This document shows positions 1 to 40,037 of a stretch of DNA of 40,037 nucleotides, piece after piece. The notes beneath the pieces are model-generated. The model did no database searches and was not told the origin of the DNA. It worked only from the letters and a program-made list of their open reading frames with translations. Position numbers and translations under genes: made by a program. Position 1 is the first letter of the stretch; each line of letters starts with the position of its first letter. This stretch comes from a bacterium (GTDB lineage Bacteria; Elusimicrobiota; Elusimicrobia; UBA1565; UBA9628), in assembly GCA_021846045.1 (NCBI GenBank), contig JAJZCM010000012.1:1-40037 (forward strand), read 5' to 3'.

Positions 1-2
1 TG

Positions 3-2084
3 ATCGCTTCCAGTGACCAGGCCAAGAATATCAGCACTTCTTGGGGAGAAGATGAGGAAGACGCCGGCAGTTCCTTCATGAATTCTGAAAGTACGATTTT
101 TCAGCAGATGGCGGCTCAAGGGCAAACTATTTATGCCGCCGCCGGAGATGCGGGGGCCTATGACGCCTCGGGTTTGGGGCAGCCTTGGTCAGGAAATCTT
201 TTGACCGACGATCCGGCGTCTCAACCCAATGTGACGGGAGTGGGCGGAACCAGTTTGTCGGGAGCCGTAGGCGGCTCCATCACCGAAACGGTGTGGAATA
301 ATGGGTGCCCCGGAACTAATGCGGCGACTGATTGTTATAATAATGGCGCCGGCGGCGGTGGCGTCGCCAATTATCCCTCGACCAATTGGCCTACTCCCAA
401 TTATCAACAATATTCCGGCGTCGGCTCCAATGATTCCCAATTTTCCAATACCAATCGTAATGTGCCAGATGTGGCCTTGAACGCTGATCCGCAGGCGTCT
501 CCGTATAGCATCTGCATTGGCGGCACCTGCAATAACTGCGGCAATCCCTGCACGACGCTGATCGGCGGAACCAGCGCGGCCGCGCCTTTGTGGGCGGCGA
601 TGACCGCGCGGCTTAATCAGCTGCGCTCCAACGAAGGCTTTTCGCCTCTGGGGTTTGCAAATCCCGCGCTTTATAACTTGGCTTCGAGTTCTTCTTATTC
701 CTCAATTTTTAACGATATAACGAGCGGAAACAATGGCTATTACAGCGCCGGAACCGGTTATGACAACGCCTCGGGTTGGGGCTCTTATAAAGGAAATGCC
801 TTGATCGAGGCCTTGGCTCCGTTACCCGCCCCGCAAAACGTTTCTCCCATCATGATTGGGCTTTCTTCGATTACCTGGTCATGGTCTCCGGTCGTAGGGG
901 TTTCTTCTTACAATGTTTACTCCGCGACTGATTCCGCGTTTTTGGCGAATCTTCCAGCGGCGGCTTCTTCTTTTACCTTAACCGGGCTTCCGGTCAATAC
1001 GACGGAGGCTCTCACGATTGGGGCCGTCAATGTTTTGGGCAATCAGGGAACGACCAACTCCCCCTCTTATGCCGTTACTCTCGCTCCGCAATTGACGCAA
1101 AATGCGAACACCCCGGCGGAGACGGTTTTTTCTTCCAGCATCAGCGTGACCTACGCCATTTGTTCTAATTGCGCTGGATATCTTTTAGAAGCCTCGACCG
1201 CTCCCGATTTTACCGGGGTCTTAAGTTCAAGTTTGACGGAAAATACCGCCTTAAGCGCTTTGACTCTGCCCAGCCTTTATCCCGAGACGACTTATTTTTT
1301 GCGCTTAGGCGCTCTCAACTGGGCTCTAAGCCCGAATTATATTTCACTCAGTTCAACCGCGACATTGGCCATCTCTCAAGCCTTGCAGGTGATTAGTTCC
1401 TCGGGCGGAGTCGTGACTTTCTTGGGACATGATGGCCTCGCGACCGTTAATTTTCCTCCCAATGCCTTTAGCGAGCCTGTCACGGTCGTGGTGGCGACCC
1501 CGACCTTGTCCGACCTTTCCTGCCAGATGCCGCCGGGGAAACCTATGACCGATGAGGGCGTTGGAATTACCGTGACTTTAAACCCTGCCGTTGAGCCGCC
1601 CGTCAACATCTCTATTCCCATTTCCATTTCTTATGCCAACGCCGTGCTGCCGCCGGGGGTTCAGCCGCAGAATTTTTTCATTGCCCGCTGTGATTTGAAT
1701 GTCGGAACCTGGATTCCGCTCATTTCTAATTCCGATACTTCGCAGGAACTTGTCACCGCCGCAACCGATCGTTTTTCCGCCTTTGAGATCATGGGACTGG
1801 GGGTCTTGGCCGCTTCCGTTCAAGAAATTCAAATTTCAAACAACCCGATACGTCCGGCTCGCGGCATTACCAACACGACTTTCAGCAATCTTCCGGCCAA
1901 TGCGAGCCTTGAAATTTATACGATCTCGGGCCTTCTCGTCAAGCGTTTGACGGCGGATGCGACCGGCGTCGCCAAATGGGATGCGACTAATTCCGCCGGA
2001 CGCGGGGTTGCGAGCGGGGTCTATTTTGTTTTCGTCCGCGGAAATGGAACTCAAACGACTCTTAAAGTCGCCGTTCAAAGATGA
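3..2084 (+). CDS. Secreted sedolisin-family (S53) serine protease, 5'-truncated, with C-terminal sorting-type domain
   Basis: The reading frame is open from base 3, so the gene starts before the window and about 693 residues are visible. The S53 core is recognisable: SWGEDEEDAG near the start, the GDAGAYD oxyanion-hole region, the catalytic serine in GGTSAAAPLWA (Ser codon 573-575), and a calcium-site-like stretch NDITSGNNGYYSAGTGYD. The Glu/Asp pair of the catalytic triad would lie upstream and cannot be checked. After the protease come fibronectin-III-like segments (about 835-1370), a further beta-rich domain, and a final about 80-residue FlgD/sorting-type domain with the usual SGVYFVFVRG ending. 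Family knowledge: sedolisins are acid-active extracellular endopeptidases made with a prodomain. The stop overlaps the next start (ATGA at 2081), coupling it to the PorV-like gene. I infer export and surface attachment. The family call is firm; substrate unknown. Confidence 0.88.
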   Translation: MASSDQAKNISTSWGEDEEDAGSSFMNSESTIFQQMAAQGQTIYAAAGDAGAYDASGLGQPWSGNLLTDDPASQPNVTGVGGTSLSGAVGGSITETVWNNGCPGTNAATDCYNNGAGGGGVANYPSTNWPTPNYQQYSGVGSNDSQFSNTNRNVPDVALNADPQASPYSICIGGTCNNCGNPCTTLIGGTSAAAPLWAAMTARLNQLRSNEGFSPLGFANPALYNLASSSSYSSIFNDITSGNNGYYSAGTGYDNASGWGSYKGNALIEALAPLPAPQNVSPIMIGLSSITWSWSPVVGVSSYNVYSATDSAFLANLPAAASSFTLTGLPVNTTEALTIGAVNVLGNQGTTNSPSYAVTLAPQLTQNANTPAETVFSSSISVTYAICSNCAGYLLEASTAPDFTGVLSSSLTENTALSALTLPSLYPETTYFLRLGALNWALSPNYISLSSTATLAISQALQVISSSGGVVTFLGHDGLATVNFPPNAFSEPVTVVVATPTLSDLSCQMPPGKPMTDEGVGITVTLNPAVEPPVNISIPISISYANAVLPPGVQPQNFFIARCDLNVGTWIPLISNSDTSQELVTAATDRFSAFEIMGLGVLAASVQEIQISNNPIRPARGITNTTFSNLPANASLEIYTISGLLVKRLTADATGVAKWDATNSAGRGVASGVYFVFVRGNGTQTTLKVAVQR

Positions 2085-3208
2085 GGATGGGGGCGCTCTT
2101 TTCTTTACTTTTTGTTCTTCCCGCCTTTTCCGCTTCCGCCGCCAATTTTTCCTCCGCGGCCAACGGAATTACCACCGCTGATTTTTTAAATCTGGGGGTC
2201 GGCGCCCGCGCGATGGGAATGGGCGGGGCTTACACGGCGGTGGTCAATGACGCGACGGCGATGTATTGGAATCCGGCGGCCTTAACCCAGACGCCGAATA
2301 ATTCCGCGACCGTGATGTACGCTCCGTATTTGGTGGACACTTCTTTTGATTACGGCGCCTATTCGCACAATATGGGAAAATCCGGCGCCCTAGGCGTCTC
2401 GGCTCAATATTTTTCCGCGGGCTCTATTGCCGAGACGCAAAATTACCAAAATATCGGGAGCTTTAATCCTTACGACTTGGCTGTCTCCGCCGGTTATGCG
2501 TATCCGTTGGGAGAGGAAGCGGGCATGTTGTCCGGATATTCAGTGGGCCTTTCCGGTTCGTTTATCGAGTCTGCGATCGTCAGCCAAGCCAACAGCGAAG
2601 CGGTCAATTTTGGTCTTTTGTCTCCGCTCTATTTGGACGGAAAATTTCGCTGGGCGTTTACGGTGGATAATTGGGGGCCGCCGATGACTTTCGATCAGGT
2701 TTCAAGTCCCTTGCCTTTCGCGATGCATCTGGGGTCTTCTTATCAGATTACGCCCAAATGGCTGGGGGCCTTGGATATCGGGTTTCCGGAAGGGGGAAGC
2801 CCTTACTTCGATATCGGGACGGAATACGATATTTGGAGAGATTCCCTGTGGGATTTTTCAGGGCGGGCGGGATACAGTTCTTATACGCTTAACAGCATCG
2901 GCGGGTTCACCGGATTTTCCTTCGGCTTTGGAGTGGCCCGTCAAGATTTGAGTTTTGATTATGCCCTCATTCCCTACGGAGCCTTGGGCCAGGCCAATCG
3001 GATTTCCTTGACCTTTAAATGGGGGGGAGAACCCGCCCGTTCCAGCATGTTCTATTCTCCCAACGGCGGGAATTCTTCTTCATCTGGAGCTTCAAATGCT
3101 TCGAGCGCGACTCCAAATTCTCAGCCTTCCCGCAAGAAACCCCAAAATAACGGCGGGCCGGATAATAGTTCTCTCCAAAACGATAACTCCCTCATCATTG
3201 TCCATTAA
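2081..3208 (+). CDS. PorV/UPF0164-like outer-membrane beta-barrel protein
   Basis: A 375-residue protein with a signal peptide (hydrophobic residues 4-16, Ala-rich cleavage region near 20). It is followed by the hallmark N-terminal block of the PorV/PorQ/UPF0164 family: LGVGARAMGMGGAYTAVVND and then YWNPAAL. The rest alternates short beta-strand-like segments rich in Gly, Tyr, Ser and Phe, as expected for a barrel. The last about 50 residues are a Ser/Asn/Pro-rich tail. In Bacteroidota, PorV shuttles proteins with C-terminal sorting domains to the type IX secretion sortase. Here the gene overlaps by 4 nt a protease that ends in such a domain, which supports a shared secretion role. That role is inference, because many UPF0164 proteins occur outside T9SS. 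No other T9SS gene is in the window. Confidence 0.8.
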   Translation: MRMGALFSLLFVLPAFSASAANFSSAANGITTADFLNLGVGARAMGMGGAYTAVVNDATAMYWNPAALTQTPNNSATVMYAPYLVDTSFDYGAYSHNMGKSGALGVSAQYFSAGSIAETQNYQNIGSFNPYDLAVSAGYAYPLGEEAGMLSGYSVGLSGSFIESAIVSQANSEAVNFGLLSPLYLDGKFRWAFTVDNWGPPMTFDQVSSPLPFAMHLGSSYQITPKWLGALDIGFPEGGSPYFDIGTEYDIWRDSLWDFSGRAGYSSYTLNSIGGFTGFSFGFGVARQDLSFDYALIPYGALGQANRISLTFKWGGEPARSSMFYSPNGGNSSSSGASNASSATPNSQPSRKKPQNNGGPDNSSLQNDNSLIIVH

Positions 3209-3245
3209 TCCGTATGGCGCAGCCTAGGACGGAGAAATTATTTTT
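3209..3245 (+). terminator. Hairpin after the PorV-like gene, possible weak terminator
   Basis: TCCGT (3209-3213) pairs with ACGGA (3229-3233), with an inner GGC/GCC pairing. It starts directly after the stop codon and is followed by an A/T-rich stretch ending in TTTTT (3241-3245). The stem is short and the T-run is separated from it by 7 nt, so termination is only plausible. Confidence 0.3.
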
Positions 3246-3248
3246 GAT

Positions 3249-3278
3249 TTGATTCCTTGTTTTTAAAAAAACTAAGAT
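3249..3278 (+). promoter_or_regulatory. Promoter of the nuo operon, predicted leaderless start
   Basis: TTGATT (3249-3254) and TAAGAT (3273-3278) are separated by 18 nt. The -10 box ends exactly 6 nt before the nuoJ ATG (3285), so transcription would start at or next to the A of the start codon. No Shine-Dalgarno sequence lies before nuoJ. The same -10/6 nt/ATG geometry is seen at two other genes in this window. Confidence 0.55.
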
Positions 3279-3284
3279 AGGTTC

Positions 3285-3767
3285 ATGGGTGAAGGTTTGA
3301 TGTGGGCGGCGGGGGGCTTGGCGGTTTTCTTCTCCGTCTTAATGCTCTTCCAGAAATCCCTGTACTCCGCGGCGATGTGCCTTCTTGTGGTCATGCTTCA
3401 GGTGGCGATTATCTTTTCCTTGTCAGGTTCGCCTCTTTTGGGGCTTATGCAAATGGTCATCTACGCCGGAGCGGTGATGGTTTTAGTCGTCGTCGTCATC
3501 ATGGCTTTTCCGAACCCGACCGCTTCTCGTTGGGGGAATTTTTTTCTCCCGCGCCCGCTGGCGATTCTGCTTTTGGCCGGGTTTTTGGCGGAACTCTTCA
3601 TGATTTTTCACGGGGCCGCGAATTTCCCGGCTAGTTCCTCGACCGCGCCGAATAATTTGGCCGTAGGATCTATTTTATTTGGATCCTATGCTCCGGCGAC
3701 GGAAGCGGCGACCTTGCTCATGTTTTTGGCGGGATTGGCCTTGGTGGAAAAAAAGGGTGGCGCATGA
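3285..3767 (+). CDS. nuoJ: NADH-quinone oxidoreductase subunit J
   Basis: A 160-residue membrane protein with about five hydrophobic helices. The segment MQMVIYAGAVMVLVVVVIMA is the highly conserved TM3 region of NuoJ/ND6, which carries the pi-bulge in known structures. It is one of the small antiporter-linking subunits in the membrane arm of complex I. It is first in the operon here, with a promoter directly in front, and its stop overlaps the nuoK start (ATGA at 3764). Length is near the short end for NuoJ (about 160-185). No Shine-Dalgarno sequence is seen; the start is chosen from the promoter spacing and from the full first helix. Confidence 0.95.
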   Translation: MGEGLMWAAGGLAVFFSVLMLFQKSLYSAAMCLLVVMLQVAIIFSLSGSPLLGLMQMVIYAGAVMVLVVVVIMAFPNPTASRWGNFFLPRPLAILLLAGFLAELFMIFHGAANFPASSSTAPNNLAVGSILFGSYAPATEAATLLMFLAGLALVEKKGGA

Positions 3768-4060
3768 ATTATTTAGCGTGGCAGATTTCAGCGGCTCTTT
3801 TTGTTTCCGGCCTCTGCGCAGTTATTTTGAGAAAACAGCTTCTGGTGATGCTTTTTGGCCTTGAGATCATGATATCAGCCGCCTTGATTGCCTTGGTCGC
3901 CCAGGCTTCTTCCTTTCAAGATTCAAATGGGCTTGCCGCGGCCTTGATCATTTTATGCGTGGCGGCGGCGGAGGCGGTCGTAGGACTTTCCTTGATTCTA
4001 CATTTGAGGAAAAATAAAACGCTTCCGGATACGGACGCATTGATGAATCTTAAAGGCTGA
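3764..4060 (+). CDS. nuoK: NADH-quinone oxidoreductase subunit K
   Basis: A 98-residue, three-helix protein of standard NuoK length. Two membrane glutamates known to be needed for proton pumping are present: Glu34 in FGLEIMISAA and Glu70 in VAAAEAVVGLSL. It overlaps nuoJ by 4 nt and is followed after one base by nuoL, so it is translated as part of the coupled nuo operon. It belongs to the membrane arm of complex I. Confidence 0.96.
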   Translation: MNYLAWQISAALFVSGLCAVILRKQLLVMLFGLEIMISAALIALVAQASSFQDSNGLAAALIILCVAAAEAVVGLSLILHLRKNKTLPDTDALMNLKG

Positions 4061-4061
4061 T

Positions 4062-5921
4062 ATGGGTATTCCTTTCGCGGTCGTTTGTCTTTTTGCCGCT
4101 CCGGTTTCGGCTCTTCTTTTTGGGTATTTCTTTCTTTTAAAGAGAAAGCCGGAATGGATGCACTGGCCGATGATTTTGTCCTGCGCGGTGGTAGGGGCGG
4201 CGGCGGCTTCGATCGCGGCTCAGGTTTATTCCGGCCATATTATTGACGTTTCTCCTTTCAAGTGGATGCCGCTCAGCTCCTGGTCAATTTCCTTCGGTTT
4301 CCGTCTGGACGGCTTATCGGCGGTCATGTTGTGCTTGGTTTCCTTGGTGGGCGGTCTCATCCACGTTTACGCCGGGGGATACATGGAAAATGACCCGGCT
4401 TTCGGGCGTTTTTTCCTGGCCTTTCACCTCTTTTACCTTTCAATGATCGGCTTGGTCGTGGCCAATAACTATGTCCAGATGTATCTTTTCTGGGAAATGG
4501 TGGGACTTTCCTCTTACCTTCTGATTGGTTTTTGGTATCAAAAAGCTTCGGCCCGAAGAGCTTCTTTGCAGGCTTTCTTTACCAATCGCGTGGGAGACAT
4601 CGGCTTTTTCCTGGCGCTTTTGATTTTGATGAACGTATTTCCAGCCGCGCATACGCGGTTTGTTGAATTGTTTCCTCTTCTCGGCAAGGGTTCGCCCGCC
4701 ATTTCTTGGGTTGGATGGTTTCTGTTCCTAGCGGCAATCGCCAAATCGGCTCAGTTTCCTCTTTATTTCTGGCTTCCCGATGCGATGGAAGGCCCCACTC
4801 CCGTTTCCGCCTTAATGCACGCGGCGACGATGGTGACGGCCGGAATATTTTTAATGGCGCGTTCCTGGCCGCTGATGTCCTTGGTTCCTCATTTGCCGAA
4901 TACCATCGCGGCGGTGGGGGCGTTTACCGCAGTTTTCTCGGGCATTATCGCCGCGACTAGAAAAGATTTAAAGCGCATTTTGGCTTATTCGACCGTCAGC
5001 CATTTGGGCATCATGACCTTCGGCTTGGGGCTCGGGGAGGTCTCATCCGCTGTTTTTCACTTGGTCACGCACGGGTTTTTTAAGGCGGCTTTGTTTCTTT
5101 GCGCCGGCAACATCGCGCATGCCCTTCACAAGTCCACTGCTTCGGTTGATGAGACCGGCGGGCTCTTAAAGAAAATTCCAGTCACGGCCGTTTTTTTTAC
5201 GGTCGCGGCGTTTTCCTTGAGCGGAATTTGGCCCTTCGCCGGTTTCTACAGCAAGGACGCGATTTTAGGCGCCGCGTTTGACCGCGGGGGATGGGCTGGC
5301 GCCGCCGGTTTTGCGATTGCGTTTTTAAGCGCGTTTTATATTTTCCGGATGCTTTTCCTAGCTTTTCTTGGACCCCGCAAGGAGCAGAATCCGCCCGAGC
5401 ATCCGCATGAGGCTGGCCCCATGATGAACGCTCCGCTTTTTTTCATCGTCCTGGGCGCGTTGGGAATCGGCTGGTTTGGAACGGAGTTCTATAAATTGGT
5501 CAGTTCCGGCTGGCTGGGAGCTTCTCCCATGGTGAAAATTCCCGGCTTTGACTGGGCTTCTTTCACGCGCTCAACTTCGATGGCCGGTCTTGGAATTTTA
5601 GCGGCTTATCTATGGACCATGCAATGGCCTTCCTTTGATTGGGTTTGGCGCAAAAACGTTCCGCTGGTTGAAAAAGGTTTTGACGCCGATTTTGGCGTTA
5701 AGCCCATGGTCGCGGCTTTGACTTTGCTGGTTGAGGAACTCAGCTATTTGTTGGGAGTTCTCTGGGATAAAAAAACCTGGGATGGGTGGATTGAAAGTAT
5801 GTCCGCGTGGGCGGAAGACGCGGCGAAAAGTGTTTCTTCACTGGCGTCCGGACGGCTGAATGATTCTCTGTGGTGGATTTTGCTGGGCGGAGGCGTGATG
5901 CTTTTGAGGCTATTAAAATGA
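4062..5921 (+). CDS. nuoL: NADH-quinone oxidoreductase subunit L (distal antiporter-like subunit)
   Basis: A 619-residue polytopic membrane protein of normal NuoL length. Family blocks are present: FRLDGLSAVMLCLVSLVGG, LFWEMVGLSSYLLIGFWYQ with the key glutamate, LPDAMEGPTPVSALMHAATM, and DLKRILAYSTVSHLG. The C-terminal part contains the segment expected for the long lateral helix and anchor helix. It is the distal proton-translocating subunit of complex I, related to Mrp antiporters. It follows nuoK by one base and overlaps nuoM by 4 nt (ATGA at 5918). MrpA-type proteins share the core, but the gene context makes NuoL clear. Confidence 0.96.
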   Translation: MGIPFAVVCLFAAPVSALLFGYFFLLKRKPEWMHWPMILSCAVVGAAAASIAAQVYSGHIIDVSPFKWMPLSSWSISFGFRLDGLSAVMLCLVSLVGGLIHVYAGGYMENDPAFGRFFLAFHLFYLSMIGLVVANNYVQMYLFWEMVGLSSYLLIGFWYQKASARRASLQAFFTNRVGDIGFFLALLILMNVFPAAHTRFVELFPLLGKGSPAISWVGWFLFLAAIAKSAQFPLYFWLPDAMEGPTPVSALMHAATMVTAGIFLMARSWPLMSLVPHLPNTIAAVGAFTAVFSGIIAATRKDLKRILAYSTVSHLGIMTFGLGLGEVSSAVFHLVTHGFFKAALFLCAGNIAHALHKSTASVDETGGLLKKIPVTAVFFTVAAFSLSGIWPFAGFYSKDAILGAAFDRGGWAGAAGFAIAFLSAFYIFRMLFLAFLGPRKEQNPPEHPHEAGPMMNAPLFFIVLGALGIGWFGTEFYKLVSSGWLGASPMVKIPGFDWASFTRSTSMAGLGILAAYLWTMQWPSFDWVWRKNVPLVEKGFDADFGVKPMVAALTLLVEELSYLLGVLWDKKTWDGWIESMSAWAEDAAKSVSSLASGRLNDSLWWILLGGGVMLLRLLK

Positions 5922-7363
5922 TCTTGACCCTATTTTGGGCTTTCCCGATTGTGGGGGCTTTGTTTACCTTGTTTTCTCCCGCGTTTAACTTGCGCGCGCG
6001 CTGGATTTCCCTTATCTGCGCGGCGATGGAGTTGTATCTCGTTTTAGAGGCCGGCACGGGATTTTGGGGCGGACATTTGGCTTCTCTTTCCGAGCCGGGA
6101 AAAATTCTCACTTATGGAATCAGCTATTCGTTTTCAATGGACGGGCTTTCGTGGTTGCTGTGCCTTCTCAACGCCTTTCTGACCCTTATCGCCCTTTTGT
6201 CGTCTTGGAAGCAGGATTTGTCCGCAGGTTTCTGGGCGTCTTTTCTTTTCCTTGAAGGCGCGGTAATGGGGGTTTTCCTCGCGCAAGACCTTTTTTTCTT
6301 CTATATTTTCTGGGAAGCGATGCTGATTCCGATGTTCTTTATCATTGGTCTCTGGGGTTCCGAAAACCGTGTGCACGCAGCCATTAAATTTTTTCTATTT
6401 ACTTTCTTCGGGAGCTTGTTCCTCCTTTTGGGGATATTGGCCTTGGTCGTTTTTCATCATCAGACGACCGGCGCATGGAGCTGGGACATGAATATTTTAC
6501 GCGCGCCCGAGAGCGGCCTCTACGCAATCCTTACTTTCGCGGCTTTCGTGGTCGGTTTTGGCGTTAAAATTCCGCTGGTTCCAATTCACACCTGGCTTCC
6601 TGATGCGCACACGGAAGCCCCGGCTGCGGGTTCGATTATTTTGGCCGGCGTTCTTCTGAAAGTGGGGGTTTACGGGTTTTTGCGCGTGCTTCTTCCCGCT
6701 TTTCCGAATTGGGGAATGAAAGCCTTGCCTTGGTTGGGGGGCTTGGCCGCGATCAACGTCATCTATGGGGCGCTGTCGGCGATGGCGCAGATGGATTTAA
6801 AGCGCTTGATTGCCTATTCCTCAATCGCGCACTTGGGTTTTTGCGTTTTGGGAATCGCTTCCCGAACCGCGCAGGGTCTTGCCGGAGGAAGTTTGCAGTT
6901 GATTAATCACGGACTGACCACGGGAGCCTTGTTTTTAATGGTCGGGTTCCTTTATGAGCGCACGCACAAAAGGGGCTTGGCCGATTTCGGCGATTTGGTG
7001 TCCCAGGCGCCGCTTCTAACCTTCTTTTTCGGCGTCACGGTTTTCGCTTCCATCGGGCTTCCGGGGCTCAACGGATTTGTGGGAGAATTCATGTCTTTGT
7101 CGGGGATGGCAAAAGTGTCCTTGCCGATCGCGGTGGTGGGCGTTTTTGGCGTGACGATTGCGGCTTTCTATCTTTTGCCCGCGTTTCAGGCCGTTTTTCT
7201 TGGCGAGAGAAAGCCCGCCTCGGTCAGTTCGCGAGTCTTTGATTTGGATTTTAGGGAACAAGCTCTTCTTTGGCTTTTAATCGTGCCGATGATCGCAATC
7301 GGCTTGCATCCGGGGCCGCTTCTTAATATCGTCGGCCCTGCCGTGGGGAAACTCATTTTATGA
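5918..7363 (+). CDS. nuoM: NADH-quinone oxidoreductase subunit M
   Basis: A 481-residue polytopic protein matching NuoM. FYIFWEAMLIPMFFIIGLWG carries the conserved glutamate, WLPDAHTEAPAAGSIILAGV is the classic NuoM block with its following lysine (LLKVGVYGFLR), and MDLKRLIAYSSIAHLGF follows. I chose the ATG at 5918 because it overlaps the nuoL stop and starts directly in the first helix; a longer frame from 5870 would add a non-hydrophobic stretch inside nuoL. It is an antiporter-like proton channel of the membrane arm. Its stop overlaps nuoN (ATGA at 7360). Confidence 0.96.
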   Translation: MILTLFWAFPIVGALFTLFSPAFNLRARWISLICAAMELYLVLEAGTGFWGGHLASLSEPGKILTYGISYSFSMDGLSWLLCLLNAFLTLIALLSSWKQDLSAGFWASFLFLEGAVMGVFLAQDLFFFYIFWEAMLIPMFFIIGLWGSENRVHAAIKFFLFTFFGSLFLLLGILALVVFHHQTTGAWSWDMNILRAPESGLYAILTFAAFVVGFGVKIPLVPIHTWLPDAHTEAPAAGSIILAGVLLKVGVYGFLRVLLPAFPNWGMKALPWLGGLAAINVIYGALSAMAQMDLKRLIAYSSIAHLGFCVLGIASRTAQGLAGGSLQLINHGLTTGALFLMVGFLYERTHKRGLADFGDLVSQAPLLTFFFGVTVFASIGLPGLNGFVGEFMSLSGMAKVSLPIAVVGVFGVTIAAFYLLPAFQAVFLGERKPASVSSRVFDLDFREQALLWLLIVPMIAIGLHPGPLLNIVGPAVGKLIL

Positions 7364-8757
7364 ACCCAGCCGCTTTATTTTTAAGACTCGCTCCGATGGG
7401 CTCCGGCATTTCTTTGTTTTGCGGAGTGTTGGGTGTCGCCTTTGCCGGCATTTTTAAAAAAATCAACTCCGGGCTTATTCGAGCCTTGGGCCTTTTAAGC
7501 TTGGCTCTCGCCGCCGCGTTTGTTTTTGCTCAGCCGGCGAACGGAAGTATCTCAGCGCTTCTTCAAGCTGACCCAATGACGAAAGCTTGGTGCGGAGTTT
7601 TTTACGCGGGGGCCCTTCCCTTTCTGATCGCCGGAACCTGGGAAGACGAGGTGCCGGCGCTTTTGCTTTTGGGAAGCCTTTTGGGCATGACTTTGCTGGC
7701 TTTTTCGGCGAACCTCCTCATGCTTTTTATTTCCTTGGAACTTTTGAGTCTTCCCGTTTATCTCTTGGTCGCCTTAACTCCGGCGAAAGGGCGTCCTAAA
7801 GGACTCTCCTTCGGGTGTCCATCTTGGGAAGCGGCGATTAAATATTTCTTCGCGGGTTCGGTCAGCGCCGCTTTCTTTCTCTTGGGGTTGGCCTGTCATT
7901 ATTCGGCAACCGGTGGATTTGCCTTTGCCGGGAACGGCTCTTTCTTGGACCAAACGGCGTTTACCCTCATGGCGGTTGCCGCGCTTTTTAAAATCGGCGC
8001 GGCGCCTTGGCATTTTTGGCTGCCGGATGTTTATGAGGCGGCGGAACCGATGCTCTCCGGATTTTTGTCGACCTCGGTCAAGGCCGCTGGCGTTTTCATG
8101 CTGATGCGCTTGGGGCAATATTCCCAAGCTAGTTTTATTTCTCTTCTTCCGGCCATTGGCGCCTTGACGATGATTGTAGCGGCTCTGGCGGCTTTGAACC
8201 AAACCCGGCTTCAACGGCTTTTGGCTTATTCGTCCTTGGGTCACGCGGGAGTTTTGGTCTTGGGCGTGGGCGCGTGGCTTTTGCTTGGCGCGAGCGAAAA
8301 AAACGCCCTTCCGATTTTCTTTTATCTTTTCTCCTATGTTTTCATGAGCAATGGCGCTTTCTTCTTTCTGGAGCTTACGGGAGTTTCGGAGTGGAGGGAT
8401 TTGAGGGGCTTGGGAAAAACTCGCCCGGTCTTAGCTTTCTGTTTTGCCGCTCTTGCCTTGTCCTTGGCCGGAATTCCTCCGACCGCCGGATTCTTGGCGA
8501 AGTTTCTTGTTTTCTGGCAGGTATTTAAAGCCGGGCTTTACGTTCCTTTGATTGCCGCGTCATTAGCCACCTTGGCGGCCTTGGTTTATTATCTCCGCAT
8601 CATCCGAGAGATGTACTTAGAAGAAGGAGTCGCGACTTCAAAAATTGAGGCGGGGACTGGGATGGTCAGACTCATCGTTACGCTCAGCGCCGCTTATTCG
8701 GCGGTCGTCGGCTTTTTGCCGTGGATTTTGTCGGCTTTTCAGAGGGTATTGGGATGA
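7360..8757 (+). CDS. nuoN: NADH-quinone oxidoreductase subunit N
   Basis: A 465-residue polytopic protein with NuoN blocks: MLFISLELLSLPVYLLVAL, LFKIGAAPWHFWLPDVYEAA, and LQRLLAYSSLGHAGVLVLGV. It is the third antiporter-like subunit, next to NuoK in the assembled complex. Compared with typical NuoN, the loop after the LELLSLPVYLL helix is extended by a Gly/Pro-rich segment (about residues 144-158, DNA about 7788-7830) before the KYF helix; the DNA there can form small hairpins. It overlaps nuoM and nuoA by 4 nt each. Confidence 0.94.
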   Translation: MNPAALFLRLAPMGSGISLFCGVLGVAFAGIFKKINSGLIRALGLLSLALAAAFVFAQPANGSISALLQADPMTKAWCGVFYAGALPFLIAGTWEDEVPALLLLGSLLGMTLLAFSANLLMLFISLELLSLPVYLLVALTPAKGRPKGLSFGCPSWEAAIKYFFAGSVSAAFFLLGLACHYSATGGFAFAGNGSFLDQTAFTLMAVAALFKIGAAPWHFWLPDVYEAAEPMLSGFLSTSVKAAGVFMLMRLGQYSQASFISLLPAIGALTMIVAALAALNQTRLQRLLAYSSLGHAGVLVLGVGAWLLLGASEKNALPIFFYLFSYVFMSNGAFFFLELTGVSEWRDLRGLGKTRPVLAFCFAALALSLAGIPPTAGFLAKFLVFWQVFKAGLYVPLIAASLATLAALVYYLRIIREMYLEEGVATSKIEAGTGMVRLIVTLSAAYSAVVGFLPWILSAFQRVLG

Positions 8758-9101
8758 TCGCTCTCATCTTGGATGTTCTAGTTGTCGGCGCGATCGCGAC
8801 GATTATGACCTATGCCGGACGTCTTTTGGGGCCCGCGCCTAAGCATGGAGGAGATGGCAATCTGCCTTATGAGACCGGAATGCCTCCCATCGAGCATGCG
8901 GAAGAGAAAATTTCCGTTTTATATTGGAAATTTGCGGTTCTTTTTGTTGTGTTTGACGTTGATCTGGCGCTTTTATTTCCTTGGGCTTTGAGCCGCCCTC
9001 ATTTGACTTTGTTCAACGTCTTATCGGTAACTTTGTTTGTCTTGATTACCGCCCTCATGGTCGCTTACTTTTGGGCGAAGGGGGTTTTGGAATGCCGGTA
9101 G
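8754..9101 (+). CDS. nuoA: NADH-quinone oxidoreductase subunit A
   Basis: A 115-residue, three-helix membrane protein. It shows the NuoA/ND3 loop motif as PYETGMPP; most homologues have YECG, so the cysteine is threonine here. The second helix has the acidic FVVFDVDLALLFPWA segment that is diagnostic for the family. The ATG at 8754 overlaps the nuoN stop by 4 nt. The gene overlaps nuoB by 10 nt. It sits near the quinone-site junction between membrane and peripheral arms. Confidence 0.93.
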   Translation: MIALILDVLVVGAIATIMTYAGRLLGPAPKHGGDGNLPYETGMPPIEHAEEKISVLYWKFAVLFVVFDVDLALLFPWALSRPHLTLFNVLSVTLFVLITALMVAYFWAKGVLECR

Positions 9102-9568
9102 ATGAAGCTTTGGATGGAGTCGTCACGACTCAGTTGGACGCCGCGCTCGGTTGGGCGCGGAAGTATTCTATTTTCCAATATCCCTTCGTCACCGCTTGTT
9201 GCGGAATGGAGTTCATGTCGACGGCGGCTTCCCACTACGATTTGGACCGCTTTGGCGCGGCCTTTCCTCGTTTTTCTCCTCGGCAGGCCGATTGCTTGAT
9301 GGTGGTGGGAACGATTTCGCACAAAATGGCCCCGGTTTTACGCCGCATTTATGATCAGATGGCCGCTCCCAAATGGGTGGTGGCCTTCGGCGTTTGCACC
9401 TGCACAGGCGGCTTTTACAACAATTATTCGACAGTTCAGGGCATTGATACCATCGTCCCGGTTGATGTCTATATCCCCGGATGTCCGCCCCGTCCTGAAA
9501 TTGTTTTGGAAGGACTGATCCTCCTTCAAAAGAAAATTGAAAAGCAGGCGGGCGAGAGAGTCAAATGA
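9092..9568 (+). CDS. nuoB: NADH-quinone oxidoreductase subunit B (N2 cluster)
   Basis: A 158-residue protein from the ATG at 9092, which overlaps nuoA. All ligands of the terminal 4Fe-4S cluster N2 are visible: Cys36-Cys37 in TACCGMEF, Cys102 in FGVCTCTGG, and Cys131 in YIPGCPPRPE. The protein hands electrons to quinone at the NuoB/NuoD interface. Its stop overlaps the nuoC start by 4 nt. A longer in-frame extension from 8981 is only an overlap with nuoA and is not used. Confidence 0.96.
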   Translation: MPVDEALDGVVTTQLDAALGWARKYSIFQYPFVTACCGMEFMSTAASHYDLDRFGAAFPRFSPRQADCLMVVGTISHKMAPVLRRIYDQMAAPKWVVAFGVCTCTGGFYNNYSTVQGIDTIVPVDVYIPGCPPRPEIVLEGLILLQKKIEKQAGERVK

Positions 9569-10209
9569 CCGATATTAGTGAGCCTCAAGAAATGCGGGTT
9601 GCGGCTGCGGAAGCCTTTGATATCCTCAAGAAACTCAAGAGCGAAGGCTATAATATGCTCGTTGATTTTACCGCCGTTGATTATTCGGCCTACGGCCCCT
9701 CTGGAACCAAGGCAGATTCTTGGAAACGGGCATATCCGCTTGAGGAGGAGAGTCTCGCTCGTCCAATCGCTTCTGCCGATGGAGAAGAATACGGGACTCC
9801 GCATCGGCCCGGATCAGGCAGTTTGGATGAGGCCCGTCCTACTTCGCCCGTTCAAGAAAGATTTGAAGTCGTTTACCGCTTGATGAAATTAGACGCGAAA
9901 ACCGGAGACGATCTCGGGCGGGTGTACGTTCATTGCGGGGTTCCGGAAAACCCGCCGGTTCTTCGCTCAGTGATGAGTTTATGGCCTATCGCGGACTGGC
10001 TGGAAAGAGAAGTCTGGGACATGTTTGGAATTCAATTCGTTGACCGCCCGGACATCACTCGTCTTCTCATGTATGAGGAATTTAAAGGCCATCCGCTTCG
10101 CAAGGATTATCCGATCACCAAAAGGCAGCCCCTCATCGGCCCGCCCGGCGGCGAGCGCGAGAATAGCCCGAGCTTCAACATCATCCGACCGACGGTGAAA
10201 TATGACTGA
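9565..10209 (+). CDS. nuoC: NADH-quinone oxidoreductase subunit C with an internal insertion
   Basis: A 214-residue protein with NuoC/30-kDa blocks: LVDFTAVDY, RFEVVYRLM, SLWPIADWLEREVWDMFGI and GHPLRKDYP. Between VDY and RFEVV lies an insertion of about 50 residues (about residues 42-95, DNA about 9690-9855). It is rich in Ser, Gly, Pro, Glu and Arg and looks unstructured; ordinary NuoC has only a short loop there. The N-terminal region before DFTAVDY is also compact. NuoC is a structural subunit of the peripheral arm that pairs with NuoD. The start overlaps nuoB and the stop overlaps nuoD (8 nt). Confidence 0.93.
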   Translation: MTDISEPQEMRVAAAEAFDILKKLKSEGYNMLVDFTAVDYSAYGPSGTKADSWKRAYPLEEESLARPIASADGEEYGTPHRPGSGSLDEARPTSPVQERFEVVYRLMKLDAKTGDDLGRVYVHCGVPENPPVLRSVMSLWPIADWLEREVWDMFGIQFVDRPDITRLLMYEEFKGHPLRKDYPITKRQPLIGPPGGERENSPSFNIIRPTVKYD

Positions 10210-11578
10210 GCCTAAGCGAAGAAATGGTTGGGTTCCAGATTCCGCGCAAAAGGAAACCATGAGTGATCAAAAAAACTTTCTTTTAAACATGGGGCCGCAG
10301 CATCCGGCGATGCATGGCGTGGTGCGTCTGGTTTTGGAATTGGACGGCGAGAAAATCGTCCACTCTAAAGCCGAAATCGGATATCTCCACCGCGCTTTTG
10401 AGAAGCAATCGGAAAATGAGATTTGGAACAACGTCGTGCCTTATACGGATCGCCTGAATTACGTCTCTCCGCTCATCAACAATGTCGGCTATTGCATGGC
10501 GGTTGAGAAATTGGCGGGAATCGAGATTCCGGAGCGTGGGCAGTATTTGAGGACCATTGCCTGCGAGATTTCCCGCGTCACCGATCATTTGACCTGCGTT
10601 GGCGCTTCCGCGATGGAGCTTGGGGCTTTTACCGTTTTCCTCTATCTGATTAAGGCGCGTGAATTTTTATATCAGATGGTGGACCAGTTGACGGGCGCCA
10701 GGGTCACCACCTCTTACACGCGGGTGGGCGGAGTGAAAGGGGATTTGCCCCAAAATTTTGCGGAAAATCTCCGCGATGTTTTTAAAAAAGTGCGGGAAGC
10801 GGTTGTTGATTCCGACAAACTTTTGACTAAGAACCGCATTTTCCGCGACCGCATGGAAAACGTCGGAATTATATCCCAGGAGGACGCCATCGCCTATGGA
10901 ATTACGGGGCCTTTCCTGCGCTCAACCGGCGTTCCCTACGACGTTCGGCGCGCTCATCCCTATTTGATTTATGAGCGCCTTGATTTCGAGATTCCCGTCG
11001 GCGCTAAGGGCGACAATTACGACCGCTACTTGGTACGCATGGCTGAAATTGAGCAAAGCTTGCGCTTAATTGAGCAATGCTTAAACCAGATTCCCGATGG
11101 GAAACATTCCTTGGACGTCTCTGAAATGAAGGACGCCTTTTTTTATCAGGATGCTGGCAAAAAAGGGGACACCGCTTTATTAAAAAAATACAAGGCCAAG
11201 GTGGATAAGACCTTGGAAGGCTATGACCGAAGCGAAGTGGGCGTTGCCCGCGCCGCCAGCCATTCTGCGGTTTTGCCCCCGAAGGAAGAGACCTACGGTT
11301 CGATTGAAGGGCTGATGAATCATTTTGAGCTGATCATGTGGAACTGGGGCGTTAAAATTCCGGCCGGAGAGACCTATTGCGCGGTCGAGGGCGGAAACGG
11401 CGAGCTTGGCTTTCACATCGTCAGTTCTGGAGAAGACCGCCCTTATCGCGTGCGTTGCCGCCCGCCGTGTTTAAACCCGATGGCGGCGCTCTCCAAGATC
11501 ATTGACGGCGGGTGGGTGGCCGACATCATTCCCACTTTCGGCTCGGTCAACATGATCGCGGGAGAGTTGGACCGGTGA
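10202..11578 (+). CDS. nuoD: NADH-quinone oxidoreductase subunit D with an internal insertion
   Basis: A 458-residue protein of the 49-kDa/NuoD family. Conserved blocks include MGPQHPAMHGVVRL at the quinone site, EIGYLHRAFEK, VDQLTGARVTTSYTRVGGV, and the C-terminal CRPPCLNPMAAL. Between QIPDGK and LPPKEETYGSIE there is an extra segment of about 55 residues (about 300-355) rich in Lys and Asp; most NuoD proteins have only a short loop there, which also explains the length (usually about 400). It forms the quinone-reduction pocket with NuoB. The start ATG overlaps nuoC. The stop overlaps the GTG start of the following nucleotidyltransferase gene, so it is translationally coupled to it. An in-frame ATG at 10259 would give a more usual N-terminus. 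Confidence 0.95.
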   Translation: MTEPKRRNGWVPDSAQKETMSDQKNFLLNMGPQHPAMHGVVRLVLELDGEKIVHSKAEIGYLHRAFEKQSENEIWNNVVPYTDRLNYVSPLINNVGYCMAVEKLAGIEIPERGQYLRTIACEISRVTDHLTCVGASAMELGAFTVFLYLIKAREFLYQMVDQLTGARVTTSYTRVGGVKGDLPQNFAENLRDVFKKVREAVVDSDKLLTKNRIFRDRMENVGIISQEDAIAYGITGPFLRSTGVPYDVRRAHPYLIYERLDFEIPVGAKGDNYDRYLVRMAEIEQSLRLIEQCLNQIPDGKHSLDVSEMKDAFFYQDAGKKGDTALLKKYKAKVDKTLEGYDRSEVGVARAASHSAVLPPKEETYGSIEGLMNHFELIMWNWGVKIPAGETYCAVEGGNGELGFHIVSSGEDRPYRVRCRPPCLNPMAALSKIIDGGWVADIIPTFGSVNMIAGELDR

Positions 11579-11889
11579 CCGAGTTCCCAAACTTTTCGCC
11601 AAGAGAAAAAGAAGTTCTTGGGAAAGCTGAGGACATCTTGATTCATGAACTCTCTCCGGCGAGGATTATTCTATTTGGTTCGCGGGCTAAAGGGACGCAG
11701 ACCCCAGGGTCGGATTTTGACCTAGCCGTCGATGCTCCCAGGCCCGAACGCGGCATTGAATTAAAAATCAGAGAAGAGATCGAGACAGTGAGCGGACTCT
11801 ACAAAGTGGATGTCGTTTACTTGGGGAATATTGAGGAGGCTTTTAAGAATCTAATTTTAAAGACGGGGAAAGTGATCTATGGATCGTGA
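11575..11889 (+). CDS. mntA: MntA-type minimal nucleotidyltransferase (antitoxin)
   Basis: A 104-residue protein of the MNT family. It has the full active-site pattern GS-X10-DXD: Gly35-Ser36 in LFGSRAKG and Asp47/Asp49 in GSDFDLAVD, with a third acidic residue at Asp79 in YKVDVVY. Known MntA antitoxins AMPylate a tyrosine of the partner HEPN toxin. I chose the GTG at 11575 because it overlaps the nuoD stop (GTGA); an upstream in-frame extension lies inside nuoD. The gene overlaps the following HEPN gene by 11 nt. The pair sits between nuoD and nuoE, where no nuo gene is expected, so it looks like an inserted module that became fully coupled to the operon. The related HI0073-type name would apply equally. 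Confidence 0.88.
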   Translation: MTEFPNFSPREKEVLGKAEDILIHELSPARIILFGSRAKGTQTPGSDFDLAVDAPRPERGIELKIREEIETVSGLYKVDVVYLGNIEEAFKNLILKTGKVIYGS

Positions 11890-12271
11890 GGAGGTCGAAT
11901 TCGCTCTTAGGAAATTTTCAGACGCCGTTTCGGCGTTGAGGAGCGGGCTTTCCGAAGCGAAATCCCAGCTTGAAAAAGACGGCATTATCCAAAGGTTTGA
12001 ATTTACTTTCGAGGCATTTTGGAAGAGCCTTAAAATATATCTTGCCAACAAAGGGGCTATTTGCAAGTTTCCGAAAGATTGCCTTAAAGAAGCCCTCCGT
12101 TCCGGACTTATCAGCGATGAGGGAGTTTTTTTGAGCATGCTTATGGATCGCAACCTCACTTCCCATGTTTACAGTGAGGAAGAGGCGGAAAGGGTTTATT
12201 TAAGCATTGTCGAAAAGAATTATATTGCCGCTTTCGAGGCGGTTTTAAAACAGATGAGGTCATCTTTATGA
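11879..12271 (+). CDS. hepT: HepT/HI0074-type HEPN-domain protein (toxin or substrate-binding partner)
   Basis: A 130-residue all-helical protein. It carries the HEPN ribonuclease motif RX4HXY exactly: Arg91, His96 and Tyr98 in DRNLTSHVY. In characterised MNT/HEPN pairs this motif is the RNase active site, and the tyrosine is the AMPylation target of the antitoxin. The middle region (RFEFTFEAFWKSLKIYL) matches the HI0074 group. It overlaps the antitoxin gene by 11 nt and nuoE by 4 nt (ATGA at 12268), so respiratory-subunit translation continues straight through it. All motif residues are intact, so I see no sign of decay. Toxicity is inferred from the family. Confidence 0.88.
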   Translation: MDREEVEFALRKFSDAVSALRSGLSEAKSQLEKDGIIQRFEFTFEAFWKSLKIYLANKGAICKFPKDCLKEALRSGLISDEGVFLSMLMDRNLTSHVYSEEEAERVYLSIVEKNYIAAFEAVLKQMRSSL

Positions 12272-12789
12272 GTTCAGCTCAAGCGCAATCTCTCGTTGAG
12301 GCTTCGCCTTTTTCTCCAGAAGAGGAAAAAATTTTGAATTCTTGGACGAAGGCCTATCCACATCCGATGATGGGCCTTTTAGAGGCCATGCGGCAGGTGC
12401 AGACCTGGCATTTATGCGTGCGCCCGAAAGATGAGGAGTATCTCGCCGATCTTTTTAAGACGACTCAAAATCACGTCCATCAGGTGGCGACTTTCTTTCC
12501 GTTGTTTACAAAAAAGCCGACCGGGAGAAAGCGAATCGGGCTTTGTCACGGACTCTCCTGCGCGATGGCGGGTTCGGATAGAATCGCCGAACTGCTTGAA
12601 AAAAAATTGCGTGTCAAGGAATTTGAAACGACTCCCGATGGCGAATTTTCCTGGGAAGAGATGGAGTGTCTGGGCGCTTGCGAACACGCTCCGGCGATTA
12701 TTGTCAATGAAGAACTTAAAGGCAAAGCGACCGAAAACTTAGTTGATGAAGTTATCGCAGGTTCTGGTGGACGGCACAATGGACAATAA
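12268..12789 (+). CDS. nuoE: NADH-quinone oxidoreductase subunit E (N1a cluster)
   Basis: A 173-residue thioredoxin-like 2Fe-2S protein. The four ligands are visible with normal spacing: Cys93 and Cys98 (CHGLSC), Cys134 and Cys138 (CLGAC). The helical N-terminal half with NHVHQVATFFPLF is typical of NuoE. It holds cluster N1a in the NADH-oxidising module with NuoF. The start ATG overlaps the HEPN stop. Unlike other nuo genes here it is not coupled to the next subunit; nuoF follows only after 278 bp containing a candidate antisense-strand RNA and a repeat. Confidence 0.95.
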   Translation: MSSAQAQSLVEASPFSPEEEKILNSWTKAYPHPMMGLLEAMRQVQTWHLCVRPKDEEYLADLFKTTQNHVHQVATFFPLFTKKPTGRKRIGLCHGLSCAMAGSDRIAELLEKKLRVKEFETTPDGEFSWEEMECLGACEHAPAIIVNEELKGKATENLVDEVIAGSGGRHNGQ

Positions 12790-12815
12790 AAAAGGGCCCC
12801 ATAAAACAGGGGTCC
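12788..12815 (-). terminator. Rho-independent terminator of the minus-strand RNA
   Basis: On the minus strand GGACCCC (12815-12809) pairs with GGGGCCC (12800-12794) with one mismatch, and is followed directly by TTTTTT (12793-12788). On the plus strand the same stem has no T-run after it, so the direction is minus. It overlaps the last bases of nuoE. Confidence 0.6.
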
Positions 12816-12931
12816 TAGGCCAACTCGGACAACCGACCGATATCAATAGGATAGCAGGCACGGGAGGCGTTGTCAATGCCTCCCGCCGCGTAGGGTGCAG
12901 AACCACCATCTCGGTTGATTGTTCGTCCCTG
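12788..12931 (-). ncRNA. Candidate structured RNA, 6S-like architecture
   Basis: Read on the minus strand, the segment folds as a long rod. The strand 12929-12911 pairs with 12843-12827 (outer helix, with G-U pairs and small bulges). Inside is an asymmetric bubble of about 25 and 17 nt (12910-12886 and 12860-12844), and then a perfect 8-bp stem CGGGAGGC/GCCTCCCG (12861-12868 with 12878-12885) closed by a 9-nt loop. A GC-rich hairpin followed by six T follows. A TATTAT box (plus 12939-12944) lies at the right distance upstream, but no -35 is clear. Closing stem, central bubble and terminal stem resemble 6S RNA. I cannot confirm the family by eye; it could be another structured RNA. Confidence 0.4.
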
Positions 12932-12955
12932 TATTTTCATAATATTTTAACGGTC

Positions 12956-13023
12956 GTCATTGCGGCGAAAGCCGCAATCCAGACTTTTGCGTGGGCCTGG
13001 ACCCCGACTTTCGTCGGGGTGAC
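12956..13023 (-). repeat. Palindromic repeat of the GTCACCCC/AATGAC family, diverged copy
   Basis: Two GC-rich hairpins (stems around CGGCGAAAGCCG and CCCCGACTTTCGTCGGGG) are separated by about 20 nt, bounded by GTCATTG and GGGGTGAC. On the minus strand this matches the architecture of the copies at 17164-17254 and 22111-22201 (GTCACCCC..GGGGTCCAG..CTGGATT..AATGAC). It lacks their ACTACTC/GTTAC ends and has a different centre. It lies between the minus-strand RNA candidate and nuoF. Confidence 0.75.
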
Positions 13024-13067
13024 GGTGGCGGAAGTTCCCATCTCCCCCTCAGAAAGGTTCCCTATTT

Positions 13068-14312
13068 ATGACTAAAATTTTAACGAAGCATTTCGATGAG
13101 CCGAATTTGCATGAGTTGGAAACCTACAAGAATTTCGGCGGCTATGAAGGCATTAAAAAAGCTCTTTCGCTTAAGCCCGCGGAGGTCACGGCCGAGGTTA
13201 AGAAATCAAATTTGAGGGGGTTGGGCGGCGCGGGTTTTGCGACCGGCATGAAATGGGAGACGGTTCCTCCCAAGGATAAACTGCCGGGACCCCGCTATGT
13301 GGTGGCCAATGCGGATGAATCCGAGCCCGGGTGCTTCAAAGATCGCGTCTTGATCACTAAATCTCCGCACAGCATTCTCGAGGGAATGTTGATTGCCGCT
13401 TACGCTATAGGGGCGGAAGACGCGTTTGTCTTTATTCGCGGCGAATATGCCGTCCAGCATCAAATTCTGGCCGCTGCCATTGCCGAGGCGGAGAAGGAAA
13501 ATTTGATCGGTAAAAATATTCTGGGTAGCGGATTTTCTTGTCGTATTTCACTGATGCGCGGCGCCGGAGCTTATATTTGCGGCCTAGACACCGCTTTACT
13601 GGAAACCATGGAAGGAAAAAAAGCCTGGCCCAGGCAGCCTCCGCCCTTTCCGACAGTCAAGGGTCTCATGGGGCAGCCCACGGTGGTCAACAACGTCGAG
13701 ACCTTGGCGATGCTTCCCCATATTTTGAAAGATGGTGGGGAGGCCTTTGCGAAAGTGGGGGTCGCAAAAACCGGCGGAACCGGAGTCTTCTCAATTTCGG
13801 GAGACGTTGAAGCCCCGGGAATTTATGAGTTTCCGATGGGAACTCCGTTGCGGAAAATGATTGAAGCCGCAGGCGGAGTAAAAGGCGGGCGAGCGCTTAA
13901 ATGCGTGATTCCCGGAGGGGCCTCCACTCCTCCGCTGACCGCTTCTGAAATCGATGTTCCGATGGATTTTGAAAGTTTGAGGGGTTTAGGAACGTTTTTA
14001 GGCGCCGGCGGCGTCATGGTTTTGGATGAGACCCGAAACATGGTGGAAACGGCGCACAATATCGAGCGCTTTTTGGCCCATGAGTCTTGCGGGCAATGCA
14101 CGCCCTGCCGCGAGGGTTCCGAGTGGACGACAAGGATTTTGGAGCGCCTGATGTCCGGCCAAGGCGTTCAGGAAGATTTCCCTAATCTCCAGAGGGTTGG
14201 CGAAAATATCACCGGAAAAGTCATCTGCGCCTTGGGCGATACCGTTGGCATGGTCGTCCGGGGATTCATGAAGAAATTCCCGGAAGATTTTAAACTTTCC
14301 AAAATCCATTAA
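13068..14312 (+). CDS. nuoF: NADH-quinone oxidoreductase subunit F (NADH/FMN site, N3 cluster)
   Basis: A 414-residue protein of normal NuoF length. It has the FMN/NADH blocks LRGLGGAGFATGMKWE and NADESEPGCFKDR, the RGEY motif, PTVVNNVETL, and the N3 cysteines in ESCGQCTPCREG plus a later cysteine in VICALGD. It oxidises NADH and passes electrons via FMN to the iron-sulfur chain. One deviation stands out: the near-invariant GEET motif after GAGAYIC is GLDT (DNA about 13577-13590). A possible ribosome site AGAAAGG lies about 10 nt before the ATG. It is separated from nuoE, so it may have its own promoter. No nuoG, H or I follows. Confidence 0.95.
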   Translation: MTKILTKHFDEPNLHELETYKNFGGYEGIKKALSLKPAEVTAEVKKSNLRGLGGAGFATGMKWETVPPKDKLPGPRYVVANADESEPGCFKDRVLITKSPHSILEGMLIAAYAIGAEDAFVFIRGEYAVQHQILAAAIAEAEKENLIGKNILGSGFSCRISLMRGAGAYICGLDTALLETMEGKKAWPRQPPPFPTVKGLMGQPTVVNNVETLAMLPHILKDGGEAFAKVGVAKTGGTGVFSISGDVEAPGIYEFPMGTPLRKMIEAAGGVKGGRALKCVIPGGASTPPLTASEIDVPMDFESLRGLGTFLGAGGVMVLDETRNMVETAHNIERFLAHESCGQCTPCREGSEWTTRILERLMSGQGVQEDFPNLQRVGENITGKVICALGDTVGMVVRGFMKKFPEDFKLSKIH

Positions 14313-14332
14313 GGGCTTGTAATCTACTGGGC

Positions 14333-14369
14333 CCTTTGCCGGCGCGCATCTAGGATTTTGGACCCATTC
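14333..14369 (+). other. Repeated double-hairpin motif, copy A
   Basis: CCTTTGCCGG (14333-14342), TCTAGG (14349-14354) and CCCATTC (14363-14369) occur here. The same three blocks with identical spacing occur at 28013-28049. It sits 20 nt after the nuoF stop and shortly before the transposase remnant. Its function is unknown. Confidence 0.55.
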
Positions 14370-14384
14370 TTTTTGTTCTCCAGA

Positions 14385-14519
14385 ATGTTATATTTATGGG
14401 GATATGGGACAGTGGCCGAGGCGAAGGCGGGTCTTGGTAAATTCTTCCCGTTCTATAACAACGAGCGGTTGCATCAATCGCTGGACTATCAAACGCCGGC
14501 TTTCGTTGGGGTGACGTAA
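14385..14519 (+). pseudogene. IS3-family transposase remnant (C-terminal end of the integrase core)
   Basis: Only 44 codons remain. The translation YGTVAEAKAGLGKFFPFYNN followed by ERLHQSLDYQTP is the characteristic C-terminal end of IS3-group DDE transposases, which usually ends with a YN..RPHQSL..TP motif. The catalytic DDE residues are missing, and no inverted repeats are seen. The last codons before TAA read through a stretch (CGGCTTTCGTTGGGGTGACG) that looks like half of the palindromic repeats in this window, so the remnant probably joins a repeat half. It marks old rearrangement at the end of the nuo locus. Confidence 0.8.
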
Positions 14520-14532
14520 GCATTTGCGCTAA

Positions 14533-17160
14533 TTATGCATCGGCGGGATTGAGGTTTAAAAAGCGCGTCTTAACCTGATGGGCCAACATCGCGTAGGCAA
14601 AAAGAGTCAAAAGAAGCCACGGCCAAAAAGACCACGGAAGAGGCACGAGCCCGATGTAGGAGGCAAGGGGGGAATACGGAAGAATCGCCGCTATGGCGGC
14701 GATTCCGCCGGTCGTGAGGAAAAGCCCCGGACTTGCCCAACTTTGAATGAAAGGAATGTGACGAGTTCTAATAATATGGACGACTAGGGTCTGGGTAATC
14801 AAGGACTCAACGAACCATCCCGTGTGAAATAAGCGCTCCAAATATTCCTTGGCGGCCTGCGAGGTGCCGGGCGCGGAAAACAAATGGCACTTGAAAAACC
14901 ACATCATCAAGGCGAAAGTCGTGTAATCAAAAAGGGAACTCACCGGCCCCAGCCACAGCATGAACTTTTTAATGAGCGAAATGTCCCATTTTCGCGGCTT
15001 TCTTAAATAATCCTCATCCACGCGATCAAAAGGAATTCCAACCTGGGAAAAATCATAGAGAAGATTATTGACCAGAATCTGAATAGGCTCCATGGGAAGA
15101 AAGGGAAGAAGATAAATGGCTCCCAACATGCTGAACATATTTCCAAAGTTGGAACTCGCTCCCATGCGGATGTATTTGATGATGTTTCCAAAAACTTTCC
15201 GCCCTTCAATAATTCCATCATCTAAAACCATGAGGCTTTTCTCGAGCAAAACGATGTGAGCTGATTCCTTGGCGACGTCAGACGCCGTGTCCACCGAAAT
15301 TCCCACGTCCGCAGTTTTGAGCGCGGAGGCGTCATTGATTCCGTCTCCCAAAAATCCAACGACGAGGCCGCTCTCTCTTAAGGTCGTTATAATTTCTTCT
15401 TTTTGCGTGGGGGATAAACGGGCGAAAACCGAATGTTTTAAAACAGTCTCCTTGAACTGCCCAGGTTCCATTTTCTGAAGGGCGTCTCCAGTGATGATTT
15501 CGGAGACTAGAAGCCCAACGTCCTTGCAGACTTTTTTCGTCACCAAGGAGTTGTCTCCGGTCAAAACCTTGACCGCGACTCCTGCCCGGTTTAAAGCCTC
15601 GATTGCGACCGCCGCAGAATCTTTCGGCGGGTCAAAGAAAGCGATATACCCCAAAAGAATCAAATCTTTTTCATCGGAGGCCGCGAAGTTTTCCTTGGCA
15701 GTTGAAAAATCCCGGTAGGCGACGGCTAAAACGCGGTAGCCGTCCGCGCTCAGACTCTCGTACTCCTCCAATAAATCTCGTTTCAACATGTCAATCAAGG
15801 GGTAGATGGCGTCATCGACCTGGTAGCGGTCGCAAACATTAAAAATTTCTTCCACCGCGCCCTTGCAGATGAGAACATGGTCGCCCTCGTAATCAATGAC
15901 GACCGACATTCTCCGGCGCACGAAATCAAACGGAATTTCGTCTATTTTCCGGCAGCTGCGTTCGACATCCAAATCCGAGTGAGCCAATATCGCCTTGTCC
16001 AGCAGATTTCGGAGGCCCGTCTGATAAAAACTATTCATGTAGGCGTATCGCAAGACGTCGTCCGACTCCCGATTGGTGACGTCGACATGCTTTTCCAGGA
16101 TGATGCGGTCTTGGGTCAGGGTTCCCGTTTTGTCGGTGCAGAGCACATCCATCGCGCCAAGATTCTGAATGGAACTTAAGCGCTTTACGATGACTTTTTT
16201 TGAGGACATCGTCAATGCGCCTTTGGATAAATTAACGGTGACGATCATCGGAAGCATTTCCGGGGTCAGGCCCACCGCGACGGCTAGGCCGAACATCAAT
16301 GCGTCCAGCCATCCGCCACGGGTAATTCCAACTAAAAAAAACACGACCGCGACCATTACGATCATGAAACGAATCATCAGCCAGGTAAAATCCGATATGC
16401 CGCGGTCAAAGCTGGTCAGAACCTTTTGCTCGCCTAATTTTTTCGATATTTCTCCGAAATAGGTCTTCCCGCCGGTGACGACCACTACGCCCTTGGCGCT
16501 CCCGCTCAGGACGTTGGAGCCTTGAAAGCAAAGGTTGTTGAGTTCAAGACTCGTTTTGCCCTCCGAATCGCAGGGAAGGGCGTTTTTTTCAACCGGCATC
16601 GATTCGCCCGTCAATGCCGCTTGGCTGACAAAGAAGTCCTTGGCTGAAATGAGCCTCAAATCGGCGGGAATAATCGATCCCGCCGCTAAAAGGACGAGGT
16701 CTCCGGGAACTAATTCCTCCGGAACAATGGAGCGTTCTTGTCCGTTTCTTAAGATGAGGCAGGTGGTCTTGACCATCGCAATCAGCTTTTCGACCGCATT
16801 GTTGGAACGGGTTTCCTGAACATAGGACAAAATCACGCTCAGGAAAAGCATGCCAAAGACGACCACTGCCGATCTTAAATCGCCCATGAAAAGAGAAATA
16901 GCGGCGATGACGGTCAGTTGAATAATGAGCGGATTTTTGAAGCGCACGAGAAAATCAAGGATTAAATTTTTATTCTTTTGATCATGCGGCGTATTGGAAC
17001 CGTAAAATTCAAGGCGTTTTTGCGCCTCTTCTTCCGTTAAACCTTCCTCTCTTGAGTTAATTCGATTTAGAAATTCGGATGCATTTAACGAGGCGGAGGC
17101 CGCAAGCGAAACAGCCGGGGGCGAAAACTCAGGGTCGGAGTTTGGTTCCATGAAATCCAT
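14533..17160 (-). CDS. mgtA: P-type ATPase, magnesium-importing type (P3B)
   Basis: An 875-residue P-type ATPase. It has the actuator motif TGES (184-187), the phosphorylated Asp343 in CTDKTGTLTQDR, the M4 segment VGLTPEMLPMIV, which matches the P3B magnesium transporters, and the hinge GDGINDASALK. The helix content and C-terminal four-helix region fit MgtA/MgtB (about 900 residues). It imports Mg2+ down its gradient using ATP. The start shown (MDFMEPNSD) lies inside an 11-bp target duplication made by a miniature element just upstream; an ATG four codons on is also possible. Its promoter (TATACT near 17270 on the minus strand) is now separated from the start by about 100 bp. It is divergent from the AI-2E-type gene. 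Confidence 0.92.
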   Translation of the reverse strand: MDFMEPNSDPEFSPPAVSLAASASLNASEFLNRINSREEGLTEEEAQKRLEFYGSNTPHDQKNKNLILDFLVRFKNPLIIQLTVIAAISLFMGDLRSAVVVFGMLFLSVILSYVQETRSNNAVEKLIAMVKTTCLILRNGQERSIVPEELVPGDLVLLAAGSIIPADLRLISAKDFFVSQAALTGESMPVEKNALPCDSEGKTSLELNNLCFQGSNVLSGSAKGVVVVTGGKTYFGEISKKLGEQKVLTSFDRGISDFTWLMIRFMIVMVAVVFFLVGITRGGWLDALMFGLAVAVGLTPEMLPMIVTVNLSKGALTMSSKKVIVKRLSSIQNLGAMDVLCTDKTGTLTQDRIILEKHVDVTNRESDDVLRYAYMNSFYQTGLRNLLDKAILAHSDLDVERSCRKIDEIPFDFVRRRMSVVIDYEGDHVLICKGAVEEIFNVCDRYQVDDAIYPLIDMLKRDLLEEYESLSADGYRVLAVAYRDFSTAKENFAASDEKDLILLGYIAFFDPPKDSAAVAIEALNRAGVAVKVLTGDNSLVTKKVCKDVGLLVSEIITGDALQKMEPGQFKETVLKHSVFARLSPTQKEEIITTLRESGLVVGFLGDGINDASALKTADVGISVDTASDVAKESAHIVLLEKSLMVLDDGIIEGRKVFGNIIKYIRMGASSNFGNMFSMLGAIYLLPFLPMEPIQILVNNLLYDFSQVGIPFDRVDEDYLRKPRKWDISLIKKFMLWLGPVSSLFDYTTFALMMWFFKCHLFSAPGTSQAAKEYLERLFHTGWFVESLITQTLVVHIIRTRHIPFIQSWASPGLFLTTGGIAAIAAILPYSPLASYIGLVPLPWSFWPWLLLTLFAYAMLAHQVKTRFLNLNPADA

Positions 17161-17163
17161 TTA

Positions 17164-17254
17164 ACTACTCACGTCACCCCGACGAAAGTCGGGGTCCAGA
17201 GCATCGATCTTCTGGATTCCGGCTTGCGCCGGAATGACGAACTTGAGCAGTTAC
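17164..17254 (+). mobile_element. MITE-like palindromic element with 11-bp target duplication
   Basis: A 91-bp element beginning ACTACTCACGTCACCCC and ending GAGCAGTTAC, so the ends are imperfect inverted repeats (ACTACTC versus ACTGCTC). Inside are two GC-rich hairpins. It is flanked by exact direct repeats AAATCCATTTA at 17153-17163 and 17255-17265, which is what insertion with target-site duplication predicts. The copy at 22111-22201 has the same length and differs at 8 positions. It carries no gene, so it would depend on a transposase elsewhere. It lies between the mgtA promoter and the mgtA start codon. Confidence 0.85.
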
Positions 17255-17284
17255 AAATCCATTTAGTATAGCAAAGTTAAAAAA

Positions 17285-17313
17285 TGGGCAATAGGTCCAT
17301 TTTTTGCTAGATT
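17285..17313 (+). promoter_or_regulatory. Promoter of the AI-2E-type gene, predicted leaderless start
   Basis: TGGGCA (17285-17290) and TAGATT (17308-17313) are 17 nt apart. The -10 box ends 6 nt before the ATG at 17320, the same geometry as at nuoJ and the 24870 gene. The region also holds the divergent mgtA promoter. Confidence 0.5.
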
Positions 17314-17319
17314 ATGTTC

Positions 17320-18285
17320 ATGAGCTCGGAACGCAAAACGTCTTATATTCTCTTTGGCCTCTCCGCCGCGGCTATTATCTGGCTTCAGTTAGGGGCGGCG
17401 TTGCTTGCCGCGCTGGTTTCTCTGATGATTTTAAACGCCGCTAAAAAAATTGCGGCTAAGAAACTGGGGGAAGCGTCCGCCAAAGCCCTGGCCCTCCTCG
17501 TTTTTTTCGTCATCTCCGCCGCTTTTTTCTGGGTTCTGGCCGTTTTCGTCGATCTGGCGGCTACCCGGGCGCCCATGATCGCGTCACTTTTCATTCCCAA
17601 AATAAACTCCTTGGCCGACCAATGGGGCGTTTCCCTGCCATTCGATAATCTCCAGAATTTTCACGCGCTGATCGCCAGTTCAATCAAGAACAATCTTCAG
17701 CAAATCACCCATGCAAGTTCCCTTCTAACCCGGGGCTTTCTGCAAATCGTTCTCGCCATTTTTGCCGCCACGGCTTATTTTTGGACAAACACGAAGAAAG
17801 ATCATCCGCAAACGACGTTCTCCCGAAATCTCCGTCATGAAATGTTTGAAAGAATGCAGCTTTTCATGAACGGATTTACAAAAGCCTTCGGGGCGCAATT
17901 TACAATTTCTCTCATCAACACCGGCCTTGTCTCGTTTCTACTCCTCATCCTTGATATTCCCTACATTCGTTTTTTAATGACGGCAACCTTCGTGTTGGGC
18001 TTTCTGCCCATTATTGGCGGAACCATCACCTATGTCGCGATTTTAGCGGCGGCTTTCACAATTTCAAATCGCACCTCCATCCTAGCCATGATCTCGCTGG
18101 CAATTCTCCATCACGCGCAATATCCCATTCAAGGACAAGTATTGGGAGAAGAAATGCAGGTTCCCGCTTGGGAAATTCTCGTCGGCCTTATTTTTGGCGA
18201 AGCGATTTTGGGGGTCGCGGGAATGGTTTTGGCTCCGGCCCTGGTTTTTTATCTCCACTCGGAGCTAGGCTCCGTGGCAGAATAA
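17320..18285 (+). CDS. AI-2E family transporter (PerM-like permease)
   Basis: A 321-residue polytopic membrane protein with about seven to eight helices. The order fits the AI-2E/PerM family: two N-terminal helix pairs, a large soluble segment (about residues 95-145) and a C-terminal set containing LGFLPIIGGTITYVAI and LGVAGMVLAPAL, similar to the family's conserved glycine-rich ends. Family members export autoinducer-2, export sodium or act as permeases of unknown substrate, so the substrate is not predicted. I prefer the ATG at 17320 because it sits 6 nt after the -10 box; an in-frame ATG two codons earlier (17314) would fall at the end of that box. Confidence 0.8.
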   Translation: MSSERKTSYILFGLSAAAIIWLQLGAALLAALVSLMILNAAKKIAAKKLGEASAKALALLVFFVISAAFFWVLAVFVDLAATRAPMIASLFIPKINSLADQWGVSLPFDNLQNFHALIASSIKNNLQQITHASSLLTRGFLQIVLAIFAATAYFWTNTKKDHPQTTFSRNLRHEMFERMQLFMNGFTKAFGAQFTISLINTGLVSFLLLILDIPYIRFLMTATFVLGFLPIIGGTITYVAILAAAFTISNRTSILAMISLAILHHAQYPIQGQVLGEEMQVPAWEILVGLIFGEAILGVAGMVLAPALVFYLHSELGSVAE

Positions 18286-18356
18286 TATGGACAAATTTTA
18301 CCGCGCGATTTTTGAGCGAGGAGAGGAATAACCATAGTGAATCACGGAGCTAACAA

Positions 18357-19370
18357 ATGAAAAACTTATTCGCGGCTTTACCAATGATCTTTGTTTTGCC
18401 GGTCGCGGCTTTTGCCGCCGCTTCCGCGGCAAACCCGCACAATTCAAGCGCGGTCTCCTATCAAGGGGCCACGGTTCCGCACCCAAAAGTCCCGCAAGAC
18501 CCTTATTTAGCGGCCTTGGAAAATATCAAAAGTCCGATTCCATCGGTCCGTTTGGGGGCCGTTCAATTCTTGGCGCAAAATCATAATCCCGCATCCATCG
18601 CGCCGCTAACGGGAGCCCTTTCGGATAAGAACCCGGTCGTTTGCGCCGCCGCTATTCATGCCTTGGGACTTTTGAGGATTAAGGCGGTCGCGCCTAAAAT
18701 TGCGCAACTATTAGCCACCTCTCAATCTTCCCAGGTCAGGCAAAACGCCGCCGTTTCTTTGGCCTACCTGGCCGATCCCGCGGCCATTCCAACGCTTATT
18801 TCCGCCATTTCCGATTCTCATCAAAGCGTCCGCTATGCGGCGATAAAAACCTTGGGCAGCCTCCACGCCCTGGCGGCAGCGCCGGCCTTAATCAACACGC
18901 TCAAAAGTTCAAACGCCAATATCCGCCAAACCGCAGCAGCGGCCTTGGGACAAATTGGGTCTCAAAAAGCCTCCGCCGCGCTCGCCGCCCTAACTGAGGA
19001 TCCCGACCTTCAGGTTCGACAAGCCGCAGTCATCGCCCTGGGTTCGACCGGGGGAAAACTCGCCATTTCCCCGTTGCTTAAGGCTCTAAAAGATAAGGAC
19101 TTTTCCGTCAGCCTTAACGCGGCGCGCTCTCTTTCAAAACTGGGAAACTTTGAAGGAAAAGGCGTCGCGCTGAAGGGCCTGAGTCAAAAAGATCCTTTTC
19201 TGCGCCAGGAAGCGGTCACGATTCTAGGAATGGCCGGCGGAAAAAAAGCTTTGCGGGCGCTTAAAAAACTCTCCAAAAAAGAAAAAGATCCTGCGACGAT
19301 TAGCCTCATCGGCTTTGCCGAAGCCCAAATCAAGGGGCGACTTGGAATAAGACCCGCGCCCAAGAAATGA
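18357..19370 (+). CDS. Exported HEAT-repeat (PBS-lyase-like) protein
   Basis: A 337-residue protein with a signal peptide (hydrophobic 5-19, AFAAASA cleavage region). From about residue 55 it is built of about eight 30-residue helical repeats of the bacterial HEAT/PBS-lyase type, with recurrent VRQ.AA..LG motifs such as VRQNAAVSLAYLADPAAIP and VRQAAVIALGSTGG. Such repeats are protein-binding scaffolds. It ends in a basic KKLSKKEKD and KAPAPKK-like tail. The stop overlaps the cyclase start by 4 nt, so the two are co-expressed and may act together in the periplasm. A GGAG ribosome site lies about 10 nt before the ATG. No enzymatic role is seen. Confidence 0.85.
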   Translation: MKNLFAALPMIFVLPVAAFAAASAANPHNSSAVSYQGATVPHPKVPQDPYLAALENIKSPIPSVRLGAVQFLAQNHNPASIAPLTGALSDKNPVVCAAAIHALGLLRIKAVAPKIAQLLATSQSSQVRQNAAVSLAYLADPAAIPTLISAISDSHQSVRYAAIKTLGSLHALAAAPALINTLKSSNANIRQTAAAALGQIGSQKASAALAALTEDPDLQVRQAAVIALGSTGGKLAISPLLKALKDKDFSVSLNAARSLSKLGNFEGKGVALKGLSQKDPFLRQEAVTILGMAGGKKALRALKKLSKKEKDPATISLIGFAEAQIKGRLGIRPAPKK

Positions 19371-21379
19371 GACGCCTCTTCGGCCCTCTTTTTTCGCTCG
19401 TCCTCAGCTTCCTCTTTATTTTTCTCTACAGGCCGACGCTATTTGGAGTTAAAACAGGCAATGTCTTTGGCAGCCTGGAAAATTCCTGGCAGGATTTTCT
19501 TTTTAGAATCAATAAAAATCATTTGAGACGCGGCGACCCTCGAATCATCATCGCCGCCATCGACGACCCGACGCTTCATCAATACGGCTATCCGCTCCCA
19601 CGGGAAGTTTACGCAAAGCTCATTGATCGCCTCAAAGAGCTTCAAGTCAAGACCCTAGCCTTTGACGTTCTTTTTGCCGACCCCCGAAAGGGAGATTTAG
19701 AATTTGCCCGTTCCCTAGAAAAATTCAAAGAGAGCGTTCTAGATTATGCTTATAATAATAATTCGAAGCATTTTGTTTTACCCCCGCCGCCGTTATTAAA
19801 GGCCGCTCAAAGCCTCGGATATGTGAACATTGAAAACTGTATAGACGTGGATGGGCACATTCGAAAATTTCAACTCTTTCAGCCTTCTTTTAAAAATCCA
19901 AAAATGCATTCCCAGGGAGAAGCCCTCGAGGTTCCGGCCCTCGCTTATTTTACGGGAAAGTCCTTTAATCAAGTGACCGGCCTTCATCCGACGGGCAGGT
20001 TCTTCTATCTTAATTCTAGGCCGCCAACTTACAAGGAGAATGCGAATTTGCGATTCTCTTATCCCGTTTATTCCATCGCTCAAATTTTAAAGAAGGGCCT
20101 CCCGCAAAGAGAAAAAGAAAGTTTAAAAGGTTCCCTGGTTTTAGTCGGTTCGATCGCGCTTTCCGCCTTTGATCATTATCCATCACCGTTTATCGATGTC
20201 AGTCCCGGGGTCGAACTTCATGCCAACATTCTGGATAATCTTCTTCATCGCGACTGGATGAGTCCATTCCCGCCTTACTATCAAATATTAATCGTTCTTC
20301 TCTTTATCTGGATTCCCTTTTCCTTAAGACGGACGCCTCCCCACTGGGAAGCCATAGCGGTTCTCGGCGTTTTTCTGGCCTTTGGCGGATTTTGCGAATG
20401 GAAGTTTCTCGAAGGAATTCGCATTGGATTTGTCCTTCCCTCGACGGCTCTTCTTGTCTCCTTTGTCGGGGAAACAATCTACCAAGCCTTGACCGAAGGC
20501 CGCGAGAAAAAATTCATCAAGAATTTATTCGCTCAGTTTGTCTCTCCTGAGGTCGTTGATGATCTCGCGAAAAACCCCAATAAAGTCAAGTTGGGGGGAG
20601 AGAAAAAAGACATGACGATTCTTTTTTTAGACATCGCCAATTTCACCGGGATCTCGGAAAAAATGTCTCCAGATGAACTGATTGCGTTCCTCAATCGCTA
20701 TCTCTCGCGCTTAAGCCAGGTTATCCATGATCACGGCGGGGTCGTCGACAAGTACATGGGAGACTCCATCATGGCCTTTTGGAACGCTCCACTCGAGGTC
20801 AAGTCCCATCGCGTCAAGGCGTGTCTCACGGCCTTGGCTCTTCAAGACGCCGTTTCGGAACTCAATAAGAATCTCCCGCCCACTATTACGCATCCGCCGC
20901 AAATTAGAATCGGAATCAACGCCGGTTTTGTCACCGTGGGGCTGACCGGAAGCGAGCACAAACTTCAATATACGGTCATTGGAGACGAAGTCAATTTAGC
21001 TTCTCGCCTTGAAGGCGCCAATAAATTTTTCAGATCAGAGACGATGATCAGCGAAGCCGTCTACGCGGAAGCCAAAACGGCAATTGAAGCAAGAGAAATC
21101 GGAATTATCCGCGTTCTGGGAAAGGAAACTCCCATTAAGACTTACCAGATTTTGGCGAGCAAAGGGACGCTTCCCCTCGCATGGAAAACGGCCCTCCCAA
21201 TTTATAATCAGGCGATTACAGATGTCCGCAACAAGGAATACGTCAACGCGATCCATCTTTTTGAAACTTTCCTTAAAATTATTCCTAATGACGGAACCGC
21301 CGGGTTTTACCTATCCGCTTGCAAAAAAGCCCAAGAGAGCACTCCATGGGACGGAATTATTCATCTGACCTCTAAATAA
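19367..21379 (+). CDS. CHASE2-domain adenylate/guanylate cyclase (class III)
   Basis: A 670-residue protein. It starts with one membrane helix (about 6-22), followed by an extracytoplasmic CHASE2 sensor domain (about 35-300, with IIIAAIDDPTLHQYGYPLP and LVLVGS-like blocks). Three more helices follow (about 305-370). The class III cyclase domain (about 410-590) has the metal-binding Asp in ILFLDIANFTG, the second Asp in DKYMGDSIMAFW, and the transition-state Asn/Arg in GDEVNLASRLEG. The C-terminal tail looks like one TPR-like repeat. It would make cAMP or cGMP in response to a periplasmic signal; the lysine before YMGD suits adenine. It overlaps the HEAT gene. Confidence 0.92.
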   Translation: MRRLFGPLFSLVLSFLFIFLYRPTLFGVKTGNVFGSLENSWQDFLFRINKNHLRRGDPRIIIAAIDDPTLHQYGYPLPREVYAKLIDRLKELQVKTLAFDVLFADPRKGDLEFARSLEKFKESVLDYAYNNNSKHFVLPPPPLLKAAQSLGYVNIENCIDVDGHIRKFQLFQPSFKNPKMHSQGEALEVPALAYFTGKSFNQVTGLHPTGRFFYLNSRPPTYKENANLRFSYPVYSIAQILKKGLPQREKESLKGSLVLVGSIALSAFDHYPSPFIDVSPGVELHANILDNLLHRDWMSPFPPYYQILIVLLFIWIPFSLRRTPPHWEAIAVLGVFLAFGGFCEWKFLEGIRIGFVLPSTALLVSFVGETIYQALTEGREKKFIKNLFAQFVSPEVVDDLAKNPNKVKLGGEKKDMTILFLDIANFTGISEKMSPDELIAFLNRYLSRLSQVIHDHGGVVDKYMGDSIMAFWNAPLEVKSHRVKACLTALALQDAVSELNKNLPPTITHPPQIRIGINAGFVTVGLTGSEHKLQYTVIGDEVNLASRLEGANKFFRSETMISEAVYAEAKTAIEAREIGIIRVLGKETPIKTYQILASKGTLPLAWKTALPIYNQAITDVRNKEYVNAIHLFETFLKIIPNDGTAGFYLSACKKAQESTPWDGIIHLTSK

Positions 21380-21386
21380 GCCCCGC

Positions 21387-22100
21387 ATGATTATATTTTG
21401 GCGTTTGTTATTTGGGCATTTGTTGGCGGATTTTACGCTTCAAACCAACGCCGTCAACCGCTGGAAAAGAAAAAACGCCTTCGGGATGCTGTTTCATTGC
21501 GCCATGCACCCTGTTCTTTACGCGCTTTTGACCTATCCCTATCTCTCTCGCCCTTGGATTGAATGGCAAAAATTCAGCCTTAACGGATGGAGTTGTATTC
21601 TACTTCTGTTTTTAACCCATTGGATCGAGGATGAATGGCGGGTTTTCACCATTTTCAAATACCATACTCCTGACAACACCCTCTATTTTCTTTGGGATCA
21701 AGTCATCCACGTCGCGCTTATTTTTGCCGTGGCGCATCTGCTTCAATTCTCAAATCCTTCCACCCAGCTTATTCCCGAAACCTGGCCTGTATTGGGGTGC
21801 CTTTTTGTCGTCACGACTCACATGGCGGCGATCCTCATCTATTTTATCGAACAAGATATTTTCGGCAAGCCTTTCCCAAGAACTTTTGAAAAATACGCCC
21901 TCATGGGAGAACGCCTGGGACTTTTCCTTTCTTTTCTCGCGCCCGGCCTTTTCGGGCCTGTTCTAGCGGGGTTTTGGCTAGGAGAAATGGTTTTTGTGCG
22001 TTTAACTAAACGAATGAATTTTTCCTGGACCGGTTTTTTAGTTGGAGCTCCTCTCGCCGTAATTTGCGGTTTTCTCTCCAGAATCTTGTATTATCATTAG
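21387..22100 (+). CDS. DUF3307 family membrane protein
   Basis: A 237-residue polytopic protein. The start WRLLFGHLLADFTLQTNAVN is the recognisable opening of the DUF3307 family, and histidines and acidic residues recur in the helices (FHCAMHP, THWIEDEW, DQVIHVALIF). Five to six helices are likely. Family function is unknown. It follows the cyclase by 7 nt and probably shares its transcript. The stop codon touches the left target repeat of the miniature element that follows. Confidence 0.8.
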   Translation: MIIFWRLLFGHLLADFTLQTNAVNRWKRKNAFGMLFHCAMHPVLYALLTYPYLSRPWIEWQKFSLNGWSCILLLFLTHWIEDEWRVFTIFKYHTPDNTLYFLWDQVIHVALIFAVAHLLQFSNPSTQLIPETWPVLGCLFVVTTHMAAILIYFIEQDIFGKPFPRTFEKYALMGERLGLFLSFLAPGLFGPVLAGFWLGEMVFVRLTKRMNFSWTGFLVGAPLAVICGFLSRILYYH

Positions 22101-22110
22101 TAAAGGAGTA

Positions 22111-22201
22111 ACTACTCACGTCACCCCGGCGCAAGCCGGGGTCCAGGGCAGCGATCTTCTGGATTCCGGCTTTCGCCGGAATGACGAACCTGAACAGTTA
22201 C
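22111..22201 (+). mobile_element. MITE-like palindromic element, second copy
   Basis: This is the same 91-bp element as at 17164-17254, in the same orientation, with 8 differences; several preserve the hairpin stems. The flanks GTAAAGGAGTA (22100-22110) and GAAAGGAGATA (22202-22212) look like a slightly diverged 11-bp target duplication sharing AAAGGAG. The right-hand AAAGGAG is the ribosome binding site of the thiolase gene. Confidence 0.8.
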
Positions 22202-22215
22202 GAAAGGAGATATTT

Positions 22216-23361
22216 GTGGAAGATATTTTGATTCTCTCGGCCGCAAGAACGCCCATCGGTTCCTTGAACGGCTCTCTTGCCGCCTACAGCGCGCCTCAAT
22301 TAGGAGGAAAAATCTTGGCCGAAGCCCTGAAAAGATCCGGAGTCGCTCCCGAGTCTTTGGGAGAAGTCGTCATGGGAAACGTTTTATCTGGGGGAGTCGG
22401 GCAAGCGCCAGCCAGACAAGCCATGATGCAGGCCCAAATTCCCGTTTCCGTTGGTGCGAGCACGGTGAACAAAGTCTGCGGCTCGGGGCTTAAGGCCGTC
22501 ATGATGGCGGCTCAATCCATTGCCTTGGGCGAAGAAGACTATGCCGCTGCGGGTGGGATGGAATCCATGTCGCAATCTCCGTTTTTACTTGAAAAAGCGC
22601 GAAACGGATATCGCTATGGAAATGGAGTTTTGGTTGACTCTATTTTAAAAGATGGGCTTACCGATCCGTATTCGAATTGGCACATGGGGGAATGCGGAGA
22701 ATTATGCGCGGAGACGCACTCAATCACCCGTGAAATGCAGGACGCCCACGCCGCCGAAAGTTACGCGCGAGCTCTCAAGGCCCAGCAAAGCGGCGCTTTT
22801 TCGGAAGAAATTTTTGCCATCGACGGAATCGCCTTAGATGAGGAACCCGGCAGAGGGAAACCGGAAAAAATCGCGCGCTTAAAACCCGCCTTTAAATCCG
22901 GAGGCTCAATCACCGCGGCCAACGCTTCAAAACTCAACGACGGCGCCGCGGCTTTGGTCTTATCGAGCGCAAAAGGGGCCGCTGGGAAAAAACCCTTGGC
23001 CCGAATCGCGGGTTGGGCGACTTTTTCTCATGAGCCGAAATGGTTTACCACCGCCCCGGCGGGAGCCATCGACAAACTTCTCAAAAAGACGGGCTGGGCC
23101 AAGGAATCAGTCGATCTTTTTGAAGTCAACGAGGCCTTCAGCGTCGTGGCATTAGCCGTTCAAAAACTGGCTGGGCTTCCCTCTGAAAAAATCAACGTCA
23201 ACGGCGGCGCGGTCGCCCTAGGACATCCCCTAGGAGCCAGCGGAGCCCGAATACTCGTGACCCTCTTCTACGCCCTCAAAGCCCGTCAAGGCAAGCGCGG
23301 CATTGCGGCCATTTGTCTCGGGGGGGGAGAATCCGTTGCCGTCGCCATCGAAAGAATTTAA
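22216..23361 (+). CDS. Acetyl-CoA acetyltransferase (thiolase)
   Basis: A 381-residue thiolase of standard length. The nucleophile is Cys88 in [10 protein letters not shown], the catalytic His lies in [16 protein letters not shown], and the second cysteine is in [11 protein letters not shown]. It joins or cleaves acetoacetyl-CoA or longer 3-ketoacyl-CoA; the N-terminal AARTPIGS motif fits biosynthetic/degradative acetoacetyl-CoA thiolases. The GTG start is supported by GAAAGGAG 6 nt upstream. That ribosome site is the right-hand target repeat of the miniature element. The gene overlaps hutH. In this context it could process acetoacetyl-CoA from tyrosine breakdown (inference). Confidence 0.93.
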
Positions 23362-24838
23362 GCTTCCCCAAAAGCTTTCTCTATTTGATTTGCGGATTTT
23401 GGGCGATTCCGCTCGCGCTGTCTTGCCGCCTTCAAGCGCGGCCAAGGTCAAAAAATCGCGAGCGGTTGTCGAAAAAATCGCGTCCGGCCCAAACCCCGTT
23501 TATGGGATCAACACCGGATTCGGCAGTCTCGCCTCTCAAAAAATCCCAAAAGAAAATCTTCTTGAGCTGCAAAAAAACTTGGTCTTAAGTCATGCCTGCG
23601 GAGTCGGAGAAATTTTAAGCGAAAAAGAAGCGAGAAGCATTCTTTTTTTACGGCTCAATGAGCTTTCGCGCGGCTACTCCGGAGCGCGCGTGGAACTTCT
23701 TGAGCATATGCTTCGGATATTTAACTCCCAGGCTTCTCCCCTGATTCCTTCTCAAGGCTCCGTTGGGGCCAGCGGAGACTTGGCGCCGCAGGCTCACATG
23801 GCGCTCTTACTCATTGGAGAGGGAAACGCATTCTTAAATGGAAAACTTATGCCCAGCCGGAAAGTCCTTCGCGCGCTTGGGCGTTCTCCTATTCAGTTGA
23901 AAGCGAAAGAAGGCCTTTCTCTCATTAATGGGACGCAGGCCATGCAGGCCGTGGGAGGTTTAGCCCTATCTTTAGCGTATCGAGTTTTTGAAACGGCGCA
24001 AAAAACAGCCGCTCTCAGCCTTGAAGCTTTAACGGGAACCCCGGTTCCCCTTGAAGATCAAATTCAAAAACTTAAACCTCACCCGGGACAAATAGAGACC
24101 GCGCGAAGACTCAGACAACTCCTCAAAGACAGCCCTCTGAGGAAATCCCACCTAACGGGGGATACTCGCGTTCAGGACCCTTACAGCCTCAGATGTCTCC
24201 CGCAGGTTCATGGCGCGGTTTTAGACGCCCTCGAATTTTCAAGAAAAACCGTCGAACGCGAAATGGAAAGCGTGACGGACAACCCCATCGTCTTTCCCGA
24301 TGGGAAAATTATTTCCGCCGGCAATTTTCACGGGCAAGCCTTAAGCTTTGCCTTCGATTTCGCGGCCATGGCCTTAACTTCCATGGGGAATATGTCCGAG
24401 CGGAGAATTTTCCAGCTCATTTTAGGCCAAGCCCCGCGCCTCAACCCCTTTTTGGCGCGAAGACCCGGAGTTGAATCCGGCTGGATGATCGCCCAAGTCG
24501 CGGCGGCGGCCTTGGCCTCTGAAAATAAAATCTTGGCTCACCCCGCGTCTTCTGATTCCATCCCCACCTCGGCCAATCAAGAAGATTTCGTCAGCATGGG
24601 AATGAATGCGGCGCTAAAACTAAAGAGGGTCGTCAACAACGTTTCCCGAATCATCGCCATCGAGACGCTTTGCGCCGCCTGCGCGATGGAATATCACAAG
24701 CCCCTTCTTCCAGGAAAAGGAGTTTTGGCGTTTCTTAAACAGCTTAATGCTCAAATAACCACGGTCCCCAAAGAACGTCCTTTGTCCAATGAAATCGAAA
24801 AAGCCCATCTTTTAATTTTAGATGGATATTTCGATTGA
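23336..24838 (+). CDS. hutH: Histidine ammonia-lyase
   Basis: A 500-residue member of the aromatic amino acid lyase family. The Ala145-Ser146-Gly147 triad in GSVGASGDLAP forms the MIO cofactor. YGINTGFGS carries the catalytic tyrosine, and the Ser-His pair at the specificity position (LVLSHACGVGE) points to histidine rather than tyrosine or phenylalanine. It converts L-histidine to urocanate and ammonia. I chose the TTG at 23336 because GGGGGGAG lies 6-7 nt upstream and the protein then starts just before the conserved N-terminal region; it overlaps the thiolase by 26 nt. A TTG at 23303 is possible. No hutU, hutI or hutG is in the window. The promoter of the next gene overlaps the stop codon. 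Confidence 0.92.
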   Translation: MPSPSKEFKLPQKLSLFDLRILGDSARAVLPPSSAAKVKKSRAVVEKIASGPNPVYGINTGFGSLASQKIPKENLLELQKNLVLSHACGVGEILSEKEARSILFLRLNELSRGYSGARVELLEHMLRIFNSQASPLIPSQGSVGASGDLAPQAHMALLLIGEGNAFLNGKLMPSRKVLRALGRSPIQLKAKEGLSLINGTQAMQAVGGLALSLAYRVFETAQKTAALSLEALTGTPVPLEDQIQKLKPHPGQIETARRLRQLLKDSPLRKSHLTGDTRVQDPYSLRCLPQVHGAVLDALEFSRKTVEREMESVTDNPIVFPDGKIISAGNFHGQALSFAFDFAAMALTSMGNMSERRIFQLILGQAPRLNPFLARRPGVESGWMIAQVAAAALASENKILAHPASSDSIPTSANQEDFVSMGMNAALKLKRVVNNVSRIIAIETLCAACAMEYHKPLLPGKGVLAFLKQLNAQITTVPKERPLSNEIEKAHLLILDGYFD

Positions 24839-24863
24839 CAAAAGCCTTAAACTTCTCTAAGAT
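24835..24863 (+). promoter_or_regulatory. Strong sigma-70-like promoter, predicted leaderless start
   Basis: A perfect TTGACA (24835-24840) and TAAGAT (24858-24863) are separated by 17 nt. The -10 box ends 6 nt before the ATG at 24870. The -35 box overlaps the hutH stop codon. No Shine-Dalgarno sequence can fit, so the mRNA should be leaderless. Confidence 0.75.
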
Positions 24864-24869
24864 AAAATC

Positions 24870-25544
24870 ATGAACGTTTATACAAACTTAATCTTGGATC
24901 CGTTAAGCGATGCGTTGAAAGGCTTCATGACGCATCTACCGCAACTTGTCGCGGCCATCGTCTTATTAATCGTCGGCATGTTCGTGGCAAGAGCCTTGCG
25001 CACGGTCGTCGACAAGGTTTTCGAGCGCGCTCATCTCGATGAATACACAAGCCGAATCGGGCTCAATGAGGTCTTTTCGCATTTAGGCTTTGGAAAATCT
25101 CCCGCCTATGTGGCCTCGTTTCTGATCTACTGGTTTGTTTTATTTATATTCATCATTTCCGCTGCCAATGCGGTCAACATGACGGTTGTTTCCAACCTCT
25201 TGGAACAATTCGCCCTCTTCTTGCCGACCTTGGTTGCCGCGCTTTTGATTCTGTTCGGCGGGCTCTTTTTCGCGCGTTTTCTCTCAACCGTGATTGAGAA
25301 TGCGGCGAAGTCAAACGGAATCACCGGGAGTGCGTTTCTCGCTCAAATTACCTACACCTTCGTTCTTATTTTCACGGCCATGACCGCGCTTGAGCAGTTG
25401 GGGTTTAAAATGGAACTCTTAACAGTCGCAATCGAAATCCTCTTTGCATCGCTGGGGCTTGCAGTGGCGATTGCTTTTGGTCTGGGCGGGAAAGAAGCGG
25501 CGGGGGATTTGATTCGCGATTTTGTAAAAAAATCAAAAGACTAA
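24870..25544 (+). CDS. Conserved-TM-helix (MscS-related) membrane protein
   Basis: A 224-residue protein with four to five helices arranged as two similar halves: LPQLVAAIVLLIVGMFVARALR and FLPTLVAALLILFGGLFFAR are clear internal repeats of the TM_helix (PF05552-type) family. The last helix, ASLGLAVAIAFGLGGKEAAGD, resembles the pore helix of MscS channels, but the soluble beta domain of MscS is absent. It may be a small ion channel or a channel-like protein; the function is inferred. The start is set by the promoter 6 nt upstream. Confidence 0.8.
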   Translation: MNVYTNLILDPLSDALKGFMTHLPQLVAAIVLLIVGMFVARALRTVVDKVFERAHLDEYTSRIGLNEVFSHLGFGKSPAYVASFLIYWFVLFIFIISAANAVNMTVVSNLLEQFALFLPTLVAALLILFGGLFFARFLSTVIENAAKSNGITGSAFLAQITYTFVLIFTAMTALEQLGFKMELLTVAIEILFASLGLAVAIAFGLGGKEAAGDLIRDFVKKSKD

Positions 25545-25557
25545 AAGGCTGAAAGAT

Positions 25558-25629
25558 TGGGCCGTAGAGGATTTGAACCTCTGACATCTGTCGTGTGAGG
25601 ACAGCGCTCTACCGCTGAGCTAACGGCCC
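25558..25629 (-). tRNA. tRNA-Val (anticodon CAC)
   Basis: The minus strand folds into a full cloverleaf of 72 nt: acceptor GGGCCGT/ACGGCCC, D arm GCTC/GAGC, anticodon arm CTGTC/GACAG with loop CTCACAC (anticodon CAC), a 5-nt variable loop, T arm AGAGG/CCTCT with loop TTCAAAT, and discriminator A. CCA is not encoded. The discriminator and anticodon agree with valine. Confidence 0.96.
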
Positions 25630-25639
25630 GACTATTTTG

Positions 25640-25645
25640 ATTTTA
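25640..25645 (-). promoter_or_regulatory. Possible -10 box of the tRNA-Val gene
   Basis: On the minus strand TAAAAT lies 10 nt before the mature tRNA 5' end. The best -35 at 17 nt (GTTTCA) matches only half of the consensus, so this is weak. Confidence 0.3.
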
Positions 25646-25661
25646 CAAAACTTTCCATGCG

Positions 25662-27941
25662 ATGAAACGGCCCAAGCGTGGTCATCAGGAATTAAATCCT
25701 TCTTCCTCGCCTCAATACTCGGGCGAAGCCCCCCCGAAGCTCGCATCATTTTATTTTTTAGCGGTGGTCATGGCGGCGACGGCTCTCGCTTTCGCGCCGA
25801 GTCTACGCTGCGGCTTCGTCAATTGGGACGATGACGTCAACCTGCTGCAAAACCTGAACTACCGCGGTCTTAACTGGACGCATATCCATTGGATGTTCAC
25901 CACATTTTATCTTGGGCCCTACCAGCCCTTGAGCTGGCTCAGTTACGGCCTAGATTATAAGCTCTGGGGCATGAATCCTTTCGGCTACCATCTGACGAAC
26001 TTTTTGCTGCATATCATCAACGCAGGCCTTTTTTACCTGGTCTGCATTCTATTAATTGAGAGGATTGCGTCCTACTCGCAAAGATCCGCGCCGGAGAGCC
26101 TCCCCAGAGGGGCGCCATCCGGGCCGCGCGCAAATTCCTTAGCGGAGAAGGCGCGCCGGGACTTGAATCTTCAAGTCTCCGCGGCGGTCGCGGCATTGGT
26201 TTTCGCCATACATCCTTTGCGCGCAGAATCGGTCGTCTGGGTCACTGAAAGGCGCGATGTTCTCTCCGGGTTATTTTATCTGCTGGCTCTCTTATTCTAT
26301 TTGAAGCGAGCGTTGATAACCCCTGAAATCTACGGCCACAACGCGCCGCTTGTTCCTGTCCCGAGTTCCGGCGCCCGCCGCCGAACGTTCGGCGTTCTTT
26401 CTTTGCTGTGTTTCGCCTGCGCTCTAATATCAAAAGCCATCACGGTCAGTCTGCCGATCGTATTGATCATACTCGACCTTTATCCCCTCCGGCGTTTGCC
26501 CTGTGATATTAAAAAATGGGCGGCCCGTGAATCAATTGGAATCTGGCTGGAAAAGATTCCGTATTTCGCCTTGTCGTTGGCCGCCGGCCTCATTGGATAC
26601 AAGGCGCAAGCCGCTGTCGGCGCAATGAGGGTCATGTCGGAATACGGTACGGCGGCCCGCATTTCCCAGGCTTTCTACGGACTGGCTTTTTATTTCTGGA
26701 AAACCCTCTGGCCTTTTGGGCTCATACCCTTCTACCAAACTCCGGCGCCTTCGATGATTAAGCCCTGGGTCTGGCCTTTTTGGCCCGCCCTGCTCGCAGT
26801 GCTCGCGATCTCATCGGCCGTCGTTGCCCTGCGGCGGAGGTGGCCGGCAGGCTTGGCCCTCTGGGCATTTTACGCGGTCAGTCTTCTGCCGGTATTGGGC
26901 ATCGTGAAATTCGGACAATATCTCGTCGCTGATCGATATAGTTATTTGTCCTGCATGGGCTGGGCGGTGACTGCCGGAGCTTTCCTTCATCTTGCGTTGA
27001 CGCGATCTAAAAGAAGGAAGAGTTATCTTGTCGGCGCGGCGCTTCTTTGCGCCGGTCTCGGATATCTAACATGGCGCCAAGCCGGCTATTGGTTTGACTC
27101 AGAAAGCTTGTGGAAACACGCCGTGGCCGTCGCTCCGCTCAATGATTTCGGCCACAATAACTTGGGAACCGCTTTGCAAAAAAAGGGCAAAACAGACGAA
27201 GCTATCCAGAGCTTCCGCGCCGCTTTAATCGCCAATCCGACCAGCATGTTCGCGCATTACAACTTAGCGAACTCTCTCGTCAAACAAAATAAGATTGAAA
27301 AGGCGATTGAGCATTATCAAGCGGCCTTGGCGCTCGATCCGGGATACGTGCCGGCGCTTAATAACTTCGCCATTGTTTTGGCTGATAAAGGAAATATCGC
27401 CGAAGCCCTACGCTATTTTAAACTTTCCCTTTCGAGAGACCCGCAGGATGCCGAAACTCATTTTCTAATGGCGAACGCATTAAGCAAGCAAGGCAACATG
27501 AAAGAAGCGATCTCCCATTACCGGGAAGCCCTAAGACTTCGCTCGGATTTTATGGAAGCTTATAATAGCCTTGGCATTATTCTGGCGCGCGAGGGAAAAT
27601 TCAGCGAGGCCTCGAAAATATTCTCGGCCGCGCTGAGAATTAATCCGAACGACCCCTATGCGCGCGCCAATCTCGGCATTGTCCACAATGATCTTGGCGC
27701 TCAATTGGCCGACAAGGGCAAGTTTGATGAAGCCATCGAGCATTATCGCCGGGCATTGAACCTCAATCCCGATAATGCCAACGCGCATTTTAATTTGGGG
27801 AATGCCCTGGCCGGCAAGGGGAAGCTGGAAGCGGCGGCGACCGAATACGCCGCGGCGCTTCGCCTCAAGCCTAATTTTGCGCCGGCTCAAAAAAATCTGA
27901 AAATCCTATCGCAACGGCTTGGGAAAGTTTTAAAACCCTAA
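25662..27941 (+). CDS. Polytopic membrane protein with C-terminal TPR repeats (TMTC-like)
   Basis: A 759-residue protein. The first half has about ten helices and the GT-C-like features of TMTC/O-mannosyltransferase relatives: the acidic motif FVNWDDDVNLLQN after the first helix, YQPLSWLSYGLDYKLWG, and FAIHPLRAESVVWVTERRDV. From about residue 495 there are seven TPR units, such as HNNLGTALQKKGKTDEAIQSF and AHFNLGNALAGKGKLEAAA. Family relatives transfer mannose or are of unknown function; this role is not established here. A loop between the early helices (about residues 140-168) carries an extra, Arg/Pro/Ser-rich segment of GC-rich, palindrome-prone DNA. The ATG at 25662 is used; no strong ribosome site is seen. 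Confidence 0.85.
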   Translation: MKRPKRGHQELNPSSSPQYSGEAPPKLASFYFLAVVMAATALAFAPSLRCGFVNWDDDVNLLQNLNYRGLNWTHIHWMFTTFYLGPYQPLSWLSYGLDYKLWGMNPFGYHLTNFLLHIINAGLFYLVCILLIERIASYSQRSAPESLPRGAPSGPRANSLAEKARRDLNLQVSAAVAALVFAIHPLRAESVVWVTERRDVLSGLFYLLALLFYLKRALITPEIYGHNAPLVPVPSSGARRRTFGVLSLLCFACALISKAITVSLPIVLIILDLYPLRRLPCDIKKWAARESIGIWLEKIPYFALSLAAGLIGYKAQAAVGAMRVMSEYGTAARISQAFYGLAFYFWKTLWPFGLIPFYQTPAPSMIKPWVWPFWPALLAVLAISSAVVALRRRWPAGLALWAFYAVSLLPVLGIVKFGQYLVADRYSYLSCMGWAVTAGAFLHLALTRSKRRKSYLVGAALLCAGLGYLTWRQAGYWFDSESLWKHAVAVAPLNDFGHNNLGTALQKKGKTDEAIQSFRAALIANPTSMFAHYNLANSLVKQNKIEKAIEHYQAALALDPGYVPALNNFAIVLADKGNIAEALRYFKLSLSRDPQDAETHFLMANALSKQGNMKEAISHYREALRLRSDFMEAYNSLGIILAREGKFSEASKIFSAALRINPNDPYARANLGIVHNDLGAQLADKGKFDEAIEHYRRALNLNPDNANAHFNLGNALAGKGKLEAAATEYAAALRLKPNFAPAQKNLKILSQRLGKVLKP

Positions 27942-27950
27942 CCTCAATTC

Positions 27951-27968
27951 ATCGTCCGGCCCGACGAT
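27951..27968 (+). terminator. Hairpin after the TPR gene
   Basis: ATCGTC (27951-27956) pairs with GACGAT (27963-27968), 9 nt after the stop. Only a TTTT at 27978-27981 follows, so it is a weak terminator candidate. Confidence 0.3.
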
Positions 27969-28009
27969 TGCGCATCCTTTTCAACGTCCAAATTCGGGAA
28001 TTCCATATA

Positions 28010-28049
28010 GGTCCTTTGCCGGACATTGTCTAGGCCTTTTGGCCCATAC
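28010..28049 (+). other. Repeated double-hairpin motif, copy B
   Basis: Two tiny stems follow each other: GTCC-TTTGCC-GGAC (28011-28024) and GGCC-TTTT-GGCC (28033-28044). The blocks CCTTTGCCGG, TCTAGG and CCCAT share exact spacing with copy A at 14333. It lies about 70 nt upstream of a small exported-protein gene, so a 5'-regulatory role is possible. Confidence 0.55.
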
Positions 28050-28117
28050 GCCTGCCCTCTTTTTCATGTTTCAATAGGAGAGTAGTTTAGAATTATTGTC
28101 TTACGGGGGATTAAAAA

Positions 28118-28423
28118 ATAAAAAAAATTCTTTCTTCGACTTTAGCCGCCGCTCTCACTCTTGTGTCGCCGGCCTTTGAATGCTCACAGGCTTTTGCCGG
28201 GATGAACGCTGAGGGTCGCGTGGCGGACATCAGCGTCGTGCTTCTCAACGTCCTAGCTTTGCCAGCCGCAACTATCGTTGCGCTCATTATGGGCTTTATG
28301 GAAGGTCAAAGCTCCGGCCCAAAAGCCGCTTTTAAAACAGGATGGGAAAACGTCAAAAACCTAAACAAATTAATTAACGAACACATTTCTGAATTTAAGC
28401 AGGGACAAACTCCGCTTGGATAG
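28118..28423 (+). CDS. Small exported protein with apparent ATA start
   Basis: The frame is open after a TAA at 28112-28114. From ATA at 28118 it encodes KKILSSTLAAALTLVSPAF and a further ECSQAFA, a near-perfect signal peptide with a basic n-region, hydrophobic core and AFA cleavage site. GGGGGA lies about 9 nt upstream of the ATA. The mature part (about 75 residues) has one more hydrophobic helix (ISVVLLNVLALPAATIVALI) and a Lys-rich C-terminus. No ATG or GTG exists before the signal peptide; the first usual start is GTG at 28163, which would remove it. An ATT at 28127 is an alternative. I do not recognise a family. A TAGAAT box at 28088-28093 may be its -10. Confidence 0.6.
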   Translation: MKKILSSTLAAALTLVSPAFECSQAFAGMNAEGRVADISVVLLNVLALPAATIVALIMGFMEGQSSGPKAAFKTGWENVKNLNKLINEHISEFKQGQTPLG

Positions 28424-28446
28424 ACCCACAATGAAGATGTGTAGCT

Positions 28447-29487
28447 ATGAAGCTTTTAAGTTTTGAAATTTCAACGCCCTTAGGTCCTTTGGAACGCCTT
28501 GGGGCGTTGGTTGAATCTCAAATCGTCGATCTAAATCTTGCCGCCCGTCTGCGCTTTGAAGCCGAGGGAAAATCCAACCCTTCCAGGCTTGCCGATGTCT
28601 TAGTTCCGCCGGAGATGAGCGCTTTCTTGGAAATGGGAAACGAATCTTTCTCCGCCGCCCAAGACACGCTTGAGTTTTTTTCCAATAATTTAAAAAAAAG
28701 AGCTCACGCCGGCGAAAAAGGCGAGAGAATTCATTACTCGGAAGCGGAAATCCGCTATTTGCCTCCAGTTCCGCATCCCGGCGCTCTCAGGGACTTTTTC
28801 GCCTTTGAGGATCACGCGCTCCAGGCTTCAAAACGCAGAAACGAGCCTTTAAGCGAGGCTTGGTATAACCAGCCTATTTATTACAAAGGAAATCACCGCG
28901 AAATATACGGACACAAAGCGGTTATTCCTTGGCCCAGCTATACCCGGCGTTTTGATTTTGAACTTGAAATTGCCTGCATCGTTAAAAAAAAGGGCCGAGA
29001 CATTCCTGTTGAGAAGGCCGGAGAATATATCGCCGGATACGCAATTTTAAACGATTTTTCCGCCCGCGATATTCAAAAAAATGAGATGGCCTGCCGAATG
29101 GGCCCGGCCAAGGGCAAGGATTTTGCCACCGGCCTTGGGCCTTATCTAGTTACGACCGATGAAATCAAAAACCCTAATAACCTTGCCATGTCGGTTTCCA
29201 TCAACGGCGAGAAATGGAGCGAGGGGAACTCCGGCGGAAGGTATTGGAGTTTTGAGACCATGATTTCTTATATCTCCCAAGGAGAAACAATTTATCCCGG
29301 AGATATTTTAGGCTCTGGGACATATTATCGAGGTTGCGGACTCGATTTGGACCGTTGGGTTGCCCCCGGAGACACGATTGAACTCGAAGTGGAAGGCCTT
29401 GGAAAACTCATTAATACGGTCGGGACTCCCGAGGAACAAAAGCAGCTTAAATACCCAAGGAAAGAAACCCATGTCCTTGATCATTAA
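28447..29487 (+). CDS. Fumarylacetoacetate hydrolase family protein
   Basis: A 346-residue protein. The FAH core is clear: FDFELEIACIVKKKGRDIP holds metal-binding glutamates, GYAILNDFSARDIQ the conserved Asp/Arg region, and GSGTYYRGC the C-terminal active-site block. In the tyrosine pathway FAH splits fumarylacetoacetate to fumarate and acetoacetate. Related proteins hydrolyse other 2-keto/acylpyruvates, so the substrate rests on the adjacent homogentisate dioxygenase, which overlaps it by 17 nt. No clear ribosome site is visible before the ATG. Confidence 0.85.
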   Translation: MKLLSFEISTPLGPLERLGALVESQIVDLNLAARLRFEAEGKSNPSRLADVLVPPEMSAFLEMGNESFSAAQDTLEFFSNNLKKRAHAGEKGERIHYSEAEIRYLPPVPHPGALRDFFAFEDHALQASKRRNEPLSEAWYNQPIYYKGNHREIYGHKAVIPWPSYTRRFDFELEIACIVKKKGRDIPVEKAGEYIAGYAILNDFSARDIQKNEMACRMGPAKGKDFATGLGPYLVTTDEIKNPNNLAMSVSINGEKWSEGNSGGRYWSFETMISYISQGETIYPGDILGSGTYYRGCGLDLDRWVAPGDTIELEVEGLGKLINTVGTPEEQKQLKYPRKETHVLDH

Positions 29488-30694
29488 GCGCGGAGACGTT
29501 CCCAAAACGCCGCACACGGAATTCTACGGAAGAAAATTTTTTTTATCCCTTGAAGAAATTCACGGAACCTACGGTTTTTCCGGGGCATTCTCCCGGAAAA
29601 TGCATTTGCGCCGATATCCCACGGTTCAAATGGAAATGCCAAAACTCCTGTCGCTCAGTCTTACAAGTCCCATCCTTCAAAAGGCGCCGCTCAGCCCCTA
29701 TCACATCTTGACGGGGAAAATTCCCTATCAAGGAACCATCGAACGCTCAAGGCATTGCCTTCTCAAAGGCCCCAGCGCCGCGATTTCGGTTTCTAAGCCC
29801 GACCGGACAACTGGAGAAAATGAGTTTTTTAGGAACGCCGAAATGCACGAATGCCTTTTTGTTCAAGAGGGAAACGGAGTTTTAGCCAGCGAATACGGGG
29901 ATATTGAGTTTAAGGAAAAACAATATCTCGTCATTCCTAAAGGGACGACCTACCAATTTCGCCTTTCAAAGAGACGCGCCTTCTTTCTTATTATTGAATC
30001 TCTTTATCCCATTCGATTCGCGCCGCATTACCTCAATGGCGAAGGCCAAGCAACCCTTATGTCTCCTGTCATCGAAACCGAAATCGGGATGCCCGTGTTT
30101 AAAGAACCCCGCGACATTTCGGGTAAATTTAATATTCTGTCCAAACACAACGGCGGACGCGTGACGAAAATCGTCTTGGGGCATCACCCCTTTGATCTCG
30201 TTGGTTGGGAAGGAGCGCTTTATCCTTTCAGCTTTGACAGTTCCGATCACCACTCTATTGCCCGTGAAATTCACACCGCGCCTCCAGTTCGCCAAACCTT
30301 CCAAGCGGGAAATGCTCCGCACAGCGGATTTTCCATCTGCACCTTCCGCGCCCAGGTCGAGGGCTGGAACATCAAGGACGTGCCCGCGCCTTACGCGCAC
30401 TACAACGTCGACTCCGATGAAATGATGTTTTTTTCAAACACCACTTACGGCGCCAGAAAAGGAATTGTCGAACCCGGCTCCATCACCTTTCACCCTGCGG
30501 GTCTTCCACATAGTCCGCATGGAGATGCCGCTAAAGAATCCTTCAAATCCCGAGGAAAACTTTCGGATTATCTGGCCGTTATGTTGGACACATTTTTTGA
30601 ATCTCTTTTGCCCACTGAGAAAGCTCAAAAGTTTTGCGACCCCAGATATCCGCTCAGCTGGGCAAAAGCGGAGTTAGGCGTTGTCAAGGAATAA
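29471..30694 (+). CDS. hmgA: Homogentisate 1,2-dioxygenase
   Basis: A 407-residue cupin-fold protein. The iron-ligand region is visible: His310 and Glu317 in HYNVDSDEMMFFSN and the His cluster 341-350 in FHPAGLPHSPHG. The N-terminal cupin holds HECLFVQEG, and KFNILSKHNGGRVTKI and IREIHTAPPV-like stretches fit the family. It opens the homogentisate ring to maleylacetoacetate using Fe(II) and O2. AAGGAAAG lies 6-8 nt upstream of the ATG at 29471, which overlaps FAH. A longer frame from 29360 would be inside FAH and is not used. It is shorter than the usual about 430-450 residues, and a bacterial HGD-like clade is possible. No maleylacetoacetate isomerase is in the window. Confidence 0.88.
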   Translation: MSLIIKRGDVPKTPHTEFYGRKFFLSLEEIHGTYGFSGAFSRKMHLRRYPTVQMEMPKLLSLSLTSPILQKAPLSPYHILTGKIPYQGTIERSRHCLLKGPSAAISVSKPDRTTGENEFFRNAEMHECLFVQEGNGVLASEYGDIEFKEKQYLVIPKGTTYQFRLSKRRAFFLIIESLYPIRFAPHYLNGEGQATLMSPVIETEIGMPVFKEPRDISGKFNILSKHNGGRVTKIVLGHHPFDLVGWEGALYPFSFDSSDHHSIAREIHTAPPVRQTFQAGNAPHSGFSICTFRAQVEGWNIKDVPAPYAHYNVDSDEMMFFSNTTYGARKGIVEPGSITFHPAGLPHSPHGDAAKESFKSRGKLSDYLAVMLDTFFESLLPTEKAQKFCDPRYPLSWAKAELGVVKE

Positions 30695-30695
30695 T

Positions 30696-31304
30696 ATGCC
30701 TTCAATTGATGTTGAAAGCTTAAGCGTCCGGGAACGCTACCATCTTTTGGTTTCAATCGTGATTCCGCGCCCCATCGCCTGGGTTTCAAGCATCAATAAG
30801 GCGGGTCAAACCAATCTCGCCCCTTTTAGCTTTTTTAACGCAATCGCCGCCAACCCCATGAGCGTCTGTTTTGCTCCCGTCAACGACCGGAATGGCAAAC
30901 CCAAGGACACCCTTCTCAATATCAAAGAGACCGGTCAATTCGTCGTCAACATCGTCAACGAAGACAATGTTGACAAAATGAATGCGACCTCTGAAGCCTA
31001 TCCCTACGGGGTCAGCGAATTTGAAAAGACAGGTCTTACGGCCATTGCGTCCTTAAAAGTCAAACCTCCAAGGGTCAAGGAATCACCCATTCAAATGGAA
31101 TGCGAATTGATTCAAATCGTGACTCTAAGCGAAGGTCCCTTGGGCGGGAATCTCGTCATCGGCAAAGCGCTCGTATTTCATGCTGATGAAAAAATATGGA
31201 ATAATGGCGATATACGGCATCAAGATTTAAAAGCTGTCGGACGCATGGCAGGAAACTGGTATACGAGAACGCGCGACGCTTTTGAGATAATTCGGCCTAA
31301 ATAG
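30696..31304 (+). CDS. Flavin reductase-like (FMN-binding split-barrel) protein
   Basis: A 202-residue protein of the flavin reductase/DIM6-NTAB family. The family opening PRPIAWVSSINKAGQTNLAP, then the FFNAIAANPMSVCFAP block, and GQFVVNIVNEDN identify the FMN-binding split barrel. The GRMAGNWYTRTRD ending is typical. Members reduce FMN or act as oxidoreductase partners of monooxygenases; the substrate is unknown. The ATG at 30696 has AAGGA 6 nt upstream. It follows homogentisate dioxygenase by one base and probably belongs to the same transcript. Confidence 0.88.
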   Translation: MPSIDVESLSVRERYHLLVSIVIPRPIAWVSSINKAGQTNLAPFSFFNAIAANPMSVCFAPVNDRNGKPKDTLLNIKETGQFVVNIVNEDNVDKMNATSEAYPYGVSEFEKTGLTAIASLKVKPPRVKESPIQMECELIQIVTLSEGPLGGNLVIGKALVFHADEKIWNNGDIRHQDLKAVGRMAGNWYTRTRDAFEIIRPK

Positions 31305-31319
31305 AGAGATAGAACTTCC

Positions 31320-32075
31320 ATGAAAAAACCGTTCATGAATTTTGTCGTTGACCACATGACCTTTTTAGTTGAGCCTCGGTTTTATCCCGTCACCTACGCG
31401 CTTTTTAGAATTGTCTTCGGCCTCGGCAATGAAGACATCATCTACAATAAGCGCCGCAAATGGCCGGGAGAAAACCAGGAAAAATCGATGACCTTTGCCG
31501 CGCGCCTTGGACGCTATGAAGGAAAGCCCGGGCTTGATCAATCAATCGTCGCCGTCGTTCAACCCTCGGAGCCCGATTCCCAACCTTCTCATGTCCGGGA
31601 AATGCTCAAAAACCGCGGCGGTTCGGCCCATTGGCAGCATATCGCGCTTAGAACCCCGGATCTGATTGCATTCCACGAATATGCGCTTAAACGCGGGGTC
31701 AATTTCATCACTCCGATTCTCAAAGACGCCGAAGAGGACCTCATTCAGGTTTTTAGCGGTGAGTGGAAACTTCCGGGAATGCCGCCAAGCGGAATCTTCT
31801 TTGAGTTTGTAGAGCGAAACCCTTCCGCCGAACTTCTTGAAAAAATTACCTCCAACCGCGAGGCCTTTTTTCGCGACAAAACGTTCTTGGGACTTTATCA
31901 AGAGAAAGAAGCCGAGTATCAAAGCAAAAAAGTCCGGCCTTTCATTGATGATGAGCTTTTCTTTCAAATCGAGAAATCTCTTGCGGGAAAGCCTATTTGG
32001 GATCTCACCGATCAAGATTTTCTCATGGTTGAAGAAAAAATGAAGAACTACGCGCATTCCATGGTGGTAAAATAG
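31320..32075 (+). CDS. VOC-family dioxygenase, 4-hydroxyphenylpyruvate dioxygenase-like
   Basis: A 251-residue protein. The three metal ligands expected for the HPPD-type facial triad can be placed at His12 (VVDHMTFLV), His107 (HWQHIALRTPDL) and Glu162 (GIFFEFVERNPSA). The HIALRTPDLIAFHEYALKRG stretch is HPPD-like. HPPD makes homogentisate, the substrate of the dioxygenase two genes upstream, so the context supports that role. HPPD usually has two double-module domains and about 350-400 residues; this protein would be only one domain plus a C-terminal extension (170-251). A different 2-oxoacid-dependent dioxygenase is possible. It follows the reductase by 15 nt. Confidence 0.75.
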   Translation: MKKPFMNFVVDHMTFLVEPRFYPVTYALFRIVFGLGNEDIIYNKRRKWPGENQEKSMTFAARLGRYEGKPGLDQSIVAVVQPSEPDSQPSHVREMLKNRGGSAHWQHIALRTPDLIAFHEYALKRGVNFITPILKDAEEDLIQVFSGEWKLPGMPPSGIFFEFVERNPSAELLEKITSNREAFFRDKTFLGLYQEKEAEYQSKKVRPFIDDELFFQIEKSLAGKPIWDLTDQDFLMVEEKMKNYAHSMVVK

Positions 32076-32082
32076 GAGATAG

Positions 32083-32148
32083 CCGAATCATAACGTCTTT
32101 CCTGAAGATGCTTCGGCACGCTCTCGCTTCGCGAGCAAGGAACGCAGG
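32083..32148 (-). repeat. Inverted copy of a palindromic repeat, short form
   Basis: This 66-bp copy is the inverse of two arms of the repeat at 32679-32797: 31 nt identical and 34 nt with one mismatch. The middle 54 nt of the long copy are missing. It contains the hairpin CTCGC-TTC-GCGAG. A GGGGACAGTCCC palindrome follows it. Confidence 0.85.
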
Positions 32149-32164
32149 GGACAGTCCCTATTTC

Positions 32165-33067
32165 CTATTTTTGAGGATAAGGAAGCCCGCGCAAGGAAAA
32201 CTCGGCGCTGACATTCCCCAAGATGGCGTCTTCGCCAAAAGCGGCCATTTCAAGGCTTGCGGAGTTAAGCGTCTTTTTCCCGTCATGGATATTCAAGTGG
32301 GAAATGAAAATCTTTCCGGAACTCGCGTAATTCTCATTAAAGCCTATTTTACGCTTATCGAGCTGATGGGAATCTAAAAATTCTTCTTTTTGGTTTGGGC
32401 CCAGGATTGAGACCATTACGGGCTCAACTTTAACCAGACGCCCCTGGGAAATCAAAAATCTAAATTCCAGATGTTTGCGCAGTTCCTTTAAGGATTTGGG
32501 GAAAAGAGAAACGATCAACTCTCCATTTCTCGGGCTGCCGTAAAAAGCGGCGAAGACTTGAGCCAATGACCTGTGCCCTTTCAAAACTTTTCTAAGCGTC
32601 GTTTTTTTTGTTTTCTTATTTTTAATTTTCTCGACTACGTGCTCAATCTGGCGGACAAACAACGCGGATTTAAACCTTCTGCGTTCCTTGCTCGCGAAGC
32701 GAGAGCGTGTGACCGAGCGATATCGCGAGGAAATGCCGCTTCCAGAATTCGTTGGGAAGCGGCCCGAAGCATCTTCAGGAAAGGCGTTATGATTCGGCCT
32801 TTTTTTTTCTTTGAAAATTTGAATGGGTTTCCAATGCGCCGAATCCTTGGGGATAAAAACATCCGAAGGCCGCTTACGCTTTTTGTTTTTTTTCTTCAAA
32901 TGCTTCTTTAGATGCTTCTTTTTCTTGCCCTTGAAATGTTTGACGGAGGCCGCAGGATGAGACTTTAGCTTTTGAGACGCGGCTTGAGGCGTTTGAGCCG
33001 CTAAATCCCGGGGGAACTCACATAGAAAAAAAAGTCCCGCCATCAAAAATAAGAAAATTTTCTTCAC
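32165..33067 (-). CDS. Exported, very basic protein of unknown function
   Basis: A 300-residue protein with a signal peptide (KKIFLFLMAGLFFLCEFPRD then LAA-Q cleavage). Residues about 44-68 are a Lys-rich run with GKKKKHLKKHLKKKNKKRK. The middle (about 93-130, with HNAFPEDASGRFPT and FASKERRRF) is encoded by an in-frame palindromic repeat (32679-32797). The C-terminal half (about 150-300) looks folded, with ERGLIVSLFPKSLKELRKH-like helices and a beta-rich end, but I recognise no family. The GTG start at 33067 overlaps the valS stop (GTGA), so translation is coupled to valS. It is last in the minus-strand operon. Confidence 0.7.
   Translation of the reverse strand: MKKIFLFLMAGLFFLCEFPRDLAAQTPQAASQKLKSHPAASVKHFKGKKKKHLKKHLKKKNKKRKRPSDVFIPKDSAHWKPIQIFKEKKRPNHNAFPEDASGRFPTNSGSGISSRYRSVTRSRFASKERRRFKSALFVRQIEHVVEKIKNKKTKKTTLRKVLKGHRSLAQVFAAFYGSPRNGELIVSLFPKSLKELRKHLEFRFLISQGRLVKVEPVMVSILGPNQKEEFLDSHQLDKRKIGFNENYASSGKIFISHLNIHDGKKTLNSASLEMAAFGEDAILGNVSAEFSLRGLPYPQK
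32679..32797 (+). repeat. Palindromic repeat inside a coding region, long form
   Basis: A 119-bp element with stems GCTCGCGAAGCGAGAGC and GCCGCTTC..GAAGCGGC. Its outer arms (31 and 34 nt) recur inverted at 32083-32148. It lies in frame inside the exported basic protein gene and adds about 39 codons. Confidence 0.85.
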
Positions 33068-35769
33068 GAGAGAGCCTTGAGGAATTCTTCAAGACGAGCT
33101 TTTTTAGACCGCGCCGCTTCATACAGCAAACGAGTTTCAGACACATCTTCCGGCGCCGCCTTTGAAATGTAGTTGGGGTCCGATAGCTTTTGAGATAATT
33201 TATTGATATCGCTTTCAATACGAGCAAGTTCTTTTTTCAGACGTTCGGATACTTGTTTAAAATCATGCCCCTGAAGGGGGACATATAAATTGAAATGCGG
33301 GGTAATGGCCGCTGCAAAGTTAAGGGGAGCTTCAAGGAATTCGATGCGATCGCACTGAGCCAGAGTTTTAAGGTATTGCGGATAATCTTTGAGGAAATTG
33401 CGCTCATTTTCCGATCCCTGCTTGCTCCAAACAGAAACAGACTGCCATCTTATTCCCGGAGAAATTCCAAGCCCCGAGCGCAAGGAACGCAGGGACGCGA
33501 CCGCTTCAATTAAAGCCGTCATCCCTTTTTGGTTTTCTTCCGTTTCTTTGACTTCCGGCGCGAGTGGAAAGCGGGAATTGATCAAATAATCAGCCGGTTC
33601 GGCGTCCCAATTTTTCAAGACTGAATAGATTTCTTCAGTTACAAAGGGCATCAAGGGATGAAGCATTTTAATGACGCCAATTAAAATTGTAATTAAAACG
33701 GTAAACGCCGTCTTTTTAGCTTCCAAATCTGCGCCTTGAAGCCTTAGTTTCGCGAGTTCTACATACCAATCGCAAAACTTATCCCACAAAAATTCATACA
33801 TTTGATCCGCCGCGCCGGCAAAATTGTAGACATCGATCTCTTGGCGAACGGAAGTTAGCGCCTTTTGATATTCGGACAATATCCAAACATCCGCCGCTTC
33901 CAATTGAGAATCCGTGGGGCTGTTTAATTTCTCAAGGTTCACCGCGTTCATCAAGGCAAAACGCGCCGTGTTCCACAGTTTGTTGGTGAAATTGCGTCCC
34001 GCAATCAACGAATCCTCGGAGAAGATGATGTCTTTCCCGGGACGCGCTTGGGAAATCAGGGAAAAACGAAGGGCATCGGTCCCGTATTTTTCCATCATTT
34101 GTATGGGGTCAACGACGTTTCCTAGGGACTTCGACATCTTTTTTCCCTTTTTGTCGCGAACGATGCCGTGAATGAAGGCTTCAGAAAACGGAACTGTTCC
34201 CGTCAAATAGAGTCCCATCATCTGCATACGAGCGACCCATAAATAGATAATTTCATAGCCCGTGACAAGAATTTTTGTTGGATAATAGCGCTCGATGTCC
34301 TCATTTTTTTCCGGCCAGCCAAAAACGGAAAAAGGCCAAAGGGCTGAGGAAAACCAAGTGTCTAAAACATCGGGGTCTTGCATAAATTCCGCGTGACCGC
34401 AAATAGGGCAGGTTGCGGGTTTTTCCCTTGAAACTACTCCCTTGAGATTAGGAACCTGATGAAAAGAAACGTCCCGGGAAAGGGCGTTGCATTTGAGACA
34501 ATACCAAACGGGAATTTCATGTCCCCACCAAATCTGGCGGGATACGCACCAATCGTTCATCCCACTCAGCCAATCCCAATAAGGCTTTTCCCATGAATGA
34601 GGGTGAATTTTAAATTTTCCTTCCTCCAGAGCTTTTAACGCCCCCACAGCCAAGTCATGGGTTTTAACAAACCACTGCTGCGACAAGAGGGGCTCGATAA
34701 TTTCCTGGCAGCGATAGCAAATTCCGACCGCATGCGGGTGGGGTTCGGTCTTCTCCAAAAAGCCTTGAGATTCCAAGTCCTGAATAATTTTTTTGCGCGC
34801 TTCTTCCCTGGATATTCCGGCATAAACTCCGCCTTCTTCCGTAATCTTTCCAACGGGAGATATGACTTTGATTCGGGACAGTTGATGGCGAAGGCCCATC
34901 TCAAAGTCATTGGGATCATGCGCGGGCGTGACTTTAACCGCTCCCGTTCCAAAAGAAGAATCGACGAAAGCGTCGGCAATTACCGGAATTTCACGGTTCA
35001 TCAAGGGAAGGCGGAGTTTTTTTCCGATCAAGCCTTGATAGCGCTTATCATCGGGGTGAACGGCCACGGCCGTGTCGCCCAACATGGTCTCCGGACGAGT
35101 CGTGGCAACAACCAGCCCTGCGCCGCCCGAAACCTCTTGATAACGGATATGCCAGAGATTTCCTTTTCTTTCTTCATGCTCGACTTCAATATCGGACAAA
35201 GCCGTCCCGCACCGGATGCACCAATTGACCAAGCGTTCCCCGCGATAAAGGCGGTCGTCATCCCACAATTTTTTAAACGCATGAAAAACGGCGGTTTTCC
35301 GCCGTTCATCCAGAGTGAACGCCTCGCGGCTAAAATCGAGAGAACACCCAAGTTTTTTAAGTTGTCCTAAAATCGTTTTTTTGCAGTTAGCCGTCCACTC
35401 CTCCATCCTATTCGTAAAGGCTTCGCGCCCCAGTTTGCCGCGCGAGGTATTTTCCGCCTTTAAAATTTTTTCCATGACGGTTTGGGTGGCAATGCCCCCG
35501 TGATCGGTCCCCGGCGCCCAACAGACGTCTTTTCCCGACATTCTCTTTGCGCGGGCCAAAAAATCTTGAATGGTGTTGTTGAGGGCGTGCCCAATATGAA
35601 GGGCGCCCGTCACGTTCGGCGGGGGGATGACCAGAGAAAAAGATTCTTTTTTAAAATTGGGATAGGAATTAAAAATTCCGGATTCCGCCCAACTTGAGAC
35701 CCAATGGTCTTCAACATCTTTGGGGACATAAGCTTTATCCCATTTTTTTTGTTCCAAGTTCTCGTTCAT
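33064..35769 (-). CDS. valS: Valyl-tRNA synthetase
   Basis: A 901-residue class I synthetase of normal length. PPPNVTGALHIGHALNN carries the HIGH motif, and KMSKSLGNVVDP the KMSKS motif. The editing domain block is present (TTRPETMLGDTAVAVHPDD), as is the GTDHGGIATQ motif, and the C-terminal coiled coil (about 835-900) is typical of ValRS. It attaches valine to tRNA-Val, whose CAC isoacceptor is at 25558. The ATG overlaps the response-regulator stop by 4 nt. The GTG of the exported protein overlaps its own stop. Confidence 0.97.
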   Translation of the reverse strand: MNENLEQKKWDKAYVPKDVEDHWVSSWAESGIFNSYPNFKKESFSLVIPPPNVTGALHIGHALNNTIQDFLARAKRMSGKDVCWAPGTDHGGIATQTVMEKILKAENTSRGKLGREAFTNRMEEWTANCKKTILGQLKKLGCSLDFSREAFTLDERRKTAVFHAFKKLWDDDRLYRGERLVNWCIRCGTALSDIEVEHEERKGNLWHIRYQEVSGGAGLVVATTRPETMLGDTAVAVHPDDKRYQGLIGKKLRLPLMNREIPVIADAFVDSSFGTGAVKVTPAHDPNDFEMGLRHQLSRIKVISPVGKITEEGGVYAGISREEARKKIIQDLESQGFLEKTEPHPHAVGICYRCQEIIEPLLSQQWFVKTHDLAVGALKALEEGKFKIHPHSWEKPYWDWLSGMNDWCVSRQIWWGHEIPVWYCLKCNALSRDVSFHQVPNLKGVVSREKPATCPICGHAEFMQDPDVLDTWFSSALWPFSVFGWPEKNEDIERYYPTKILVTGYEIIYLWVARMQMMGLYLTGTVPFSEAFIHGIVRDKKGKKMSKSLGNVVDPIQMMEKYGTDALRFSLISQARPGKDIIFSEDSLIAGRNFTNKLWNTARFALMNAVNLEKLNSPTDSQLEAADVWILSEYQKALTSVRQEIDVYNFAGAADQMYEFLWDKFCDWYVELAKLRLQGADLEAKKTAFTVLITILIGVIKMLHPLMPFVTEEIYSVLKNWDAEPADYLINSRFPLAPEVKETEENQKGMTALIEAVASLRSLRSGLGISPGIRWQSVSVWSKQGSENERNFLKDYPQYLKTLAQCDRIEFLEAPLNFAAAITPHFNLYVPLQGHDFKQVSERLKKELARIESDINKLSQKLSDPNYISKAAPEDVSETRLLYEAARSKKARLEEFLKALS

Positions 35770-36149
35770 TTTTTTAAATAAGATTTAATTTTAGCGATCA
35801 AGAGATTGACATCAATGGGTTTGACCACATATTCAGCGGCCCCGGCATCAACACCGGCCAAGCGATCAATTTTTTCTGTTGAAGAAGTAAACAGGATGAC
35901 CGGAGTGTCTTTGGTTTTTGAATTTCCTTTGAGTTTTCGACAAAGATCCAAGCCGCTAAAATCCCGAATATAGAGATCGAGTAAAATAATGTCGGCGTCG
36001 GACGCTTCAGCTTTTTGAACGAAATCCGGCCCGGGGATATCGAGAGTCTCTACCTCCATCCCCGCCCAGCGAATCGCGGCGCCGACAGCCTCACGCAAAA
36101 GCTCATCGTCGTCAACCAACAGAACTTTAGCTTTCTTTTCCATTTTCAC
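35766..36149 (-). CDS. Single-domain response regulator (CheY-like receiver)
   Basis: A 127-residue receiver domain with no output domain. The acidic pair Asp13/Asp14, phospho-acceptor Asp58 (ILLDLY), Thr88 and Lys110 (VVKPID) are all present. It should be phosphorylated by a histidine kinase, but none is in the window. GAGGTG lies about 8 nt before the ATG. It lies 3 nt after the PIN/PhoH gene and overlaps valS by 4 nt. Confidence 0.93.
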   Translation of the reverse strand: MKMEKKAKVLLVDDDELLREAVGAAIRWAGMEVETLDIPGPDFVQKAEASDADIILLDLYIRDFSGLDLCRKLKGNSKTKDTPVILFTSSTEKIDRLAGVDAGAAEYVVKPIDVNLLIAKIKSYLKK

Positions 36150-36152
36150 ACC

Positions 36153-37457
36153 TCACAACAGATCGGAAGCGAGAGCCGCCAAAAGGCTTCTTTCGCTCTT
36201 GGTAAAAGTCACGTGCCCGTAAAGGCCTTGCCCCTTAAAGCGTTCGACCAAATAGGTCAACCCGTTGGAAGCGGAGTCTAAATAATAATTATCTATTTGA
36301 TAGGGGTCTCCCGTCAAAACTATTTTCGCGCCTTGCCCCGCGCGCGAAATAATCGTCTTCATTTCATGCGGAGTTAGATTCTGGGCGTCATCAATAATAA
36401 TGAAAAGATTTGGAAGAGTGCGGCCTCTTAAATAGGTCACGGCCTCAATTTCAAGCACTCCTTCTTCCATCAGCATTTGGATGTCCATGTCGGAAGTTTC
36501 AAGAGAGCCGTGTGGACGCTCCAAAAGATAGCTTAAATTATCGTAGATGGCTCCCATCCAGTTTGTCAACTTCTCTTCCTTGGTTCCGGGCAAAAAGCCG
36601 ATGTCGTGCCCGACCGCAACAATCGGGCGACCGACAAAGATGCGGCGATAATATTTCTCTTCAAGAGTCTGCTGCAAGGCCGTTGCCAAAGCCAGCAAGG
36701 TTTTTCCCGATCCCGCCAGTCCCACCAAGGTCACTAACTGAATGTCTTTGTTAAGCAAAAGCTCCAGCGCGAAACGTTGTTCAACGTTCAAGGGTTTAAT
36801 TCCCCAAGGAACGGAATCCGCATGGGAAAGAGGCAAGAGGTTTCCCGTTTTCTTATCAAATCTCGTCAAAGCTGTTTGCGACTGAGAGGCCCTAAGAAGA
36901 ATAAATTCATTGGGCGCCGCCTCAATCTTCAAATCGGAAGCCGGTATTTTCTTTTCTTTATAGAACCGGTCAATGACCGAGGGCTCAACCGGCTCTTCTC
37001 TCCAACCGGAATAAAGTTCGGAAACGTCGACTTTTTGCTTTTCGTAGTCCTCGGTCTGAAGGCCCAAGGCGTCTGCCTTGATGCGAAGGTTGATGTCCTT
37101 GGAAATAAAGACGACGTCTTCTTCGGTATTGCTTAGATAAAGAGCGCAGCCTAAAATGGCATTGTCTTTATGCTGAATCGGAAGCTCTTTGGGCAGATTG
37201 GAAACGGTTTTAAGTTCCACTTTAAGTTTGCTGCCGTTTTCTAAATTAACCCAGTCGGAAAGTCGCCCGTTGCGGCGAAGCTCGTCTAATTTTCTAGCCA
37301 CCAATCGAGCGGAACGTCCGCGTTCGTCATTGGAGCGCTTAAAAGAATCCATCTCCTCAATGACGCCCAAAGGAATAACGACCCTAGCTCCGGCAAAAGA
37401 AAATGGAGCCAGCGGGTCATGCAAAATAACGTTGGTGTCCAAAACAAATGTCTTCAT
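36153..37457 (-). CDS. PIN-domain/PhoH-like ATPase fusion
   Basis: A 434-residue protein. Residues 1-135 are a PIN domain (FVLDTNVILHDP opening, VIEEMDSFKR, later acidic VFISKDINLR). Residues about 215-430 are a PhoH ATPase with Walker A GLAGSGKT (246-253) and a Walker B-like FIIIDDAQNLT. PhoH2-type fusions are reported as RNA helicase/nuclease. The start ATG overlaps the hemW stop by 4 nt and has a GAGGTAG ribosome site. Family call firm; cellular role inferred. Confidence 0.93.
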   Translation of the reverse strand: MKTFVLDTNVILHDPLAPFSFAGARVVIPLGVIEEMDSFKRSNDERGRSARLVARKLDELRRNGRLSDWVNLENGSKLKVELKTVSNLPKELPIQHKDNAILGCALYLSNTEEDVVFISKDINLRIKADALGLQTEDYEKQKVDVSELYSGWREEPVEPSVIDRFYKEKKIPASDLKIEAAPNEFILLRASQSQTALTRFDKKTGNLLPLSHADSVPWGIKPLNVEQRFALELLLNKDIQLVTLVGLAGSGKTLLALATALQQTLEEKYYRRIFVGRPIVAVGHDIGFLPGTKEEKLTNWMGAIYDNLSYLLERPHGSLETSDMDIQMLMEEGVLEIEAVTYLRGRTLPNLFIIIDDAQNLTPHEMKTIISRAGQGAKIVLTGDPYQIDNYYLDSASNGLTYLVERFKGQGLYGHVTFTKSERSLLAALASDLL

Positions 37458-38620
37458 GAAGCTACCTCGCTAAGGGCCCGAAGTTGTGTTCGCTCAAAGG
37501 GGGGCACAAATTCCATAAATACCTGGTTGGCCACAAACAACCCTTCTTTCGTCAATCTGAAAACGTCTCCGCGCCTTTCAATGAGGCCTCGGTCCATTAA
37601 GGAGATCCATTGGTGAGCGAGAACTCGAAGCGACTCCTGAGAAGGGGCATATCCTTCAAGCATTCGCAGTCCCAAAAAAGCCATTTCACCCAACCGTTCG
37701 ACTCCTTCCAGTTTTTCAGAGGAAGAGACGGGAATTTGTCCTGATTCCAGTTTTACGCAGTACGAAATAAGCCGGTCCTCATTCACCCTTCGCGCTCCAT
37801 TTAAATAAGAAGCCGCTCCACAGCCGAGGCCCAGATACTCCCCGTTTCTCCAATAAATCTTATTATGCAAAGATTCCGAACCCAAACGCGCGAAATTCGA
37901 TATTTCATAATGGAAAAAGCCGGCTTCTTTTAATATTTCAATGGAGCGTTCAAACATTTCCCTGGCTAGATTCTCGTCGACTTTGACTTCTCTTTTTGAA
38001 AATAAAGTCCAATCTTCAACCTGAAGGCCGTAAAGGGAGAGGTGTTCCGGAAAAAAATCGAGGATTTGTTTTAACGTCTGAAGATGATCTTGAAGGCTTT
38101 GATCGGGAAGGCCGTACATCAAATCAACAGAAACTGAAAAGCCGCCTGTTTTTTTAACGTTTGAAAAAACGGCGAGGAAATCTTCGGGCGAATGCCGACG
38201 CCCGATTGATTTAAGCAGACGGGCATCAAGAGTTTGAAGCCCAAGGCTAATCCGATTAACCCCGGACTCCTTTAAAATTTTAATCTTCTCCGCATTGAGG
38301 CTTTCGGGATTAGCTTCAAAAGTCGCTTCTTTAAAATCAGCATGGGGAAAACGGGCGCGAATGGTTTTAAAAATGGCTTCTAATTCTTCTTCCGAGAGTT
38401 CCGAGGGCGTTCCGCCGCCGATGTAAAGGGTATCCGGCTTAAAATCAGGAAAAAAGGACGCTTCTTTATCCAAGGCGGACAAATAACGGGAAACCGTTTT
38501 TTTTTGTCCGGAAAACGCCGTAAAATCGCAATAGAAGCACTTAATAGAGCAGAAAGGAATGTGCAGATAAAGCCCGCGCAGCGGTTTCAATAAAGTCCTA
38601 TGTTCCGACAGGAGCGACAT
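37454..38620 (-). CDS. hemW: Radical SAM heme chaperone HemW
   Basis: A 388-residue protein from the ATG at 38620. The radical SAM cysteines are Cys24, Cys28 and Cys31 (CSIKCFYC). The LYIGGGTPS and NRISLGLQTLD blocks follow. The HNKIYW motif matches the HemW HNxxYW signature, which separates it from true coproporphyrinogen oxidase HemN. It binds heme and delivers it to respiratory proteins. It overlaps speA by 23 nt; a longer frame to 38665 would add residues with no family match. Confidence 0.93.
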   Translation of the reverse strand: MSLLSEHRTLLKPLRGLYLHIPFCSIKCFYCDFTAFSGQKKTVSRYLSALDKEASFFPDFKPDTLYIGGGTPSELSEEELEAIFKTIRARFPHADFKEATFEANPESLNAEKIKILKESGVNRISLGLQTLDARLLKSIGRRHSPEDFLAVFSNVKKTGGFSVSVDLMYGLPDQSLQDHLQTLKQILDFFPEHLSLYGLQVEDWTLFSKREVKVDENLAREMFERSIEILKEAGFFHYEISNFARLGSESLHNKIYWRNGEYLGLGCGAASYLNGARRVNEDRLISYCVKLESGQIPVSSSEKLEGVERLGEMAFLGLRMLEGYAPSQESLRVLAHQWISLMDRGLIERRGDVFRLTKEGLFVANQVFMEFVPPFERTQLRALSEVAS

Positions 38621-40037
38621 CGGTTGCGCGTCGAGACCAGGCCTTCGGAGTGTTCCCATAATCAATATAGGTATATTTTTTCATCGCCGCTTCATACTCA
38701 TCGAGCAAATCGACGCCTTCACGAGGCTTCATCGCGCCCAAACGAACCCGTGAATCAATAGCGGATTTAAGCATTTTGACCAACTCAAAGTCGCTGTATT
38801 GAATACTCTGGAGAACATCGCGAACATTTTGCCCTTGAATCATTTCCTCTATGTAATATCCCGATGGCTCCGTTGAGTCTTCAAAAACATGAACTTCGCT
38901 AACCCGACCGAAAAGATTGTGGATATCTCCCATGGTCGCCTGATAAGCGCCCATCAGAAAAACGCCCAAATAATAAGGATCCCCGGCTTTAATTGGATGA
39001 AGGGGGAGAGTTCCGCCCGCTTTTCGGTGACAAGCAAATTGAGAAATCTTCCCATCGGAATCGCAAGTGATATCCACTAGAGCCGCGCGCTGGGTCGGCT
39101 CATCGTTTAAGCGTTCCAAAGGCATGATGGGAAAAAGCTGCCCAATGGCCCAACTGTCAGGAAGCGATTGGAAAATAGAGAAATTGCACAAGTACTGATC
39201 GCGCAAAGCCTTAGACATTTCAAGAATATCTTCGGGGACATCTTTAATTTTAGCGAGCACGCCCCCAATTTCCCGGCAAAGACCCCAAAAAAGCGTTTCC
39301 GCCTTGGCCCGGTCTTCAAGGCCCAGGTATCCCAAATTAAACAGGGAAAACGCCTCATCTCGCTTTTGAACGGCTTGGTGATAACTCTCGACAATTGTCT
39401 TAGGGCTCAAGTCCGCGAAAAGAGAACGCAGGGACTTAACGATCTCGTTCTCATCTTCCGTGGGGGGAAACTCAGTGGGCCGGGCGCCACCTTCAATGAA
39501 CCCAAAGACGTTCACCGCCAACATGGAGTGATGAGCGACTAGGGAACGCCCCGATTCGGTCACGATATGCGGCTCGGGCACTTTCTCTTGACGGCACACT
39601 TCTTGAATTGTCATTACCAAAGCCCGCGCATATTCTCTCAAATTGTAATTGACGGAACTATCAACCGAGGAATGAGAGCCGTCGTAATCAACCCCCAAGC
39701 CGCCGCCGCAGTCGATATATTCCATCTCAACGCCCATCTTGCGGAGTTTTGCATAGACCCGCGAGGCTTCTTTGACGGCGTCTTTAATCGTCTGAATGTT
39801 GGTGATTTGAGACCCGATGTGAAAATGCAAAAGCTTGGCGGAGGAAATAAGTCCGGCGGCTCGAAGCTCGGAGACGACTTCCAGAATTTCAGAGGTTGTC
39901 AGCCCGAACTTTGCCGAGTGTCCGCTGGAGTATTTCCATTTTCCGCTTCCTTCAGTTTGAAGTCGAACGCGAATTCCAATCATCGGAACCACATTGAGAT
40001 CCTTAGCGGCCTTAATTAGAAGCGCAAGTTCCCCGGG
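38598..40037 (-). CDS. speA: Biosynthetic arginine decarboxylase SpeA, 5'-truncated
   Basis: The frame is open to the window edge, so the N-terminal part (with the PLP lysine) lies beyond 40037; about 479 residues are visible. GIRVRLQTEGSGKW, HFHIGSQITNI, EYIDCGGGLGVDYDGS, and TESGRSLVAHHS are hallmark SpeA blocks, and IPTMPLERL-like and HLFGRVSEVHVF regions follow. It converts arginine to agmatine in polyamine synthesis. Full-length SpeA is about 630-660 residues. A GTG at 39992 is internal, not the start, because upstream codons (ELALLIKAAKDLN) match the family. It is upstream of hemW. Confidence 0.93.
   Translation of the reverse strand, partial: PGELALLIKAAKDLNVVPMIGIRVRLQTEGSGKWKYSSGHSAKFGLTTSEILEVVSELRAAGLISSAKLLHFHIGSQITNIQTIKDAVKEASRVYAKLRKMGVEMEYIDCGGGLGVDYDGSHSSVDSSVNYNLREYARALVMTIQEVCRQEKVPEPHIVTESGRSLVAHHSMLAVNVFGFIEGGARPTEFPPTEDENEIVKSLRSLFADLSPKTIVESYHQAVQKRDEAFSLFNLGYLGLEDRAKAETLFWGLCREIGGVLAKIKDVPEDILEMSKALRDQYLCNFSIFQSLPDSWAIGQLFPIMPLERLNDEPTQRAALVDITCDSDGKISQFACHRKAGGTLPLHPIKAGDPYYLGVFLMGAYQATMGDIHNLFGRVSEVHVFEDSTEPSGYYIEEMIQGQNVRDVLQSIQYSDFELVKMLKSAIDSRVRLGAMKPREGVDLLDEYEAAMKKYTYIDYGNTPKAWSRRATDVAPVGT

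What the first reader, a model, noticed from the sequence alone, without database searches (positions are those of the whole stretch)
14333..14369. Fixed-spacing double-hairpin motif occurs twice
CCTTTGCCGG, TCTAGG and CCCAT occur with the same 16- and 30-nt offsets at 14333 and 28013, although the intervening bases differ. In copy B two tiny stem-loops can form, and it precedes a small exported-protein gene. Conserved blocks with variable linkers suggest an RNA or protein-binding element rather than a transposon.
Basis: seen in the sequence. Interest (0 to 1): 0.55.

Follow-up and report, generated by a model that had tools for sequence, protein, structure and literature searches.

The report
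Tandem activator boxes of secretion-gene promoters
The repeated motif is half of a bacterial promoter: two tandem protein-binding sites just upstream of the start of transcription, used mainly for genes of exported proteins in one class of poorly known bacteria, and probably switched by one conserved response regulator.

Summary
In detail: both copies are exact and none is expected by chance. The motif is a genus-wide promoter element: 26 copies in the own genome, 22-27 in each of four sister genomes. A -10-like hexamer follows at a fixed distance in 26 of 26 own sites and 92 of 96 distinct sister sites. The motif is two dyads TAGGNC-N4-GNCCYA, 23 bp apart, the nearer centred at about -42.5. 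The hairpin reading fails. Downstream genes mostly encode exported proteins. ATG codons peak at the predicted +1, so many transcripts may be leaderless. The nearer dyad plus -10 occurs in 64 of 71 sampled genomes of the class and 2 of 78 outside it. In those 149 it tracks one NarL-family response regulator: both in 64, regulator alone 2, box alone 2, neither 81. This is the only LuxR-type HTH protein found in the own genome. Closest known design: DosR/DevR and OsdR operators. Most likely a response-regulator regulon of exported proteins; binding is untested. Copy A is an orphan promoter cut by an IS fragment; copy B precedes a small exported-protein ORF without ATG.

The parts
14328..14343 (+). 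Copy A, upstream dyad (TGGGCCCTTTGCCGGC; imperfect right arm), predicted centre about -65.5
   Evidence: Sequence; 23 bp upstream of the proximal dyad, the usual spacing in the genus
14351..14366 (+). Copy A, proximal dyad TAGGATTTTGGACCCA, predicted centre about -42.5
   Evidence: Dyad score 9 of 10; the dyad alone is not specific, the window has two further scores of 9 (8111, 37051) without this context
14386..14394 (+). Copy A, extended -10: TG (14386-14387), one base, then TATATT (14389-14394)
   Evidence: position of the hexamer shared with all 26 own-genome sites
14404..14412 (+). Remnant of the original start (ATGGGACAG), 3 bases after the predicted +1 at 14401; homology to the paralogue L003, whose 994-aa frame is intact, runs 14328-14412 and ends here
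   Evidence: blastn 85 nt, 86% identity to L003
14409..14519 (+). Transposase C-terminal fragment (rve_3) lying where the original gene should be
   Evidence: Pfam rve_3 E 1.9e-6, residues 9-38 of window:14385-14516
28008..28023 (+). Copy B, upstream dyad TAGGTCCTTTGCCGGA (imperfect right arm)
   Evidence: Sequence; 23 bp upstream of the proximal dyad
28031..28046 (+). Copy B, proximal dyad TAGGCCTTTTGGCCCA
   Evidence: Dyad score 10 of 10
28070..28075 (+). Copy B, -10-like hexamer TTCAAT (one base further than usual)
   Evidence: offset 22, 4 of 6
28118..28423 (+). Copy B target: small exported-protein ORF, frame I-K-K-ILSSTLAAALTLVSPAF..., start ATA or ATT, no ATG
   Evidence: residues 33-96 of the 98 resemble part of a 722-aa open frame in G004 (56% identity) and residues 32-91 part of a 720-aa frame in G001 (42%); no match in G002 and G003

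Best explanation
The motif is the operator half of an activator-dependent promoter. It consists of two dyads TAGGNC-N4-GNCCYA (the upstream one less regular), 23 bp apart in this genus and mostly 24 bp in other genera. The nearer dyad is centred at about -42.5, on top of the missing -35 hexamer. A -10 hexamer, often with an upstream TG, follows at a fixed distance. Two dimers of a NarL/LuxR-family response regulator most likely bind side by side, as DosR/DevR does, and hold RNA polymerase at a promoter that lacks a -35. The likely regulator is the response regulator at G000:C50 (L263:253-993), found in 66 of 71 sampled genomes of the class. Its regulon is mainly genes of exported proteins, about half of the sites having an ATG within four bases of the predicted +1. 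Shown: motif, geometry, gene context, distribution, co-occurrence. Inferred: transcription start, leaderless mRNA, activation rather than repression, identity of the regulator, the signal.
For: Position: -10-like hexamer (at least 4 of 6) at offset 21 or 22 in 26 of 26 own sites and at 20-22 in 92 of 96 distinct sites of four sister genomes; the -10 was not part of the profile that found them; control windows gave 4-26 of 96. TG of an extended -10 at offset 18 in 41 of 122 sites, against a mean of 6.5 of 124 rows at other offsets. ATG at offset 33 in 40 of 122, background 2 per offset. No -35: at most 4 of 124 rows match TTGACA at 4 of 6 at any of six offsets. Second dyad: in 30 loci of five other genera, found by the nearer box and -10 alone, the mean dyad score peaks at 24 bp (6.4 of 10 against about 3), and 17 of 30 score 8 or more at 20-27 bp against 4 at 40-47. 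In the sister sites it is 88 of 96 against 7, but those were selected with a profile that covers both halves. Genes: signal-like N-terminus in 19 of 25 own targets and 73 of 94 sister rows (71 of 92 without two repeats); background 42 of 119 own-genome ORFs, p 8e-11 on the rows with repeats; 27 of 30 in other genera by a looser rule without background. Regulator: the only GerE/LuxR HTH at E up to 0.001 in the own genome. Orthologue (198 bits or more) and box in 149 genomes: 64 both, 2 regulator only, 2 box only, 81 neither; five class members without a close orthologue (G037, G152, G090, G125, G173) have no box. Helix K-T-I-K-N: the equal-length span to DosR 3c3w (query 4-55, chain 155-206) puts K, K, N at chain positions 179, 182, 183, the numbers of the core DNA-contact residues of DosR (PMC5999986, passages). 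OsdR consensus AGGGCCGATCGGCCCT (PMC5069765, passages) has the same GGNC-N4-GNCC frame.
Against: No binding, expression or start-site data exist here. Co-occurrence follows the tree of the class, so the Fisher p (4e-37) overstates independence, and any class-specific DNA-binding protein shared by the same families would fit; other HTH families were not searched. No dyad of score 9 or more lies in the 252 bases upstream of the regulator gene in its own genome, so there is no sign of autoregulation, which DevR shows. No sensor kinase is evident among the ORFs of the 4.5 kb held, but the gene sits at a contig end, so its upstream neighbour is unknown. All four sister genomes carry a second, related regulator. 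Two regulator-bearing genomes lack a box at this stringency (G088, G176). The two boxes outside the class (one each in G084 and G183) are at the level of the reversed-pattern control, which gave 8 matches in all over the 149 genomes. Some targets do not look exported: a receiver-domain protein (S21) and a GTPase-like protein (S22). The background for signal peptides is a mechanical ORF list of the own genome only.
Confidence: 0.7

Rival explanations
1. The same promoter operator, but bound by a different transcription factor than the NarL-family regulator.
For: Only one HTH family (GerE) was searched; co-occurrence is phylogenetically clustered; no box at the regulator's own gene.
Against: Dyad frame GGNC-N4-GNCC, side-by-side sites with the nearer one over the -35 match the NarL-type DosR/OsdR design; DNA-contact residues match by alignment span; the five sampled class members lacking a close orthologue lack the box.
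Confidence: 0.2
2. A cis-acting RNA element with small hairpins in the 5' leader (riboswitch-like or protein-bound RNA).
For: Short inverted repeats can fold (consensus -4.7 kcal/mol, 1 of 6 pairs with double changes).
Confidence: 0.04
3. Upstream half of a promoter for an alternative sigma factor rather than an activator site.
For: Absence of a -35 hexamer and a conserved block in its place.
Against: The -10 resembles the housekeeping TATAAT; the conserved block is about 40 bp with two dyads about two helical turns apart, and the farther one lies beyond the usual reach of a sigma factor (recalled); in some loci of other genera the farther dyad has the opposite asymmetry.
Confidence: 0.05
4. 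Copies of a small mobile or repeat element (REP/MITE-like).
For: A few paralogous promoters share flanks (L003, L005, L002).
Against: Fixed distance to -10 and gene starts in nearly all copies; core conserved while flanks and linkers differ; same design in other genera with other genes; no exact match to a strict pattern in viral contigs.
Confidence: 0.02

Closest known systems
DosR/DevR regulon promoters of Mycobacterium tuberculosis (NarL-family response regulator)
   Same: Dyad with GGNC-N4-GNCC frame (DosR box sequence recalled); two or more closely packed sites, the nearer overlapping the -35, with cooperative binding (PMC3029386, passages); core contact residues K179, K182, N183 (PMC5999986, passages) at the positions that align with K-T-I-K-N of the candidate regulator (arithmetic on spans).
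   Different: Half-site here is TAGGNC rather than GGGAC (recalled); targets here encode mainly exported proteins; the HTH is only distantly related (DosR entries at E 1.8e-6 to 1.3e-5, behind VraR-type and other regulators); kinase and signal unknown.
OsdR of Streptomyces coelicolor
   Same: 16-base palindrome AGGGCCGATCGGCCCT (PMC5069765, passages) has the same frame and length.
   Different: Different organism and genes; tandem arrangement not checked there.
LuxR/GerE-type activator sites centred near -42.5 (recalled)
   Same: Position of the nearer dyad and TRGGY-like half-site.
   Different: Recalled only; no GerE or LuxR site was compared here.

Membership tests
Activator-type tandem operator/promoter | Fixed distance between binding sites and a -10 element | tested here: met
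   26 of 26 own, 92 of 96 sister sites
Activator-type tandem operator/promoter | Dyad symmetry, second site about two helical turns away | tested here: met
   Independent test in 30 loci of other genera: peak at 24 bp, 17 of 30
Activator-type tandem operator/promoter | Protein binding and activation shown by experiment | not testable with these tools
   No wet data
NarL/LuxR-family response-regulator regulon | Candidate regulator with receiver and GerE HTH encoded in the genome | tested here: met
   Response_reg 3.9e-29 and GerE 3.5e-16
NarL/LuxR-family response-regulator regulon | Regulator and boxes present or absent together | tested here: met
   64 both, 2 and 2 single, 81 neither of 149; clustered on the tree
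NarL/LuxR-family response-regulator regulon | Direct binding of this regulator to the box | not testable with these tools
   -
DosR/DevR system proper | Orthology of the regulator to DosR | tested here: inconclusive
   DosR entries match the HTH only at E 1.8e-6 to 1.3e-5, ranks 17, 18 and 22 of 38; no tree was made
DosR/DevR system proper | DosS/DosT-type kinases and dormancy genes as targets | not tested
   No kinase search; no ORF next to the regulator looks like one in the 4.5 kb held. Filed as working like DosR, not as a member
Structured RNA element | Compensatory base-pair changes in the proposed hairpins | tested here: not met
   0 of 7 pairs in 25 sequences
Structured RNA element | Match to a known RNA family | tested here: not met
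   Only a tRNA in the window at gathering cut-offs

The most novel reading that the evidence does not exclude
One conserved response regulator acts as a master switch for much of the exported proteome throughout a whole class of Elusimicrobiota, through tandem DosR-like boxes at promoters that often start transcription on the initiation codon itself, so that secretion-bound mRNAs form a leaderless class translated apart from ordinary ones.
Probability: 0.3. Interest if true: 0.72.

Novelty: new member of a known kind. Interest (0 to 1): 0.58.

Why it matters
Elusimicrobiota are known mostly from metagenomes (recalled), and their gene regulation is little studied. This gives a promoter signature found in 64 of 71 sampled genomes of the class, a candidate regulator and a list of exported targets (HtrA-like and M1 peptidases, NHL propeller, ankyrin repeats, exported AAA proteins, many of no family) that could be tested in a culturable relative such as Elusimicrobium minutum (recalled as culturable). 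It also offers a way to find secreted proteins of unknown function in these genomes from their promoters, and a set of predicted leaderless, secretion-bound mRNAs. Seven searches of the open-access library for a regulon, promoter motif, binding site or regulator of this group showed no such report in their listings (listings only, capped at 15 of 365 and 10 of 34).

Tried and rejected
RNA hairpins: tested on 25 copies and rejected (a first structure string was misplaced by columns and its numbers are not used). Rfam: tRNA only. Viral origin: no exact match to a strict pattern in viral contigs. Autoregulation of the candidate regulator: no dyad of score 9 or more upstream of it in G000 (isolated scores of 8 or 9 occur upstream of several orthologues without clear pattern, and the outgroup L276 has several up to 10). 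Leaderless translation: PMC10783764 (passages) lists the class Elusimicrobia among those with an ordinary anti-Shine-Dalgarno, so leaderless starts would be a subset, not the rule. PMC12919924 was opened and held none of the terms sought. PMC3162934 (sigma54) was seen in listings only. The signal-peptide test is a home-made rule, which misses some plain signal peptides (S09, S11) and judged S19 on a wrong frame because that gene lacks ATG.

Rows dropped: L025 (shifted spacing) was left out of the profile alignment and, with L015, of the first 75-nt alignment, which was not used further. Two sister rows (L145, L161) repeat neighbouring sites, because a fetched region held two sites and the better was taken; they were removed, but still contain them, and two true sites of G001 were therefore not examined. 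Of 74 matches, 30 became loci and were examined.

Full report
1. The observation. The three blocks occur at 14333 and 28013 with the stated spacing and no mismatch; none is expected by chance in the window. The own genome has 26 copies at up to 3 mismatches and none of the reversed control pattern. A sequence-only profile of 25 copies finds the same 26, then a gap of more than three orders of magnitude in E-value. A weaker full-length hit on contig C68 (20.5 bits) lies in front of a signal-peptide-like 322-aa protein, a probable 27th site.

2. Anatomy. Aligned copies read CTAGGTCCTTTGCCGG-N6-TCTAGGMCTTTRGACCCAT. The second half is a dyad TAGGNC-N4-GNCCCA. The first half has the same frame, but its right arm is usually GCCGG; in some sister sites it is closer to a full dyad (for example L186). 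A -10-like hexamer begins 21 or 22 bases after CCCAT in 26 of 26 own copies, and 20-22 bases after it in 92 of 96 distinct copies of four sister genomes (misses L183, L202, L203, L228). If the -10 hexamer is -12 to -7, the nearer dyad is centred at -42.5, the farther at -65.5, and +1 falls at offset 33. ATG is found at offset 33 in 40 of 122 sites and at 33-36 in 64 of 122, where about 2 per offset are expected. The TG of an extended -10 is enriched and a -35 is absent. These are features of an activator-dependent promoter, many of whose transcripts would be leaderless.

3. Not an RNA. Of 7 pairs in the two hairpins none shows a change on both sides; one pair of hairpin 2 is unpaired in 16 of 25; covariation equals shuffled controls. 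RNAalifold prefers another, long-range fold with one pair of six showing double changes (5 sequences, 4 others broken), close to what independent columns give. The free base at this position varies without regard to its partner, as in a DNA dyad with an unread base.

4. Genes. In the own genome 25 of 26 sites have an ORF of at least 50 aa downstream; 19 of the 25 pass a simple signal-peptide rule, and three of the six failures (S09, S11, S19) look exported by eye. Sister rows: 73 of 94 pass (71 of 92 without the two repeats); background, a mechanical ORF list of the own genome, 42 of 119. Of 22 own targets scanned against Pfam, 10 have a family above its cut-off (trypsin/HtrA with a CAAX-protease-like part, NHL propeller, ankyrin, lysine-decarboxylase/LOG-like, C92 amidase, receiver domain, a marginal GTPase, M1 aminopeptidase, AAA, mechanosensitive channel), 3 have only weaker matches and 9 have none. 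Window copy A: 85 bases of promoter and start (14328-14412) match the paralogue L003 (86%), then an integrase-type transposase fragment follows; the gene is gone. Window copy B: the small ORF lacks ATG (ATA or ATT), and part of it resembles a segment of long frames in two of four sister genomes.

5. Distribution. Exact matches to a strict form of the full motif in the named genome collection are 26 stretches, all in MAGs titled Elusimicrobia bacterium (clean4882, nzgw215) or just bacterium (LSA5.bin12, YF2.bin79, YF2.bin97) (the tool says records near the window's genome may be left out). The full two-half profile is frequent only in the genus: 5 of 5 genomes with 22-27 hits at E up to 1e-4, 4 of 39 other family members with 1-3. 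The nearer dyad plus -10 is found in 41 of 42 family genomes at up to 2 mismatches (some have only one match; reversed-pattern counts are 0-2 per genome). At up to 1 mismatch, with CCCWT, it is in 66 of 149 phylum genomes: 64 of 71 of the class and 2 of 78 outside it. In 30 loci from five other genera, chosen by the nearer dyad and -10 alone, 17 carry a second dyad of score 8 or more 20-27 bp upstream (4 at 40-47), with the mean peaking at 24 bp, and 27 of 30 precede a gene with a signal-like N-terminus by a loose rule (failures L287, L298, L300). So the tandem design is older than the genus; the window's blocks are its local form.

6. Regulator. The frame GGNC-N4-GNCC, close packing and overlap with -35 recall DosR/DevR and OsdR. 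The own genome, 97% complete, has one GerE-type protein at E up to 0.001, a NarL-family response regulator. Over the same 149 genomes, close orthologues (198 bits or more) occur in 66; 64 of these carry boxes; 81 of the other 83 carry none. With the first, stricter CCCAT pattern the figures were 55 of 66 and 1 of 83. Five class members with no hit or only a distant one (31-38% identity) have no boxes. The recognition helix reads S-V-K-T-I-K-N-H; the equal-length span to DosR 3c3w places K, K and N on 179, 182 and 183 (arithmetic on the reported spans, assuming chain numbering equals residue numbering; the alignment itself was not printed). This makes the regulator a good but unproven candidate.

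7. Verdict. A real, well-conserved promoter operator of a regulon of mainly exported proteins, of a known mechanistic kind, with no earlier report seen in seven library searches (listings). The class-wide reach, the coupling to exported proteins and the predicted leaderless starts give it moderate interest.

Noticed in passing
L099 about 8671 (site S19) and L143, L166, L200, L216: An MFS-like (weak Pfam match) exported protein has no ATG: its frame starts at AUC or AUU seven bases after AAGGAG, in all five genus genomes. A conserved AUU/AUC start is rare (recalled) and could mean controlled initiation.
   Followed up: partly
window 28118-28129: The small exported ORF behind copy B begins with ATA or ATT rather than ATG, perhaps a decaying gene or another non-AUG start.
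   Followed up: partly
window 14409-14519; L018/L098: Transposase fragment; a 41-base piece with 98% identity lies beside another motif copy (S18), which also has no proper exported-protein ORF.
   Followed up: partly
L107:411-4127: Signal-peptide-like start, long linker and AAA/Clp-like domains, normally cytoplasmic, in one 1239-aa box target; several other targets have a similar Pro/Ala-rich linker by eye.
   Followed up: no
L104:6517-7038, L159, L181, L207: A receiver-only response regulator with ATG at the predicted +1 is a box target in four of the five genus genomes, a possible feedback into signalling.
   Followed up: no
L264-L267: A second, related NarL-type regulator occurs in all four sister genomes but was not found in the window's genome.
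   Followed up: no
G000:C12 13358 and 17099 (L097): Two motif copies 3.7 kb apart precede proteins that look identical at both printed ends: probably a recent duplication.
   Followed up: no
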